NCBI RefSeq assembly: GCF_963678225.1
Contig: NZ_OY782764.1
Span: 464,001-528,000 of the forward strand
Source of the DNA: an uncultured Cohaesibacter sp.
GTDB lineage: Bacteria; Pseudomonadota; Alphaproteobacteria; Rhizobiales; Cohaesibacteraceae
DNA length: 64,000 nucleotides
Reading direction: 5' to 3'
Below the pieces are notes generated by a model. It was not told where the DNA came from and ran no database searches. It worked only from the letters and a program-made list of their open reading frames with translations. Position 1 is the first letter of the stretch; every line of letters starts with the position of its first letter. Shown here piece after piece: positions 1 through 64,000 of the stretch. Both the position numbers and the translations under genes were made by a program.

Positions 1-184
1 GCACCCTTATCGCGGAAGGGCGAAACACCCAGCTGACCAGACCAACCAGCCCACCCACGATGAAAGACATCGCGGTCAGCTGAAAAGGCGGCACCGTTCC
101 ACTCCATACGGTAAACAAGGCAAGGAGCGACCACATCAGGATTGCCGTGAATCCGACAAGCGTGGCAAGCAGGCGTTTGGACAT
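1..184 (-). CDS. EamA/DMT-family transporter, N-terminal part only
   Basis: The reverse strand opens with an ATG at 184 and stays open to the window edge, giving 61 residues that begin MSKRLLATLVGFTAILMW. Two hydrophobic stretches (about residues 5-25 and 38-55) and the MWSLLALFT motif resemble the first two helices of EamA-type drug/metabolite exporters, especially the YddG-like aromatic amino acid exporters. The remainder lies outside the window, so substrate and completeness cannot be judged. A terminator separates it from phbB upstream on the same strand, so it probably has its own promoter. Confidence 0.6.
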   Translation of the reverse strand, partial: MSKRLLATLVGFTAILMWSLLALFTVWSGTVPPFQLTAMSFIVGGLVGLVSWVFRPSAIRV

Positions 185-231
185 GGAAACTTCACTTTCA
201 ACGGACCATCAAAAAACGCCTCAGCAAAGAC

Positions 232-264
232 AAAAAAACCGCAGAAGAAAAGCTCCTGCGGTTT
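232..264 (-). terminator. Rho-independent terminator of phbB
   Basis: Arms at 236-244 (AAACCGCAG) and 256-264 (CTGCGGTTT) form a nine-pair stem. Read on the minus strand it is followed by a run of seven T, directly downstream of the phbB stop codon. Confidence 0.85.
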
Positions 265-297
265 GTTATCAAACGCTTTTTAGGCAATGACTAAAAT

Positions 298-1026
298 TTA
301 GCCATTCGCGATATACTGGCCGCCGTTGATCGTCATCACAGACCCCGTGATAAAGGCTGCTTGCTCAGAGGCCAGAAAGGCCACCATCGCGGCAATTTCC
401 TCGGCCTGCCCCAACCGTCCAACCGGAATATTGGAGACGATGCTTTCCAGCACTTTCTCGGGAACAGCCGACACCATGTCGGTATCGATATAGCCCGGAC
501 AGATGCAATTGACCGTAATGCCCTTGCGCGCCACTTCCTGCGCCAACGCCTTGGTAAAGCCGATCACGCCAGCCTTGGCCGCAGAATAGTTGGTCTGGCC
601 CATCTGCCCCTTCTGGCCATTGATGGACGAAATATTGATGATCCGCCCATGCCCGCGTGCACGCATTTCGTCGATGATCGGCTTGGTCATGTAATACATC
701 GAGTTCAGATTGACATTGATGGCTTCATGCCACTGCTCGAATTCCATCTTGTGCAACATGCTGTCGCGCGTGATACCGGCATTATTGACCACAATATCGA
801 TGATACCGAGATCTTCCTCGACCTGTTTCAGGCCCGCCTTGCAGGCTTCGAAATCCCCTACATCCCATTTATAGGCCTTGATGCCCGTGCGCTCCGTAAA
901 GCCCCGGGCACTGTCATCATTGCCTGCATAGTTGGCTGCAACAAAAAACCCGGCCTCTTTCAGGGCAATGCAGATCGCCTCGCCAATACCCCTTGTTCCA
1001 CCAGTTACAACTGCAACCTTGGACAT
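298..1026 (-). CDS. phbB: Acetoacetyl-CoA reductase (NADPH), PHB synthesis
   Basis: A 242-residue short-chain dehydrogenase that reduces acetoacetyl-CoA to (R)-3-hydroxybutyryl-CoA, the second step of polyhydroxybutyrate synthesis. It starts MSKVAVVTGGTRGIGEAI, the glycine-rich cofactor loop, and carries NNAGITRD, the catalytic serine in NISSINGQKGQ, and the YSAAKAG catalytic Tyr/Lys motif; it ends in GSVMTINGGQYIANG as PhaB enzymes do. The start at 1026 is chosen because a GGGGAGAGAGAG ribosome site precedes it; the longer open frame upstream is low-complexity and unlike the family. The PHA regulator PhaR lies divergently at 1631. The beta-ketothiolase PhaA, often adjacent, is not in the window. 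Confidence 0.93.
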   Translation of the reverse strand: MSKVAVVTGGTRGIGEAICIALKEAGFFVAANYAGNDDSARGFTERTGIKAYKWDVGDFEACKAGLKQVEEDLGIIDIVVNNAGITRDSMLHKMEFEQWHEAINVNLNSMYYMTKPIIDEMRARGHGRIINISSINGQKGQMGQTNYSAAKAGVIGFTKALAQEVARKGITVNCICPGYIDTDMVSAVPEKVLESIVSNIPVGRLGQAEEIAAMVAFLASEQAAFITGSVMTINGGQYIANG

Positions 1027-1630
1027 GCTCTCTCTCCCCTCATGAAAACCATTCCCCGTCCCCCTCTCCGGATCGGGCTGGTCCCTCCATCTTGAATGTG
1101 TATCGCTGCCGCGCCCCTCGTCGCCTCGGGCAGGTCGGCAAGCAGACAGACGTCCTAGTCTGTTTTGTGCCTGTTGAATGCTGTCCGGCCCACCTTCATT
1201 GCGCATCGCAGTTTGCATCTTGGCGCATCTTTTCACCTTGTGTGCACCGGCCAACCGAATGGACGCAGGATGCCATTTATCCCGAGCCCGAAATGCGCTC
1301 GATATTTTTGCGGCGAAACAGCAACTTCGGGTACCTCATCCCTTATTGCGCCGCAGCAAAAATCCAAATTTTGCCAGATCCCGAGAAGAATTTGGCTCCC
1401 TGAAAATCGTTTAGAAAGTGGCAAGGAGTCAATTACGCCATGGGCCTAGTCTGAAAGACCTAGAAAATAGACATGCCCTTTTACTGGTCATTCCTATCTT
1501 TTTGCACTTGCTAAAAGGATAGGTCATAGGCTCTTGGCAATGCAGCATGAACGATTTAAGTTGGGGGCATCAACAGGCGCTTTTCAAGCCGCTGACACCA
1601 GTGTCCATTCCGTCACGAGGCCTTGCATAA
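1027..1630. other. phbB-phaR intergenic region with TTGC/GCAA repeats
   Basis: No credible gene; the short open frames lack family features and ribosome sites. The region must hold the divergent promoters of phbB and phaR. At 1346-1374 there are nested inverted repeats: TTGC-N6-GCAA (1346-1359) and GCAAAA-N7-TTTTGC (1356-1374). Their position suggests an operator, with PhaR itself as the plausible binder, but this is inference. Confidence 0.4.
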
Positions 1631-2206
1631 ATGACAAAACAAGCGGATCAAACTGTCATCAAGAAATATGCGAACCGCAGATTGTACAACACCGGCACCA
1701 GCACCTATGTCACGCTGGAAGATCTCTCCGACATGGTAAAGGCGCAGGAGGATTTCGTCGTCTATGATGCCAAGAGCGGGGAGGACATAACCCGCTCTGT
1801 TCTCACGCAGATCATCTTCGAACATGAGAATAAGGGCCAGCATCTGCTGCCCATTGATTTCCTGCGCCAGCTGATCCGTTTCTATGGCGACTCGATGCAG
1901 CATCTGGTGCCAAGTTATCTTGATTTCACCATGCAGAATCTGGCCAAGGATCAGGAAAATCTGCGCAAGCAGATGGCCGACTCTTTCGGCGACTCAGCCA
2001 TGGAAGCCATGGAGGAGCAGGTCCGCCGGAATTCCGAAATTTTCGAAAATGCCATGAAGATGTTCATGCCCTTCGGCTCGGCACCCCAGAAGCCAAAGAA
2101 GGAGCCCGAACCCAGCAAGCCGAGCGAGCTGGAACAACTAAAGGACCAGATCGCCGATATGCAGAAAACGATTTCCGAACTGGTTGATCGCAGCAAGAAA
2201 GACTAG
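1631..2206 (+). CDS. phaR: Polyhydroxyalkanoate synthesis repressor PhaR
   Basis: A 191-residue regulator. Residues about 9-70 (IKKYANRRLYNTGTSTYVTL onward) form the PHB/PHA accumulation DNA-binding domain, followed by the PHB-accumulation domain around residues 75-115 (LLPIDFLRQLIRFYGDSMQ). The C-terminal third is charged and predicted coiled coil (SELEQLKDQIADMQKTISEL). In related bacteria PhaR binds PHA granules and represses phasin and PHA genes when polymer is absent. It stands divergent from phbB, which supports the assignment. Length is typical of the alphaproteobacterial family. The start at 1631 fits the conserved N-terminus. Confidence 0.93.
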   Translation: MTKQADQTVIKKYANRRLYNTGTSTYVTLEDLSDMVKAQEDFVVYDAKSGEDITRSVLTQIIFEHENKGQHLLPIDFLRQLIRFYGDSMQHLVPSYLDFTMQNLAKDQENLRKQMADSFGDSAMEAMEEQVRRNSEIFENAMKMFMPFGSAPQKPKKEPEPSKPSELEQLKDQIADMQKTISELVDRSKKD

Positions 2207-2270
2207 CGAACCATCAAATCATCTGGTCGACAGGCCACAACACACAACACTGCCACAACGGGCCGAACCA

Positions 2271-4013
2271 TCACTTGGTTCTGGCCTGAGCATCACCCTT
2301 CTGTCCGGGTAGCTTGCTCACCGGTTCACCAAAATGGAAGCCCTGTAGATAGGTAATCTTGAGTGGCACCAGCAGATCTGCCACTTCAGCACTGACCACC
2401 CATTTCGCCACGACATCGAAGCCCAATTCGCTCGCCAGCTCGGCAAACATGCGCACAATTGCCCGATTCTGTTCATTCTCGGCGATATCCCGCATCAGGC
2501 TACCGGCGATCTTCACCATATCCGCATCCAGCACCTGCAACTGCTGGAAGGATGTGTAGCCAGCACCGAAATCGTCAATCGCAACACGAATGCCCAATTC
2601 TTTGACAGAGCGAACAAATTCGACCGCAGTCTCCGGATTTTCTAGCGTCGAGCGTTCGGCAATTTCGATCATCAACCGCCCGGCCACATCCGGGTTATTC
2701 ACCAGCCGCGCCCGCAAATAGCTCATCCACTCTTTGTCCCCGCCAACATCAGGGCAAACATTCATGCTCAATTGCACCTTTTCATGCGCGAACAGCAGAT
2801 CCAGCGTCATTTCCAGAATGCGGTGGTCCAGCATTGCCGCCAGTCCCAACTGCTCGGCATAGTGAACAAAGCTCTCCGCAGGGATTGGATTGCCATCACG
2901 ATCCTTGACCCGCACCAGCACCTCGTGGAAGGCAACGGCGCCAGTGCGTGCCTCAACTATGGGCTGAAAGGCCAGATCAATGCGCCGTTCATTGAGCGCC
3001 GTAATCACCTCATCGGACATCCGGATTTTCTGCTGGCGTTCTTCCAGGGCAAATGTCTTGGCCTGGAAAGCACGGAATGTTCCGCGACAATGGCTCTTAG
3101 CCCGATCCAAGGCATCCAGTGCGCAAATCTCGGCCTGGCGCAGATCCTCAACGCCTTCGCCCAAATACGCCCCCCCCATCGTCAGGGTCACATGCACTGG
3201 GCCTACATCGGTCATGATCAACTCTTCTCGGGCCGCATCCAGAAAACGCTCTGCGGCAGCGGCCATTTCCTTCTCTGAGCAATTGTTGATCAGAAGACCG
3301 AATTTGGTTCCCGAGATACGCCCCACCAGATCGCCATCGCGCAAGCGCCGTGCAATACGACGGGCAACCTCGCATATCACCTGATCGGCAACATCGAACC
3401 CATAGGCCTCATTGACCACACGAAAATTGTCGATATGGGCGATCAGGAAACAGGCCTGTTTTCCCTTTTGTTTGCATTGCTCAAGAGTGAGCTGCAATTG
3501 ATCCAGAAAGACAGAGCGGTTGAACAGGCCGGTCAGCGCGTCAAACTGGGAGAGAAAGCGCAAACGCTGCTCGCGATGCTGCGCTTCATTGACCACGCGA
3601 ATGATGCCGTGCACCCGTTCAGCCCGGCCAGTACCATCCGCAAACCATCGCCCACTCTCTTCAACCCAGAGCCTCAGTTCATTCTCAAAGCCCAGAGGCG
3701 CAAGGCAATAGATGCATTCAAAGGGCACGCCCTCACCATCATCGCTTTTGCCGGAGCCGAAAATGGCTCTGTAGCGAGAGGTCAGCGTGTCTGGCGTGAT
3801 CAGGTCCGTGTAGGATTTGCCGCTTGGAAAGACACTCAGAATATCGGTCTTAAGCACATCGAACGCATTGTTGCTCCAGCGCAACCGATCCGTGGCCGCC
3901 TGCCATTCATAAACCACCTCTCCGATGGATGTCAGAATGTCACGCGCCTTGATGGCCGTTTTTGATCGGGGAGATGAAGTGTCCAACCCGCTAAGCCCTC
4001 TCTGCCTGCCCAT
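2271..4013 (-). CDS. GGDEF/EAL-domain protein with both signature motifs degenerate
   Basis: A 580-residue protein without clear membrane segments. Residues about 25-150 look like a PAS-type sensor. A GGDEF domain follows (FDALTGLFNRSVFLDQL), but the signature loop reads GRISGTKFGLLI, so the GGDEF catalytic motif is SGTKF and cyclase activity is unlikely. The EAL domain (about 335-565) begins LAFQPIVEARTGAVAFHEVL, with EVL in place of EAL, yet retains an intact DDFGAGYTSF loop. It could be a weak c-di-GMP phosphodiesterase or a non-catalytic c-di-GMP or protein-binding receptor. The start at 4013 is preceded by a GGGTGAG sequence. Monocistronic as far as can be seen. Confidence 0.85.
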   Translation of the reverse strand: MGRQRGLSGLDTSSPRSKTAIKARDILTSIGEVVYEWQAATDRLRWSNNAFDVLKTDILSVFPSGKSYTDLITPDTLTSRYRAIFGSGKSDDGEGVPFECIYCLAPLGFENELRLWVEESGRWFADGTGRAERVHGIIRVVNEAQHREQRLRFLSQFDALTGLFNRSVFLDQLQLTLEQCKQKGKQACFLIAHIDNFRVVNEAYGFDVADQVICEVARRIARRLRDGDLVGRISGTKFGLLINNCSEKEMAAAAERFLDAAREELIMTDVGPVHVTLTMGGAYLGEGVEDLRQAEICALDALDRAKSHCRGTFRAFQAKTFALEERQQKIRMSDEVITALNERRIDLAFQPIVEARTGAVAFHEVLVRVKDRDGNPIPAESFVHYAEQLGLAAMLDHRILEMTLDLLFAHEKVQLSMNVCPDVGGDKEWMSYLRARLVNNPDVAGRLMIEIAERSTLENPETAVEFVRSVKELGIRVAIDDFGAGYTSFQQLQVLDADMVKIAGSLMRDIAENEQNRAIVRMFAELASELGFDVVAKWVVSAEVADLLVPLKITYLQGFHFGEPVSKLPGQKGDAQARTK

Positions 4014-4205
4014 GCTGCACGAGGCTCACCCCTCGTTTTGAGGAAAGCCACCTGCAAGTGAATTCCATTGGTCCGGCACCGCTCTGGATATGAGGGAACC
4101 ACATCCCAAAGCGGCCGGAAAGATCGAACCCCATAATGGCATTCCCATGGTTAATTTTTGCCAAATTTGAACCGTCCAAAAGGACTTACACCCAACGGCA
4201 AAATC

Positions 4206-4221
4206 TTAACAGACCGTTAAC
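4206..4221 (+). promoter_or_regulatory. Full CtrA-type box
   Basis: TTAA (4206-4209), seven bases, then TTAAC (4217-4221): an exact match to the alphaproteobacterial CtrA consensus TTAA-N7-TTAAC. It lies about 95 bases upstream of the start of the gene at 4315, a sensible place for an activator or repressor of that promoter. Confidence 0.6.
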
Positions 4222-4227
4222 GGTCTG
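4210..4227. repeat. 18-bp perfect palindrome overlapping the CtrA box
   Basis: CAGACCGTTAACGGTCTG reads identically on both strands. It overlaps the right half of the CtrA box and lies in the 301-base gap between the EAL gene start (4013) and the gene at 4315. Nothing else recognisable is seen in that gap. Confidence 0.8.
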
Positions 4228-4314
4228 GCCCGCTTCTTGCAAATTCTTCCCGTAAAGACAGAAAAACAAACAACCCTGTCTCATAATGAGACGATTTTTG
4301 GGAAGGCCTCAACA

Positions 4315-4647
4315 ATGTCTGGCTTGAAAGTGGTTCCGGCGCTTTATCATCCGGCTGGAAGTGGCGCACAATATCAGCCGCTCTTGACCGACGGCAGGCA
4401 GCAGCCTCAACAGGCCGCCGCTCCGGTTGAAGTGAACAACGCGGTTGTCCCCTCGATCACGCCTATGCAATATGCGGGCAATCAACAGGCCTATATTCAG
4501 GCGCAGTTACTCAGCAGCGAGCTAAACCGCAGCCCGCGGCGCCACAGCGCGGCCCGTAGCCCACGAGAAGTCGCGCGCGCCTACGGTCAGGCTCGCCGCC
4601 GCCCGCAAGCCGTTGCGGATATGCCCATTCATCGCAAAGTTGTTTAA
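4315..4647 (+). CDS. Small hypothetical protein downstream of a CtrA box
   Basis: A 110-residue protein starting MSGLKVVPALYHPAGSGAQY. I do not recognise a family. The first two thirds are rich in Gln, Ala and Pro with several Tyr; the C-terminus is strongly basic (RSPRRHSAARSPREVARAYG), which suggests a nucleic-acid or membrane-surface interaction or disorder. No signal peptide or membrane helix. The start at 4315 is preferred over an in-frame ATG at 4237 because GGGAAGG lies just upstream and because the operator-like sites lie before 4237. The CtrA box suggests a cell-cycle or motility-linked role. Reality of the gene is supported by its ribosome site and upstream box, not by homology I can recall. 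Confidence 0.6.
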   Translation: MSGLKVVPALYHPAGSGAQYQPLLTDGRQQPQQAAAPVEVNNAVVPSITPMQYAGNQQAYIQAQLLSSELNRSPRRHSAARSPREVARAYGQARRRPQAVADMPIHRKVV

Positions 4648-4889
4648 CGAAATATCTAAGGGCGATTAGGAGCAGCCATCCACCAAGGCTGGCTGTGCCC
4701 GAATGATACAGATCCCCCAATTGGGCCAGAAAGCCCGGTTCTTCGGGCCTGTTTCCCCCACCATCAGAAGTGGCTTCCCAACAAAATCCCGCTCTTCTCT
4801 GCGCCCTGCGGGCAGCAGTCGTCAAAAGTTTTTAATAAAATTGTATCAATTCAGGACACATGGAGAGCTGCGCCGCCTTCTGGCTCCGA

Positions 4890-5309
4890 TCATGCATGCG
4901 GTCCAGGCCCGAAGCTCATGTCTCTACGGGCACCACTGATCGTAACGGAATAGCCAGCGATCACATCCACCAGAGAAATAATCATCAGAATGAAGAAGAC
5001 GGATGTTGCCGTTTCCCGCACGAGCAGAAACTCGACCAGATAGATGATGAACAACAGCGTGGACAGGATGTGATCCACAATGGAGCTGACACCGGTGCGC
5101 GTTGCCTTGAGGATCTCGACAAACAGCAACACAAGCGCAGCCACAATCATCACGTCCCCCAAGGTAAGGGTCCAGCGCGCAGAGGAGATCATCTCGATCG
5201 TCACAATCGGCACGCTCCATGGATCTCCGACCGAAGCGCCCAGCAGCCCGAAGGCAAAGAAATTATAGACAGCCAGAGGTGCAATCAAAAGCGGAATATT
5301 AAAAAGCAT
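4890..5309 (-). CDS. Four-helix inner-membrane protein of unknown function
   Basis: A 139-residue hydrophobic protein starting MLFNIPLLIAPLAVYNFFAF. Four membrane segments are visible at about residues 5-25, 46-67, 78-96 and 101-122, with a short hydrophilic C-terminal tail. The start at 5309 is chosen over a longer open frame because a GGGAGA ribosome site sits nine bases upstream. I recall similar unnamed proteins in rhizobial genomes but cannot assign a function. It lies downstream of rpmF on the same strand, separated from it by a terminator. Confidence 0.7.
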   Translation of the reverse strand: MLFNIPLLIAPLAVYNFFAFGLLGASVGDPWSVPIVTIEMISSARWTLTLGDVMIVAALVLLFVEILKATRTGVSSIVDHILSTLLFIIYLVEFLLVRETATSVFFILMIISLVDVIAGYSVTISGARRDMSFGPGPHA

Positions 5310-5490
5310 TTGTATCTCCCTGCAGCATGGCGAACGGCGTGCAGCTTTCACGATTTCGGTCAGGCGCCCTCAAAAACGGCATTCAACAATAGAATTGGCG
5401 TGTGACCAGATTTTGAAACGGGGACATAATCCAATATGCAGGGTGCTTTGCCAACGGACAACGCACCCCTTTCACAAAAAATGCGCATGA

Positions 5491-5519
5491 AAAAAGGCCG
5501 GATAAAATCCGACCTTTTC
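5491..5519 (-). terminator. Rho-independent terminator of rpmF
   Basis: On the minus strand AAAGGTCGGAT pairs with ATCCGGCCTTT around a three-base loop and is followed by T residues. It lies 46 bases after the rpmF stop. Confidence 0.85.
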
Positions 5520-5564
5520 TCAATTCTTCATCGTCAAGAAGCGTAGAACCAAACCGGTAAAGGC

Positions 5565-5744
5565 TTAGTCTTTCTGCTCCAGAATCTGACGACCACGATA
5601 CATGCCGGTCTTCAGGTCGATATGATGAGGACGGCGCAGTTCGCCAGAATCCTTGTCTTCGACATAGACCGACTGTTTGAGTGCATCCGCAGAGCGGCGG
5701 AAGCCACGCTTCATACGGGTCACTTTACTTTTTGGCACAGCCAT
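5565..5744 (-). CDS. rpmF: 50S ribosomal protein L32
   Basis: A 59-residue basic protein starting [18 protein letters not shown], the hallmark of bacterial L32, and containing the conserved [20 protein letters not shown] stretch. It is a structural component of the large ribosomal subunit near the peptidyl transferase region. The ATG at 5744 is chosen over a TTG two codons upstream because of the GGAG site and the family's conserved MAVP start. The form lacks the four zinc-binding cysteines found in some L32 paralogues, so it is the zinc-independent type. Confidence 0.97.
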
Positions 5745-6071
5745 GGTCAAAACTCCGTCGTCAATAGACCGCTATCCGGGGCTAGCCCCGTTGCGGGAAT
5801 AACTCTAATGGAAGAGGTTGCGGGCCTTATACAGAACCGGAACGCACTTGACCAGAGCAATCTTTCAAAAAAAGACCGCATTCACGAGATTCTTTGATCA
5901 AGTAGCGTCACTTCGCCCCTTACATATCCCAATCAGTTGAAAATTCAAGCCCTACATTGGAGAGAATCGCTTCAGGCACTGTTTCTTGGCCAGAATCGGC
6001 AATGCAAGGCAGGACATTCTGGCAAAAGGGTAAACAGGCTCCCTATCTGTCCGATCCTATCGGGAAGGTCC
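5745..6071. other. Gene-free region between oxyR end and rpmF start
   Basis: It must contain the rpmF promoter on the minus strand. No conserved element, hairpin or RNA gene was recognised. Confidence 0.5.
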
Positions 6072-6986
6072 TTAAACGAAATTGGACAAGTGCCCGGCCA
6101 AAAGCCGGATATTCGGCTCGAAGGCTGAGTTCTTGCGCCAAATGATCGCTAGCTCCCGCTCGGCCGGCTGCTCGGCAAGCGGCCGCAAAGCGATATCGAG
6201 CCCATCGGCTAGGCCTGCCCTTAAGGCAATCTCGGGCAGAAGAGTGACGCCCAACCCGTTGGCCACCATCTGCACGATGGTAATAAGGCTGGTCGCCTCG
6301 ATATGCTCGGCCCCGCTCTCACGAGATCGGCGAGCCGCGTTGCTGAGGTCAAGGCAGGAGAGGATGTGATCGCGTATGCAGTGACCGTCTTCCAACAGAA
6401 TAAGCGCCTCATTCTGTAGCGCCTCTGATGATATGGCCTCTTTATCGGCAAGAGGATGGTCCAGCGGCATGGCTGCCCGAAAGCCATCATTGCCGATCGA
6501 TTGGCAGGCAAAATCATCAATCGGATAGGGCAAGGCCAAAACAGCCGCATCCAGACGCCCGGCCCGCACATCATCAAGCAATTGCCGTGAAAGAGCTTCC
6601 CTGAGATACAGCTTCAACTCTGGGAAACTCTGGCGCAGACTGGGCAAAGCCCGCGGCAACAGGAATGGCCCGATAGAGGGAATGACCCCCAGCCGCAATC
6701 GCCCTGCAAGGGGCTTGTCATGACGCTGGGCGGCTGCCACCAGATCATCCGCGTCGCGCAACAGACAGCGGGCCCGTTCGAGAATTTCACCCCCAAGCAC
6801 CGTCAGCCGGAAATGATCGCACTCCCTGTCCACAAGTGTCACCTGCAAGATCTCCTCAAGCTGACGGATACCCGCACTCAGCGTCGACTGGGATACCAGA
6901 CAGGCCGCCGCCGCCTCACGAAACGACTGTTTCTCGGCAAGCGCAGACAAATATTGTAACTGCCGTAAGGTTGGGCGAATGGTCAT
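6072..6986 (-). CDS. oxyR: Hydrogen peroxide sensor and regulator OxyR (LysR family)
   Basis: A 304-residue LysR regulator. The N-terminal winged helix-turn-helix (about 1-65) reads TLRQLQYLSALAEKQSFREA, followed by a linker helix and the sensory domain. Both redox cysteines of OxyR are present in EDGHCIRDHILSCLDL, equivalent to Cys199 and Cys208 of the E. coli protein, spaced nine residues apart. Oxidation to a disulfide converts OxyR into an activator. It is divergent from ahpC, the classic target, and an inverted repeat lies between them. The ATG at 6986 has a GGAG site; the longer frame would start at TTG. Assignment is firm because of the cysteine pair and context. Confidence 0.93.
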   Translation of the reverse strand: MTIRPTLRQLQYLSALAEKQSFREAAAACLVSQSTLSAGIRQLEEILQVTLVDRECDHFRLTVLGGEILERARCLLRDADDLVAAAQRHDKPLAGRLRLGVIPSIGPFLLPRALPSLRQSFPELKLYLREALSRQLLDDVRAGRLDAAVLALPYPIDDFACQSIGNDGFRAAMPLDHPLADKEAISSEALQNEALILLEDGHCIRDHILSCLDLSNAARRSRESGAEHIEATSLITIVQMVANGLGVTLLPEIALRAGLADGLDIALRPLAEQPAERELAIIWRKNSAFEPNIRLLAGHLSNFV

Positions 6987-7030
6987 GACATGAGAACTCC
7001 AAAACAATCAAATCACGCACTGACCGGCGT

Positions 7031-7066
7031 TCGATCAGATAGCACGTAGAAACACTATATGATCGA
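7031..7066. promoter_or_regulatory. Inverted repeat, likely OxyR operator
   Basis: TCGATCAGATAG (7031-7042) and CTATATGATCGA (7055-7066) are inverted copies matching at 11 of 12 positions, with a 12-base spacer. The inner ATAG and CTAT are the half-site bases of OxyR motifs. The repeat lies between divergent oxyR and ahpC, 45 bases from the oxyR start and 132 from the ahpC start. Confidence 0.65.
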
Positions 7067-7198
7067 AAAAATCGATTGGCAAATTCGAAATTAGAAGTTT
7101 GCCACCCTGTCCAAAATATGGTTCATAGGGTTCAGAGATTTTGAATTATTCTAATCTGGACCTTACCTCCCATAAGGTCCAAACCTCGGAGAAAGAAC

Positions 7199-7750
7199 AT
7201 GCTTGGCATTGGTGATAAACTTCCAGAATTTACTGTAACCGGCGTAAAACCTGGTTTTAACGAAATCGTTGAAGACGGCGTTGAAGCATTTGAGCCGATC
7301 ACCGAAAAAAGCTTTGAAGGCAAGTGGAAAGTCATCTTCTTCTACCCGAAAGACTTCACCTTTGTGTGCCCGACTGAAATCGCCGAGTTCGCACGCCTGA
7401 ACGAAGAATTCGAAGATCGTGACGCAGTCGTCATGGGCGGCTCCACCGACAACGAATTCGTCAAGCTCGCATGGCGCCGTGACCACCCGGATCTCAACAA
7501 GCTCGCAATCTGGAGCTTTGCAGACACCAAGGGTGAACTGATCGACGGCCTCGGCGTGCGTCACCCAGATGGCGTTGCATACCGCTACACCTATGTTGTC
7601 GATCCGGACAACACGATCCAGCACGTTTACGCAACCAACCTCAATGTTGGCCGTAACCCGAAAGACACCCTGCGCGTTCTCGACGCTCTGCAGACAGATG
7701 AGCTGTGCCCGTGCAACCGTGACATCGGCGGCGCAACTCTGGTTGGCTAA
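7199..7750 (+). CDS. ahpC: Alkyl hydroperoxide reductase AhpC (2-Cys peroxiredoxin)
   Basis: A 183-residue peroxiredoxin that reduces hydrogen peroxide and organic hydroperoxides. The peroxidatic cysteine is in FYPKDFTFVCPTEIAEF and the C-terminal resolving cysteines are in DELCPCNRD. The CPCN arrangement is like the actinobacterial AhpC that is reduced by AhpD rather than by the flavoprotein AhpF, which fits the ahpD gene immediately downstream. A GGAGAAAGA ribosome site precedes the ATG at 7199. Expression is expected to be induced by OxyR through the repeat at 7031-7066. Confidence 0.97.
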   Translation: MLGIGDKLPEFTVTGVKPGFNEIVEDGVEAFEPITEKSFEGKWKVIFFYPKDFTFVCPTEIAEFARLNEEFEDRDAVVMGGSTDNEFVKLAWRRDHPDLNKLAIWSFADTKGELIDGLGVRHPDGVAYRYTYVVDPDNTIQHVYATNLNVGRNPKDTLRVLDALQTDELCPCNRDIGGATLVG

Positions 7751-7919
7751 TCAGCCTACCGAACCCACTGATCGAGGGCGGGCCGCTGGCCCGTCCACTC
7801 CCGCTGCCGCAAGGCAGATTTCCCGGAACACCTAAAGCCTGCAGACCCTGCGACATATCTGGCGCGGACATGATGCTGCTTGGCCAATTTCCAGCAAATT
7901 TGAAGAAAGAGACATTGCA

Positions 7920-8438
7920 ATGACCATCGACAGTCTTAAATCCCAGATGCCAGATTTCGCCAAGGATGTGAAGCTGAACCTGTCCAACATTGCCGGCGAT
8001 GAGAGCCTGACCGATCAGCAGAAATATGGCCTGATGGTTGCTTGCGCCATCGCGACCCGCAGCCCAGCCATCCGCGAAGCCCTCCTGGCAGAAGCTGCCG
8101 ACAAGCTTTCCCCGGAAGCCCTGACCGCAGCCAAGGGCGCGGCCACCATGATGGGCATGAACAATGTCTATTACCGCTTTGTCCATCTGGCTTCCAACAA
8201 GGAATATGCCTCCCTGCAGGCCAAGTTGCGCATGAATTTCATCGGCCGTCCGGGCGTTGACAAGGTCGACTTCGAGCTTTGGAGCCTTGCTGTTTCAGCC
8301 ATCAATGGCTGTGGCATGTGCATTGATTCCCACGAGGCTGTTCTGCGTCAGGGTGGCATGACCACCGATCAGATCCAGACAGCGATTCGCTTTGCTGCCA
8401 TCATCCAGTCCGCCGCTATTGCGCTGGAAGCGGCTTAA
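7920..8438 (+). CDS. ahpD: Alkyl hydroperoxidase AhpD
   Basis: A 172-residue all-helical protein of the AhpD/carboxymuconolactone decarboxylase-like fold. The catalytic thiol pair is in [13 protein letters not shown], with the Glu and His of the proton relay nearby (ELWSLAVSA upstream and SHEAVLRQ after). AhpD passes electrons to AhpC from a lipoylated dehydrogenase subunit. It follows ahpC by 169 bases on the same strand and is closed by a strong terminator, so the two form one transcription unit. The start at 7920 follows an AAGAAAGAG site. Confidence 0.95.
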
Positions 8439-8465
8439 TCGCCAATAAACTGGTAGGCAAGCCAG

Positions 8466-8513
8466 CCCCGGCAACAGAAAACCGCGCCTGTTGTCGGGGT
8501 AATTTATTTTTTA
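8466..8513 (+). terminator. Terminator of ahpC-ahpD
   Basis: CCCCGGCAACAG (8466-8477) pairs with CTGTTGTCGGGG (8488-8499) and is followed by a T-rich tract (8500-8513). The rest of the 8439-8755 gap shows no gene; it must hold the ispA promoter. Confidence 0.85.
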
Positions 8514-8755
8514 TACCCTTTTGACTGTGCAAAGCCTTGCACGCCCCCTTCAGCCTCTTCCATATAGGACTATGCTTTTGCTGTAGCTGATCGGATGAAA
8601 TTCTGATTGGTTTGCTGGTTGTTTTCATACCATTGAGCAGCTAAGAACACAGCACAGGGTAAAGCCTTTTGCTACCTGCCCGCACCGCCATGGAACCATG
8701 GCGCGAAGACAAGATGACAAGTCGGGTTAACGAGCTTTAGGGAGTGATGTCGCGT

Positions 8756-9670
8756 ATGTCCCCACAGTCGCAACCATTGAAGACACGCCTGAAAGCCTGC
8801 GCAGAAGACGTGGCGCAGAAGCTGGAACGGATGCTTTCCGAAGACCCAAGAGGGGCCGAGCAATATCGCCCTCCAAGACTTCTGGAGGCGATGCGCCACG
8901 GTGTCCTGAATGGCGGCAAACGCATTCGCCCCTTCCTGATGATAGAGACCGCCAGAATGCTTGGCTATGAGCATCCCGGCGTGCTGCGCGCTGCCTGTGC
9001 GCTGGAATGCGTGCACAGCTACAGCCTCATCCATGACGATTTGCCTGCGATGGACGATGATGCCTTGCGCCGTGGCAAACCCACGGTTCACGTCGCCTTT
9101 GATGAAGCAACAGCCATTCTGGCAGGCGACAGCCTGCTGACGATGGCCTTTGACATCATGGCCGATGAAAAAACCCATTATAAGGCAGAAGTGCGCACCG
9201 AACTCGTCCGCGGCCTTGCCCAGAATGCCGGCATCGGCGGCATGGCAGGCGGCCAGAGCCTTGATATCGACTCGGAAGGAAAATCCATCACGGAAGGAGA
9301 AATCCGCCAGCTGGAACAGATGAAAACCGGTGCCCTGTTGCGCTTTGCCTGCGAGGCTGGGGCCATGTTGGCCGAGGCCAATGCCAAGGAACGCGCCGCC
9401 GTGACCCGCTTCGGCACCATCATCGGCCTCGCCTTCCAGCTTGCCGATGATCTGCTGGATGTCACCTCCACCTCGGCCCAATTGGGCAAAACCGCAGGCA
9501 AGGACCAAAAAGCCAAGAAGGCGACCCTTGTCAGCCTGCACGGGATAGAGGCCACGCGCGCCGAACTCAACACGCTGATAACGGAAGCAGAATCCCTGCT
9601 CGCCCCCTTCGGCAGTCAGGCCGATACGCTTACCGCAACGGCCCGCTACATCGCAACGCGCAAAAACTGA
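8756..9670 (+). CDS. ispA: Farnesyl diphosphate synthase (short-chain polyprenyl synthetase)
   Basis: A 304-residue trans-prenyltransferase that condenses isopentenyl diphosphate with allylic diphosphates to farnesyl (possibly geranylgeranyl) diphosphate. The NGGKRIRP substrate-binding motif, the first aspartate-rich motif in IHDDLPAMDDDALRRG and the second in FQLADDLLDVT are intact. The start is uncertain: GGGAG at 8740-8744 serves the ATG at 8756 best, but GTG at 8744 and ATG at 8747 are in frame and would add three or four residues. ispG of the same pathway lies convergently downstream, an unusual but sensible pairing. Confidence 0.93.
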   Translation: MSPQSQPLKTRLKACAEDVAQKLERMLSEDPRGAEQYRPPRLLEAMRHGVLNGGKRIRPFLMIETARMLGYEHPGVLRAACALECVHSYSLIHDDLPAMDDDALRRGKPTVHVAFDEATAILAGDSLLTMAFDIMADEKTHYKAEVRTELVRGLAQNAGIGGMAGGQSLDIDSEGKSITEGEIRQLEQMKTGALLRFACEAGAMLAEANAKERAAVTRFGTIIGLAFQLADDLLDVTSTSAQLGKTAGKDQKAKKATLVSLHGIEATRAELNTLITEAESLLAPFGSQADTLTATARYIATRKN

Positions 9671-9716
9671 CCAAAACAGCATTGGCAGTAAAAGGCGCCA
9701 AGGCTACGGGCCTCAA

Positions 9717-10982
9717 TCAGACCGAGCCGAAGCGCTTTTCGATATAGTCCAGCACCATCTGATGGAAATCCTCTGCAATCTGGGCGCCGCGTAAGGTTGC
9801 CACCTTTTCGCCATCCACAAAGACCGGCGCAGACGGGGTTTCTCCGGTGCCCGGCAGGGAAATGCCGATATCGGCATGCTTGGATTCCCCCGGCCCATTC
9901 ACAATGCAGCCCATGACGGCAACATTGAGCGCCTCGACACCGGGATATTTCTCGCGCCAAACCGGCATGTTATCGCGAATGTCAGTCTGAATGGCCTGCG
10001 CCAGCTCCTGAAAGACGGTTGACGTTGTCCGCCCGCACCCAGGACAGGCCGCCACGATGGGCACGAAGGAGCGGAAACCCATGCATTGCAACAATTCCTG
10101 AGCCACCTGCACTTCGCGCGTGCGGTCTCCATTTGGTTCCGGCGTCAGAGAAACGCGGATCGTATCGCCAATCCCCTGCTGCAACACAAGTCCCATGGAT
10201 GCGGCCGAGGCCACGATCCCCTTGGTGCCCATACCTGCTTCCGTAAGCCCCAGATGCAACGCATAATCCGAACGGCGGGACAATTCGGTGTTGACCGCAA
10301 TCAGATCCTGCACCTGTGACACTTTGGCCGACAGAATAATCTTGTCTGCCCCCATGCCAAGCTCTTCAGCCCGTTCGGCTGAAAGCAGCGCGGACTGGAT
10401 GATTGCCTCATGCATCACCTTCTGGGCAGGCATTGGATCTTCGCTGACGGAATTTTCATCCATCAGGCGCGTCAGCAATTCCTGATCCAGCGAGCCCCAG
10501 TTGACCCCGATGCGCACCGGCTTGTCATAGCGATTGGCCAGCTCGATCAGGGTCGAAAATTGCTTGTCGCGTTTATCCTTGAAGCCCACGTTGCCCGGAT
10601 TGATCCGGTATTTGTCCAGCGCTTCAGCACAGGCGGGATTCTCTCCCAGCAATTTGTGTCCGATATAATGGAAGTCCCCCACCAACGGCACATCGATGCC
10701 CAGCCGCAGAAGCCGCTCCTTGATATGGGGCACAGCCTTTGCCGCTTCGTCCCGATCCACCGTAATGCGCACCAGTTCCGAGCCAGCCCTATGCAAGGCC
10801 GCCACCTGCGCCACCGTGCTGTCCACATCTGCTGTATCCGTGTTGGTCATCGATTGCACGACAATCGGCTCGCCGCCTCCGACCGTAACGGACCCGACCT
10901 TGACGGCATGGGTAATCCTGCGAGGCAGGGGCTCGGTGAGAAATGGGGTGGAGCCAACAGGCATCTGGGACAAAAGAGACAT
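9717..10982 (-). CDS. ispG: 4-Hydroxy-3-methylbut-2-enyl diphosphate synthase
   Basis: A 421-residue iron-sulfur enzyme of the non-mevalonate (MEP) pathway that converts methylerythritol cyclodiphosphate to HMBPP. The N-terminal TIM barrel starts [20 protein letters not shown] and includes [12 protein letters not shown]. The [4Fe-4S] ligands are visible: the cysteine pair in ACPGCGRTT and the third cysteine with the Glu ligand in [15 protein letters not shown]. The ATG at 10982 is chosen because AGAGAGGG lies just upstream; an in-frame ATG at 11003 lacks a ribosome site. It converges on ispA with 46 bases between the stops. Confidence 0.96.
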
Positions 10983-11176
10983 GGACCCTCTCTTTTCCGG
11001 CATTCAGGCAACCAGCAAGCCGCAACACCGGAGGGATGAAAATACGCTGATTTTATATGACAAATTGCATCTAGGCACGCAAGGCAACAAAGGCAAGGAA
11101 GACTAAATGCATCCGCACAAATTCGTACAAACCGCATAAAGACTGTCACGATCTGGTGAGCTTTAAAAAGAAGCGC

Positions 11177-11686
11177 TCAGCCATTTCCTTCCAGCTTCTG
11201 ACATTCTTCGCAAAGGCCACGAATTTCCATGACCGGAGCGTTGGGACTGAACTTAACCTTTCCGGCGATGGTTTCAATCAACCCGCCAAGGCTTTCAGAC
11301 TGAAACTCGGCAGCACGCCCGCATTTGTCGCAAAGCAGAAAAATGGTTGCTTCCCCATGCCTGTGCCGTGCATCTGGCCCTTCATTGCAGGCCACATAGG
11401 CGTTCCTGCTTTCGATTCGATGGATGATGCCATGCTGGATCAGAAATTCAAGGGCGCGATAAATGGAAACCGGCGCAAGCATCGTCTCGCCCTTCTCCTT
11501 GCGCTCCTTGTTGAGCTGATTGAGAATATCATAGGCACTTGAGGGCACATGGCTGGCCGCCAGAACCCGCAAAACCGCCTGCCGTTGATCCGTGAGGCGC
11601 ACGCCCTTTTCAGCACAGACAGCCTTGGCATCAGCAAGAACGCGATCTATGCAAAAACTATGGTCATGGTCACTCAGTTCGATCAT
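11177..11686 (-). CDS. zur: Fur-family metal regulator, most like Zur
   Basis: A 169-residue Fur-family repressor. Residues about 10-95 form the winged helix (GVRLTDQRQAVLRVLAASHV), followed by the dimerisation domain. Two CxxC pairs, in FLLCDKCGRAAEF and GLCEECQKLEG, form the structural zinc site, and the HRHGEATIF stretch supplies regulatory metal ligands in place of the HxHxx motif of Fur. This pattern and the long N-terminal helix favour the zinc sensor Zur over Fur, Irr or PerR. No zinc transport gene lies nearby, so the symbol is tentative. A half-conserved Zur-box-like sequence (TGTTATA on the minus strand, within 11821-11836) lies upstream. Confidence 0.75.
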   Translation of the reverse strand: MIELSDHDHSFCIDRVLADAKAVCAEKGVRLTDQRQAVLRVLAASHVPSSAYDILNQLNKERKEKGETMLAPVSIYRALEFLIQHGIIHRIESRNAYVACNEGPDARHRHGEATIFLLCDKCGRAAEFQSESLGGLIETIAGKVKFSPNAPVMEIRGLCEECQKLEGNG

Positions 11687-12018
11687 TGCATTTTCCTCTA
11701 CAGCACAGCAAAAGGCATTCCCGTCAAGGCAATCCCGCGCTTTTTGCCATGGTCATTACTCTTTGGCCCTTCTGATGGTCATGCAAACTGGCCTCAAGAG
11801 CATGCTGCCCGGCAGCGATGTGATACAATATAACAAGTTCGATTGTGCACATTCATAACCACTTGCCAAGTCTGAGACGGAATCAAAATGCTGGAAAGCA
11901 CGCACAAAATGCCACAGGCCGCGTCGTGAAGCTGCGTCAGGCAGACAGGCAACGTCCCCATGAATGCCTGAAGAGCACCCTACCAACCAGATGAATCAGG
12001 GGGCGGTCTGGCAGACAA
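11687..12018. other. Gap between zur-like gene and rirA
   Basis: No gene seen. It holds the zur-like promoter region. The sequence TGATACAATATAACAA (11821-11836) contains one exact TGTTATA half-site on the minus strand and a poor second half, so it is only a weak Zur-box candidate. No rirA terminator was recognised. Confidence 0.35.
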
Positions 12019-12468
12019 TCAGGCAGACGCGGCTTCAGAAATGTTAAGCAGATTGCGCATATCGCCTTCCCGAGCAGTGAGATCCGCCAGAGTGTATTTG
12101 TCGAGCGCCTTGAGGAAGGACTCAAGCGCATCATTGAGCGCCTGGTTGAAATCACACATGGAGAGCAGCGGACAATCATAACTGCCTTCGTCGAAGCAGT
12201 CGGCGAGATGGAAATTCTCTTCGGCCGCACGAATGATCTGACCAAGCGTGATCTCGCTTGGCTCCATGGCCAGCTTCAGGCCGCCGTTACGTCCACGATG
12301 CGTTGTGATGAAGCCGTTGGACACCAGAATCGGCAGAATCTTGAACAGGTGATATTCGGAGATGGCATAAACCTGCGCAATTTCGCTCACCTTGGCAAAA
12401 TCGTCTTTTTTGGCAGCACAATACATCAGAATGCGAACAGAATAATTAGCCTGCTGAGTTAGTCTCAT
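12019..12468 (-). CDS. rirA: Rrf2-family iron-sulfur regulator, RirA type
   Basis: A 149-residue Rrf2 regulator starting MRLTQQANYSVRILMYCAAK. The helix-turn-helix occupies about residues 1-60 with the RGRNGGLKLA wing. Three cysteines in ADCFDEGSYDCPLLSMCDF are spaced C-x7-C-x5-C, as in rhizobial RirA, which carries a [4Fe-4S] cluster and represses iron-uptake genes when iron is plentiful. The N-terminal sequence also resembles R. leguminosarum RirA as I recall it. NsrR of Bacillus shares the spacing, so a nitric-oxide sensor is the alternative. The ATG at 12468 follows AGGTGGTG; the longer frame lacks a better site. Confidence 0.85.
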   Translation of the reverse strand: MRLTQQANYSVRILMYCAAKKDDFAKVSEIAQVYAISEYHLFKILPILVSNGFITTHRGRNGGLKLAMEPSEITLGQIIRAAEENFHLADCFDEGSYDCPLLSMCDFNQALNDALESFLKALDKYTLADLTAREGDMRNLLNISEAASA

Positions 12469-12638
12469 AATTTCACCACCTGCCTGTTGGCGCTGCACAA
12501 AAAGTCACCGCTTGTCACCTGTGCCTTTTATCCCTTTTCACCATATCCTTCAATCCCGGACGGCGGAAACATTAGAAGAATACATACTCCCATATAGGAA
12601 TGATTGCAGCACATGTCATGATTCCGAAGTGATTTTCT

Positions 12639-12998
12639 TTATTTACACTTTGGAAAATCAGAATCTGTTTCTTGCGAAAGCTCTTCAGCCCACCGAATGG
12701 ACCAGTCTGCGAGCGGCTGCAACAAAGAATAGAGCTCTTCGCCAAGGGCTGTCAAAGCATATCCCTGTGGTGTCTTCTCAATCAGACCGGCCTCTCGCAG
12801 GTCTTTAATTCGGCTGTTCAAAATGGAGGGAGAAATGGTTTCGCAATGATCCTGCAGGGCCCTGAATGTAGCAGGCCCCTTCTTGAGGTTCCAAATGATC
12901 CCCATGGCCCATCGACGGCCCAATAGATCGAATGCTGCCATGACCGGGGCTCCGCTTTGGGAGCCTCGGACAGGATTGCCGGGGCGTGGTATCGCCAT
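12639..12998 (-). CDS. HxlR-family transcriptional regulator
   Basis: A 119-residue winged-helix regulator. The family core is clear: FDLLGRRWAMGIIWNLKKGP, then FRALQDHCETISPSILNSRI and the wing GLIEKTPQGYALTALGEEL. The N-terminal cysteine used by redox-sensing members (YodB, HypR) is absent; the only cysteines lie elsewhere (DHCETIS and the C-terminal PKCK), so sensing is probably not by that mechanism. It lies 92 bases downstream of the tautomerase gene on the same strand, behind a promoter that carries HxlR-type palindromes, which suggests autoregulation of a two-gene unit. Confidence 0.85.
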   Translation of the reverse strand: MAIPRPGNPVRGSQSGAPVMAAFDLLGRRWAMGIIWNLKKGPATFRALQDHCETISPSILNSRIKDLREAGLIEKTPQGYALTALGEELYSLLQPLADWSIRWAEELSQETDSDFPKCK

Positions 12999-13090
12999 AT
13001 GTGTCTCTTCTTCCTTCGCTGTTATGCTGTCACACTAGCGCAAAGAACCAAAAAGAAAAGACCGTTTTGCCATCCCTTGGCACAAAGCCC

Positions 13091-13297
13091 TTATGACGCC
13101 CTCAGCTTGCGTTTTTCCGTTAGCGACACCCCGCCTACGCCGATGTTATCGCTGTCGAGTTGCTCGATGAAGACGATGAAGGATTGCTCGGGAATATTCG
13201 TTATTTCCGCAGCGGATTTGGTGACGGTTTGAATGAAGGCATTTTTCTTTTGCTGGTCAATCTGATCAGCGCCCAAAGTCATTGTGATAACAGGCAT
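13091..13297 (-). CDS. 4-Oxalocrotonate tautomerase-family protein
   Basis: A 68-residue protein. After removal of Met it begins Pro-Val-Ile (MPVITMTLGADQI), placing the catalytic N-terminal proline of the tautomerase superfamily, and it contains the family's IGVGGVSLTEK stretch. The arginine normally found in the central VRV strand is replaced (SFIVFIEQ), so the substrate may differ from 4-oxalocrotonate. The ATG at 13297 follows GGAG; an upstream in-frame ATG at 13318 would displace the essential proline from the N-terminus. First gene of the unit with the HxlR regulator. Confidence 0.85.
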   Translation of the reverse strand: MPVITMTLGADQIDQQKKNAFIQTVTKSAAEITNIPEQSFIVFIEQLDSDNIGVGGVSLTEKRKLRAS

Positions 13298-13323
13298 GAT
13301 AGACTCCATGAATGACAAGGATG

Positions 13324-13352
13324 AATATATGTTGCTACTATTTTAGTAGCAA
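13324..13352 (-). promoter_or_regulatory. Promoter of the tautomerase-hxlR unit
   Basis: On the minus strand TTGCTA (13352-13347) is followed after 17 bases by TATATT (13329-13324), a near-consensus sigma-70 pair. Predicted transcription would start near 13317, about 20 bases before the ATG at 13297. Confidence 0.6.
13332..13352. promoter_or_regulatory. Palindromic operator 1, HxlR type
   Basis: Nine-base arms TTGCTACTA and TAGTAGCAA flank TTT, a perfect inverted repeat. It covers the -35 and spacer of the promoter at 13324-13352. The TACTA-TTT-TAGTA core resembles the operators of HxlR-family regulators such as YodB. Confidence 0.75.
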
Positions 13353-13366
13353 ATTCACACTATCAC

Positions 13367-13383
13367 GCTACTATTTTAGTAGC
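13367..13383. promoter_or_regulatory. Palindromic operator 2, HxlR type
   Basis: Arms GCTACTA and TAGTAGC around TTT repeat the core of operator 1. The centres are 33 bases apart, about three helical turns, which would allow co-operative binding on one face of the DNA. It also lies within reach of the LysR gene's promoter on the other strand. Confidence 0.75.
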
Positions 13384-13553
13384 AATAATTTTTTGGCATG
13401 ACTTTTCTTCATTCCCTTTTGCAATCAACCGATATCAAATATGGGATCAGAGCATCATTTCCCGCCTTTTTGCTTTGATTTTCGGGTGAAATGGTGAAAA
13501 GCTCGAAACAGCAAACAAGAAGCCAAAGAGCAACCATAATCAAACCTCATGTC

Positions 13554-14474
13554 ATGCTGAATTACCTCCCTTCTCTATCTGCCCTGCGCGCCTTCGAAGC
13601 AGCAGCCCGTCACCTCAGCTTCACCAAGGCTGCCAGCGAGCTGGGAGTCACCCAGAGCGCCATTTCCCGCCAGATGCGTTCCATGGAAGAGCTGTTGGGC
13701 CTGCGCTTGTTCGAGCGCACAGGCTCGGGACTGGTTCTTACAGAGGCGGGCGCCGTCTATGCCCACAAAATCCGCACCAAGCTGCAGGATATCGAAACCG
13801 CGACACTGGAACTGCTCGCCTATCGCGGACAGGGTGGGGAATTGACCATTGCATGCCTGCCGACCCTTGGCGCACGCTGGCTGGTCCCGCGCCTCACAAA
13901 ATTCACCACCACGCACCCCGAGATTCTAATCCAGATCGTGACCAAACTCGAACCCTTCGAGTTTGATGGCCTTGATATCGATGCCGCTTTCCATTTCGGC
14001 GAAAGCGCATGGCCCAATGCCCTCACAGACGAGCTGATGCCGGAATATGTCGTGCCCATGGCCCATCCGACCCTGCAGGCAGAACTCAAGGAGGTTGGTT
14101 TGCAGGAATTATTGCTACGCCATCCCTTGTTGCAGGCCACATCTCGCCCGTCCCTGTGGTCCCACTGGTTCAGCCAGAAAGGCTATAGTCACCCAAACCC
14201 GCATGTAGGACCGCGTTTCGAGCATTTTCATATGGTCATAAGGGCCGCCGCCTCGAAAATGGGCATTGCCGTTCTACCGCGTCTGTTGGCGGAGGAGGAA
14301 CTGGCAAGCGGCGAGCTGGTGCAGCTTGATGATCAATTGACACCTTCCAACGGCGATTATTATTTCGTCTATCCGCAGGCCAAGCGGGCCAATCCCAATC
14401 TTCAGACCTTCCGCACCTGGGTCATGCGCGAGGCACTAAGCACCAAGAAGAAGATGAACGCAGCCCTTTCCTGA
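13554..14474 (+). CDS. LysR-family regulator, GcvA-like
   Basis: A regulator of about 306 residues. The winged helix-turn-helix is LSALRAFEAAARHLSFTKAA followed by LGVTQSAISRQMRSMEE, the pattern of the GcvA/AmpR branch, and the substrate-binding domain ends with AASKMGIAVLPRLLAEEEL. The start at 13554 (MLNYLPSLSAL) matches the family N-terminus; in-frame starts at 13491 or 13494 are possible, and neither has a well-spaced ribosome site. It lies 162 bases upstream of glutaryl-CoA dehydrogenase on the same strand. In proteobacteria a LysR regulator (GcdR) often sits beside gcdH, so control of that gene is likely but unproven. Confidence 0.85.
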   Translation: MLNYLPSLSALRAFEAAARHLSFTKAASELGVTQSAISRQMRSMEELLGLRLFERTGSGLVLTEAGAVYAHKIRTKLQDIETATLELLAYRGQGGELTIACLPTLGARWLVPRLTKFTTTHPEILIQIVTKLEPFEFDGLDIDAAFHFGESAWPNALTDELMPEYVVPMAHPTLQAELKEVGLQELLLRHPLLQATSRPSLWSHWFSQKGYSHPNPHVGPRFEHFHMVIRAAASKMGIAVLPRLLAEEELASGELVQLDDQLTPSNGDYYFVYPQAKRANPNLQTFRTWVMREALSTKKKMNAALS

Positions 14475-14636
14475 ACCCGACAGGTTAGGCAGCCTCGCTA
14501 TAAACAAATGTCATGAGCGATTGAAATTTCATCGCTTCCAGCGCCTCACCGGCAGCACTACTATTGCGCCATTAATGCCAGCCCCGCATCGGCCCTCTAC
14601 CGGCCTTTTCGCGCGGCAGAATAGGAGCAATGGGCA

Positions 14637-15824
14637 ATGTGCGCAAAACCGGCCTTCACATGGGATGATCCGTTCCTCTTTCGCCAGCAACTGAGCGAAG
14701 ATGAACGCATGATCATGGACGTAGCCCGCGCCTTTTGCGACGACAAGCTGATGCCGCGCGTCCTTGAAGCCAACAGGCAGGAATATTTTGACAGCGCCAT
14801 CATGCGGGAAATGGGCGAGCTAGGCTTCCTTGGCCCCACCATCAGCGAAGACTATGGCTGCGCAGGCGTCAACCATGTGGCCTATGGTCTGATCGCTCGC
14901 GAGATCGAGCGGGTAGATTCCGGCTATCGCTCGGCCATGTCGGTCCAATCCTCGCTGGTCATGCACCCCATTCATGCCTACGGCACAGAAGCGCAAAAAC
15001 AGCACTATCTGCCCAAGCTGGCGACAGGAGAATTGATCGGCTGCTTTGGCCTCACTGAACCGGACCATGGCTCGGACCCCGGCTCCCTCGTCACCCGCGC
15101 CACAAGGGTCGATGGCGGCTATCGCCTCAATGGCGCAAAAATGTGGATCACCAATTCTCCAATAGCAGACATCGCCATTGTCTGGGCCAAATCCGATGCT
15201 CACGACGGCAAGATCAAGGGCTTCATTGTCAAGGCTGACAGCGAAGGCTATTCAGCCCCCAAAATCGCAGGAAAACTAAGCCTCAAGGCCTCAATCACCG
15301 GCGAAATCGTGCTCAAGGATGTCTTCGTGCCCGAAGATCATCTGCTCCCCGACGTGGAAGGCCTCGCAGGGCCCTTTGGCTGCCTTAACAAGGCCCGCTA
15401 TGGCATCGCATGGGGCGTTTTGGGCGCTGCCGAATTCTGCTGGCATGCTGCGCGCCAATATACAATGGATCGCAAGCAATTTGGTCGCCCGCTCGCGCAA
15501 ACCCAGCTTGTCCAGCTCAAGCTTGCCGATATGCAGACTGAAATCACGTTGGGCCTACAAGCTGCCTTGCGCGTAGGCCGCATGATGGATGAAGGCAACT
15601 GTCCGGTCGAGAATATCTCACTTATCAAACGCAACAATACCGGCAAGGCCCTCACCATTGCGCGCACAGCCCGTGACATGCATGGCGGCAATGGCGTTGC
15701 CGACGAATTCCACATCATGCGCCACATGGTCAATCTGGAAAGCGTGAATACCTATGAGGGCACGCATGACATCCACGCCCTGATCCTTGGCCGCGCACAA
15801 ACCGGTTTACAGGCTTTCTTATAG
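14637..15824 (+). CDS. gcdH: Glutaryl-CoA dehydrogenase
   Basis: A 395-residue FAD acyl-CoA dehydrogenase that oxidatively decarboxylates glutaryl-CoA to crotonyl-CoA in lysine, tryptophan and glutarate breakdown. [18 protein letters not shown] contains the arginine that binds the distal carboxylate in the human enzyme, followed by [17 protein letters not shown] at the flavin. The catalytic base is the Glu in [17 protein letters not shown]. These features separate it from general acyl-CoA dehydrogenases. AGGAG at 14623-14627 sets the start at 14637; an overlapping ATG at 14630 is in another frame. It is followed by a ThDP enzyme on the same strand. Confidence 0.92.
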
Positions 15825-15932
15825 AACTCCATTGGCCAAGCCCATTGGCACATATCAATCACCATCCAATAACCGCAGCACTCCTTCCGCATGAGCATAA
15901 AAGCGGTTCCATAAAGAGAAAAGGACAGCGAC

Positions 15933-17600
15933 ATGACGCTGACAACAGGCGCAACCCTTCTGGTGGATTGCCTCATAGAGCAGGGAGCCTCAACCATTTT
16001 CGGCGTGCCCGGCGAGAGCTATCTGGCCGTCTTGAACGCAATTTACGATGCCCCCTCCCTGCGTTATGTCAACGCAAGACAGGAAGGCGGCGCCTCGATG
16101 ATGGCAGATGCCTGGTCCAAGCTGACCGGCGAGGTTGGCCTTTGCATGGTCACTCGAGGCCCCGGAGCCACCAATGCAAGCTCCGGCGTGCATGTGGCCT
16201 ATCAGGATTCCACCCCCATGATCCTGTTCATCGGCCAGGTTGCCAGCGACCAGATCGAGCGCGAGGCCTTTCAGGAGATCGACTATCGCCGCATGTTCGG
16301 CCAGATGGCCAAATGGGTTGCCCAGATTGATGATGCATCCCGCATTCCAGAATATATCGCCCGCGCCTATCGCACAGCCCTCTCCGGTCGCCCCGGCCCC
16401 GTTGTTTTGGCCCTGCCCGAAGACATGCTGGTTACCGAAATTGAAAAGCCAGCAGCCCTCCCCGCCAAGGCCAAACCGGCAGACAGCGCACCATCTGCTG
16501 AGAGCATGAAAGAGCTTGAGACGCTTGTCGCCAAGGCCGAACGCCCCTTCATGATTGTTGGTGGCGGCGGCTGGTCGCTGGCAGCCAAGAAGGCGGTCAC
16601 CGCCTTTGCCGAGCAGAATGCCATTCCCGTGGGCACCTCCTTCCGCTGTCAGGACTATTTCCCCAACGAACATCCGAACTTTGCGGGCCATGTCGGCATC
16701 GGCATCGATCCCGCACTTGCCAAGCGCATCAGGCAGAGTGATCTGCTCATCGTCCTCGGCGCCCGCCTTGGCGAAATGACCACCTCCGGCTACACCCTCA
16801 TCGACACGCCTATTCCGACCCAGACGCTCATTCACATTCATGCCGATCCTGAAGAATTGGGCCGCGTCTATCAGCCAGCCCTCGCCATCGCTGCCCGCCA
16901 TGAAACCATGGCGTTGCTATTCGGCGCTCTGGGCCAAATCCGCAAGGCGGGGGATGCAAACTGGGTGAGCGAAGCCCGTGCGGGCTATGATGCCTTCAGC
17001 GCCATCCCAGAACGCACAATGCCCGGTGACGTGCAGATGGCCGAAATTGTCAAACATGTGGTTGCCAACACCCCCGACAACACGGTCTTCACCAATGGTG
17101 CAGGCAATTATGCCATCTGGGTGCATCGCTTCATCAAATATCGTGGCTGGCGTACCCAGCTCGCCCCGACTTCCGGCTCCATGGGCTATGGCATGCCGGC
17201 CGTCGTCGCAGCCGCCATTCAAGATCCATCCCGCCCGGCTATCTGCTTTGCTGGCGATGGCTGCTTCCAGATGACCTGTCAGGAATTTGCCACCGCCGCG
17301 CAGGAAGGTGCCCCCATCAAGGTGATCGTTGTCAACAATTCCATGTATGGCACAATTCGCATGCATCAGGAGCGCGAATACCCAACCCGCATTTCCGGCA
17401 CGGCCCTATCCAACCCGGACTTCGCAGCCATGGCCGCAGCCATGGGGGGGCATTCAGAAAAGGTGGTCAAAACCGAGGAATTTCCCGATGCCTTTGCCCG
17501 CATGATGGCCCACGACGGCCCCGCGCTCATCGAGATCATCACAGATCCCGAAGCAATCACGCCAGTTAAAACCATCACGGATTTCCGCACCAAAAGCTGA
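15933..17600 (+). CDS. Acetolactate-synthase-like ThDP-dependent enzyme, function unassigned
   Basis: A 555-residue three-domain thiamine diphosphate enzyme. The N-terminal pyrimidine-binding domain has the catalytic Glu in VNARQEGGASMMADAW; the central domain begins PFMIVGGGGW; the C-terminal domain carries the ThDP motif from AGDGCFQMT to VVNNSMYGTIRMHQEREYP. It resembles the large subunit of acetohydroxyacid synthase but no regulatory subunit gene is nearby, and genes of this branch sit in catabolic rather than biosynthetic settings. Reaction unknown: carboligase, decarboxylase and oxidase are all possible. It follows gcdH by 108 bases and ends at a strong terminator, so it probably shares the gcdH transcript. 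Confidence 0.8.
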   Translation: MTLTTGATLLVDCLIEQGASTIFGVPGESYLAVLNAIYDAPSLRYVNARQEGGASMMADAWSKLTGEVGLCMVTRGPGATNASSGVHVAYQDSTPMILFIGQVASDQIEREAFQEIDYRRMFGQMAKWVAQIDDASRIPEYIARAYRTALSGRPGPVVLALPEDMLVTEIEKPAALPAKAKPADSAPSAESMKELETLVAKAERPFMIVGGGGWSLAAKKAVTAFAEQNAIPVGTSFRCQDYFPNEHPNFAGHVGIGIDPALAKRIRQSDLLIVLGARLGEMTTSGYTLIDTPIPTQTLIHIHADPEELGRVYQPALAIAARHETMALLFGALGQIRKAGDANWVSEARAGYDAFSAIPERTMPGDVQMAEIVKHVVANTPDNTVFTNGAGNYAIWVHRFIKYRGWRTQLAPTSGSMGYGMPAVVAAAIQDPSRPAICFAGDGCFQMTCQEFATAAQEGAPIKVIVVNNSMYGTIRMHQEREYPTRISGTALSNPDFAAMAAAMGGHSEKVVKTEEFPDAFARMMAHDGPALIEIITDPEAITPVKTITDFRTKS

Positions 17601-17641
17601 CATGGCGCGTTTCTTTCTTATCGAAATGCATGATTTTTCAG

Positions 17642-17669
17642 AAAAGGGTGCCTCAAGGCACCCTTTTTT
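17642..17669 (+). terminator. Rho-independent terminator after the ThDP enzyme
   Basis: AAAAGGGTGCC (17642-17652), loop TCAA, GGCACCCTTTT (17657-17667), then T residues. It isolates the gcdH unit from the ABC importer genes. Confidence 0.9.
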
Positions 17670-17883
17670 GTGCTAACAATTGTGCAAAACAGAAAAGTGA
17701 TTGAAATCTCGACTTCGACGGAAGTCATGGCTGCCCCGAAGCGCACGCTGTGCAATAACACGCCGCAACTAAGGGGGGAGCGACCAGCATATTGTCAACA
17801 GGACATACTGCGCTCTGCAATCAGCCAGCCAGTTCCCTTTATGAACCAGCGCGGCACAAAAAGACGGTCGGAGAGTATCAAGA

Positions 17884-19383
17884 ATGATGAAATCAGCAAG
17901 GAAATGGGCTGTCGCCTTTTCTATGGCGGCAACGCTTGTAACAGCAGGCTCCACGTCCGCCGCATGGGCTGCACGGGCAGATATCGTGCTGGGCGTCCGG
18001 TTGGAACCACCTCATCTGGACCCAACAGCAGGCGCTGCCGCTGCGATTGACGAAATCACCTATGCCAACATTTTCGAAGGCCTCACGCGCATCGACAAGC
18101 AGGGCGCGGTGAAACCGGCGCTGGCCGAAAGCTGGACCATTTCCGCCGATGGCCTCACCTATGACTTCAAGCTCCATGAGGGTGTAAAATTCCACGACGG
18201 CACCGATTTTGATGCAGAAGACGTGGTCTTCTCGCTCGACCGTGCCCGCGGGGAAGATTCGGTCAACGCGCAGAAAGCCCTGTTCGAGCCTATAGATAGC
18301 GTCGTTGCCAAGGATAAATACACCGTCGAGATGACCCTCAAGCGCCCGACCGGCGCCATGCTCTTCAATCTGGGCTGGGGAGACGCTGCCATGGTGGCCC
18401 CCGAAAGCGCTGAAACCAATAAAACCAACCCGGTGGGCACAGGCCCTTTCAAGCTGGAGAAATGGGTCAAGGGCGATTCTATCACCCTGATCAGGAATGA
18501 CGCCTATTGGGGCCAACCAGCCAAGTTGGAGAAAGCCACCTTCAAGATTGTTGCCGATGCCGCAGCCAGCCTTGCTGCGCTGATGGCAGGCGATGTGGAT
18601 GCCTTCCCGATTTTTCCGGCACCGGAAATGCTGCCACAATTCGAGAATGACTCGCGTTTCAAGGTCGTCATCGGCACCACGGAAGGGGAAACCATTCTGG
18701 CCACCAACAATGGGGTCAAACCTTTTGACGATGTGCGCGTGCGCAAGGCGCTGGCCTATGCCATCAACCGCCAGTCCCTTATCGATGGCGCCATGTTCGG
18801 CTATGGCACCCTTATCGGTTCCCACTTTGCGCCACACAATCCGGCCTATCTCGATCTATCCCACGTCTATGACTATAATCCGGAAAAAGCCAAAGAGCTG
18901 CTGAAGGAAGCCGGTCTGGAAGACGGCTTCAAAGCCCGCCTGTTCCTGCCACCGACCGACTATGCCCGCCGCTCCGGCCTGATCATCGCCTCTGATCTCA
19001 AAAAGGTCGGCATCGAGCTGGAACTGATCAATGTTGAGTGGGCCCAGTGGCTAAGCAACGTCTTCAAGGGCAAGGATTATGATCTGACCATCATCTCGCA
19101 CACCGAACCGATGGATATCGGCATCTATGCCCGCGATGACTATTACTTCAACTATAAAAATGAAGAGTTCAAAGCGATCATCGCCAAGCTCAATGCCACA
19201 GCCGATGAGGCCGAACGCACGGAATTGCTGCATCAGGCCCAGAAAAAACTCAATGACGATGCCGTCAACGGCTTCCTGTTCCAGCTTGCCAAGACCGGCG
19301 TCTGGAACGCCAAGATCAAGGGATTGTGGGCCAATGCCCCTATCCAGGCCAACGATCTGACAGCCGTAGAATGGATGGACTAA
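17884..19383 (+). CDS. ABC importer substrate-binding protein, peptide/nickel family 5
   Basis: A 499-residue periplasmic binding protein. Residues 1-30 form a signal peptide (basic start, hydrophobic AVAFSMAATLVTAGS, cleavage near AWAARA). The mature part shows the family 5 signature YANIFEGLTRIDKQGAVKPA followed by LAESWTISADGLTYDFKLHE, as in DppA, OppA and GsiB. The substrate cannot be read from sequence; dipeptides, oligopeptides, glutathione or opines are options. A hairpin separates it from the two permease genes and the fused ATPase gene that complete the importer. Confidence 0.92.
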   Translation: MMKSARKWAVAFSMAATLVTAGSTSAAWAARADIVLGVRLEPPHLDPTAGAAAAIDEITYANIFEGLTRIDKQGAVKPALAESWTISADGLTYDFKLHEGVKFHDGTDFDAEDVVFSLDRARGEDSVNAQKALFEPIDSVVAKDKYTVEMTLKRPTGAMLFNLGWGDAAMVAPESAETNKTNPVGTGPFKLEKWVKGDSITLIRNDAYWGQPAKLEKATFKIVADAAASLAALMAGDVDAFPIFPAPEMLPQFENDSRFKVVIGTTEGETILATNNGVKPFDDVRVRKALAYAINRQSLIDGAMFGYGTLIGSHFAPHNPAYLDLSHVYDYNPEKAKELLKEAGLEDGFKARLFLPPTDYARRSGLIIASDLKKVGIELELINVEWAQWLSNVFKGKDYDLTIISHTEPMDIGIYARDDYYFNYKNEEFKAIIAKLNATADEAERTELLHQAQKKLNDDAVNGFLFQLAKTGVWNAKIKGLWANAPIQANDLTAVEWMD

Positions 19384-19410
19384 TCAGCGAATTCGGTTTA
19401 AAAGACCTCC

Positions 19411-19444
19411 GGGTATGGCAGCAACCATCTGCCATACCCTTTTT
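19411..19444 (+). terminator. Hairpin with T-run between binding protein and permeases
   Basis: GGGTATGGCAG (19411-19421) and CTGCCATACCC (19429-19439) form an 11-pair stem followed by TTTTT. It looks like an intrinsic terminator, yet the rest of the importer follows 37 bases later, so it probably acts as a partial terminator or a 3' stabiliser that keeps the binding protein in excess. Confidence 0.75.
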
Positions 19445-19480
19445 CGCATCACCATGCCCGGCAGATAGCAGCCCATTGCC

Positions 19481-20437
19481 ATGATCATCTATTCCCTGCG
19501 CCGCCTTGCTTCTCTTTGCGTGACACTCGTGGCAGCTTCTCTTTTCATCTTCGCAGTGATGGAGATATTGCCGGGCGATCCGGCTCAGTTGATTCTTGGC
19601 ATCAACGCGCAGGAAGACACCTTGGCCGCTTTGCGCGAGCAACTGGGCCTCAATTTACCCCTTGCCAGCCGCTACTGGCTCTGGATCTCGGGCATGCTGC
19701 AAGGCGATTTTGGCATCAGCTACACCTATTCTGTGCCGGTCACAGAGCTGATCAGCGAACGGCTGACCATTTCCCTGCCGCTGGCACTGATGGCCCTTGC
19801 ACTTTCCACCTTGATAGCCCTGCCACTGGGTATTCTGGCTGCCAGCAATCACGGTCGCTGGCCGGATGTGAGCCTCATTGGCGCGACACAGATCGGCATC
19901 GCGATCCCCAATTTCTGGTTTGCCATGCTTCTTGTGCTGGTCTTTGCCGTTACCCTGCAATGGTTGCCCTCGGGGGGCTTTCCCGGCTGGGAGGCCGGGC
20001 TTTGGCCCGCAACCAAGGCGCTGTTATTGCCTGCCATTGCCCTTGCTCTGCCGCAGGCATCCATTCTCGTGCGCATCATGCGCTCTTCCATGCTGGAAGT
20101 GTTGCATGAAGATTATATGCGCACCGCTCGCGCCAAGGGCCTCAACCTGCGTCAGACACTGGCGCGCCATGGTCTGCGCAACGCGCTTATTCCGGTGATC
20201 ACCATCATGGGGCTGCAATTCTCATTCCTTCTGGCTGGCACGGTTATCATCGAGAATGTCTTCTCCCTGCCCGGCCTTGGAAGGCTGGTGTTCCAGGCCA
20301 TCAACCAGCGCGACCTCATCACGGTAAAAGCCGTGATCATGCTGCTGGTCGCCACCGTCATACTCGTCAATTTCCTCGTGGACATCACCTATGGCCTGAT
20401 CGATCCGCGCCTTCATCGCAGGCAGGGCAGCCAATGA
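19481..20437 (+). CDS. ABC importer permease, DppB type
   Basis: A 318-residue inner-membrane protein with six predicted helices. The first (RLASLCVTLVAASLFIFAVM) and the MEILPGDPAQLILG stretch are typical of DppB/OppB subunits. The ATPase-contact EAA loop is DYMRTARAKGLNLRQTLARH. It forms the translocation pore with the DppC-type subunit, whose ATG overlaps its stop by four bases, showing translational coupling. Confidence 0.93.
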   Translation: MIIYSLRRLASLCVTLVAASLFIFAVMEILPGDPAQLILGINAQEDTLAALREQLGLNLPLASRYWLWISGMLQGDFGISYTYSVPVTELISERLTISLPLALMALALSTLIALPLGILAASNHGRWPDVSLIGATQIGIAIPNFWFAMLLVLVFAVTLQWLPSGGFPGWEAGLWPATKALLLPAIALALPQASILVRIMRSSMLEVLHEDYMRTARAKGLNLRQTLARHGLRNALIPVITIMGLQFSFLLAGTVIIENVFSLPGLGRLVFQAINQRDLITVKAVIMLLVATVILVNFLVDITYGLIDPRLHRRQGSQ

Positions 20438-21333
20438 CCAAGCCGCATCTCTTCTCAACGGACGCCCATAAATATCGCAGCTTCCTTGCCAAGGGCCTGC
20501 ATTCGCCTTCCTTTGTCATCGGCGGCGCGATCACTCTGTTCTTTGTGGTGCTTGCGCTTGTCTCCTTTGTCTGGACGCCCCATGACGCGCTTTCGGTCAA
20601 TATCGCCGAGCGCCTCAAGCCAATCAGTGCCACCTATTGGCTCGGCACGGATCATTATGGCCATGATCTCTTTTCCATGATCATGCTGGGCGCCCGCAAC
20701 TCCATCGCCGTAGCGCTGGTTGCAGTAGGCATCGGCGCCTGCCTCGGGGTGCCCTTAGGCTGTTGGGCAGCGGCAAAAGGCGGCTGGCTGGACGAAGCCA
20801 TTATGCGCACGGGCGACTTCATATTCGCCTTTCCGGCCATCATCTCGGCCATCATGATCACCGCTCTGGCAGGCCCCGGCGCCATCAACGCCATTGTCGC
20901 CATCGGCATCTTCAACATTCCGGTCTTTGCCCGCCTTGCCCGCGGTGCGGCACTGAGCCTATGGACGCGTGAATTCATTCTCGCCGCCCGCCTTTCCGGC
21001 AAGGGCTCGGTGCGCATCACCATTGAGCATATCCTGCCCAACATCGCCAACCTGCTGATCGTGCAGGGAACCATCCAGTTCTCACTGGGCATTCTGGCTG
21101 AAGCCGGGCTTTCCTATGTGGGCCTTGGCACCCAACCCCCCATGCCCAGTTGGGGGCAGATGCTCTCGGAAGCTCAGACATGGCTGATGATGGCCCCGCA
21201 ACTGGCGATCATCCCCGGCATGGCAATCATTCTCACGGTTCTGGGCCTCAATCTTCTGGGCGATGGCCTGCGCGACATGCTCGACCCGAAGATCCGTTCA
21301 AGCCTCGACATTGGCGGGAGCAAAGCATCATGA
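20434..21333 (+). CDS. ABC importer permease, DppC type
   Basis: A 299-residue inner-membrane subunit. After an N-terminal cytoplasmic segment and first helix (FVIGGAITLFFVVLALVSFV) comes the periplasmic YWLGTDHYGHDLFSMIMLGA motif that marks DppC/OppC proteins, then five further helices. The EAA loop is EFILAARLSGKGSVRITIEH. It overlaps both neighbours by four bases (ATGA), so the three inner-membrane components are translated in a coupled fashion. Confidence 0.93.
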   Translation: MTKPHLFSTDAHKYRSFLAKGLHSPSFVIGGAITLFFVVLALVSFVWTPHDALSVNIAERLKPISATYWLGTDHYGHDLFSMIMLGARNSIAVALVAVGIGACLGVPLGCWAAAKGGWLDEAIMRTGDFIFAFPAIISAIMITALAGPGAINAIVAIGIFNIPVFARLARGAALSLWTREFILAARLSGKGSVRITIEHILPNIANLLIVQGTIQFSLGILAEAGLSYVGLGTQPPMPSWGQMLSEAQTWLMMAPQLAIIPGMAIILTVLGLNLLGDGLRDMLDPKIRSSLDIGGSKAS

Positions 21334-22979
21334 GCCTGCTCACGTTGGAAAATGTCAGCCTCACCATTGGTGACAAGCCAATATTGAAGGATATCTCCTT
21401 CTCGTTGGAGCGGGGCCAATGTCTCGGGCTCGTGGGCGAATCCGGCTCGGGCAAGAGCCTGACAGCCCTTTCCATCATGCAGCTTCTGCCGCGCCAGAGC
21501 CAGCTTTCAGGCGCCATCCATCTGGCGGAGACCAATCTAGCCCATCTCTCCGAGCGGCAGTTGTGCAATTGGCGCGGCAACCGCATGGGCATGATCTTTC
21601 AGGAACCCATGACCGCGCTCAATCCGCTAAAAGCCATTGGTGCGCAAGTGGAAGAATGCATCCTCCAGCACAGCTCGGTCACCCGCCATGAAGCGCAGGA
21701 GCAGGCCAAAAGCCAGCTGCTACGTGTTGGCCTCCACCCCGAGCATGTCGCACCGGATCGCTTTCCCCATCAGCTCTCGGGCGGGCAACGCCAGCGCGTT
21801 GTCATTGCCATGGCCATCGCCATGAAACCGGACCTCATCATCGCCGATGAGCCGACCACAGCGCTCGACGTCACCTCACAGGCCGAAATCCTGCAACTGC
21901 TCAAGGCCCTCATGGCCGAAGACCATTCCGCCTTGATGCTCATCTCCCATGATCTCGCGGTGGTCGCTGAGATGGCCAACTCGATAGCCATCATGAAAAA
22001 GGGTGCCATCGTCGAACAAGGCCCACTACCGGGATTGTTCGACACCCTCAGCCACCCCTATAGCAAACGCCTGTTCGAGGCTTCGACCCATCAGCCCGAA
22101 CGGCAAAAGCCTCCCATTTTCAGCGATGACCCGAGCCTTGCGCAAACGGCCCCCGTGCTTTCCGCCAGCACAGTCGTGCGCACCTACCCCCTGCCGCGCC
22201 AGTTCCCCTATCTTGAGCGCCGCAGCACGCGCGCCGTGGATGGCGTAGACCTGACGATCCACAAGGGCCAGAGCATCGGCCTCGTGGGCGAATCCGGCTG
22301 TGGCAAATCCACTCTCGCCCGCACATTGCTCGGACTGGAAGCACCACAAGAGGGCAACATCCGTATTGGTTGGCACGATCCCTACTCCGCCAACAAGACC
22401 GACTTACGGCAGGTGCGTCGGGATATCCAGATCGTCTTTCAAGACCCGAACGGCTCTTTCAATCCACGCCACAAGATCGGCCGCTCCATTGCCGAACCGC
22501 TCTATCTGTTTCAGAAGGAAGTGAACCGCGACGAGCGCGACGAACGCATCGCCACCAGCCTCACGCAGGTGGGCCTGGCGCCGGAAGACGCGGAAAAATT
22601 CCCCCATGAATTCTCCGGAGGCGAACGCCAGCGCATCGCCATCGCCCGGGCGCTCATCACCCGTCCCCGCATCATCATCGCCGATGAGCCCGTCTCGGCC
22701 CTCGACGTCTCCATCCGCGCCCAAATTCTGGATCTTTTCACCGACTTGCGTGACCGGCTGGACCTTGCCTATCTGTTCATCAGCCACGATCTCTCCGTTG
22801 TCCGCTCAGTAACGGACGAAGTCATGGTCATGTATCGCGGCAAGATCATCGAGCGCGGCCGCACCGAAACCATTTTCAACGCGCCCCAAGAGCCCTACAC
22901 CCAAGCCCTCATCAACGCCGCCCCCGACCTGCAAAAAACCATTGCAAGACGAAGGGCCGTGACAGAAGAGCCCAACTGA
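21330..22979 (+). CDS. ABC importer ATPase with two fused nucleotide-binding domains (DppD-DppF)
   Basis: A 549-residue protein holding two ATPase domains in one chain. Domain 1: Walker A GESGSGKS near residue 38, signature LSGGQRQRV, Walker [13 protein letters not shown]. Domain 2: Walker A GESGCGKS, signature [12 protein letters not shown], Walker [14 protein letters not shown]. The DppD and DppF subunits are usually separate; the fused form occurs in GsiA and YejF-type importers, so those substrates (glutathione, microcin-like peptides) deserve thought. The ATG at 21330 overlaps the permease stop by four bases; a longer open frame upstream is a shadow of the permease gene. Confidence 0.93.
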
Positions 22980-23134
22980 GAACACGCCATGTCAGCTTTG
23001 CGGACAAGGACGAAACCGCTCTCGCGGTATTGGTGCTCGCTGCGTTTTTTGTGCCTCATTCTGATTGCTGATTTTATAGATGATCCTGTCTGTCGTTGAA
23101 TTGGGTTTTCTCAACCCAGCGACAGGAGATCTTC

Positions 23135-24007
23135 ATGTCCAATCAACATATGCCGGTACTTCGCCTTCGTTTTCTCGAAGATATGCGTATCAAGGGTTTG
23201 ATGCCCAAGACACAGACGATGTATCTGAGGGCCATGCGGGAGTTCACACGCTTCCTGGGTCATTCACCCGACAGTGCGACACCTGAAGAATTGCGGGCTT
23301 TCCAGCTTGATATGAAGGATCACGGTATCGGGGCTGCAACCTATAACAATCGGCTGACAGTGTTGAGCTTTTTCTTTTCGATCACTTGCCCGCGCCCCGA
23401 GATGAAGCGACACATGCGTTATCAGAGAATGGCCAAGAAAATACCCGTTGTATTGAGCGTTGAAGAAGTCGCAGCCATTCTGGAAGCGGCCCCTGGACCT
23501 GGCTTGAAGTATCGCGCGGCATTCAGCGTGGCCTATGGTGGAGGTCTACGAGCGAGCGAAGTCGCCCATCTCAAGATCAGTGATATTGACAGTGACCGGA
23601 TGCTGATCCGGATTGAGCAAGGTAAGGGCCGCAAGGATCGACAAGTTATGTTGTCTTCGAGCCTGCTTGAACTCTTGCGAGATTATTATCGGGAAGCCCG
23701 GCCGAGGGGGTGGCTGTTTCCCGGTCGTAGCCGCATCGATCCCATCTCGACCCGGCAATTCAACCGGGCTTTTGGCGTTGCCTGCAATTTTGCGGGTATC
23801 AGCAAGAAGGCCTCACCCCATACCCTGCGACATAGCTTTGCCACGCATTTGCTGGAAGGCGGGACAGACATCCGGGTGATCCAGGTTCTTCTCGGGCATG
23901 CCAAGCTGGAAACCACCACTATTTATACCAAGGTGGCAACGAAGACGATCCAGGAGGTGACCAGTCCTCTTGATCTGCTGGTGCTCCGCAAGGGTGGTTC
24001 CGGTTAA
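23135..24007 (+). CDS. Tyrosine recombinase of an IS91-group element
   Basis: A 290-residue XerC/D-like recombinase. An N-terminal SAM-like core-binding domain (about 10-95) precedes the catalytic domain. The first catalytic arginine is in YGGGLRASEVAHL, the lysine in EQGKGRKDRQV, the HxxR motif in SPHTLRHSFATHLL, the second histidine in LLGHAKLETT and the nucleophilic tyrosine in TTIYTKVAT. All catalytic residues are present, so it may be active although its transposase partner is not. AGGAG at 23124-23128 supports the start at 23135 rather than an ATG 13 codons upstream. Confidence 0.9.
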   Translation: MSNQHMPVLRLRFLEDMRIKGLMPKTQTMYLRAMREFTRFLGHSPDSATPEELRAFQLDMKDHGIGAATYNNRLTVLSFFFSITCPRPEMKRHMRYQRMAKKIPVVLSVEEVAAILEAAPGPGLKYRAAFSVAYGGGLRASEVAHLKISDIDSDRMLIRIEQGKGRKDRQVMLSSSLLELLRDYYREARPRGWLFPGRSRIDPISTRQFNRAFGVACNFAGISKKASPHTLRHSFATHLLEGGTDIRVIQVLLGHAKLETTTIYTKVATKTIQEVTSPLDLLVLRKGGSG

Positions 24008-24018
24008 GGCCAGCCATC

Positions 24019-25180
24019 ATGTCCCGCTCGGGACTAGAAGTTGCGGATATCTTTCGCGCTCATGGTCCTCACTATCGCCGTGTTCATGCAGGCCATCTGT
24101 CACTTACCCAGCTTAAGGTGATGTCTGCCATTGAGGCTTGCCGAACCGCTGCCCTTGGTGGCCATGTCGTGGCATGTGACAAGTGTAATCACCTGCATAT
24201 CGCATATAATTCCTGCCGCAATCGGCATTGCCCTAAATGTCAGGGCGTTGCCGCGCGGGAGTGGATGACTTCGCGCATCAAGGACTTGCTTCCAGTCGAA
24301 TACTTCCATGTGGTCTTCACATTGCCATCACTGGTGGCCGACATCGCCTACCAAAACAAGGCTATTGTCTATGGCCTCTTGTTCAAAGCATCTGGGATCA
24401 CGGATTGGCATGACGAGTGTGCTGCACACTTGGGGTTCCGCCATGACGCATCATCCTCATGTCCATGTCATCGTGCCGGGCGGCGGTTTGTCACCCGATG
24501 GCAAGAGGTGGATATCCTGTCGCTCAGGCTTCTTCCTGCCGGTTAGAGTTTTGTCCCGATTGTTCCGCCGCCTGTTCCTTGAAGGATTGATGCGCCTTTA
24601 CAAGGCTGACAAGCTGGCTTTCTTCGGTACACTGGCAAGTCTGTCTAATCCGGACAGCTTTGCAGCCTATCTTGCCCCGCTGCGCAAGACCGAATGGGTG
24701 GTCTATGCCAAGCCTCCCTTCGGCGGCCCAGAGGCAGTGCTAGCCTATCTCAGCCGTTATACGCATCGTATTGCAATCTCGAACAGCCGCCTGATCAGTG
24801 CCAACGCCGCTACTGTCACCTTCAAATGGAAAGACTACCGCATCAAGCGTGATGATCGGTTGAAAGTCATGTCCTTACCGACGGACGAGTTCATTCGCCG
24901 TTTTCTGATCCATGTCCTGCCCTCCGGCTTCCATCGCATTCGCCACACAGGCTTTCTTGCTAATGGCATAAGGCGTGCGCGGATCAAAACCATCAGGCTG
25001 TTGCTCCATGCAGAACCAAATGATGGCCAGGTGGAGAACGTCAGCCAAGAAGAAGAGTGTGAAAGACAAAGCTCAAACTGGCATTGTCCCGAATGCGGTG
25101 GAACGATGCGTGTCATTGAAATCTTTGCGCGAGGACAATTGCCAAGATCCCGTGCTCCGCCATGGAAGGATGCTGCATGA
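24019..25180 (+). pseudogene. IS91-family transposase, frameshifted by an internal deletion
   Basis: The N-terminal zinc-binding domain is intact in frame 1 from 24019 (VVACDKCNHLHIAYNSCRNR then HCPKCQ). Frame 1 loses homology after GLLFKAS near 24390 and stops at 24546. Frame 2 takes over at KHLGSRIGMTSVLHTWGSAM and continues through the HHPHVHVIVPGGG metal-binding motif and the tyrosine region YLSRYTHRIAISN to the stop at 25180. Compared with the family as I recall it, about 13 residues between FKAS and KHLG are missing, with AAGCA at the junction (24386-24390) as possible microhomology. A functional full-length transposase cannot be made. Confidence 0.85.
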
Positions 25181-25591
25181 TGGACCAATCATACCCGGCC
25201 TTGCTGTTGCGAGGCTCCGGACAAATCAATGCGTCCTGTCATCAAGAAATACGGCTGGTGCGCACCGCAAATGTGAAAATGAAACGCCATTCGACAATAT
25301 CTGGCCTGAAAAACAGGCTGGAAGGCTCCCTTCGCCAACAGATCGGAGCCACAAAGGCACCATTCATCGCAAATCCCTAGCTAACTATCCCCATAGAAAA
25401 ACCAACCCGCGCTTTCCTCCTTGTCAGATTTATCGCCGCTGGATGACACGCATCCAGCTGCAACAAACCTTGGACGAAGCGAACATTTTGAGAGATCCCT
25501 CCAAAGTGGTGAAAAAATATAGTTTGCTGATGGTTGTTGTGTCTCATGATGATATCATCAAGTACTGCCGGTCACATTTTGCGAGGCGATC
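25181..25591. other. Region between IS91 transposase and TPR gene
   Basis: No credible gene. The first part, to roughly 25440, probably belongs to the right end of the insertion element. The remainder is more AT-rich and must hold the promoter of the TPR gene; an open frame crossing it in another phase has no recognised domain. Confidence 0.4.
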
Positions 25592-27004
25592 ATGAAACTA
25601 ATACTGGTTGTTGCTCTCCTTCTGGCGACATCACCTGCTCTCGCATGTTCGGAGGTGTCCGTTTCTCTTTCGAATAATATGTCGGCTAGCACCTGTTCTT
25701 TGGTGCTTGAAGATGGTTCAGGTCCTCTGTCGACTATATGTGATCATAACACCTATAGACTGGGTGCTTCAGATGCCGAGAGGCTGAATTTTGCCTCGGC
25801 AGCAGAACGTTTGGCCCCAAAGCTTGAAGATAATAATTGCAGAAAGGAAGCTGAAATTTTCTATCGCCAGATTCTGAAAATACGCAAAAGCGTTTGGGGA
25901 GACATGCATCTGGACGTAGCAAGAAGCTATAAAAATTTAGCACGACATCTGAGTAGATGGGGGGGAATGGCTGAAGCGGCGGAATTTCATGCACGGGGTG
26001 TAAAGATCGCTGAGCAGCTTTTAGGGGACAATGACCTAGAACTGGCAACCTATCTGAGCGCTTACGCCTTCAATCAGAGACATCTGGGGCATTTCGCTAA
26101 GGCAAAGACCCTGTATCGCAAGGCGATTGCTATACAGCATCGAGCTCTTGGTAAAGACCATTCCGAAATCGTCAAGAACTATCTAGGTCTAGCGATGTGT
26201 CTGGAAGCATTGGGAAATTACAAGGAGGCTGAACAGCTTTATCGAAGGGGGATAAAACTGCACCCACTAGAAACTGACCTCGATCACAGCGAATTACTGA
26301 TTGTTTACCAAGAGCTATCGAACACTCTCAATAAACAAGAACGCTATGAAGAAGCAGAGCCAATACTTCGGCAGGTGATTGATCTTTATATACAAAAGCT
26401 CGGCTATCACCATCCCAACCTTCCAACGGCTTATTTCTATCTAGCACAAAGCCTCAATGGGCAGGAGCGATACGAAGACGCTGAGCCATTCTATCGCAAT
26501 GCGCTTATGAAAGCGGAAATGCTTTCGGAGTGGGGGCATTTCGAGATGGATATCTACTATAGTGGCCTTGCCTACAATTTGTCCAAACGTGGATTGGACG
26601 AAGAAGCCGAACCGCTGTTTCACAAAGCGCTTGACATTATGGAAAAGAACCCGGGTACGAATGACCGTAACCTAGCAAAGACCTATAATAACCTAGCGTA
26701 CACTTTGAATGAACTGGAACGTTATAGCGAGGCAACCCCATTCCTTCAAAAAGCGATTGATATATTTGAGCGTACAGAGGGAGCCAATCATTCTCTAACT
26801 GCTGCTGGCTACAACAATCTGGCTCACAATTTCGAGAAGCTGAGACAATTTGAAGAAGCGGAACAGCTCTATCGCAAAGCGCTATCTATAGAAGAACGAT
26901 CATACGGAAAGAATCATACAGAAACCAAGCGGATCGCGAAAAATCTGGAGAATTTTCTTGCCCGGAAATCCGAAAGGGAAGCCAGGCAAGTGGAGGCAAA
27001 TTAG
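25592..27004 (+). CDS. Exported tetratricopeptide-repeat protein
   Basis: A 470-residue protein with an N-terminal signal peptide (MKLILVVALLLATSPALAC); the cysteine at 19 follows A-L-A, an imperfect lipobox, so periplasmic or lipoprotein location are both possible. From about residue 85 to 455 there are eight or nine 42-residue TPR units of the kinesin-light-chain type, for example YNNLAYTLNELERYSEATPF and YNNLAHNFEKLRQFEEAEQL. Such arrays bind other proteins; no catalytic domain is present. Codon use and composition look more AT-rich than the flanks, and the gene adjoins an insertion element, so acquisition by transfer is plausible. Function unknown. Confidence 0.85.
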   Translation: MKLILVVALLLATSPALACSEVSVSLSNNMSASTCSLVLEDGSGPLSTICDHNTYRLGASDAERLNFASAAERLAPKLEDNNCRKEAEIFYRQILKIRKSVWGDMHLDVARSYKNLARHLSRWGGMAEAAEFHARGVKIAEQLLGDNDLELATYLSAYAFNQRHLGHFAKAKTLYRKAIAIQHRALGKDHSEIVKNYLGLAMCLEALGNYKEAEQLYRRGIKLHPLETDLDHSELLIVYQELSNTLNKQERYEEAEPILRQVIDLYIQKLGYHHPNLPTAYFYLAQSLNGQERYEDAEPFYRNALMKAEMLSEWGHFEMDIYYSGLAYNLSKRGLDEEAEPLFHKALDIMEKNPGTNDRNLAKTYNNLAYTLNELERYSEATPFLQKAIDIFERTEGANHSLTAAGYNNLAHNFEKLRQFEEAEQLYRKALSIEERSYGKNHTETKRIAKNLENFLARKSEREARQVEAN

Positions 27005-27120
27005 GTTGGTTCACATGTGCTTTATCCGCCAGATTTTTGCGCCTGATTTTGCAATACACAGAGTTACAGTATATCTTTTTCAACGTCCACCTTGCGCACA
27101 CAATCTGCCCTCCACCCAAA

Positions 27121-27153
27121 AAACAACAAAACCCGCCGGATTACTCCGACGGG
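27121..27153 (-). terminator. Rho-independent terminator of pgi
   Basis: On the minus strand CCCGTCGGA pairs with TCCGGCGGG around GTAA and is followed by TTTTG and more T residues. It begins about 45 bases after the pgi stop. Confidence 0.85.
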
Positions 27154-27197
27154 CTGGATCGTTATTGCGCTCAAAGCGTTGTTGCACCATTTAGCGC

Positions 27198-28823
27198 TTA
27201 TTTGGTGCGGTAGGCTTTGAGGCGATCGAGAATGGCTGGGTCGCCTTCACCGCGTTCGGCGGTTTTAACAGCAGGGGCCAGCTTGTTGGCCAGTTCCTTG
27301 CCAAGCTCGACGCCCCACTGATCATAGCTGTTCACACCCCAGACGACGCCCTGAACGAACACCTTGTGCTCATAGAGCGCGATCAGGCGGCCAAGCATTT
27401 TCGGGGTCAGCTTGTCATAGAAGAGAAGCGAGGTCGGGCGGTTGCCCGGGAACACCTTGTGCGGCACAAGGGCTGCGACCTCTTCGGCGGATTTGCCCGA
27501 GGCTTCCAGTTGCGCCTTGGCTTCATCTGCCGTGCGGCCAAAGGCCAGCGCTTCCACCTGCGCGAAGCAGTTGGAGAGCAGCAATTCATGCTGATGCTGG
27601 TCCGCGTCCGTCGGCTTTGCAGCAACGAGGAATTCGCACGGAATGATATCATGGCCCTGATGCAGTTCCTGATAGAAGGCATGCTGACCGTTGGTGCCGG
27701 ACTGCCCCCAGATCACCGGACCGGACGCGCGCAGGATATCGGAGCCATTGCGGCGCACGCGCTTGCCGTTGGATTCCATATCCAGCTGTTGCAGAAAGGC
27801 CGAGAAGAATTCCAGCCTCTGGTCATAAGGCAACACGGCAACCGATGAGCAGGCCCAGATATTGCGATACCATAGGCCAAGCGCGGCCAGCAGCATGGGC
27901 AGGTTCTCACGGAAAGGCGCTGTTTCGAAATGCTTGTCCATGGAGCGGGCACCGGCGAGAAACTCCTCAAACCCTTCCGGTCCGATGGCGATCATCACAG
28001 GCAGACCGATGGCCGACCAGACCGAATAGCGGCCGCCGACCCAATCCCAGAATTCAAACATCCGCTCGGTGCTGATGCCAAAGCCTTCCACACCTTCCTT
28101 GTTGGTGGAAAGGGCAGCGAAGTGATCGCCCACAGCATCTTCACCCAAAGCCGCGACAAGCCATGCCTTGGCCGCGCGGGCGTTGGTCATGGTTTCCTGC
28201 GTGGTGAAGGTTTTGGAGGCAACAAGGAACAGGGTACGAGCGGGATCCAGCACCTTCAGCGTATCGCCCATATGCGCGCCATCCACGTTGGAGACAAAAT
28301 GCACGCGTGGACCATCATGATAGGCAGCCAGACCTGCGGTCACCATATGCGGCCCAAGGTCAGAGCCCCCAATGCCGATATTGACCACATCGGTGAAGGG
28401 CTTGCCATCTTTGGCAGCGATGGACCCATCGCGCACGCCCTTGGCAAACGCATAGAGCCGTTCCTTGACGGCATTCACATCAGCCGCAATGGCCTGCCCA
28501 TCAACCACCAGATCATCGTCAACACTGCCGCGCAGAGCGATATGCAGCACTGAGCGCCCCTCGGTGTTGTTGATGGCAACGCCAGACTTCATTTCGGCGT
28601 AGCGCTCGGCTACACCGGATTGCAGCATCAGATTTTCGAGCAGCATCAGGGTTTTGTCCTGGATGCGGTTGCGCGAATAGTCGAGCGTTAGACATCCGTC
28701 CATTTCTGCAGAAAAGCGTTCGAACCTGTCAGCCTCTTCAGCGAAGGCTGAGCGCAGGTTAAAATCTGACAATTCCTGACGATGGCGGACCAAATCGGAC
28801 CAGACGACTTCCAGAGAGCTCAT
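27198..28823 (-). CDS. pgi: Glucose-6-phosphate isomerase
   Basis: A 541-residue cytosolic enzyme interconverting glucose 6-phosphate and fructose 6-phosphate. Family signatures are complete: [39 protein letters not shown] with the phosphate-binding residues, [34 protein letters not shown] with the catalytic His region, and [20 protein letters not shown] near the C-terminus. The ATG at 28823 gives the usual N-terminus; the longer open frame would start at TTG four codons upstream. Monocistronic with its own terminator. Confidence 0.97.
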
Positions 28824-29125
28824 TTTCAACCCCAATCAATTGCTTTTGAAACTTAAACACTTGTAGAACCAATATGTGACAAGTCATTTGAGTTCCATCA
28901 ACAAATGAATTCAAGTGTGTAATTTTCCACGCCTGCCCTTTGACGGCCTTCAGAGGAAAAAAATGCGCCTTACCTGCTAAAAAGCGTCAAAAAATGGATG
29001 AATATGTCAAGCAGATTGTAGAAATTCAACCGATGCAATTAATATGAAACAGAGAGCTGATTCGACGCCTCGAAGCGGCTCGCAAGGAAACAGGACAGGA
29101 AAAGCCGGATCGGCGGGAGAGTTTT
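28824..29125. other. Divergent intergenic region pgi / AsmA gene
   Basis: No gene. It holds the promoters of pgi (minus) and the AsmA-family gene (plus). No conserved operator was recognised. Confidence 0.4.
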
Positions 29126-32100
29126 GTGCGCAATATAGTCATTTCCATTGTTTCAGCGATCATTCTGGTTGTTCTGGCAATCCTTCTCCTGCCCATGTTC
29201 CTCTCCACCGACTATCTCAAGGCGCAGGTGGTCAATCTGGTAAAGGACAAGACAGGCATGACGCTCGCCATTGGTGGCGATGTGTCCCTTTCTTTCATCA
29301 CCGGCGTCAAGCTCAACACCGAGAGTGTCTCGCTAGAGGATCAAGCAGGGCAACCGCTCTTTTCGGTACGCGAACTGGATTTCGGGCTCGCGCTCTCTCC
29401 TCTGCTGAGTGGCAAGGCAGACATCACCGGCATTACGTTGGATCAGCCGGTGGTAACCATCACGACGGGAGCGCCACCGCCCGCTGAAGGCCAACAGGGA
29501 GAGACCAAGCCAGCCAATGGCGCGGACGAACAGGCAAACACAGCGCCCTCCGCTTCGGGGCAATCGGACACGATCGACCTTTCCGCCCTCAGCATCCGAC
29601 GCCTCAGCATCAATGATGCCCAGATTGTTACCATCGATGAGGGTGGCCACGCACGAAATATCGTCTCAGGGCTGAATGCCACGGTGCGCATTCCCGATTT
29701 CAATGGTGCCTCCGAGATCGAGGCAACCCTGCCCTACAAGGGTCAATCCCTCTCCATTGCAGGAAAGCTGGCCAATACGGGGCGTGCAATCAATGGCCAA
29801 TCTTCCCGGCTTGATCTCAACCTTGACAGCGAGCTGATCAAGGCGACCATTGAGGGCAATCTCGCCTACAAGAACAATCAGATCTTCACGGCAAACTATG
29901 CCTCCAACATTGGCAATGTGAAGCAATTCATGAGCTGGTTGGGCCTGTCGCCAGACCTGCTGGATGTCAAGGCGGCCAGCGTCAAGGGTTCTGTGATTGC
30001 GCGAAAGAAAGAAATCCGCCTACCCAGCCTGACTGTTTCGCTGGACAAGCAACAGCTGAAGGCTGCAGCGCGCCTCTTCATCGCCCCCAAAACGCAACGT
30101 CCTGCCATTCGGCTGGCCGTGGATAGCTCTACCCTTAATATCGACACACTTCTCAAGCCCACAGCCGCTGCGAACGCGAAGGGCCCGGAAGCCACGTCTC
30201 AGGCACAAGCTACCTCCAGCACACCGCCGGACCTCTCCATTCTCAACGACTTCAACGCAACGCTTGATTTCCGCTCTGGACGCCTCACCTACAAGGGCCA
30301 ATCCCTGCGCCAGGTCAAATTGCTGGCCCAGAACATCAATGGAAAACTTGGCATCAATCTCAAGTCTGCCAATCTGGCCAACGGCAATGTGCGCGCCAAG
30401 CTCTCGGGCGATGTCAACCAGCTTGTCTGGTCTGGCTCCCTCACAGCCAACGGATTGGGCGTCAAGCCACTCGCAAAGCTGGCCGGGCAAACCAGCCCAC
30501 TGGCGGGCAAGCTTTCGGCCAATATCAATTTCGCCGCTCAAGGCCTGACCGTCGACGAAATCACCCAGAAGGGCAATCTGGCAGGCGAGATCACCCTAGC
30601 AAACGGGCAATATGCCAATCCAGCGCTGCAGCAAGCCGTGCCTAATCGCAAGACCGGTATGCTGCGCAAGATTTCCAGCCGCATCACCATCGCCAACCTC
30701 GATGACCCGGTCGACATCAAGGGCAGCTTCAACTGGAATGGCGACACCATTCAATATAGTAGCACCATCGGCCTTGGCGAATTGCTCGCTAATGCGCCGG
30801 TTCCTGCCAGCATTTCGGCTGAAGGCAAGCGCTTCGCCCTCGCCCTTGCGGGCAAGGTTGACCCGGCCAAAAGCAGCCTCTCGGGCAGCAAACTGACCGT
30901 GGAAACAAAATCCAGCAAGCAGCTGCTCGCCTGGCTCGGGCGAGATGTCAACCGGGGCACACCGAACCTTCCGGTTTTCTTCTCCGGCCAGTTGGATCTT
31001 GGTTCCAACAAGAGCACACTCAAAAACATGACCCTGCGCATGGGGCAGACCAATGGCTCGGGCAACATCACTTATGTTGCGGGCACCATTCCGGCCATCT
31101 CGGGCACGCTGGCCTTCGACAAGCTGGATGCAACCCCGTTCATGGGCGATGGCCAACAGCGCGCGGGCACTCAAAACAGGCAGGCGGCCAATCAGCCAGC
31201 CACCCCGTCCGGCTGGGACAAAAGCCCCATCGATTTCTCGGGCCTTAACAGCATCAAGGCCGATCTAGCCTTCTCGGCCAAATCCCTCGTTGCCCGCGAC
31301 ATCATCATGGGGCCCGTGCAGCTCGCTGTAAAAATAGATAATGGTCAACTTTCCACAGCGCTCAACCAGATTTCGCTCTATCAGGGCAAAGGCAACGGAC
31401 GCATAACGGTGGACGCGCGAACCAAACCGGCGAAACTGGCCGCCCAATTCGCCCTCTCGGGCATGAATATGCGTCCCTTCCTTACCGACACCGTCGGCAT
31501 GCGCAACTTGAGCGGCAAAGGCGGTGTCACCCTTGATCTGACAGCACAAGGCGCAAGTCAGGCCGCCATCATCAGACAACTCAACGGCACGAGCAAACTG
31601 GAAATGCGGGATGGGCAGATTAACGGCATCAACATTCCGCGCATGCTGCGCAGCCTGCGGGGCAATATTCTGGATGGCTGGGCATCCGCCGATGCTCAAA
31701 GCACGGATTTCTCAGCGCTGACAGCCAGCTTCACGTTCAAGAATGGCATAGCCAGCAACAATGATCTCAACATGCTCAGCCCGCTGTTGCGCTTGTCTGG
31801 TGCCGGCACGATCAACCTGCCGCAGATGACGATCAACTACAAAGCCACTCCCAAGCTCATCGCCAAGCTCAAGGGGCAAGGCGGACCTGTGGATGCGGAT
31901 GGCATTCCCATCCCGATCATCATTGAAGGCAAGCTCAGCCAGCCGCGCATCTATCCCGATATTCCGGGCATTCTGGAAAACCCGCAAGCGATCCTCAAAT
32001 CGCTTGAGCAGATGGGAGGAGCAGGTAAAGATGCCTCCAAGGCGATCCAGAAGATCGAGAAGAATGTCACCAAGGAGTTGCAAAAGCAGTCAGATAAGCT

Positions 32101-32233
32101 TGGCGTTGACCTGAACCAGATCTTGCAGCCACAAGAAGGCAATAATAATAGCAATAACAACGACAACCAGCAAAAGCCCAAGCTCGAAGAGCAACTCCTG
32201 CAAGGATTGACCAAGGGTCTGTTCGGCAATTGA
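29126..32233 (+). CDS. AsmA-family envelope protein
   Basis: A 1035-residue protein with one N-terminal membrane helix (about 4-26, VISIVSAIILVVLAILLLPM) and a very long periplasmic part rich in beta-strand. The N-terminal AsmA domain includes MTLAIGGDVSLSFITGVKLN. The C-terminal AsmA module includes LSGKGGVTLDLTAQGAS and LEMRDGQINGINIPRMLRS. Low-complexity Asn/Gln tail (NNNSNNNDNQQ). AsmA-like proteins are thought to form hydrophobic grooves that move phospholipid between inner and outer membranes. The start is GTG with GGGAGAG upstream. It stands alone. Confidence 0.9.
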   Translation: MRNIVISIVSAIILVVLAILLLPMFLSTDYLKAQVVNLVKDKTGMTLAIGGDVSLSFITGVKLNTESVSLEDQAGQPLFSVRELDFGLALSPLLSGKADITGITLDQPVVTITTGAPPPAEGQQGETKPANGADEQANTAPSASGQSDTIDLSALSIRRLSINDAQIVTIDEGGHARNIVSGLNATVRIPDFNGASEIEATLPYKGQSLSIAGKLANTGRAINGQSSRLDLNLDSELIKATIEGNLAYKNNQIFTANYASNIGNVKQFMSWLGLSPDLLDVKAASVKGSVIARKKEIRLPSLTVSLDKQQLKAAARLFIAPKTQRPAIRLAVDSSTLNIDTLLKPTAAANAKGPEATSQAQATSSTPPDLSILNDFNATLDFRSGRLTYKGQSLRQVKLLAQNINGKLGINLKSANLANGNVRAKLSGDVNQLVWSGSLTANGLGVKPLAKLAGQTSPLAGKLSANINFAAQGLTVDEITQKGNLAGEITLANGQYANPALQQAVPNRKTGMLRKISSRITIANLDDPVDIKGSFNWNGDTIQYSSTIGLGELLANAPVPASISAEGKRFALALAGKVDPAKSSLSGSKLTVETKSSKQLLAWLGRDVNRGTPNLPVFFSGQLDLGSNKSTLKNMTLRMGQTNGSGNITYVAGTIPAISGTLAFDKLDATPFMGDGQQRAGTQNRQAANQPATPSGWDKSPIDFSGLNSIKADLAFSAKSLVARDIIMGPVQLAVKIDNGQLSTALNQISLYQGKGNGRITVDARTKPAKLAAQFALSGMNMRPFLTDTVGMRNLSGKGGVTLDLTAQGASQAAIIRQLNGTSKLEMRDGQINGINIPRMLRSLRGNILDGWASADAQSTDFSALTASFTFKNGIASNNDLNMLSPLLRLSGAGTINLPQMTINYKATPKLIAKLKGQGGPVDADGIPIPIIIEGKLSQPRIYPDIPGILENPQAILKSLEQMGGAGKDASKAIQKIEKNVTKELQKQSDKLGVDLNQILQPQEGNNNSNNNDNQQKPKLEEQLLQGLTKGLFGN

Positions 32234-32253
32234 ACAAGCCGCATAACGACATC

Positions 32254-32282
32254 AAGGGTCGCCCATCGGCGACTCCTTTTTG
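32254..32282 (+). terminator. Probable terminator of the AsmA-family gene
   Basis: GTCGCC (32258-32263), loop CATC, GGCGAC (32268-32273), followed by TCCTTTTTG. The stem is short but lies 24 bases after the stop. Confidence 0.6.
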
Positions 32283-32449
32283 TTGGAGACAGCTTCTCTG
32301 CCAGACCAATTGACATTTTGCATAAAACACCCTGTCGATTTGCATGAATTCTGACGATTTTTATAAAAGATAGCCTCTACCCGTTGATCGGCGAGTGCAG
32401 TTAAGTCCTCCCAAAAGACCAGCAAACCGATCAAGGGAGCCATAAGACA

Positions 32450-33421
32450 ATGCCTGCGCCAGAGAATGTCACCCCACCAACCATTCACCTGCTTGGGGTT
32501 CCGGTTCAAGATGGAACCCATGAAAAAGGATGCCTCATGGGGCCGGATGCTCTGCGCACTGCCGGATTGCGAGATACACTGGAAGGCCTTGGCTTTGATT
32601 GCGTAGATCATGGCAACCTTTCGCCCGCCTCCATTGATCCGATGCCCGCAGGAAAGGGCAACGCCCTGCAATTTGATGCCATCGCTGGCTGGACCCGCAC
32701 GCTAGCTCCCAAAGCCTATGAGATGGCGAAAAGCGGATTTCCGCTCTTTATGGGCGGCGACCATTCGCTGTCCATGGGCTCGGTTGCTGGCATGGCACGC
32801 CATGCCGCCGATGAAGGAAAAGAGCTCTTCGTGCTCTGGCTCGATGCCCACACAGACTTCAACACCCCGCTGACATCAGAATCGGGCAATATGCACGGCA
32901 TGTCTGTGGCCACCTTTTGCGGTTTGCCCGAATTGAGCGGCCTTTACGAAGCCCCCCTTGATCATCCGGTCAATCCCGCGCAAGTCCATATGATGGGCAT
33001 TCGCAGCATCGACCAGAAAGAGCGCGATCTCTTGCGACGCCACCATGTCAAAATCAACGACATGCGTGTACTTGACGAGATGGGTGTCATCCGCCCCTTG
33101 ATGGAACTGATTGATGAAGTCAAATCACGCAACGCCATGCTACATGTCAGCCTTGATGTAGACTTTCTCGACCCTGAAATCGCCCCGGCCGTCGGCACGA
33201 CAGTACCGGGTGGCGCCACCCTGCGGGAAGCCCATCTGATCATGGAGCTACTGCATGAGAGCGGCTGTGTCACCTCGCTAGATCTGGTCGAGCTCAATCC
33301 GTTTCTTGATCATCGCGGCAAAACGGCAGAGCTACTGACCGACCTAACTGCCTCCCTCTTCGGACGCACCATTTTCGACCGACCAACCCGCCGCCCCGGC
33401 CCACGGCACAGAAGCGCCTAG
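32450..33421 (+). CDS. rocF: Arginase
   Basis: A 323-residue ureohydrolase that splits arginine into ornithine and urea. The three manganese-binding signatures are present: FMGGDHSLSMGS, LWLDAHTDFNTP and HVSLDVDFLDPEIAP, and SGNMHGMSVA lies between the second and third motifs as in true arginases rather than agmatinases. The N-terminal loop DGTHEKGCLMGPDALR is also arginase-like. A GGAG-type site (AAGGGAG at 32433) precedes the start at 32450. No ornithine aminotransferase or urease genes are nearby. Confidence 0.92.
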   Translation: MPAPENVTPPTIHLLGVPVQDGTHEKGCLMGPDALRTAGLRDTLEGLGFDCVDHGNLSPASIDPMPAGKGNALQFDAIAGWTRTLAPKAYEMAKSGFPLFMGGDHSLSMGSVAGMARHAADEGKELFVLWLDAHTDFNTPLTSESGNMHGMSVATFCGLPELSGLYEAPLDHPVNPAQVHMMGIRSIDQKERDLLRRHHVKINDMRVLDEMGVIRPLMELIDEVKSRNAMLHVSLDVDFLDPEIAPAVGTTVPGGATLREAHLIMELLHESGCVTSLDLVELNPFLDHRGKTAELLTDLTASLFGRTIFDRPTRRPGPRHRSA

Positions 33422-33616
33422 TCCACGGCCATCAAACAATTTGCTATCCCTTTCGGTAATTTTGCCACTGCGTAACACCCTGATCACGTTGATTAACTGG
33501 ACAAAAATCATTTCCTGCCTAAAACTAGGGTCAACGACAATGATCTATCGCGTGAGAAGGGCCACTATGGACCGCAACTCAAAGGATAGATCACAACGGC
33601 ACGAGGAAACGCACGC

Positions 33617-34045
33617 ATGCAAGACAATGACAGCAAAGAGGATGATGCTCCGCTTCGCATCGCTCTGGTGGCCCATGATGCAAAGAAGGATGACATCGTG
33701 GATTGGGTTGGCAAACATCTCAATCTGCTGAGAAAAGCGACATTTGTCGGCACCGGCACCACTGGCGGGCGCATCAAGAAGGCCTTTCCCGAGCTGGATC
33801 TTACGCCTCTGTTCTCCGGCCCGTTGGGTGGCGACCAGCAGATCGGCGCCATGATTGCCGAAGGCAAACTGGATGGTCTGATCTTCTTCGTCGACCCGCT
33901 TTCTCCCATGCCCCATGATGTGGACGTGAAAGCGCTCAACCGTCTGGCCGTCGTTTACGACCTGCCAATGGCCCAGAGCCGTCGCTCCGCCAACATGATC
34001 ATTCGCGGCATGATGATGGAAAAATACGGCACCATCGACTTCTAG
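33617..34045 (+). CDS. mgsA: Methylglyoxal synthase
   Basis: A 142-residue enzyme converting dihydroxyacetone phosphate to methylglyoxal and phosphate, a bypass that relieves sugar-phosphate stress. The phosphate-binding [10 protein letters not shown], the catalytic aspartate in [17 protein letters not shown], and the [18 protein letters not shown] motif with the active-site Asp and His are all present. Length is close to the E. coli enzyme. A GAGGA site lies upstream of 33617. Confidence 0.95.
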
Positions 34046-34083
34046 GATAGAGGCTCACAAAGCCCGAACGGATGCTTCAAAAC

Positions 34084-34115
34084 AAAAGGCCGCCCGGTTG
34101 CCCGAGCGGCCTTTT
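34084..34115. terminator. Bidirectional terminator between mgsA and usp
   Basis: AAAAGGCCGC (34084-34093) pairs with GCGGCCTTTT (34106-34115). It has A and T runs on both sides, and the genes on either side converge, so it can serve both strands. Confidence 0.9.
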
Positions 34116-34138
34116 CTATTCCTCAATGCAGCGCGTCG

Positions 34139-34573
34139 CTAGCCCTCACGCACCACATAGACCGAGCATTTGGAGTGGCGCACCACGCGCGCCGCATTTG
34201 GCCCGATCAGCATTTCGCGCAGGTCAGGCTTATGGGCGCCGATCACGATCAGATCTGAATCGGCCTGTTCGGCGGTTTCCAGAATCTCCTCATAGATCGA
34301 ACCCGACGCCACGATATGACGCAGATCGGCCACACCGTCTTCGCCAAGAATGTCAGAGACACGCTTTTTCAAGGCAACCTTGGCATCTTTGACAGCCTGA
34401 TTCTGGAAATTCTCATCGAAATAGGAGCCGACGAGAGAGATCCGGAAATTGGGCACGACCGTAACGATATCCAGCCGAGCGCCTTCAAGCTTGGCGATCT
34501 TGTTTGCCGTATTCAGAACCTCGGTGTCATTCTCCTGACTGATATCAAGAGCGCATAGAACCGTATTGATCAT
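34139..34573 (-). CDS. Universal stress protein linked to a TRAP transporter
   Basis: A 144-residue UspA-domain protein starting MINTVLCALDISQENDTEVL and ending HSKCSVYVVREG. The nucleotide-binding loop reads VIGAHKPDLREMLIGPNAAR; the second glycine and the serine of the usual G-2x-G-9x-G(S/T) motif are missing, so ATP binding is uncertain. Its ATG overlaps the TRAP permease stop by four bases, and a GAGGAG site lies in the end of that gene. USPs coupled to TRAP operons (TeaD of Halomonas is the known case) modulate transporter activity, a likely role here. Confidence 0.88.
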   Translation of the reverse strand: MINTVLCALDISQENDTEVLNTANKIAKLEGARLDIVTVVPNFRISLVGSYFDENFQNQAVKDAKVALKKRVSDILGEDGVADLRHIVASGSIYEEILETAEQADSDLIVIGAHKPDLREMLIGPNAARVVRHSKCSVYVVREG

Positions 34574-37182
34574 GCTGGTTTCTCCTCTTTGCGACCAACG
34601 CGTGCACGCTGAAGCAAATAAACACATCCAAGCAGCAACAGCCCCGGAATATAGATCAGATCCTTGGGCAACTGGTCTGCCTTGATTTCCGCATGGGTAA
34701 TCTGCACAGGGTCATCCGCGTAGAAGTCAAAGCCGCCGAGCATTTCAAAGAAAGGCGTGCCCGGGAATGGCTCATCCAGCTTGGCCACCCCATCTTCATC
34801 GAGAATGGTAAGGCCCTGAGCCTCGAGGCGCGCATCGCCCCCAGTTTCGTCACCAGAGGTGATAACCAGGGTCGTTTCCTTGGTTGATCCGGTATCGAAA
34901 TCCGGCCCGGAGATGTTGAGCCGCATTTCATGCCCCGGGGGAATAGCCCCGAAGGCCTGACTGACCTGCGCCGGTTCCACCACCTCGAAAGGAGGCTGTA
35001 TCCGGTTCATGAAGAAGTCCGGACGGAACAGAATAAAGGCAATCAGCACCAGAGCGACACTTTCATAGATGCGGCTCTTGGTCACAAAATAACCCATCGT
35101 ACCCGCTGTAAAGACCAGCACCGCTATCATGCCGATAACAGCAACCAGAAGCCCCTGATACCATGTGACATCATACCAGAGCAGATCGGTGTTGAAGATG
35201 AAGACGAATGGCAGAGCAACGGTCCGGAGCGAATAGAAGAAGGCGGTGAAGCCCGTCTTGATCGCATCGCCCCCCGACACCGCAGCCGCCGCAAAGGAGG
35301 CGAGCCCCACCGGCGGCGTCACATCGGCCATGATACCGAAATAGAAGACGAACAAGTGAACTGCGATGAGCGGCACCACCAGACCGGATTGCGCCCCGAG
35401 CTGAACAACCACACCGGCCATCAGCGAAGACACAACGATATAGTTGGCCGTTGTCGGCAGTCCCATGCCCAGCACGAGCGACAGCATGGCCACGAAGATC
35501 AGCATCAAGACGAGGTTGCCCCCGGACATCAGCTCCACGAGATCCGCCATGACCTGCCCGATACCGGTCAGCGTCACCGTTCCCACAATCACACCGGCCG
35601 TTGCAGTGGCAAGACCGATACCGATCATGTTGCGTGAGCCATCGATCATGCCGATACCCAGATCACCAACACCAGCCTTGAAGGCGTTCACATATTCATT
35701 TTCGCCGCGGAACATGGCCTTGAGCGGCCGCTGCGTCAGCAGGATAACGAACATTAGAGCCGTCGCCCAGAAAGCGGAAAGCCCGGGCGATTTCTGCTCG
35801 ATCATCAGGAAGTAGACCAGAACCACGATCGGCAGCAGATAGTAAAGACCGGTTTTGTAGATGTCCTTGACTTCAGGCAGCACGATATTCTCGTCATTTG
35901 GATCGTCCGGTTTCAGATCATCCACCGATGCCGCCAGCTTGAGCAGCAACAGATAGGCCACGAAGGTGATGGCCGCCAGAATCCAGCTAGCCCCTTCAGG
36001 CACCATGGAGACGATCAACCCGATCGGATATTTGATGCCATAGCAAAGCAGGGCAAATCCGACAAAGAAGAACAACATGCCAAGAATGGTTCGCGCCGTG
36101 GAAACAGCTTTCGTACCGATGGTGGGCATATTCCGCTTCACCGCTTCCAGATGCACGATATAGACCAGCGCAACATAGGACAGGATCGCAGGCAGGAAGG
36201 CATGCGTGATCACTTCCATGTAGGAAATGCCCACATACTCCACCATCAGGAAGGCAGCAGCCCCCATGACCGGCGGCATGATCTGCCCGTTCACCGAAGA
36301 AGCCACCTCAACAGAGCCAGCCTGCTCGGAGGTAAAGCCCACCCGTTTCATGAGAGGAATGGTGAAGGTTCCCGTCGTCACCACGTTAGCAATGGAAGAT
36401 CCGGAGATAAGACCAGTAGCTGCCGAACCAACAACGGCTGCCTTGGCAGGTCCGCCCTTCAAATGCCCCAAAGCAGCGAAGGCCATCTTGATGAAATAGT
36501 TCCCCGCCCCGGCCTTGTCGAGCAACGAGCCGAACAGCACAAACAGGAACACGAACTTGGTGGAAACCCCCAGCGCGATACCGAACACGCCTTCGGATGT
36601 GATCCACATGTGGCTCATGGCCTTCTTGAGCGAAGCGCCCTTCCAGCGAATGACTTCCGGCACCCATTCAGATGACCCGAAAAAGACATAGACAAGGAAG
36701 ATGACCGCAATGGTCGCCATAGCCGGACCAAGCGCACGCCGGGCCGCTTCAAACAGCAGGATCAGGCCTGCAAGGGCGACCCACTTGTCGACATCATCGG
36801 CCAGACCGCCATTGTTGACGACCTTCTGATAGAAGAAGAAGCCATAAAGCGCGATAAAGGTGCCTGCCAGCGCGAAGATCCAGTCCTGAACCGGAATATG
36901 ATGGCGTGGACTGCTTTTCAGCGCCGGATAAGCCATATAGGCCAGGAAAATGGCAAAGGCCAGATGCACCTGACGCGAGTTGTTGATCAGATCGGACGGA
37001 AGAACATAGTTGGAAATCGGTGAAGCCAGCAAGACCTGAAAGGCAGCCCAAACAAGGGCAACAATAGCCAAAAAGGTACCAACCGGGCCGATCGGATTAC
37101 GCGCTCCCGCATCCGTAGAGGCAACCAGGTCCTGAAGTTCTTCTTCAGAAAGTGGACGCCCAGACGCATTTTTCTGTGACAT
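34570..37182 (-). CDS. TRAP transporter permease, fused small and large subunits
   Basis: An 870-residue inner-membrane protein. The N-terminal four helices correspond to the small DctQ-like subunit and the following twelve to the DctM-like large subunit, with signatures GSAATGLISGSSIANVVTTG and SSVNGQIMPPVMGAAAFLMV and a second half repeat GMGLPTTANYIVVSSLMAGV. A C-terminal periplasmic domain (about residues 710-850) resembles the DUF3394 domain of this fused class. The fused form pairs with TAXI-type binding proteins, as found directly upstream. The ATG at 37182 (MSQKNASGR) is preferred over a longer open frame. Confidence 0.93.
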   Translation of the reverse strand: MSQKNASGRPLSEEELQDLVASTDAGARNPIGPVGTFLAIVALVWAAFQVLLASPISNYVLPSDLINNSRQVHLAFAIFLAYMAYPALKSSPRHHIPVQDWIFALAGTFIALYGFFFYQKVVNNGGLADDVDKWVALAGLILLFEAARRALGPAMATIAVIFLVYVFFGSSEWVPEVIRWKGASLKKAMSHMWITSEGVFGIALGVSTKFVFLFVLFGSLLDKAGAGNYFIKMAFAALGHLKGGPAKAAVVGSAATGLISGSSIANVVTTGTFTIPLMKRVGFTSEQAGSVEVASSVNGQIMPPVMGAAAFLMVEYVGISYMEVITHAFLPAILSYVALVYIVHLEAVKRNMPTIGTKAVSTARTILGMLFFFVGFALLCYGIKYPIGLIVSMVPEGASWILAAITFVAYLLLLKLAASVDDLKPDDPNDENIVLPEVKDIYKTGLYYLLPIVVLVYFLMIEQKSPGLSAFWATALMFVILLTQRPLKAMFRGENEYVNAFKAGVGDLGIGMIDGSRNMIGIGLATATAGVIVGTVTLTGIGQVMADLVELMSGGNLVLMLIFVAMLSLVLGMGLPTTANYIVVSSLMAGVVVQLGAQSGLVVPLIAVHLFVFYFGIMADVTPPVGLASFAAAAVSGGDAIKTGFTAFFYSLRTVALPFVFIFNTDLLWYDVTWYQGLLVAVIGMIAVLVFTAGTMGYFVTKSRIYESVALVLIAFILFRPDFFMNRIQPPFEVVEPAQVSQAFGAIPPGHEMRLNISGPDFDTGSTKETTLVITSGDETGGDARLEAQGLTILDEDGVAKLDEPFPGTPFFEMLGGFDFYADDPVQITHAEIKADQLPKDLIYIPGLLLLGCVYLLQRARVGRKEEKPA

Positions 37183-37332
37183 AGATTGCAGCCCCCAGCC
37201 ATCGCTCCCAAGCGCGATTACAACCAAGCTGAAACCGTCAAACAGTTTCACCAGCACTGATCGGCGATAGCATATTATTAATTATGGAAAACCGAACCCG
37301 GCCTTGCCGGGTCCAGTCACAGCAATTGCAAA

Positions 37333-37360
37333 AGGCTTCGGACACAAGAGCCCGAAGCCT
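37333..37360 (-). promoter_or_regulatory. Intercistronic hairpin between TAXI protein and TRAP permease
   Basis: AGGCTTCGG (37333-37341) and CCGAAGCCT (37352-37360) form a nine-pair stem 15 bases after the binding-protein stop, with only a short TTTGC afterwards on the minus strand. It probably stabilises or partly terminates the upstream message so that binding protein exceeds permease. Confidence 0.65.
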
Positions 37361-37374
37361 GAAATCAGCGAGAC

Positions 37375-38340
37375 TTACATCCAGCCTTTTTCTTTGTAAT
37401 ATTTCACAGCACCCGGATGCAGAGGAGCAGACAGACCGTCCTTGATCATTTCTTCCGGTTTCAGGTGAGCAAATGCAGGATGCAGTTTTTTAAAGGCATC
37501 GAAGTTTTCGAAGACGGATTTCACAAGCGTGTAAACAGCGTCATCGGAAACAGTAGCGGAGGTCACCAGAGTTGCACCAACACCGAAGGTTTTCACATCT
37601 TCATCATTTCCGCGATACATGCCACCGGGAATGGTGGCGGAGCGGTAGTAGGCATTGTCAGAGATCAGTTTTTCAACTGCAGGGCCGTCAACCGTTACCA
37701 GAACGGAATCACAAGCCGTGGTGGCTTCCTGAATGGAACCGGATGGGTGACCAACGGTGTAAACCATAGCGTCGATCTGGTTGTCACACAGAGCAGCAGA
37801 CTGTTCGGCAGCCTTCAGCTCGGTAGCCAGAGCGAAGTCGTCGGTGGTCCAGCCAAGGGCTTCCATCAGAACTTCCATGGTGCCACGCTGGCCAGAACCC
37901 GGGTTACCGATATTGACGCGCTTGCCTTTAAGGTCGGCGAAGTTTTTCACGCCGGCATCAGCACGGGCAACCACGGTGAATGGTTCCGGATGGATGGAGA
38001 ACACGGCGCGCAGATCTTCAAAAGCGCCTTTGTCTTCAAATTTGGAGGTACCATGATAAGCGTGATACTGCCAATCAGACTGGGCAACACCGAACTGCAG
38101 TTCCCCGTCGCGAATCGTGTTGATGTTGTAAACGGAACCACCGGTTGATTCGACAGAGCAGCGAATCCCATGGTCTTTGCGGCCTTTATTGACCAGACGG
38201 CATATAGCGCCACCCGTTGGATAATATACGCCGGTTACACCGCCGGTACCGATGGAAATAAAGCTCTCGGCAAACGCCGCTTGAGAAAAGCTCAAGCCAG
38301 CTGCGACTGCAGCTGCAGTGATTGTCAATTTTTTCAACAT
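37375..38340 (-). CDS. TAXI-family TRAP solute-binding protein
   Basis: A 321-residue periplasmic protein. Signal peptide 1-24 ends AAFA, with the mature protein beginning [20 protein letters not shown], the signature of the TAXI (TRAP-associated extracytoplasmic immunogenic) family. Later motifs include [14 protein letters not shown] and [23 protein letters not shown] ligands are largely unknown, glutamate being one known case. It heads the transporter unit on the minus strand. The genes divergent and upstream of it encode a transaminase and a BKACE enzyme, pointing to an amino acid as ligand. Confidence 0.93.
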
Positions 38341-38382
38341 AAAGTTCTCCCTGAGTTGATCGAAAGGTTAATCCAAGTCTAT

Positions 38383-39243
38383 TCAATCCCAAAACTCACC
38401 ATATCGGTGATTCCGGGTTTCAACTTCTTCAATTCTGGCGCGAGCACTATCCCCTGCCCTAGCAACCAGCATTCCGATAAGAGTTTCAATTAGCACAAGC
38501 GTGGCTGCATAAGAAGAGAAGAATTGTGGACTCTCTGTCGGCACGATAAAATTTGCAGATGCATGTGAAAGAGCCGGGCAGGAAATATCATCCGTAATAA
38601 CAAGTACATAGGCACCCGCATCGGCGGCCATCTCGGCAGCAACAATCGCGCGTCGGGCATAGGGAGCCTTGGTCAGGATAATGACGGCGTCCTTCTCGTT
38701 AAGCCCCACCATGGCCGAGCTCAAAGATGCCCCCATCCGTCCGGCAACCTTCCAGTTATCGGCAAAATAGCGCGCAAGATATCCCAGATACTCCATAAAA
38801 CCTGTAGAACTGAAGGCCCCAAACAAGAGCACCTGACGGGCATCATTCAGACGATCCGCCACAGCGACCAGCTGTTCCTGATTGATATCCCGTTCCAATT
38901 TACCAAGATTTTCAAGGCTGGCAGACACCTGCCGTTCGAAAAAGGAACGAGTGCTGTTGCCGGCTCCATCTTCGACAAGCAAGCTCGCGCGTTCAGAAAA
39001 TGACATGGCCTGACGTCCGATGCGCTGGCGGCACATGTCTCTCATTTCTTCATAATTGGAAAATCCCAGCGCCTGAGAAAGCCGTGTAAAAGTGGACGGT
39101 GCCAAACCCGCCATACCGGACACCGAGCGTAACGAGTGAGTCGCAATTTCGACTTCATGGTCGACCACAAAGTCTGCGGCCTGTTTCAACCGCCCGCTCA
39201 GTTGGCCATAGTGACCAGAAATCCTGTCCTGAATCGACTGCAT
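38383..39243 (-). CDS. MurR/RpiR-family transcriptional regulator
   Basis: A 286-residue regulator with an N-terminal HTH_6 domain (about 1-75, with VSGMAGLAPSTFTRLSQALG) and a C-terminal SIS domain (about 120-260, with VLLFGAFSSTGFMEYLGYLA and VIILTKAPYARRAIVAAEMA). SIS domains of this family bind phosphosugars or other small effectors. It lies between the TRAP genes and the divergent aminotransferase gene, so it likely controls both. A short inverted repeat at 39321-39334 in the intergenic region is a candidate operator. Confidence 0.9.
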   Translation of the reverse strand: MQSIQDRISGHYGQLSGRLKQAADFVVDHEVEIATHSLRSVSGMAGLAPSTFTRLSQALGFSNYEEMRDMCRQRIGRQAMSFSERASLLVEDGAGNSTRSFFERQVSASLENLGKLERDINQEQLVAVADRLNDARQVLLFGAFSSTGFMEYLGYLARYFADNWKVAGRMGASLSSAMVGLNEKDAVIILTKAPYARRAIVAAEMAADAGAYVLVITDDISCPALSHASANFIVPTESPQFFSSYAATLVLIETLIGMLVARAGDSARARIEEVETRNHRYGEFWD

Positions 39244-39320
39244 ATCCGTAATAGTTATTCCACCCTAGGTCTCATGACGCATCAGTAAAATTTCAATTGT
39301 TTTAACGAAAGTCAATAGTT

Positions 39321-39334
39321 GAAACAAATGTTTC
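39321..39334. promoter_or_regulatory. GAAAC-N4-GTTTC inverted repeat, candidate RpiR operator
   Basis: GAAAC (39321-39325), AAAT, GTTTC (39330-39334), in the 196-base gap between rpiR and the aminotransferase gene. The same A/T-rich stretch carries a further TTGTTTTAACGAAA motif at about 39297-39310. Confidence 0.45.
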
Positions 39335-39439
39335 TATGCTATATAACCCACCCCTTGGGTCAAACGGTCCAACACCCCCGCGCGACCCGCTAGAACCATT
39401 GCTGCGGAGGCCATCTCCGCCCTATCAGCAGGCACTGCC

Positions 39440-40762
39440 ATGTCCCACATATTCCCTCGCCATACCAAATCCAATCTTCCCACTGTAGACCACGGAAAAG
39501 GCGTTTATCTCTTTGACACCGAAGGGAAATGCTATCTGGACGGGTCCGGAGGAGCGGCAGTCTCCTGTCTGGGTCATGGCGATCAAGATGTTATCGACGC
39601 GATCAAACAACAGCTTGACGCCGTCCCCTTCGCGCACACCAGTTTTTTCACCTCCAAGCCTGCCGAAGCGCTCGCCGACAAGCTGATCGCGCATGCCCCT
39701 GAAGGGCTTGACCGGGTCTATTTTGTTTCAGGCGGCTCAGAAGCCGTAGAATCGGCGATCAAGCTCGCACGCCAGTATTTTCTTGAAATCGACCAGCCGC
39801 AGCGTCGCCATATCATCGCCCGCCGCCAGAGCTATCATGGCAACACTCTTGGTGCGCTCGCAACGGGCGGCAACCTGTGGCGTCGCGAACCTTTTGCGCC
39901 TTTGATGATCGAGACGAGCCATATCTCCCCCTGCTATGAATACCGTGACCGCAAGGAAGACGAGAGTGCCTTTGACTATGGCCAGCGCGTCGCCAATGAG
40001 CTGGAAGATGAAATCCTGCGCGTCGGGGCCGAAAAGGTCATGGCCTTCTTTGCAGAACCGGTTGTCGGCGCAACGGCCGGGGCATTACCGCCGGTTGAAG
40101 GCTATTTCAAACGCATTCGTGAGATTTGTGACAAATATGGCATCCTCCTGGTGCTGGACGAAGTCATGTGCGGCATGGGCCGTACCGGCACGCTCTTTGC
40201 CTGTGAACAGGACGGCATCGCACCGGACATCCTGACCACAGCCAAGGGCTTGGGCGCAGGCTATCAGCCCATCGGCGCCATGATCTGCACCGACACGATC
40301 TACAAGGCGATTGAGGATGGCACAGGCTTCTTCCAGCATGGCCACACCTATATCGGCCACCCCACGGCAGCGGCAGGAGCACTGGCGGTTTTGACCAAGC
40401 TGACCGATGGCGGTCTTGTAAAGCGCGCTGCGGAAACCGGCACCAAACTGCGCGCAGCCCTCGATGATGCCTTTGCTACCCATCCCTATGTGGGCGACAT
40501 TCGAGGCCGCGGCATGTTCCTTGGCATCGAGTTCGTTGAAGACAAAGAGAGCAAGAAGCCTTTTGATCCGGCCCTTGCAACCGCCAAACACCTCAAGAAA
40601 GCAGCCTTTGAAGCAGGCCTTATCTGCTACCCGATGAGCGGAACGATCGATGGCAAATTCGGCGATCACATTCTGCTGGCGCCTCCCTTCATCTATGAAG
40701 ACGCGCATATCGAAGAATTGGTCGGCAAATTGAAGATTGCCATGGACAAGGTGCTGCCATGA
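39440..40762 (+). CDS. Class III PLP-dependent aminotransferase
   Basis: A 440-residue fold-type I transaminase. FVSGGSEAVESAIKLARQYF binds the phosphate of PLP, RRQSYHGNTLGALATGG holds the ring-stacking aromatic residue, LVLDEVMCGMGRTGTLFA holds the Asp that contacts the pyridine nitrogen, and the Schiff-base lysine is in LTTAKGLGAGYQPIGAMI. Members act on omega- or beta-amino groups as well as on diamines. The stop overlaps the start of the BKACE gene by four bases, so the two are translated together; this suggests its product is a beta-keto acid passed to that enzyme. The exact substrate is unknown. Confidence 0.9.
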   Translation: MSHIFPRHTKSNLPTVDHGKGVYLFDTEGKCYLDGSGGAAVSCLGHGDQDVIDAIKQQLDAVPFAHTSFFTSKPAEALADKLIAHAPEGLDRVYFVSGGSEAVESAIKLARQYFLEIDQPQRRHIIARRQSYHGNTLGALATGGNLWRREPFAPLMIETSHISPCYEYRDRKEDESAFDYGQRVANELEDEILRVGAEKVMAFFAEPVVGATAGALPPVEGYFKRIREICDKYGILLVLDEVMCGMGRTGTLFACEQDGIAPDILTTAKGLGAGYQPIGAMICTDTIYKAIEDGTGFFQHGHTYIGHPTAAAGALAVLTKLTDGGLVKRAAETGTKLRAALDDAFATHPYVGDIRGRGMFLGIEFVEDKESKKPFDPALATAKHLKKAAFEAGLICYPMSGTIDGKFGDHILLAPPFIYEDAHIEELVGKLKIAMDKVLP

Positions 40763-41562
40763 CCTTGACTGCAGACCAATCTCCCCTGCCAGCGATCATG
40801 ATCGCGCCCAACGGGGCACGCAAGGGCAAGGCGGATCATCCCGCCCTGCCTGTTACCATTGCCGAGACTGTCGCAACGGCTCTTGCCTGCCAAGAAGCAG
40901 GAGCCGACGGCATCCATGCCCATGTGCGTGATGCCGAGGGCAAGCATATTCTTGATGCCGGTCTTTACAGCGAATTGCTCGATGAACTGACAAGACAGAC
41001 CCCGAACCTCTATGCCCAGATCACGACCGAAGCCGTCGGTCAATATGGCCCCGCCGAACAGAGAGCCATTGTCGAAGCGGTGGAGCCAACCGCGGTATCC
41101 ATTTCGGTCAAGGAAATGCTGAGCGATGGCGAAACCGCGGACGTCAAACGCTTCTATCACGCGCAGGCAGAAAAGGGCGTCGCCATCCAGCACATCCTCT
41201 ATGATCAGCAACAAGTCCTTTTCCTGCTCGACCTCTGCCGTCGTGATATCATTCCCATCCATAACCTCCAATTGCTCTTCGTTTTGGGGCGTTACACCGA
41301 TGGGCAGGTTTCATCCCCCGATGATCTGCGGCCATTCATCAAGGCCAAACAAAGCCTTGAAGAGGAACTGCAATTGAAGACAGACTGGGCCTGCTGTGCC
41401 TTCGGATCACAAGAGACCGACTGTCTTCTCAAGGCGGAAAGCTTGGGAGGGAAGGTTCGGATCGGTTTTGAAAACAACATGACCAACAAGGATGGCACCC
41501 TCGCAAGGGACAATGCCGAGCGCGTGGCCGACCTCATCAAGGCCCGACCGACAGCACGTTAA
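40759..41562 (+). CDS. BKACE-family beta-keto acid cleavage enzyme
   Basis: A 267-residue TIM-barrel enzyme of the family founded by 3-keto-5-aminohexanoate cleavage enzyme (Kce). Family members condense a beta-keto acid with acetyl-CoA, releasing acetoacetate and a new acyl-CoA. The zinc-binding HAHVRD motif and the C-terminal RIGFENNM (metal-binding Glu and the catalytic-site Arg) are present. Two positions differ from Kce as I recall it: GAR where Kce has GAE, whose Glu holds the substrate amine, and ENN where Kce has EDN. This places it in a subfamily with a different substrate. Co-translated with the aminotransferase. Confidence 0.88.
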   Translation: MTLTADQSPLPAIMIAPNGARKGKADHPALPVTIAETVATALACQEAGADGIHAHVRDAEGKHILDAGLYSELLDELTRQTPNLYAQITTEAVGQYGPAEQRAIVEAVEPTAVSISVKEMLSDGETADVKRFYHAQAEKGVAIQHILYDQQQVLFLLDLCRRDIIPIHNLQLLFVLGRYTDGQVSSPDDLRPFIKAKQSLEEELQLKTDWACCAFGSQETDCLLKAESLGGKVRIGFENNMTNKDGTLARDNAERVADLIKARPTAR

Positions 41563-41676
41563 CGCTCTGCTTACCATAGCCAAAGAAAGAAAGAGGCCGC
41601 CCGCGCAACGGGCATTATTGCTCAACTTTTCACTTCTATAGTCCGCTTGAAGATATTGTAAAAACTCGGACTTATA

Positions 41677-44478
41677 ATGAAGCGGGCACCTCTTTATCGC
41701 ATATTGACGCTTCTGGTCGTTCTTGTTTGCTGCGTACTGGCAAACAGGGAAGGCTGGTTCGACCATATTGATCATGTACTCACGGAGCATCGCATGGCCA
41801 CACGAGCCATGCCGGCTTCCGGCGAAATTGTCCTTCTTGAAATCGATAACAAGAGCCTCTCGGCCATTGGCGTTTGGCCATGGAAGCGCTCGATCTATGC
41901 CGATATCCTTGATAAGGCCTTCAAGGCCGGAGCACAGGAGCTGGCCTTCGATATCGACTTTTCATCCAGTTCAACTCCCGGAGAAGATCAAGCTTTTGCC
42001 GCAGCGCTCGCACAGGCGGAAGGGCCGGTAACCCTTGCCGTTTTCCAGCAATTTGCCACCTCAAGCATGGAGGCAGAAGAACAACGCTTCAACCGCCCCA
42101 TCGACTCACTGGCCACTCAGGCCTGGCTGGCCACGGTCAATGTGATCGCCGATCCAGATGGTTATGTGCGGTCCTTTCCTTTGGCGCAAACCATTGGTGG
42201 CGAGCTGTTCCCCTCCCTTACCAGCACCCTGAGTGGATATCAGGAGATTGTGGAACAACAGCAGATCATCAATTTCAATATCGATCCGGACACGATCCCC
42301 ACCTATTCGGTCATAGATCTGTTGGAAGGCACACTGCCGGAAAGGGCGCTTGAAAACCGTAAAGTTCTGATTGGCGCTGGCGCAGCAGAATTGCGCGACA
42401 CAATGGCGGTGCCCGTCTTTGGCGTTCTCAGTGGGCCGCAACTGCAGGTCATTGCCGCAGAAAATCTGCTACAGGGCACCAATGTTCATCAGGCTCCGGA
42501 GCGCTGGACCTATGGCCTGATGCTGCTGTTACTAGTGCCCATGGGGTTGATCCTCCTTCTGAGGAAGTTCAACAGCTACGGCCGACTGGCAGGCTTATTC
42601 GCACTGGCCACTGGCGTGGAGTATCTGGGCTACACCCTTTATGCTGATCATCATCTGCTGCTGGATACAGCCATGGTTCAAGCGACCATTCTATTGACAG
42701 GCGTGGCCCTGACGCTGACCGAAGTAGGCTTCAAGTCCGTGCTGCTCAATCTGTCTCACAAGCATGGCCAGAGCATATCCGATCTGCTGGATACCATTGT
42801 CACCGACAGCCTGACAGGCATTGTAATTGTTGATTCCGAACGCCGCATCCTCAGTGTGAGTCAACAGGCGCAGCAAACATTTGCGCGTCTCGGATATGAC
42901 GCCCACAAAGGTGCTCTTATGGAGCAATCCATACCATCGGAGTTTGGCTGCAAGATCAGGGAATGCCTTGAGAAGGTCCACTGGCACCATAACGGGTCGA
43001 ATACGCACCTGCTTGAAATTGAACGCAGGGGCGGAAGACGCATTTACGAATATTCCATAACGCCGTCCTCCATAGCCCCCGACGGCGATGCCCAACAAGA
43101 AGAAAACAAGGTCGTAACCCTTCTGTTTCACGATATCACGGATGTCTATCTGGAACAGAAGCGCCTCGCCTTTATCGCAGATCATGACCCCATCACAAAT
43201 CTGTTCAACATGCAGGGCTTTTGCAATCAGATCGAAGAGGCCTCTTCTTCCGACGCCACTCTAGACACCACAATCATTCTGGCCTGTCAGGGAAGACGCA
43301 TCGAAAAGGTCAACCAGATGCTGGGTCCGGACTATGTCGACAGCCTCTTACGGCAGATCGGCCAGTCCTTCATCGCCCTGCAGCAATTCGATTGCATAGG
43401 CTGTTGCACCAACCGCAAAACCTTCCTACTTGCCAAGAGGAATGCAAGCCCATCCGATATGCATGCATTGGCAGAGAAGGTTCAGGCATGTTTGGATGCT
43501 CCGTTCGATGTGCGCGGGCACAGCATCATGGTTGGCTCGCAAATCGGAGGAGCCAAATTTGATGGCGCGACCATGAAAAACGCAGCCGATTTGACCAATG
43601 CAGCCATCACTGCCCTTGATCATGCTCAGGAAACAGGGGAGGACTGCGCGGTCTATTCTACCAGTCTCGCCGCCGACGTTCAGCGCAAACGGTTTCTGGA
43701 GAACGAAATACCGGGTGCTTTCGAGCGCGAGGAATTCGAGCTTTACTATCAGCCGCAGGTCGACCTGAAAACAGAAGAACCCGTGGGCTGCGAAGCGCTG
43801 GTTCGCTGGAACCACAAGGAACTGGGCCTCATTCGCCCCGACCATTTCATTCCCATTCTGGAAGAAACAGGCAAGATAGTGGAACTGGGACACTGGCTCC
43901 TCAAAACCGCTTGTTCTCAGGCGATGACTTGGCCAAAGCCGGTGCCGGTCGCAGTCAATATTTCAGCGGTGCAGTTCCAGCGCTCCAACATTCTCGAAGA
44001 GATTGAAGAGGCGCTAGCGCTTTCCGGGCTGCCGCGCGACCGCCTGCATATCGAGATCACGGAGTCCCTTTTCATTGCAGATCCCGAAGCCGTTCTTGAG
44101 CAGCTCACAGCCATCAGAAACAGAGGCGTCAAGATCGCGCTAGATGATTTCGGCACAGGCTACTCATCCCTGAGCTATATTCATCGGTTCCCTCTGGACA
44201 AGATCAAGATAGACCGCGCCTTCGTCAAGGACCTGCCCTACTCTGCGGATTCCATGGCCGTCATCAATGCGGTCACAGCGCTCGCCCATGGCTTTGACAT
44301 GAAGATCGTTGCTGAAGGCATGGAAAACCAACAACAGGCCGATGTCTTGCGTGTTGCTGGCTGCCATCAGGGGCAAGGCTTCCTTTTTGGCAAACCAATG
44401 ACAAGCGATCAATTTGCATCCTATCTTTCACCCAGCGCAACGCTCAGCGCGGAGGAGAAACGACGCCAAATCGGTTAA
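41677..44478 (+). CDS. CHASE2-PAS-GGDEF-EAL c-di-GMP phosphodiesterase
   Basis: A 933-residue membrane protein. A first helix (about 7-24) leads into a periplasmic CHASE2 sensor (about 30-275, with IVLLEIDNKSLSAIGVWPWK), followed by three helices (about 283-360), a PAS-like domain and a GGDEF domain whose signature region reads CCTNRKTFLLA, so the cyclase is dead. The EAL domain is intact: CEALVRWNHKELGLIRPDHF, VNISAVQF, IEITES, IALDDFGTGYSSLSY, IKIDRAFV and EGMEN. It should hydrolyse c-di-GMP in response to an unknown periplasmic signal. It is 114 bases after the BKACE gene with no visible shared function. Confidence 0.9.
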   Translation: MKRAPLYRILTLLVVLVCCVLANREGWFDHIDHVLTEHRMATRAMPASGEIVLLEIDNKSLSAIGVWPWKRSIYADILDKAFKAGAQELAFDIDFSSSSTPGEDQAFAAALAQAEGPVTLAVFQQFATSSMEAEEQRFNRPIDSLATQAWLATVNVIADPDGYVRSFPLAQTIGGELFPSLTSTLSGYQEIVEQQQIINFNIDPDTIPTYSVIDLLEGTLPERALENRKVLIGAGAAELRDTMAVPVFGVLSGPQLQVIAAENLLQGTNVHQAPERWTYGLMLLLLVPMGLILLLRKFNSYGRLAGLFALATGVEYLGYTLYADHHLLLDTAMVQATILLTGVALTLTEVGFKSVLLNLSHKHGQSISDLLDTIVTDSLTGIVIVDSERRILSVSQQAQQTFARLGYDAHKGALMEQSIPSEFGCKIRECLEKVHWHHNGSNTHLLEIERRGGRRIYEYSITPSSIAPDGDAQQEENKVVTLLFHDITDVYLEQKRLAFIADHDPITNLFNMQGFCNQIEEASSSDATLDTTIILACQGRRIEKVNQMLGPDYVDSLLRQIGQSFIALQQFDCIGCCTNRKTFLLAKRNASPSDMHALAEKVQACLDAPFDVRGHSIMVGSQIGGAKFDGATMKNAADLTNAAITALDHAQETGEDCAVYSTSLAADVQRKRFLENEIPGAFEREEFELYYQPQVDLKTEEPVGCEALVRWNHKELGLIRPDHFIPILEETGKIVELGHWLLKTACSQAMTWPKPVPVAVNISAVQFQRSNILEEIEEALALSGLPRDRLHIEITESLFIADPEAVLEQLTAIRNRGVKIALDDFGTGYSSLSYIHRFPLDKIKIDRAFVKDLPYSADSMAVINAVTALAHGFDMKIVAEGMENQQQADVLRVAGCHQGQGFLFGKPMTSDQFASYLSPSATLSAEEKRRQIG

Positions 44479-44747
44479 GCAAGCAATCGGATGCGCGCAT
44501 AAAAATTTAAGCAAGTAAATGCCTGTTATACCCCCCAATTTACCCCGCAAAACAAGAGAACTTGGCAATCTTGACGAGGTAAAAAACCGGTAAAAGCAAT
44601 ATAGCTTGTGGATTCTTAGTAGTATCGCGGTATCCAAACAGCTGAAGAATGTGATCTGCTTACTGAGTCGCGGCGTCGCCAAGACAATTTGCGGGTTTTC
44701 AACCAGCATCACAGCCTCAACTATAAAAACAAATATGGTGACATTGA

Positions 44748-45086
44748 ATGTCCACACGCATTTTCAGTGAGGATATCGACGAGACTTCCTTGGAAAAAAT
44801 GGCGAGCGTTGCATCGCAAGCCTCCAGTTTCCTCAAGGCAATCGGACATGACGGCCGACTGATGATTCTTTGCCATCTAGCAACAGGCGAAAAATCGGTT
44901 ACTGAATTGGAAGATTTATTGTCAGCTCGTCAGGCTGCTGTTTCCCAGCAGCTCTCTCGACTGCGCCTTGAAGGCTTAATTGAATCACGAAGAGAAGGTA
45001 AATCGATTTACTATCACCTCACCGACAATCGGGCAAAACGGGTCATGGACCTCGTTTACGACTTATTTTGTGGCAGCACCAAATAG
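44748..45086 (+). CDS. ArsR-family regulator with SqrR/BigR-type cysteine pair
   Basis: A 112-residue winged-helix repressor with SVTELEDLLSARQAAVSQQL as recognition region and EGLIESRREGKSIYYHL as wing. There are exactly two cysteines, Cys42 (LMILCHLA) and Cys108 (YDLFCGS). These are the positions used by BigR and equivalent to Cys41/Cys107 of SqrR, which form a tetrasulfide bridge on exposure to persulfide. No metal-binding CxC motif is present. No sulfide-oxidation gene lies next to it, so the target is elsewhere or the role has shifted. A terminator follows. The 269-base gap before it (44479-44747) shows no gene. Confidence 0.87.
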   Translation: MSTRIFSEDIDETSLEKMASVASQASSFLKAIGHDGRLMILCHLATGEKSVTELEDLLSARQAAVSQQLSRLRLEGLIESRREGKSIYYHLTDNRAKRVMDLVYDLFCGSTK

Positions 45087-45114
45087 AGCCGCCACGATAG
45101 CAATCCGGAGGATT

Positions 45115-45142
45115 AAAAAAAGGCCGCTCTCGCGGCCTTTTC
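45115..45142. terminator. Bidirectional terminator between arsR-like and iolG-like genes
   Basis: AAAAGGCCGC (45118-45127), loop TCTC, GCGGCCTTTT (45132-45141). The flanking genes converge. Confidence 0.9.
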
Positions 45143-45172
45143 CTGTTTATTGAAGCTTCTCGTGCCCGGATC

Positions 45173-46165
45173 CTATTCGCCGATCTTGATCATGCGGCCT
45201 TTTCTGTAGGATTCCCAAGCAGCCTCTGCCAGTTCGATGGCTTTCAGACCATCGATATGGTCTGGGTGCTTTTCGTCCTGACCGGAAATCACACGACAGA
45301 AGGTTTGCAACTCAGCCTTATAGGAAACGGCATAACGTTCCTGGAAATAGTCCAGCAACGGATCGCTGCGATAGCCTGTGGAGTTGGCCAGCGTCACCGA
45401 CGTACCACGCAGGTTGTTCGCCCGAACCATACCTTTGGAGCCATGCACTTCGACACGCTGATCATAACCATAGCTGGAACGGCGGCTGTTGGTAATCACG
45501 GCAACGCGTCCCTTGGCGGACTTCAGCGTTGCGGTCGCGGTATCCAGATCGCCGATCTTGCCGATTGCCGGATCGGTCAGCACGGACCCGGTGGCATAGA
45601 CTTCAACGATTTCATCATCAAGAACATAACGAGCCATGTCGAAGTCATGAATCATCATGTCGACGAAAATGCCGCCGGATGATTTCAGATAATCCATGGA
45701 TGGAGCGGACGGATCACGCGAGGTGATCTGAACGAGTTCGACTTCCCCGACTTCGCCATTTTCGATGTTGCGCTTGACCGCATTGAAGTTGGTATCGAAA
45801 CGGTGGTTGAAGCCAACCATCATCTTCACACCGGCCTTCTCGACAGCGGCCACGCATTCACGTACCTTGTCCATGTTGAGATCAATCGGCTTTTCGCAGA
45901 AAATATGCTTGCCCCCATTGGCCGCTTCCAGAATCTGCTCTGCGTGCTGCATTGCAGGCGAGGCAATGATCACAGCATCGATATCGGGGTCGTCCACGAT
46001 CTCCAAAAGCGACGCACGAGCTGCGCCGGTCATGGCTTGAACATATGCGGCGGCCTCATCGGCCGGATCATGAATCGCGACAATTTCAACATTGTCGAGC
46101 GCATTGACTGATCTGGCGTGAATTTGGCCAATACGGCCAGCTCCCAAAAGACCGATACGGATCAT
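45173..46165 (-). CDS. iolG: Inositol 2-dehydrogenase-like Gfo/Idh/MocA oxidoreductase
   Basis: A 330-residue NAD-dependent dehydrogenase. The Rossmann motif is IGLLGAGRIGQIHARSV; the catalytic Lys lies in HIFCEKPIDLNMD; VGFNHRFDTNFNAV and GGIFVDMMIHDFDMARYVL contain the Asp and His of the IolG active site. IolG oxidises myo-inositol to 2-keto-myo-inositol. The overall sequence is of the IolG type, but no other iol gene is near, so a related sugar or cyclitol substrate is possible. The ATG at 46165 gives the standard MIRIGLLGAGRIG start. Confidence 0.85.
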   Translation of the reverse strand: MIRIGLLGAGRIGQIHARSVNALDNVEIVAIHDPADEAAAYVQAMTGAARASLLEIVDDPDIDAVIIASPAMQHAEQILEAANGGKHIFCEKPIDLNMDKVRECVAAVEKAGVKMMVGFNHRFDTNFNAVKRNIENGEVGEVELVQITSRDPSAPSMDYLKSSGGIFVDMMIHDFDMARYVLDDEIVEVYATGSVLTDPAIGKIGDLDTATATLKSAKGRVAVITNSRRSSYGYDQRVEVHGSKGMVRANNLRGTSVTLANSTGYRSDPLLDYFQERYAVSYKAELQTFCRVISGQDEKHPDHIDGLKAIELAEAAWESYRKGRMIKIGE

Positions 46166-46600
46166 ATAAATTTCTCCAAGTTGCGTTTCTGCACGGGTAT
46201 TAGCGACGCAGGAACGCGCAGATATGACAATTCCGTCATAACGCGCCGGTTCCGACGTATGTCCACCGATTAATTCAGACTAGCACACAGGCGTAAGTGA
46301 GTTAGACCTTGGTATGGCCCAAATGCCACATTCCAGGGCGGAAAGTCAAATAGATGGTCAATGCTAATGGTCACTTCCGGCGGTCTTTTAGCATATAGTC
46401 GTTTTCACGAATAGCGACACCGGGATGATAGAAGCTATGCAGCGTAGTCATATCTCACCTGATCGGATATGATCTTCAGAAACATCTGATCGAGCGCACG
46501 CAATGGGGCTTGAAACTTTTCAATAAAAAAGCACCCGGAAAATCCGGGTGCAGTATCTGTCTTGCCAACCTGCGAAAGGCAGGCGTTGGACTATCCGCGC
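46166..46600. other. Gap between iolG-like gene and icd
   Basis: No gene. It contains the icd terminator at 46524-46551 and, nearer 46166, the promoter region of the iolG-like gene on the minus strand. Nothing else recognised. Confidence 0.5.
46524..46551 (-). terminator. Rho-independent terminator of icd
   Basis: GCACCCGGA (46531-46539) and TCCGGGTGC (46543-46551) around AAA; on the minus strand a run of six T follows. It lies about 50 bases after the icd stop. Confidence 0.9.
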
Positions 46601-48823
46601 TTAGCTGAAGATCGCGTTCAGCGTTGCACTTGGACGCATCACAGACGCTTTTTTCTCTACGGATGGGTGATAGTAACCACCGATATCACCAGCCCCACCT
46701 TGCGCTTCGGCCAATTCCTTGAGAATGTCACTTTCCTTCTCGGCAAGCGCCTTGGCAATCGGAGCAAAATGCGCTGCCAGCTCCGCATCATCGGACTGAG
46801 CAGCCAGTGCATCAGCCCAATAGCGGGCAAACCAATAGTGGCTGTCGCGGTTATCCGGCTCACCCACCTTGCGCGAAGGCGACCTGTTATTGTCGAGAAT
46901 GCCCTGAGTAGCAGCCTCAGCCGCAGCGCCGAGCACAGCAGCCTTGCTGTTACCCTTGCTATCAGCAAGGAAATTGAGGCTCTCGCCAAGAGCACAGAAT
47001 TCACCCATGGAATCCCAACGCAGATGGTTCTGCTCAATCAGCTGCTGCACATGCTTTGGAGCTGAGCCGCCAGCACCGGTTTCAAACAGACCGCCACCAT
47101 TCATCAGTTTGACGATGGAGAGCATCTTGGCCGACGTACCCAACTCGAGGATCGGGAACAGGTCGGTGAGATAGTCGCGCAGCACGTTGCCGGTGATTGC
47201 GATGCTGTCCTTGCCAGCGGTGATGGTTTCAAGCGAGGCGCGGGTAGCTTCACGCGGTGCCATGATCTGGAACTTGTCGGCCACACCAGCCGCCTCCAGA
47301 GCAGGTTTTACATATTTGATCAGCTCTGCATCATGGGCACGATTGGCATCAAGCCAGAAGATGGCTTCAAAGCCGGTCAGGCGCTGCCGATCAAGCGCAA
47401 GCTGGATCCAGTTTTCGATAGGCGCCTTTTTGGCCGTGGAAGACCGCCAGATATCACCAGCTTCCACATCATGACTATGCAGCACATCGCCATTGGCCAG
47501 CACGATACGGATGGTGCCATCGGCAGGTGCTTCAAAGGTCGTCGGATGAGAACCATATTCCTCGGCTTTCTGCGCCATCAGGCCCACATTCTGCACGGTA
47601 CCCGCAGTTGACGGATCAAGTGCACCATTGGCCTTGAAGAAACTGATGGCCTCATCATAGATGGAAGCATAGCAATTGTCCGGGATGACGCAATTGACGT
47701 CGCCCTTCTCGCCCTTGGCATCCCAGCCCTTACCGCCGGCGCGAATGAGCGCTGGCATGGAAGCATCAATGATCACGTCAGATGGCACATGCAGGTTGGT
47801 GATACCCTTGTCGCTATCGACCATATAGATAGCCGGACGATCCGCCGCCAAAGCGTCGATCTCTGCCTGAATTTCAGCAGCATTGGGCAGACTTGCGATG
47901 CGGGCGAGTACATCACCCATACCGGAATTGGGCGAAATGCCTGCGCTTGCGAAAGCTTCACCATATTTCTCGAAAATTGGCCCCATCCATGCTTTGACCG
48001 CATGGCCGAAGATAATCGGATCGGAGACCTTCATCATGGTCGCTTTCATATGCAGCGAGAACATGATGCCGTCATTCTTGGTATTCTCGATTTCCTTGGC
48101 CAGAAACGCATCAAGCGCCTTGGCAGACAGGAAGGTCGCATCGACAACTTCGCCATCGGTGAGCGTCCAGCCATCCTTGAGAAGCGTGACGCTGCCGTCC
48201 TTGGCGACAAACTCGATTTTTGCAGCTCCGGCCTGATCAGCAGAAAGGGTTGCTGATGCTTCGTTGGCATAGAAGTCATCACCCGGCATGGAAGACACAT
48301 GGGTCTTGCTGTCAGAGGACCATTTGCCCATGGAATGTGGGTTCTTCTGCGCGTAATTCTTGACGGCCTTGGCTGCACGGCGATCCGAGTTTCCTTCACG
48401 CAGAACCGGGTTCACGGCAGAGCCCTTGATCCCGTCATAGCGCGCACGCACGGCCTTTTCCTCATCAGTCTTCGGCTCGGCAGGATAGTCAGGCAGATCA
48501 TAGCCCTGCGCCTGCAACTCTTCGATGGCCGCAACAAGCTGCGGCACGGAAGCGGAGATGTTCGGAAGCTTGATAACATTGGCGCCGGGCGTTTTGACCA
48601 GTTCACCAAGTTCAGCCAGATCATCGCTCTGGCGCTGCTCTTCGGTCAGCTTTTCCGGGAAGGTTGCAATGATGCGCCCGGCAAGGGAAATGTCCTTTGT
48701 ACCGACCTTGATGCCAGCAGCATCAGCGAAGGACCGTATGATCGGCAAGAAGGATGCGCTCGCCAATTCCGGCGCTTCGTCCACAATAGTATAGATGATA
48801 TCTGGGTTAGACTGATCGGCCAT
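46601..48823 (-). CDS. icd: Isocitrate dehydrogenase (NADP), monomeric type
   Basis: A 740-residue enzyme converting isocitrate to 2-oxoglutarate with NADP. The sequence starts [20 protein letters not shown] and has the full length of the monomeric family, with SNISASVPQ-type and [20 protein letters not shown] substrate and metal segments, [20 protein letters not shown] and the C-terminal [16 protein letters not shown]. It is unrelated in sequence to the ~400-residue dimeric enzyme that most alphaproteobacteria use. The ATG at 48823 follows AAAGG; the longer frame is not supported. Monocistronic. Confidence 0.95.
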
Positions 48824-49413
48824 ATGATTTACCTTTCCGGTTCCCGAATTCCTGACCAACGAGCAGCTCCCCTGCTAAGTCAGGAAAAATGAGCTCCGCA
48901 ACCTCTCCGCCAAGGAAAAGCCCGAAGTGAGCAAGAGCACTATGCGTCAACCACTGATTGACATTCAAGTTAGCAAAATGATGCCATTTGCCGTTATTTG
49001 CTGTTGACGCCCTTGTTATTGAGCACGCTCTTTTTTCGATCAAGTGTCTAGTCACTCTAAGGCCTTATTCCAATTCAACATCCGTCGCATGCACCCCTCA
49101 AACATGGCAAGATTTGTCAGTTGCAGGAAATTGCCGGAAGCTGGCGGTGCAAGACCTGTCCGGAATGCCTTTCTTGGCGAATCTTCTCACGCAGATTGCA
49201 CAAAGCGCCAAGCACACCAAATACAACCCAAAGAAATTATGAGACACGCCAAGGTTTCAGCCGAAAGAGAGAAAACAAAAATTGAATTCACACATTCGGA
49301 TATCAGAAATCACAGAAACAAATACTTAAGGAAAATTCGTTAGACTCTTACCTAAGCAAAAATATCAATAATCAGCAAAACGCCCGGTAGCACCGAAAAA
49401 AGAGATCTGCGCC
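48824..49413. other. 590-base gap upstream of icd and the chemoreceptor
   Basis: Holds the divergent promoters of icd and the methyl-accepting protein. Two short open frames (48988-49242, 49044-49343) overlap each other, lack ribosome sites and have no recognisable domain, so they are not called. No RNA structure was recognised. Confidence 0.4.
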
Positions 49414-51528
49414 ATGTTTTCAAGAATGATGATAACAACCAAAATGCTCGTAGCAAGCATATTAACCCTCGTCGTGGTCCTTGCTGCCGGCATCACATTT
49501 ATCGGTTGGCAAAGCTCATCCATCACCAAGGAAACGACCTTCAGGGAAGCCAAGGCCGTAACCGAAACACAAGTTGCAGAGGTAAAGAATACTCTGCAAT
49601 ATGGCCTGACCTCGGCGGGCAACATAGCCAACGCTCTTACAAGCCTCAAGCAAGAAGACATGACCGACAGGCAAGCCTGGTCGGGTATGCTGCTGCATAT
49701 GCTGGAAAAGACTCCTGAGCTATCCGGCACATGGGGCGCCGTCATTGGCAATAAGCTTGATGGTGAAGACGCCAAGGCCGCCAATTCCGAATATCACGAT
49801 GCCTCGGGCGTCTGGCGCCCATATTTCTTCCGTAACCCGGACGGCTCTATCGGTTTCCGCACCATCGCGGATATGGATAGCAAATCCCGCGAAGAGCTGA
49901 GCTGGTTCTATGGCGCCTATGATAGTGGTAAACCTTATGCCACCGAGCCTTACAGTTGGGACATGGGCGGCAAGACCGTGACCGGTGTTTCTTTGGCGGT
50001 TCCAATCAAGGATGCCAGCAACAACATCATCGGTGTGGCCGGGACGGACATCATCCTGACCCAGCTTTCAGACTATCTGTCTTCAATCAAGCCCCTAGGC
50101 AGCGGCACCGTGCAGCTTATTTCGCAAGAAGGCAAATGGATCGCCCATTCGGACAGCGCTCTTCTTGGCAAAAACTGGAACGAGGGACGCAGCGAAGCGG
50201 ATCTGTCTCATCAGGCTGAGCTGTTCAACGCCATCAAGTCTGGCAAGCCGCTGACCTTCGAGGGATACTCCAACACGCTGGATACTGACGTCATCCGGTT
50301 TGTCGATCCGGTTCCCGTTGGCAACACAGGTAATTCCCTTGCCCTCATCGTTTCCATCCCGGTTGATAGCGTCTATGCGGCAAGCCGTCAGATCACCATG
50401 TCTGTCGTCATCACGGGTCTGGTTCTGATCCTTGCTGTCTCCTTGGCCCTGTTCATTGTCGGTCAATCCGTGATCCGCAAGCCATTGGCTGCGACCACCG
50501 AAACCATCAAGGCCTTGATCAATCGCCAGTATGACGTCACCATCGGCTATCTCAACCGCAAGGACGAAATCGGCCAGATCAACCATGCTCTCGAAATCTT
50601 CCGCGAAAGCTCCCTGCGGGCCGAACAGCTCACCAAGGAGCAAGAGAAGGAAAAAGAGGAACAGTTGCGTCGGGCAGCCAAGGTCAACGAACTCGCCCAG
50701 GCTTTCGATGCCCAGATCTCTGGCCTGCTGGATACGGTTTCCAGCTCTGTTGAGCGTCTGGATCTGACCTCACAACAACTGACACAGGGCGCTGACAGCA
50801 CCTCCATGCGGTCCAACGCTGTGGCAGCAGCCTCCGAAGAGGCCTCAGCTAACGTGGAAGCCGTTGCATCGGCTGCCGAGGAGCTATTTGCTTCGGTCAA
50901 TGAAATCAACCGTCAGGTGGATCAATCCAACCAGATTGCGTCCGAAGCGGTGATGCAGGCCAATCGCACCAACAGCAAGATCGAAGGTCTTTCCAACGCG
51001 GCAACCCGCATCGGTGAGGTGGTCAAGCTCATCACGGATGTGGCCGAACAGACCAACCTGCTCGCTCTCAACGCGACCATTGAGGCCGCGCGCGCTGGCG
51101 AAGCTGGCAAGGGCTTTGCGGTCGTTGCTGCCGAGGTCAAGGGCCTTGCGGAACAGACCTCCAAGGCAACGGATGAAATCGCCCAGCAGATTCAGGCGGT
51201 TCAGAACGAAACCGATGGAGCAGTTACCGCTATCGGCGAGATCTCGGCCACCATCGAGCATATGAACCAGATTGCCGCTGCCATCACAGAAGCGGTGCAG
51301 CAGCAAGGCCAAGCTACGCAGGAAATCGCACGCAACATTCAGGAAGCCTCCGCAGGCACGCGGGAGGTCTCTTCCAACATTGCAGGCGTCTCCACCTCAG
51401 CCAGCGAAACGGGCGAAGCTGCCCGCCACGTTAGCGAATCCGCAAGCGAGCTGACCAACGAATCCAGCAACCTGCGCAGAAGCGTCAGCGGCTTCTTTGA
51501 GGACATCCGCAAGGTTGTCGGCTCCTGA
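49414..51528 (+). CDS. Methyl-accepting chemotaxis protein with double-Cache sensor
   Basis: A 704-residue chemoreceptor. Helix 1 (about 10-30), a periplasmic dCache domain (about 35-320, with [20 protein letters not shown] and [20 protein letters not shown]), helix 2 (about 330-352), a HAMP domain and a long cytoplasmic coiled coil. The signalling tip reads [20 protein letters not shown] then [20 protein letters not shown]. The Cache ligand residues typical of amino-acid sensors are not clearly matched, so the ligand is unknown. No C-terminal CheR-binding pentapeptide. It ends at a terminator and stands alone. Confidence 0.94.
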
Positions 51529-51560
51529 TCCCTTCGCCAGTCCAAAGCCAAATCACAATG

Positions 51561-51587
51561 AAAGGTCGCCGATGGCGGCCTTTTTTA
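51561..51587 (+). terminator. Terminator of the chemoreceptor gene
   Basis: AAGGTCGCC pairs with GGCGGCCTT around GAT, followed by TTTTTT (51581-51586). Confidence 0.85.
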
Positions 51588-51748
51588 ATACCCTCTTTTG
51601 CGCGCGCGCCTTTACACAATGGCCGTCATCAATAGGCATGACTTGCGATGCAGAAAGTGATCCCTTAGGGTCAACGCGATTTTCAAGACGCACTGGGCCA
51701 GTTCCAATATCGGCCCGGACAAATTTACCGCGCGAAAGACATAATGAT

Positions 51749-53191
51749 ATGAACCTTAAAGACAAAAGCCTTCTAGAAACCCGCGCCTATATTAATGGCG
51801 AATGGAAACAGCTCGACGCTACCTTCGATGTAACCAACCCCGCGACGGGCGACGTGATCGCCAAGGTTTCCGGTTGCAGCATCGACGATGTCAAAGCCGC
51901 CATCGATGCTGCCTATGAAGCCCAGAAGGAATGGGCCAAGCGCACAGGCAAAGAACGCGGCACCATCCTGCGCAAATGGTTCGACCTGATGGTGGAGAAC
52001 GCCGAAGATCTTGGCCAAATTCTGTGCGCAGAAATGGGTAAACCCCTGCCTGAAGCCATTGGTGAGATCCATTATGGCGCTTCCTTTATTGAATGGTTCT
52101 CGGAGGAAGCCAAAAGGATTTATGGCGACATCATTCCCGGCCATCAGCGCGACAAACGCATCATGGTGCTCAAGCAGCCTGTTGGTGTCGTTGGCTCCAT
52201 CACTCCCTGGAACTTCCCCAATGCCATGATCGCCCGCAAGGTCGCTCCGGCGCTCGCCGTGGGCTGCGCCTTTGTGGCCCGCCCAGCCGAACTCACGCCA
52301 CTGTCCGCCATGGCCATGGCCGTTCTGGCAGAACGTGCGGGCGTTCCCAAGGGAGTCTTCAACGTGGTGCCAAACAGCCATTCCGCCGAGACAGGGCAGG
52401 AGCTCTGCGCGAACCCGAAAATTGCCAAGATCACTTTCACCGGCTCCACCCGCGTAGGCAAGATCCTCATGCGCCAGTGTGCAGACAGCATCAAGAAAAT
52501 GAGCATGGAGCTGGGTGGCAACGCCCCCTTCATTGTTTTCGATGATGCCGATCTGGACGCCGCCGTGGAAGGCGCCATGATCGCCAAATATCGCAACAAT
52601 GGCCAGACCTGTGTCTGCGCCAACCGCCTTTATGTGCAGGAAGGCGTCTATGATGCCTTTGCCGAGAAGCTCACCGCAGCCGTGGCAAAGCTCAAGCCCG
52701 GCAACGGCATGGATGAAGGCGTCACCGTCGGTCCACTTATCAATATGGATGCCGTTGAAAAGGTCGAGACCCATTTGAAGGATGCCTCGGAAAAAGGCGC
52801 CAAGGTGCTTACCGGTGGTTCACGCCTTGAAGGAACCTTCTTTGAACCGACGGTCATTGCCGACGTCCCAGCTGACGCGCTCGTCTCCAACGAGGAAACC
52901 TTCGGTCCGGTCGCCCCGCTCATCCGCTTTAAAACCGAAGAGGAAGTCATTGCGCTGGCCAATGACACCGAATTCGGCCTTGCAGGCTATTTCTTCGCCA
53001 ATGACCTCTCCCGCGTCTGGCGCGTTGCCGAAGCGATGGAAACCGGCATGGTTGGCGTCAATACCGGCCTTGTCTCCACCGAGGTGGCTCCGTTCGGCGG
53101 CATCAAGCAGTCCGGTCTTGGCCGTGAAGGCTCCAAATATGGCATAGAGGATTATCTCGAAGTCAAATATGTGTGCCTTGGCGGCATCTGA
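51749..53191 (+). CDS. gabD: NAD(P)-dependent succinate-semialdehyde dehydrogenase
   Basis: A 480-residue aldehyde dehydrogenase of the GabD type. Motifs: ITPWNFPNAMIARKVAPALA, ITFTGSTRVGKILMRQCAD, the catalytic base in MELGGNAPFIVFDDADLDA and the nucleophile in NNGQTCVCANRLYV with the adjacent CVC pair typical of GabD. The lysine that usually contacts NADP ribose (KPAE) is Arg here (VARPAELTPLSAMAM), which I recall as a feature of one alphaproteobacterial subgroup. It oxidises succinic semialdehyde, the product of GABA transamination; glutarate semialdehyde is an alternative. The start at 51749 matches the family; the longer frame crosses the preceding terminator. Confidence 0.9.
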   Translation: MNLKDKSLLETRAYINGEWKQLDATFDVTNPATGDVIAKVSGCSIDDVKAAIDAAYEAQKEWAKRTGKERGTILRKWFDLMVENAEDLGQILCAEMGKPLPEAIGEIHYGASFIEWFSEEAKRIYGDIIPGHQRDKRIMVLKQPVGVVGSITPWNFPNAMIARKVAPALAVGCAFVARPAELTPLSAMAMAVLAERAGVPKGVFNVVPNSHSAETGQELCANPKIAKITFTGSTRVGKILMRQCADSIKKMSMELGGNAPFIVFDDADLDAAVEGAMIAKYRNNGQTCVCANRLYVQEGVYDAFAEKLTAAVAKLKPGNGMDEGVTVGPLINMDAVEKVETHLKDASEKGAKVLTGGSRLEGTFFEPTVIADVPADALVSNEETFGPVAPLIRFKTEEEVIALANDTEFGLAGYFFANDLSRVWRVAEAMETGMVGVNTGLVSTEVAPFGGIKQSGLGREGSKYGIEDYLEVKYVCLGGI

Positions 53192-53228
53192 TCGGCCAAA
53201 GAAAAGCACAAAAATCAGAAATTGAAAG

Positions 53229-53257
53229 AACCCGCCTCCCGACAGGGGCGGGTTTTT
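53229..53257 (+). terminator. Terminator of gabD
   Basis: AACCCGCC (53229-53236) pairs with GGCGGGTT (53247-53254), followed by TTT. Confidence 0.85.
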
Positions 53258-53367
53258 CGCGCCAAACGCAAGGATAGTACGAATCCCTGTTGTACTTGAT
53301 GAAACAACGTGGCACTGAGACATCAACCAAGCCCCTGCCCTATGGGCAAAGAGAGATAGGACCCGCC

Positions 53368-53712
53368 ATGAGCGAACTACCACCCTGCCCGCAATGCGGC
53401 AGCACCTACACCTATGAAGACGGCGCCCTGCTGATCTGCCCTGAATGTGCCCACGAGTGGTCGCTCACACAGGCGGCAGAAGAAGAAGGCGAAGAGATTG
53501 TGCGCGATGCAAACGGCACCCCTCTTGCCGATGGTGATACCGTCACCGTCATCAAGGATCTCAAGATCAAGGGCACCAACGATGTCGTCAAGGTCGGCAC
53601 CAAGGTGAAGAATATCCGCGTCGTTGGCGGCGACCATGATATCGACTGCCGCATTCCGGGCATCGGCCCGATGGGGTTGAAATCAGAATTCATCAAGAAG
53701 GTGAATGACTAA
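53368..53712 (+). CDS. yjdM: Zinc-ribbon protein YjdM (PhnA family)
   Basis: A 114-residue protein starting [20 protein letters not shown]. An N-terminal zinc ribbon is formed by CPQC and CPEC ([11 protein letters not shown]), followed by the small beta-barrel domain [20 protein letters not shown] and [17 protein letters not shown] at the end. The family was once named PhnA but has no phosphonoacetate hydrolase activity; its role is unknown. The ATG at 53368 is chosen for its fit to the family; a longer open frame from 53290 is not. Confidence 0.92.
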
Positions 53713-53717
53713 AAAAC

Positions 53718-53742
53718 AAGGCCTCCGCAAGGAGGCCTTTTT
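53718..53742 (+). terminator. Terminator of yjdM
   Basis: AAGGCCTCC (53718-53726), loop GCAA, GGAGGCCTT (53731-53739), then TTT. The following gene converges on it. Confidence 0.88.
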
Positions 53743-53780
53743 CATATCCCGACTGAGCGTTATTGGCGCGGATCAGAAGA

Positions 53781-54617
53781 TCAGAGCATCATGGAATGGT
53801 TGAGGCCACCATTCACATAAATCACCTCGCCGGTCATCCCGCCCGAGGCATCGCTCAGCAGAAACTCCACGCTACCCGCAATCTCTTCAGTGGTCACCGG
53901 ACGCCGCAGGAAGGACCGACGGCTCAAGATAGAATGCACCTTGCTGAAATCAGGCAACACGCGCGAGGCTGGCGTGCGCAGGGAACCGGCTGACACGATA
54001 TTGGCGCGAATACCGCGATCTCCAAGCTCACAGGCAAGAATACGGTTGGTCTGTTCAAGCGCAGCCTTGGCCACCCCGATCGCATCATAGCCGGGAATGA
54101 CCTTCTCCCCACCGAGGAAAGACAGCCCGACAATCGACTTGATATTGGGATTGCGCTTGAGCGCTTCATCGATCACGGCAATGTAGGAATAGCAGCTATC
54201 GCTCATCGTCTGTAAAAATTCATCGCGGCTGGTGCCAAGCAGACCCTTGGTCGTCGTTACATTCGACTTGGCGATGCAATAGACAAGACCGGTCACATCA
54301 TTGAGATCATCCAGATCATCAAAAGACCCCTGATAATCGAGCTCACGCACCTCATGGCGCTGGGAAATATGCATGAACTTGTCTTTGCGACGCGTCGTTA
54401 CCACGGTATTCCAACCATGGTCAGCCAGATGTTCAGCAATACCGAAGCCGATGGAACGCCGCGAGCTGACACCCACGATCATGGCCTTGCCGGCAGGAGC
54501 CACAGCCTTTTCCTCGCGCACGTCCTGTCTCGGCGCCTCATTATCGGGCACCGGAGCCAAAAAATTCCGTTTGTCGAGAAATGCACTATATTTCAGGACT
54601 TGTCCTTGCCAACCCAT
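53781..54617 (-). CDS. FabI-like enoyl-ACP reductase homologue with altered active site
   Basis: A short-chain dehydrogenase of about 278 residues with FabI-type features: the cofactor loop IVGVSSRRSIGFGIAEHLAD and the catalytic YDAIGVAKAALEQT (Tyr-x6-Lys). In FabI a second tyrosine lies ten residues before the catalytic one (LSYLGAER); here that position is Phe (LSFLGGEKVIPGYDAIG). There is also an N-terminal extension of about 45 residues before the Rossmann fold. It may be a divergent enoyl-ACP reductase or an SDR with another substrate. The start is uncertain: ATG at 54617 is used, ATG at 54482 would remove the extension and part of the first strand, TTG at 54659 would lengthen it. Confidence 0.75.
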   Translation of the reverse strand: MGWQGQVLKYSAFLDKRNFLAPVPDNEAPRQDVREEKAVAPAGKAMIVGVSSRRSIGFGIAEHLADHGWNTVVTTRRKDKFMHISQRHEVRELDYQGSFDDLDDLNDVTGLVYCIAKSNVTTTKGLLGTSRDEFLQTMSDSCYSYIAVIDEALKRNPNIKSIVGLSFLGGEKVIPGYDAIGVAKAALEQTNRILACELGDRGIRANIVSAGSLRTPASRVLPDFSKVHSILSRRSFLRRPVTTEEIAGSVEFLLSDASGGMTGEVIYVNGGLNHSMML

Positions 54618-55253
54618 CGCCAATCGATCCACTTCTTCATCCTGAACGGATGGTCCCAAGACACCGGAGACAATACGCCTTCATCAAAAGGTCACGGATG
54701 AAGGCGTCAAAACTCCAATTGATTCAAAACTCAACAAGCGCCTCAAGTCTTCAAGACCCGAAAGGCCGCCTTAGATACCACGCGTTCCAAACTTCAATAT
54801 GACAAAATGACGGCACGGTGTGGATTTGTGACAGGGCTGTCCGAGATCCACATCCACCTACAACTCCCGGCAAGATCTGCTTCAATCTTACCGACGCGGA
54901 GCAATCAAAATGTTCGCTGAACATGTTAGTTAAATATATGGGACAAATCGTGAAAAGCCAACAGAGGCACCCGGGCAGGAGTGAACATCAAGACACCCAA
55001 AAGCGTCATCAAGTGCAACGCTACGCAAAATCCAAGAAAATCAAACAAGTCATTGTAAATATTGAATTTTAATGATTTCCGAAAGCTAAAAATCACTTAT
55101 CTTGGCCTTACCAGACGGTCGAATATTACCATTTCCAACACAATTTGAAACAATATGTGATTACCCTGAGAGGGCATTTTCACCTCTCAAAAGGCGTGAA
55201 AGGCTGGCAAGTCAGAATCAAACAGGGACGCCGCCGCGGAGCCCACCTGCTCC
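54618..55253. other. 636-base AT-richer gap between FabI-like gene and fabV
   Basis: No supported gene; an open frame at 54818-55072 lacks a ribosome site and recognisable domain. A stem (TGAGAGG with CCTCTCA, about 55168-55190) lies after the fabV stop on the minus strand without a T-run and may be a weak fabV terminator. Confidence 0.4.
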
Positions 55254-56450
55254 TTATTCCATCCTGTAGCGGTCAAGATCCACATCCGCCTCATAGTCGA
55301 CGCTCTCCAGTCCGAAGCCGTTGAGCTTCATGAAGTCCCCCTTGTAGCCTTCATAATCACCGATGGAGCGGAAGGTCTCCGGCGTCATCTTGTCCAGAAG
55401 CGCGGCAACCCTCTCCTGCACATCGGCGCGCTGCTCCCTGTCGTCAATTCGCACCAACCGCTCGGCATCGACCGGAATGGCGCCATCTGCGCGGTAGAGT
55501 GTGTCCGCATAAAGCCGCTGCATCTGCTCGATGCAGCCCTCATGCAGCCCCATTTCCTTCATCACGCGAAACAGTGCCAGCAGATAGGGCGACAGACCGG
55601 GAATAAACACGCTGGCCTTTGTCACCAGAGCCTTGCAGACAACCACATGAGCCTGCCCTTTTTGCGCCTTCAGCGCCGCATCAATCCGGTCTGCAGTCTG
55701 ATGCAGATCAGCCTTGGCCCGCCCGAGCGTGCCATGATGGTAGATGTCATAAGTGCGTTCCGGCCCGATATAGGAAAAGGCCAGCGTTTCACAGCCTTCC
55801 GCGAGCAGACCTTGCCCTTTCAGAAACGAGATCCAGCTTTGCCAGTCCTCGCCGCCCATCACCTTGACGGTATCCTCGATCTCCTGCTCTGTCGCAGGCT
55901 CCAGACATTGCTCTTCCAGACAATCCTTTTCCAGATTGATGGTATAGCCGCGCGTTGCAGACCCTATCGGCTTGATAGTGGAGCGCACGAGTTCACCCGT
56001 TTCCGGATCGGGCCTTGCTCCGGTGGCCAGAGAATAGACCACCAGATCCACCGAACCACCAAATTCATTGCGAATATAGTCCGCGACTTTCGCCCGCATG
56101 TCCGGCGCAAAGGCGTCGCCAACAAAATTGCGCGCGACCAGCCCTTCCTTGCGGGCCATGTGACTGAAATGAATGAGATTATACCAACCTGCCGAGCCGA
56201 CGCCCTTGTCCGAAGGCCCGCGCTCGAAGGCGACGCCGATGGTATCGGCCCGTGCTCCGCCAAAGGCCAATGAGATCCGCGAAGCAAGCCCGAAGCCCGA
56301 AGACGCCCCCAACACCAGAACCTTGCGTGGCCCTTTGGCAATTTGCGGGGCGCGTCTCACATAGGCAATCTGTTCAGCGACCGCCTGGCCACAGCCAACC
56401 GGGTGGCAGGATTTGGCAACCTGCCCTTTGATAACGGGATGAATAATCAT
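55254..56450 (-). CDS. fabV: Enoyl-ACP reductase FabV (NADH)
   Basis: A 398-residue enzyme that reduces trans-2-enoyl-ACP in the last step of fatty acid elongation; FabV enzymes are naturally resistant to triclosan. It begins MIIHPVIKGQVAKSCHPVGC and has the Rossmann segment KVLVLGASSGFGLASRISLA, the active-site Tyr-x8-Lys in YHHGTLGRAKADL, the preceding FSYIGPERTYDIY, and the C-terminal SIGDYEGYKGDFMKLNGFG. Length is normal. The gene is monocistronic, and a FabI-like gene lies 636 bases downstream on the same strand. Confidence 0.95.
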   Translation of the reverse strand: MIIHPVIKGQVAKSCHPVGCGQAVAEQIAYVRRAPQIAKGPRKVLVLGASSGFGLASRISLAFGGARADTIGVAFERGPSDKGVGSAGWYNLIHFSHMARKEGLVARNFVGDAFAPDMRAKVADYIRNEFGGSVDLVVYSLATGARPDPETGELVRSTIKPIGSATRGYTINLEKDCLEEQCLEPATEQEIEDTVKVMGGEDWQSWISFLKGQGLLAEGCETLAFSYIGPERTYDIYHHGTLGRAKADLHQTADRIDAALKAQKGQAHVVVCKALVTKASVFIPGLSPYLLALFRVMKEMGLHEGCIEQMQRLYADTLYRADGAIPVDAERLVRIDDREQRADVQERVAALLDKMTPETFRSIGDYEGYKGDFMKLNGFGLESVDYEADVDLDRYRME

Positions 56451-56660
56451 GATAGTCCAAGCGGCAATGCGTGATCAAAAACAAGGGCTCATCCATTTTG
56501 GGCCCTACACAAGCAAAATAGCGCAATCAAGCAACTGAAAAAAGTGGGCACACTTAACCAAAAGACCCCTGTTAAAAAACAGAGGCCTACGATCCGGTGC
56601 ATTCGCTCCTGAGAGCCCGAATAGATGCCAGAAGCGGGATAGAGGCAAGGAAGATGCAGC

Positions 56661-57368
56661 CTAGAAGCTGGTGCGCATCCGGTAGCCGGGATGATAAACC
56701 AGCCGCACATGGGTGATCGGTTTTTCCGCAAACCATGTATTGCGCTCGGTTGCAAACAAGGCGCCGCCGATGGGAATATCAAAAGCTCTAGCCAGCTTGG
56801 CATCGGCCGATACGGCAAAGAAACTCGCATCGCCACCCGAATAAGGCGCATTCTGAACGAGCCATTCGTTTGCCGTCACCTTTTCAAGATCGGCAGCTTC
56901 AAAATCAGGAACCGCATCAAGGCTGGTGTAGCGTTCTTCATAGATAAAAGGCTGGTTATCGGAGAAATGCACAGTCTCAGTATAAAGAAGGGGCGTATCA
57001 TCGCCGACACGGAAGGCCCCTGCCAAAAAGGCAGGCAGGGAACGGTTTTCACGGATCAGGAGATTCTGCCGATAGAATGCGCCCTTGGCCTCGACTTCCT
57101 CGCGAATGATCGGAATGGTCAGGATTGCCTTGTGTGGCGGATTGACGGCAACCCGAGTGCCCGCCTTGCGCTTGCGCGTCACGATGCCTGATGTCGCCAA
57201 CTCTCGAAGGGCACGGTTGACCGTCGTTCTGGCGCAGTGGAATTCCTCGGCCAGCTCTGACTCATTGGGAATGATCTCACCGGGTTGCCAAACGCGTTCA
57301 TTGATACGCCGAAGCACTTCTTCTCTGATCTGAGTCCAACTGGTACTCTCTTTTGTCTTTTCGCTCAA
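56661..57368 (-). CDS. hutC: Histidine utilisation repressor HutC (GntR family)
   Basis: A 235-residue regulator: GntR winged helix at 10-75 (IREEVLRRINERVWQPGEII then ELAEEFHCARTTVNRALREL) and a UTRA effector domain from about 90. HutC represses hut genes and is released by urocanate. Its start overlaps the hutF stop by four bases, so it is co-transcribed with and downstream of hutF. Its probable operator overlaps the hutI promoter at 58826-58849. Between its stop and the fabV start (56451-56660) nothing else was recognised. Confidence 0.93.
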   Translation of the reverse strand: MSEKTKESTSWTQIREEVLRRINERVWQPGEIIPNESELAEEFHCARTTVNRALRELATSGIVTRKRKAGTRVAVNPPHKAILTIPIIREEVEAKGAFYRQNLLIRENRSLPAFLAGAFRVGDDTPLLYTETVHFSDNQPFIYEERYTSLDAVPDFEAADLEKVTANEWLVQNAPYSGGDASFFAVSADAKLARAFDIPIGGALFATERNTWFAEKPITHVRLVYHPGYRMRTSF

Positions 57369-58741
57369 AATTCCTGCCTCAGTCGTCTCATTACCTGGAT
57401 ATAGCGTGCGCGAATCTCTTCTCCCCTAGTATGTTTTCCATCTATAACCAAATGCCGCCCCGCAGACCAGACATCTGTTATCAAACGATCATCGCCAGCA
57501 AAAATCCAGCTATCCAGAATTTCGTCCCCCGCGCAGCCATCCAGCATCACGGATGATGCATCAAGCGCCAGCAGGTCTGCATAGAGCCCCTCGGCAAGCG
57601 CTCCGGCAGCGCGACCAGCAGCCTGGGCCCCACCGGTTACGACCGCATCATACAGCACCCGCCCTGTGGAGCGCTCCGCTGTGGCCACACTCGCCCGACA
57701 ACGATCCCGCAAACGCTGCGAATATTCCAGCGTTCTCAATTCTTCAGACAGGGAAATGCGGATATTGGAATCCGACCCGAGCCCCAGCTTGCCGCCCTTG
57801 GCCAGATAGCGCACGCCATTGAAGATACCGTCGCCAAGGCTGGATTCAGTCATCGGACAAAGTCCGGCAACGGCACCGGTCGCCGCAAGCGCGTCTGTTT
57901 CATCATCGCTCATCTGTGTGCAATGGATAAGACACCAGTTCGGCGCCACATCATGGGCACCAAGCAGCCAGTCGACAGGGCGCTTACCCCAGGCAGCTTC
58001 CACCTCTTCCACTTCCTTGACCTGCTCGGCCAAATGCATATGCAGCGGGCGTTCTCCTGCCAAGGCCACGCAAGAGGCCAGCGCATCGGGTGCAACAGCC
58101 CGCAAGGAATGGGGCGCAACACCGATGAGGCTATCGCCCCCAAGACGCGCCACAGCCTTTGAAGCTCCTTCATGCAGCCGTGCAAAGCGCTCAAAATCAT
58201 TGCCAAACCGGATCTGCCCAGCTCCGAGAGGCCGCAGGTCGCAGCCGCCATATTGATAAAGCACAGGCAGCAGCGTCAGTCCGATGCCGGATGTCTCAGC
58301 GGCAGAAACCACGCGCTCGGACAGTTCGGCCAGATTGTCATAGGGCGTCCCGTCCGCTTGATGATGCACATAATGGAATTCGGCGTTGCAGGCATAGCCC
58401 GCTTCCAGCATTTCCATCTGCACAAAGCTCGTGATGGCTTCAATATCGTCTGGCGTCAGGATATCAAGAAAGCGGTACATGATCTGGCGCCAGGTCCAGA
58501 AGGTATCGAGCGGTTCGGGACCGCGTTTTTCGCTCATCCCAGCCATGGCGCGCTGGAAGGCGTGGCTGTGCAGATTGGTCGGCGCAGGCAACAGAATATC
58601 CACTCTGCTCTCAGCCTCGTTTGCGCGCGCGGCGTCAACATTGCTCTCGATCTGTGCTATCTTGCCATCCGCGCCAATCGACACCAGAGCATCATTCTGC
58701 CAGCCATTCGGCTGCAACGCCTTTTCTGCATAAATTTTCAT
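57365..58741 (-). CDS. hutF: Formimidoylglutamate deiminase
   Basis: A 458-residue amidohydrolase that converts N-formimidoylglutamate to N-formylglutamate and ammonia, the fourth step of the five-step histidine pathway. The metal-binding start is LLPAPTNLHSHAFQRAMAG, HMHLAEQVKEVEEVEAAWG supplies further ligands, CLIHCTQMSDDE the next, and LGSDSNIRISLSEELR the catalytic Asp. Presence of HutF together with HutG shows that histidine is degraded through formate release, not formamide. The start is ATG 58741, with GTG 58744 just before it; a GGAGAA site lies upstream. Confidence 0.94.
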   Translation of the reverse strand: MKIYAEKALQPNGWQNDALVSIGADGKIAQIESNVDAARANEAESRVDILLPAPTNLHSHAFQRAMAGMSEKRGPEPLDTFWTWRQIMYRFLDILTPDDIEAITSFVQMEMLEAGYACNAEFHYVHHQADGTPYDNLAELSERVVSAAETSGIGLTLLPVLYQYGGCDLRPLGAGQIRFGNDFERFARLHEGASKAVARLGGDSLIGVAPHSLRAVAPDALASCVALAGERPLHMHLAEQVKEVEEVEAAWGKRPVDWLLGAHDVAPNWCLIHCTQMSDDETDALAATGAVAGLCPMTESSLGDGIFNGVRYLAKGGKLGLGSDSNIRISLSEELRTLEYSQRLRDRCRASVATAERSTGRVLYDAVVTGGAQAAGRAAGALAEGLYADLLALDASSVMLDGCAGDEILDSWIFAGDDRLITDVWSAGRHLVIDGKHTRGEEIRARYIQVMRRLRQEF

Positions 58742-58810
58742 CACTTACTATTCTCCAACGCGATCGTGATCAGTTTTGCCGATATTAGCGGCATTAATTC
58801 GAGAGTCTCG

Positions 58811-58840
58811 TTGACAGCCTCATTATTATGTGCATGTATA
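58811..58840 (+). promoter_or_regulatory. Predicted promoter of hutIHGU
   Basis: TTGACA (58811-58816), an 18-base spacer and TGTATA (58835-58840) make a strong sigma-70-like promoter. Transcription would begin near 58847. Confidence 0.65.
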
Positions 58841-58849
58841 TTCACATAA
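58826..58849. promoter_or_regulatory. Inverted repeat over the hut -10 box, likely HutC operator
   Basis: TTATGTG (58826-58832) and CACATAA (58843-58849) with a ten-base spacer containing TGTATA. It covers the -10 element of the hutI promoter and sits between the divergent hut units. Confidence 0.65.
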
Positions 58850-58881
58850 ATCGCAACATAATCAAGCACGGATTACAATCA

Positions 58882-60084
58882 GTGACGCGACTTTTGATAA
58901 AAAACGCCACCTTGGCAACAATGGTAACAGGCGCGGAGCCCTATGGCCTCATTCCCGATGGAGCGCTCGCCATAGAGAACGAGACAATCGCCTATTGCGG
59001 CCCGCTTGCCACTCTTCCAGAAGACATGAAGGACTGGCCAAGCCGCGACGTGGATGGCGCATTGGTTACACCCGCTCTGGTCGATTGCCACACGCACATT
59101 GTTTTCGGGGGCAATCGCGCGCGCGAATTTGAAATGCGGCTTGAAGGGGCAACCTATGAAGAGATTGCCCGTGCAGGTGGCGGCATTGTTTCCACTGTAA
59201 CGGCCACTCGCGCAGCCAACGAAGACGCACTGCTTGCCAGTGCCCTGCCCCGCGTTGATACCTTGATCGCTGAAGGCGTCACCACCCTTGAAATCAAATC
59301 CGGTTATGGCCTCGACATCGAGAGCGAACTAAAAATGCTGCGCGTTGCCAAGCGTATCGCCAAGGAGCGTCCGGTCACCGTGCGCACCAGCTATCTTGGC
59401 GCCCATGCCGTACCTGCCGATTATAAAGGCAAGCAGGATCTCTATCTTGATGAGGTTTGTCTGCCAGCCCTCAAACAGGCCCATGAAGAGGGACTTGTGG
59501 ATGCGGTTGATGGCTTCTGTGAAGGCATCGCCTTCTCACCTGAGCAGATTGCTCGTGTATTTGAAGCGGCCAAGGCACTCGGCCTGCCGGTCAAGCTCCA
59601 TGCCGAACAGCTCTCCAATCTGGGTGGTGCAGCGCTTGCTGCCAAATTCGGCGCACTTTCCTCCGATCATCTGGAACATCTCGATGAAGCTGGCGTAAAA
59701 GCCATGGCCGAGGCCGATACGGTTGCCGTTTTGCTGCCCGGTGCCTTTTACACCCTGCGCGAAACCCAGAGCCCGCCGGTTGACCTGTTGCGCAAGCATG
59801 GCGTCTCCATGGCCATCTCGACAGATTGCAATCCGGGCACATCGCCGCTCACATCCCTTCTGCTGACCATCAACATGGCCTGCACCCTTTTCCGCCTGAC
59901 GCCAGAAGAAGCGCTCAGCGGAGTCACCCGCAACGCAGCCAAGGCCCTCGGCCTTGCCGATCGGGGCACGTTGCAAAAAGGCCTTCGTGCCGATATCGCC
60001 ATCTGGAATGCCGCTCATCCGGCAGAGCTGGCCTATCGCATCGGCTTCAACCCGCTAAAAGATCGCATCTGGGGAGGTGCATAA
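58882..60084 (+). CDS. hutI: Imidazolonepropionase
   Basis: A 400-residue amidohydrolase hydrolysing 4-imidazolone-5-propionate to N-formimidoylglutamate. Metal-binding [20 protein letters not shown], the catalytic region [41 protein letters not shown] and [16 protein letters not shown] are all in place. An open frame extends to an ATG at 58828, but that codon lies upstream of the predicted transcription start and inside the operator-like repeat; the GTG at 58882 ([14 protein letters not shown]) gives the normal family length. No strong ribosome site precedes it, so the start is moderately certain. First gene of hutIHGU. Confidence 0.9.
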
Positions 60085-60088
60085 TAAA

Positions 60089-61645
60089 ATGGCTACCGTT
60101 TCTCTCGTTCCCGGCGCCGTAACGCTCAAGGATCTTGAATCCATTTATTGTCAGGGTCACTCTGTCACCATTGACCGCAGCGCCAAACCAGCCATTGAAG
60201 AAGCCGCCAATCGCGTGCGCCTTGCTGCCCTTGGCGAAGAAGCCGTCTATGGCGTCAACACCGGCTTTGGCAAACTGGCCAGCGTCAAAATCGCACCGGA
60301 AGACACCGCCACCCTGCAGCGCAATCTCATCCTCTCCCATTGCTGCGGCGTGGGCGAAGAGATGGAACCGGCCACCGTGCGTCTCGTCATGACGCTGAAG
60401 CTGTTGTCTTTGGCCCGCGGCGCATCCGGCGTTCGCTGGGAAATTCTCGAGCTGATCGAAAATTGCCTTGCAAAGGGCGTAACCCCCATCATCCCGAGCC
60501 AAGGGTCAGTTGGGGCTTCAGGCGATCTTGCCCCACTGGCGCACATGACCGCCGTGCTGATCGGTGAAGGCGAAGCCACCTATGAAGGTGCCCGCCTGTC
60601 TGGTGCGCAAGCCCTTGCCCAAGCGGGCCTTACACCGGTCACCCTTGGCCCCAAAGAAGGCCTAGGCCTCATCAACGGCACGCAGGTTTCCACGGCCTTT
60701 GCGCTGGTCGGACTATTTGGCGCCCTGCGCATGGCCGAAGCCTGCCTTGTGACCGCCTCCCTGTCCACCGACGCCATAATGGGCTCTACAGCCCCTCTAC
60801 TGCCGGAAATCCACGCGCTCCGTGGCCATCGCGGCCAGATCGAAGTGGCCAGCGCCATGCGCAAGCTGATGGAAGGTTCTGAAATCCGCGAAAGCCATCG
60901 CGATGGCGACGCCCGTGTGCAAGACCCCTATTGCATCCGCTGCCAGCCACAGGTGGCAGGCGCCTGCATTGACCTTCTGCGCATGGCCGCCCAGACCTTG
61001 CAGATCGAAGCCAACGCCGCCACCGACAACCCGCTTGTGCTCATTGAGGCCGATCGCATCGTTTCGGGTGGCAACTTCCACGCCGAGCCGGTTGCCTTTG
61101 CCGCCGACCAGATCGCCCTTGCCATTTCCGAGATTGGTGCCATCGCCCAGCGACGTATTGCACTCATGGTCGATCCGGCCCTCTCCTTTGATCTGCCGCC
61201 CTTCCTTGCCAAGGATCCCGGCCTCAACTCCGGCCTGATGATTGCCGAAGTGACGACCGCCGCCCTGATGAGCGAGAACAAGCATCTGGCCAACCCCTGC
61301 TCGACGGACAGCACACCCACCAGCGCCAATCAGGAAGACCATGTCTCGATGGCCGCTCATGGGGCCCGCCGCCTCAAGCGTATGACGGACAATCTTGCCA
61401 ACATTCTGGGTGTGGAGCTGCTCTGTGCAGCCATGGGTGTGGAGCATCGCTTGCCACTCAAGACGAGCCCGTGCCTGCAAACGGCCATTGCCCGCCTGAG
61501 AGACGACATTCCGAGCCTTGAGACCGACCGCTTCATGGCACCAGACCTCAAGGCCGCCTGCGCCCTGATTGCAGACCGCACCCTGCTTGACGCAATTTCC
61601 AAAGACTATCTGATTTCACTGGAGGCGCTCGATGCAGCCCTTTGA
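60089..61645 (+). CDS. hutH: Histidine ammonia-lyase
   Basis: A 518-residue lyase that removes ammonia from histidine to give urocanate, the entry step. The self-formed MIO cofactor comes from the Ala-Ser-Gly in [16 protein letters not shown]. Other signatures are [11 protein letters not shown] with the catalytic Tyr and [34 protein letters not shown] and [20 protein letters not shown] complete the active site. GGAGG at about 60073-60077 sets the ATG at 60089. It follows hutI directly and overlaps hutG by 14 bases. Confidence 0.97.
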
Positions 61646-62441
61646 CCTTACCGAAGGCACAAGCCCGATTATCCTGGCCTTCCCCCATGTCGGCACCCAC
61701 CTGCCCGAAGCGGTGGAAGAAAAGCTCAATGAAACGGGCAAGGTCCTTGCCGACACCGACTGGTTTGTCGACCGGCTCTATTCGGGTCTATTGGAAGGCG
61801 CAACCATGGTGCGCGCCAATTTCCATCGCTATGTGATCGACGCCAACCGCGCCCCGAGCGACGAGTCGCTTTATCCGGGCCAGAATACCACAGGCCTTTG
61901 CCCCACCACCGATTTTGACGGCAAGCCGATCTACAAGGATGGCATGGAGCCCGACGCTGAAGAGATAGAAGCCCGCCGCCTTGCCTGGCACAAGCCCTAT
62001 CATGATGCCCTTGCGGCCCAGATCGAACGGGTCAAGGCCATTCATGGCTTTGCAATTCTCTATGATTGTCACTCGATCCGCTCCCATATTCCTTTCCTTT
62101 TTGAAGGCAAGCTGCCCGATTTCAACATCGGTACCAATGAGGGCAAAACCTGCTGCAGATGCGTTGAGAAGACCGTCGCCACCCACGCCATGGGCGCTGA
62201 GGGCTACACCGCCGTGCTCAATGGTCGCTTCAAGGGCGGCTGGACGACGCGCCATTATGGCGATCCGGACAACAAGATCCATGTGATCCAGATGGAACTG
62301 GCACAGGATACCCATCTGGTCCGCGAAGAGCCCCCGTTTGATTATGATGACAAAAAGGCCGATGCGCTGCGTGTGCATTTGAAGGCGATCCTGACCGATC
62401 TGGCCGCACTCGCACCCCACCTTTCCGGCAAAGAACAATAA
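61632..62441 (+). CDS. hutG: N-formylglutamate deformylase
   Basis: A 269-residue N-formylglutamate amidohydrolase releasing glutamate and formate, the last step of the pathway. The metal-binding [52 protein letters not shown] and [11 protein letters not shown] are characteristic of the FGase family and distinguish it from the arginase-like formiminoglutamase also called HutG. The start lies inside hutH, with GGAGGCG upstream, indicating translational coupling. Confidence 0.94.
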
Positions 62442-62458
62442 GACTTGAGGAGACAGCA

Positions 62459-64000
62459 ATGGTTGACAGCCGCCACAATGAACGTGATGTTTTCCCGCCG
62501 ACCGGCCCGGAATTGAACGCCAAATCCTGGCTCACCGAAGCGCCCCTGCGCATGCTCATGAACAATCTGCATCCGGATGTGGCAGAACGCCCGCACGAAC
62601 TGGTTGTCTATGGTGGCATCGGTCGCGCCGCCCGCACCTGGCAGGATTTCGACAAGATCACACAAACCCTCAAGACGTTGGAAGACAACGAGACCCTGCT
62701 GGTCCAGTCTGGCAAGCCGGTTGGTGTGTTCCGTACCCACAAGGATGCGCCGCGCGTTCTCATCGCCAACTCCAACATTGTGCCCCACTGGGCCAACTGG
62801 GACCATTTCAACGAGCTCGATAAAAAGGGCCTGATGATGTATGGCCAGATGACCGCTGGCTCGTGGATCTATATCGGCGCACAGGGCATCGTGCAGGGCA
62901 CCTATGAAACCTTCGCCGAAGCAGGCCGTCAGCATTATGAAGGCGATCTCAAGGGCAAATGGATCCTGACCGGGGGCCTTGGCGGCATGGGTGGCGCCCA
63001 GCCACTGGCAGCCGTCATGGCAGGCGCCTGCTGCCTTGCCGTTGAATGCGACGAGAGCCGCATCGATTTCCGCATGCGCACCCGCTATGTGGACGAAAAG
63101 GCCCACACCCTCGACGAAGCTCTGGAGATGATCGAGAAATGGACCGCTGCAGGCGAAGCCAAATCGGTCGGCCTCGTAGGCAACGCCGCGGACATCTTCC
63201 CCGAGTTGGTCGCACGCGGCGTCAAACCGGACATCGTCACCGACCAGACCTCTGCCCATGACCCCGTTCATGGCTATCTGCCCAAGGGCTGGAGCGTTGC
63301 CGAATGGCGCGCCAAGCAGGAAACCGAGCCTAAAGTGGTCGAAAAAGCGGCCCGCGCTTCCATGCGAGATCATGTCGAAGCCATGGTTGCCTTTTCCGAC
63401 ATGGGCATCCCGACGCTGGACTACGGCAACAATATCCGTCAGATGGCACTGGAAGAAGGTTTGGAAAATGCCTTTGCCTTCCCCGGCTTCGTGCCAGCCT
63501 ATATCCGCCCCCTCTTCTGCCGTGGCGTAGGCCCCTTCCGTTGGGCGGCCCTCTCCGGCGATCCGGAAGACATCTACAAGACCGACGCCAAGGTGAAGGA
63601 ACTCATCCCCGATGATCCGCATCTGCATAACTGGCTCGACATGGCCCGTGAGCGAATCGCCTTCCAGGGCCTTCCTTCCCGCATTTGCTGGGTCGGCCTT
63701 GGCCAGCGTCATCGTCTCGGTCTTGCCTTTAACGAAATGGTGCGCAATGGCGAGCTCAAAGCTCCGATCGTCATCGGGCGCGACCATCTGGATAGTGGAT
63801 CGGTTGCTTCGCCAAACCGCGAAACCGAAGCCATGAAAGATGGTTCGGATGCCGTTTCCGACTGGCCGCTGCTCAACGCTCTGCTCAACACAGCCTCGGG
63901 CGCTACATGGGTGTCGCTGCATCATGGCGGCGGCGTCGGCATGGGCTTCTCCCAGCATGCGGGCATGGTCATTTGTTGCGATGGCACAAAAGATGCTGAC
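62459..64000 (+). CDS. hutU: Urocanate hydratase, 3' end outside window
   Basis: 514 residues are present of an enzyme usually about 555 long; the gene is open to the window edge. It converts urocanate to imidazolonepropionate using a tightly bound NAD. The NAD-binding [38 protein letters not shown] and the urocanase signature [20 protein letters not shown] are present. It starts [20 protein letters not shown] with GAGGAGA upstream, 17 bases after hutG. It completes the set of enzymes from histidine to glutamate. Confidence 0.96.

Follow-up and report, generated by a model that had tools for sequence, protein, structure and literature searches.

A conserved TAXI-TRAP, transaminase and BKACE-family gene cassette in Cohaesibacter as a candidate route for beta-glutamate breakdown

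The described counterpart of the importer studied here is VcGluPQM, the glutamate TAXI-TRAP system of Vibrio cholerae, which combines a TAXI protein, a fused permease extended at its C terminus, and a universal stress protein (USP) gene. Its binding protein, VcGluP, binds glutamate, is glutamate-specific and stereoselective, and showed no response to L-aspartate or adipate (PMC11574862). The enzymes next to the importer include a relative of Kce and other BKACE enzymes (PDB 2y7d and 8rip), which share a TIM barrel, two His and one Glu for zinc, Arg226, and Tyr145. According to PMC4922564, group G6 of the BKACE family (DUF849) is "not BKACE, presenting decarboxylation activity," with 16 cases of beta-ketoglutarate activity, G7 is inactive, and G4 takes negatively charged substrates. 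In addition, PMC12871164 presents BsfD as a case in which the chemistry of the BKACE family can change.

The window, that is, the whole stretch of DNA that was analyzed, comprises 64,000 nt from an uncultured Cohaesibacter sp. (GCF_963678225.1, NZ_OY782764.1, 464,001-528,000, forward strand). Six genes had been assigned to it in an earlier note, and all six were located by profile scores and coordinates, together with a candidate operator:

34139-34573, minus strand: USP, the last gene of the transporter operon (PF00582, 86.4 bits)
34570-37182, minus strand: fused TRAP permease with a C-terminal DUF3394 (TIGR02123, 632.9 bits against a cut-off of 320.65; PF06808; PF11874)
37375-38340, minus strand: TAXI solute-binding protein (TIGR02122, 384.8 bits against a cut-off of 84.35)
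38383-39243, minus strand: RpiR/SIS-type regulator (PF01380 [SIS], 29.9 against 25; PF01418 [HTH_6], 22 against 28.3)
39286-39335, no strand: candidate operator, an AT-rich block of the divergent promoter region that carries imperfect inverted repeats
39440-40762, plus strand: class III aminotransferase of the PRK07483 type, matched over its full length (NF005685, 755.7 bits against a cut-off of 485)
40759-41562, plus strand: BKACE-family (DUF849) protein of an Arg14/Ile143/Asn231 subfamily, Kce numbering (PF05853, 172.4 bits against 24.8)

The four-base overlap between the transaminase and BKACE genes was seen as ATGA at 40759-40762, and a second ATGA overlap of four bases joins the USP start to the permease stop (34570-34573). 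The permease may instead be longer and start from a GTG at 37257. The divergence around one RpiR gene, also described previously, holds in that the RpiR, TAXI, permease, and USP genes run opposite to the transaminase-BKACE pair; the refinement is that RpiR itself belongs to the transporter strand. Since it lies on that strand, 42 bases upstream of TAXI, the transporter operon apparently begins with it. The linkage to a transaminase, a BKACE-family protein, and an RpiR-type regulator is a feature of the Cohaesibacter locus that lacks a counterpart in VcGluPQM. The AT-rich block was identical at 48 of 50 columns in three Cohaesibacter-type loci. A search with it in the Cohaesibacter genome returned one exact match and three matches with two mismatches (control, 0), and the signal was too weak for use as a regulon marker.

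We propose that this cassette serves the uptake and degradation of an acidic beta-amino acid, with beta-glutamate (3-aminoglutarate) as the likeliest candidate, through decarboxylation of 3-oxoglutarate, and we put the probability of this reading at about 0.48. After entry of beta-glutamate through the TAXI-TRAP system, the class III aminotransferase would use it as the amino donor for a keto acid and yield 3-oxoglutarate, from which the BKACE-family protein would release CO2 to leave acetoacetate. A CoA transferase whose gene lies outside the cassette would then lead acetoacetate to acetyl-CoA; the genome has two CoA-transferase pairs. RpiR may sense the compound or its product and control both divergent operons.

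The view that these genes act as one functional cassette gained support from gene neighborhoods, in which they were kept together, contrary to an absence of conservation. By tblastn, used for the neighborhood counts since the initial ORF callers missed genes in GC-rich loci, 43 of 57 related loci had the transaminase no more than 5 kb away from the BKACE gene, and TAXI, permease, RpiR, and USP genes were found within the same distance in 33, 29, 23, and 13 of them, respectively. Among 385 alphaproteobacterial genomes, the BKACE gene was present in 54, the transaminase in 92, and both in 45 (Fisher p 4e-24, uncorrected for ancestry), and in 39 of the 45 the two genes were no more than 3 kb apart. 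The linkage is therefore more than chance. The genes were apart in the other six, three of which had them on different contigs. At the threshold used, such a BKACE gene was not found in 47 of the 92 genomes with the transaminase, nor such a transaminase in 9 of the 54 with BKACE; one genome (G002) carried a canonical BKACE 2.0 kb from the transaminase. The linked cassette was present in Thalassospira marina and Paracoccus sp. SMMA_5_TC, among others. A glutamine-type (GlnHPQ) ABC importer adjoins the enzyme pair in Paracoccus pantotrophus (GlnH, 390.9 bits against a cut-off of 303) and, by annotation, in Rhizobium sp. NZLR1, in favor of the proposal; importers of further types, which adjoin the pair in other loci, count against it.

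Other neighboring families were read by eye, and F6-F12 and F14-F19 were set aside as chromosomal neighbors rather than partners. By eye, members of these families resembled an Mla-type transporter, cytochrome c, and adenine phosphoribosyltransferase, among others, and F14 matched the CHASE2-GGDEF-EAL gene by BLAST. F17-F19, beside some clusters, are presumably D-glutamate catabolism genes, to judge by eye; they were left out of the argument because the same block also occurs in loci without the transaminase and TAXI (L069 and L077).

The ligands of TAXI proteins had been regarded as undescribed in the earlier note, which is out of date: VcGluP, the nearest solved relative of the Cohaesibacter protein (8s4j, 465 bits), is a glutamate binder, and the ligand here is thus expected to be glutamate-like. 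The pocket is of the glutamate type, with 10 of 13 VcGluP ligand contacts kept, including the critical Y45 and Q93. The three exceptions are S40, D157, and M201, which are Gly, Gln, and Thr here; two of these positions sit at the alpha-carboxylate and amino group. Among 37 TAXI proteins of cassette loci (best match per locus), Y45 was kept in 35 and Q93 in 34, and position 157 was never Asp and was Gln in 22. VcGluP fell among these proteins in the tree and grouped with a Vibrio TAXI adjoining the enzyme pair (87/89); both trees were built without L004, L005, L072, L087, and L100, and the second also without TtGluBP and L088-L090. Because VcGluP binds L-glutamate and has this position, L-glutamate is a possible ligand, and the importer could serve for L-glutamate or glutamine as a nitrogen or osmolyte source, with the enzymes acting on another compound and glutamate being only the amino donor. 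The specificity and stereoselectivity of VcGluP and its Vibrio grouping are consistent with such a role, as is a Cereibacter sphaeroides TAXI locus that supports growth on L-glutamate, as reported in PMC12632250. However, the transporter-enzyme linkage spans many family-level groups, and the Cohaesibacter protein departs from VcGluP beside the alpha-carboxylate and amino group. We consider this division of roles between importer and enzymes unlikely, although it survives best among the alternatives.

As a separate observation, a demethylase-like gene covaried with W200/A201 in TAXI (4 of 4 loci versus 0 of 33). The four W200/A201 rows were split in one tree and grouped in another (82/85), and the covariation may have a single origin.

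Arg148 and Arg183 were found in 56 of 56 transaminase rows and were rare in nine class III paralogues of the same genome; this comparison of sequence positions was set aside as evidence. Of the scheme proposed earlier, the first step, in which a beta-amino acid is transaminated to the beta-keto acid, is retained as the simplest one; the second, a cleavage with acetyl-CoA that would give acetoacetate plus an acyl-CoA (malonyl-CoA in the case of beta-glutamate), is not supported, because the whole subfamily has other residues in place of the catalytic base E143 and of D231.

The predicted structure of the Cohaesibacter BKACE-family protein (pLDDT 94.7) had Kce as its best PDB match, at about 28 percent identity, and ObcA and cis-epoxysuccinate hydrolase were among the other structural matches. 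The zinc ligands, which we take to be His46, His48, and Glu230 in Kce numbering, are present in the protein. The numbering of Tyr145 in PMC12871164 fits this scheme. Across 103 subfamily rows, chosen by similarity to the Cohaesibacter protein or its profile, including 7 repeat genomes and with loci obtained for 30 of 33 places, the zinc ligands and R226 were kept in all and Tyr145 in 99. These features and the Kce fold speak for cleavage with acetyl-CoA. In contrast to Kce, the position of E143 was Ile in 102 rows and Leu in 1, that of D231, beside Glu230, was Asn in 103, and that of E14 was Arg in 99. Other family members kept both E and D in 29 of 29 cases with an intact zinc site. This control set consisted of the 29 top-scoring places (at most one per genome) and two paralogues from the same genome, out of 91 places, ranked rather than random; 30 of 31 loci were read, with L185 left out on account of a wrong ORF, and L003 was a divergent member without zinc ligands. 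Moreover, the E171L variant of BKACE15 is inactive (PMC11961710), and E143 of Kce was mapped to that site by counting from the Tyr taken as equivalent in the two proteins. The subfamily thus appears to have lost the cleavage chemistry that its annotation claims. Malonyl-CoA formation, which was considered first, was dropped since the catalytic base is absent, and cleavage with acetyl-CoA is improbable, ranking just behind the reading with L-glutamate or glutamine import and enzymes for another compound.

Instead of a cleavage enzyme, the Cohaesibacter protein is a predicted beta-keto acid decarboxylase, and Arg at position 14 could suit a second carboxylate. Set beside G6 by its description, the Ile143/Asn231 subfamily may correspond to that group; it could instead fall in G7 or G4. 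If the match with G6 holds, it would share the lack of cleavage activity and the decarboxylation scored on beta-ketoglutarate in PMC4922564. Members of the same subfamily also occur without the transaminase, in an aromatic-degradation cluster and a sugar-acid-like cluster, and its chemistry may therefore exceed one substrate.

By the same reasoning from a dicarboxylate pocket and an enzyme resembling a decarboxylase, the substrate could be another acidic amino acid that has a beta-keto form. Candidates are 3-methylaspartate, 3-aminoadipate, or some derivative of aspartate; ObcA, a structural relative, handles oxaloacetate. Against such substrates stand the lack of VcGluP response to L-aspartate or adipate and the glutamine-type importers that adjoin the enzyme pair in two bacteria, and we regard them as distinctly improbable. 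A hydrolase or other enzyme activity, for which cis-epoxysuccinate hydrolase among the structural matches would be a model and which would be in keeping with the changeable chemistry of BsfD, is very improbable, since a partner of a transaminase would be expected to act on a keto acid.

Beta-glutamate, the substrate that we favor, is a solute and osmolyte of marine archaea. PMC8269262 reports that, at 730 mM in cells, it exceeded every other identified metabolite of Nitrosopumilus maritimus, and that its abundance was higher at depth in two ocean profiles. Our literature search, mostly at the level of abstracts, found no beta-glutamate-consuming bacteria or breakdown genes. Tentatively, the cassette may be the first gene set for bacterial beta-glutamate catabolism, with a beta-tuned TAXI-TRAP importer, a beta-glutamate transaminase, and a CoA-independent 3-oxoglutarate decarboxylase, and with a sister version in which an FAD/GcvT-type N-demethylase and a reshaped amino-group pocket in TAXI would handle an N-methylated substrate. 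If the beta-glutamate reading is true, the cassette would supply marker genes for beta-glutamate flux and a substrate class for one TAXI subgroup. It would also mark a functional split inside DUF849, and Ile143/Asn231 proteins annotated as "3-keto-5-aminohexanoate cleavage protein" would not be named cleavage enzymes.

Relatives of the window BKACE-family protein (DUF849/PF05853) at E values up to 1e-40 were present in 54 of 385 alphaproteobacterial genomes, its own genome counted. We compared 57 loci, comprising up to 20 kb around the 53 other relatives and four named contigs (two from Cohaesibacter). Within 5 kb of the BKACE gene, where some contigs stop, the class III transaminase (at least 45% identity) was found in 43 of the 57 loci, TAXI in 33, the permease in 29, RpiR in 23, and USP in 13. 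All six cassette genes lay inside 8 kb in 11 loci, 6 of which had them on a single strand. The earlier note had looked to joint conservation of these genes in related genomes, and the linkage held. The order RpiR, transaminase, BKACE, TAXI, permease, USP was found in loci L051, L061, and L074 and in Thalassospira marina, and Paracoccus sp. SMMA_5_TC carried TAXI, permease, USP, transaminase, and BKACE on one strand. The transaminase occurred in 92 of the 385 genomes, together with BKACE in 45 and at most 3 kb from it in 39, a co-occurrence counted irrespective of ancestry; the two genes were present yet apart in six genomes, on different contigs in three of these. In a sample of 398 genomes across the phylum, partly overlapping with the 385, the BKACE subfamily was found in 32, 4 of them outside the class, and, among 23 loci of genomes that this sample added, 13 had the transaminase (at least 57%) within about 1.5 kb. 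A Vibrio plasmid carried transaminase, BKACE, and TAXI.

The window's genome is close to Cohaesibacter marisflavi, and the six cassette proteins showed 93 to 99.7% identity with their counterparts in locus L004. RpiR, TAXI, the fused permease, and USP form a single gene run on the minus strand, and the enzyme pair lies on the plus strand; both this opposed arrangement and the four-base overlap of the enzyme genes were as previously claimed.

34570-34573, minus strand, ATGA likewise shared by the permease and USP genes
39286-39335, AT-rich block inside the 196-base divergent region, identical in 48 of 50 columns among three Cohaesibacter-type loci
40759-40762, plus strand, ATGA shared by the transaminase and BKACE-family genes
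41677-44478, plus strand, gene for a large CHASE2-GGDEF-EAL protein after the BKACE gene

The AT-rich block contains imperfect inverted repeats and is a candidate RpiR site. Several other loci also had GGDEF/EAL-like genes close to the cassette.

The predicted structure of the window BKACE protein (pLDDT 94.7) had Kce as its best PDB match (TM 0.81, 28% identity). We aligned to Kce 103 sequences selected for their resemblance to the window protein or to its profile (7 from repeat genomes, 96 distinct). The zinc ligands and Arg226 were common to Kce and all 103 sequences, whereas Glu143 was replaced by Ile in 102 and Leu in 1, Asp231 by Asn in 103, and Glu14 by Arg in 99. Among 30 other family members used as controls (the top-scoring places of a separate search and two own-genome paralogues), Glu143 and Asp231 were retained in all 29 with an intact zinc site; in the thirtieth, the own-genome paralogue L003, the zinc ligands were gone as well. 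L003 (G000:C2:2083280-2084101; 114.9 bits, 29% identical to the window protein) is a third BKACE-family gene of the genome, adjoins a distant RpiR-like gene, and probably has another function.

The catalytic base of BKACE15 is reported as Glu171, with an inactive Leu mutant (PMC11961710), and its Tyr173 has been equated with Kce Tyr145 (PMC12871164), so that by spacing Glu171 falls at Kce Glu143. Because this base and Asp231 are replaced in the subfamily, the acetyl-CoA-dependent cleavage proposed in the earlier note is unlikely, and the window protein is probably no cleavage enzyme. The best published match that we found, a group to which the window subfamily may belong, comprises 70 of 725 family members; it is said to be "not BKACE" and to decarboxylate, and 16 cases of beta-ketoglutarate activity are given for it (PMC4922564, reporting Bastard et al. 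2014).

The cassette transaminase (at least 50%) was not found within about 1.5 kb at the control loci. In four of them (L172, L173, L174, and L177), a canonical BKACE gene, with Glu143 and Asp231 retained, had another, more distantly related class III transaminase (42 to 44% identical) no more than about 1.5 kb away, possibly a true acetyl-CoA-dependent counterpart of the cassette; in genome G002, a cassette-type transaminase was 2.0 kb from a canonical member. The Ile143/Asn231 type also occurred without the cassette transaminase nearby: in an aromatic ring-cleavage/degradation cluster on a Rhizobium rosettiformans plasmid (L103:7959-13040), beside a different TAXI set, and on a Microvirga ossetica plasmid (L095:5011-7798), overlapping a 3-hydroxyacyl-CoA-dehydrogenase-like gene. 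This overlap, together with an IlvD-type dehydratase and sugar transporters beside it, suggests that the last decarboxylates another beta-keto acid. Because of these several settings, the subfamily may represent a branch of decarboxylases for beta-keto acids in general.

The closest solved relative of the window TAXI protein was VC0430/VcGluP (465 bits), which binds glutamate and also glutamine, with no response to aspartate, lysine, 2-oxoglutarate, or adipate reported in PMC11574862. By the residue list of that paper, the window protein conserved 10 of 13 ligand-surrounding residues and differed at three: Gly replaced S40 (water near the side-chain carboxylate), Gln replaced D157 (water on the alpha-carboxylate), and Thr replaced M201 (main chain at the amino group). 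Of 37 TAXI proteins from these loci, 22 had Gln at position 157 and none had Asp, and Y45 and Q93 were retained in 35 and 34. Judged from the sequence, the change could suit a ligand whose amino group sits at the beta instead of the alpha position. Other TAXI relatives also vary at these positions (a Thermus thermophilus relative has Thr at 157 and 201), so the pocket change alone is no proof of another ligand. L-Glutamate is a possible ligand, as VcGluP clusters with the Vibrio TAXI adjoining the enzyme pair (87/89 in the tree). Importers also varied: a GlnHPQ-annotated importer and a C45-family hydrolase adjoin the same enzymes in Paracoccus pantotrophus (GlnH, 390.9 against a cut-off of 303) and in Rhizobium sp. 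NZLR1, and Sulfitobacter THAF37 and Paracoccus aminovorans have other ABC importers.

For a beta-amino ligand, we infer that a glutamate-like acid would be transaminated to a beta-keto acid, most simply beta-glutamate to 3-oxoglutarate, which would be decarboxylated to acetoacetate. This could be activated by one of two CoA-transferase pairs present in the genome, where no acetoacetyl-CoA synthetase scored above the curated cut-off. In this scheme the gene linkage and the residue changes are observed, and the ligand, the reactions, and the regulation are predictions.

In six loci, a protein of about 810 to 830 residues adjoins the transaminase/BKACE pair; a domain scan of one of the six, from L053, divided it into an FAD oxidoreductase half and a half resembling GcvT.

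FAD/GcvT-type genes, by locus
L006:6163-8652
L038:5361-7760
L040:11781-14255
L053:10149-12584
L065:10116-12494
L078:10151-12574

TAXI Trp200/Ala201 occurred in all four of these loci having TAXI and in 0 of 33 other TAXI proteins. Both the extra gene and the Trp200/Ala201 pair would be accounted for if the protein demethylated an N-methylated substrate, or their joint occurrence in four loci may reflect a single origin. Plasmids of Alloyangia pacifica carry, directly upstream of BKACE and transaminase, a short ORF with the annotation glycine-cleavage T C-terminal barrel (L097:6764-6991 and L105:7761-7988), which resembles what might be left of an FAD/GcvT gene.

Beta-glutamate has been reviewed as a methanogen osmolyte (PMC1224877). 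Three methylaspartate ammonia lyases were reported not to deaminate it (PMC7241714), and a gut study picked general glutamate genes because KEGG gives beta-glutamate a single metabolite entry (PMC12502400). Among the papers listed on beta-glutamate, its synonyms, or beta-ketoglutarate with cleavage enzymes, from a literature with subscription journals mostly outside, no title or abstract beginning named genes for beta-glutamate breakdown. The cassette pathway is probably undescribed so far. Its protein families are known, their combination is conserved, and a catalytic site among them is altered.
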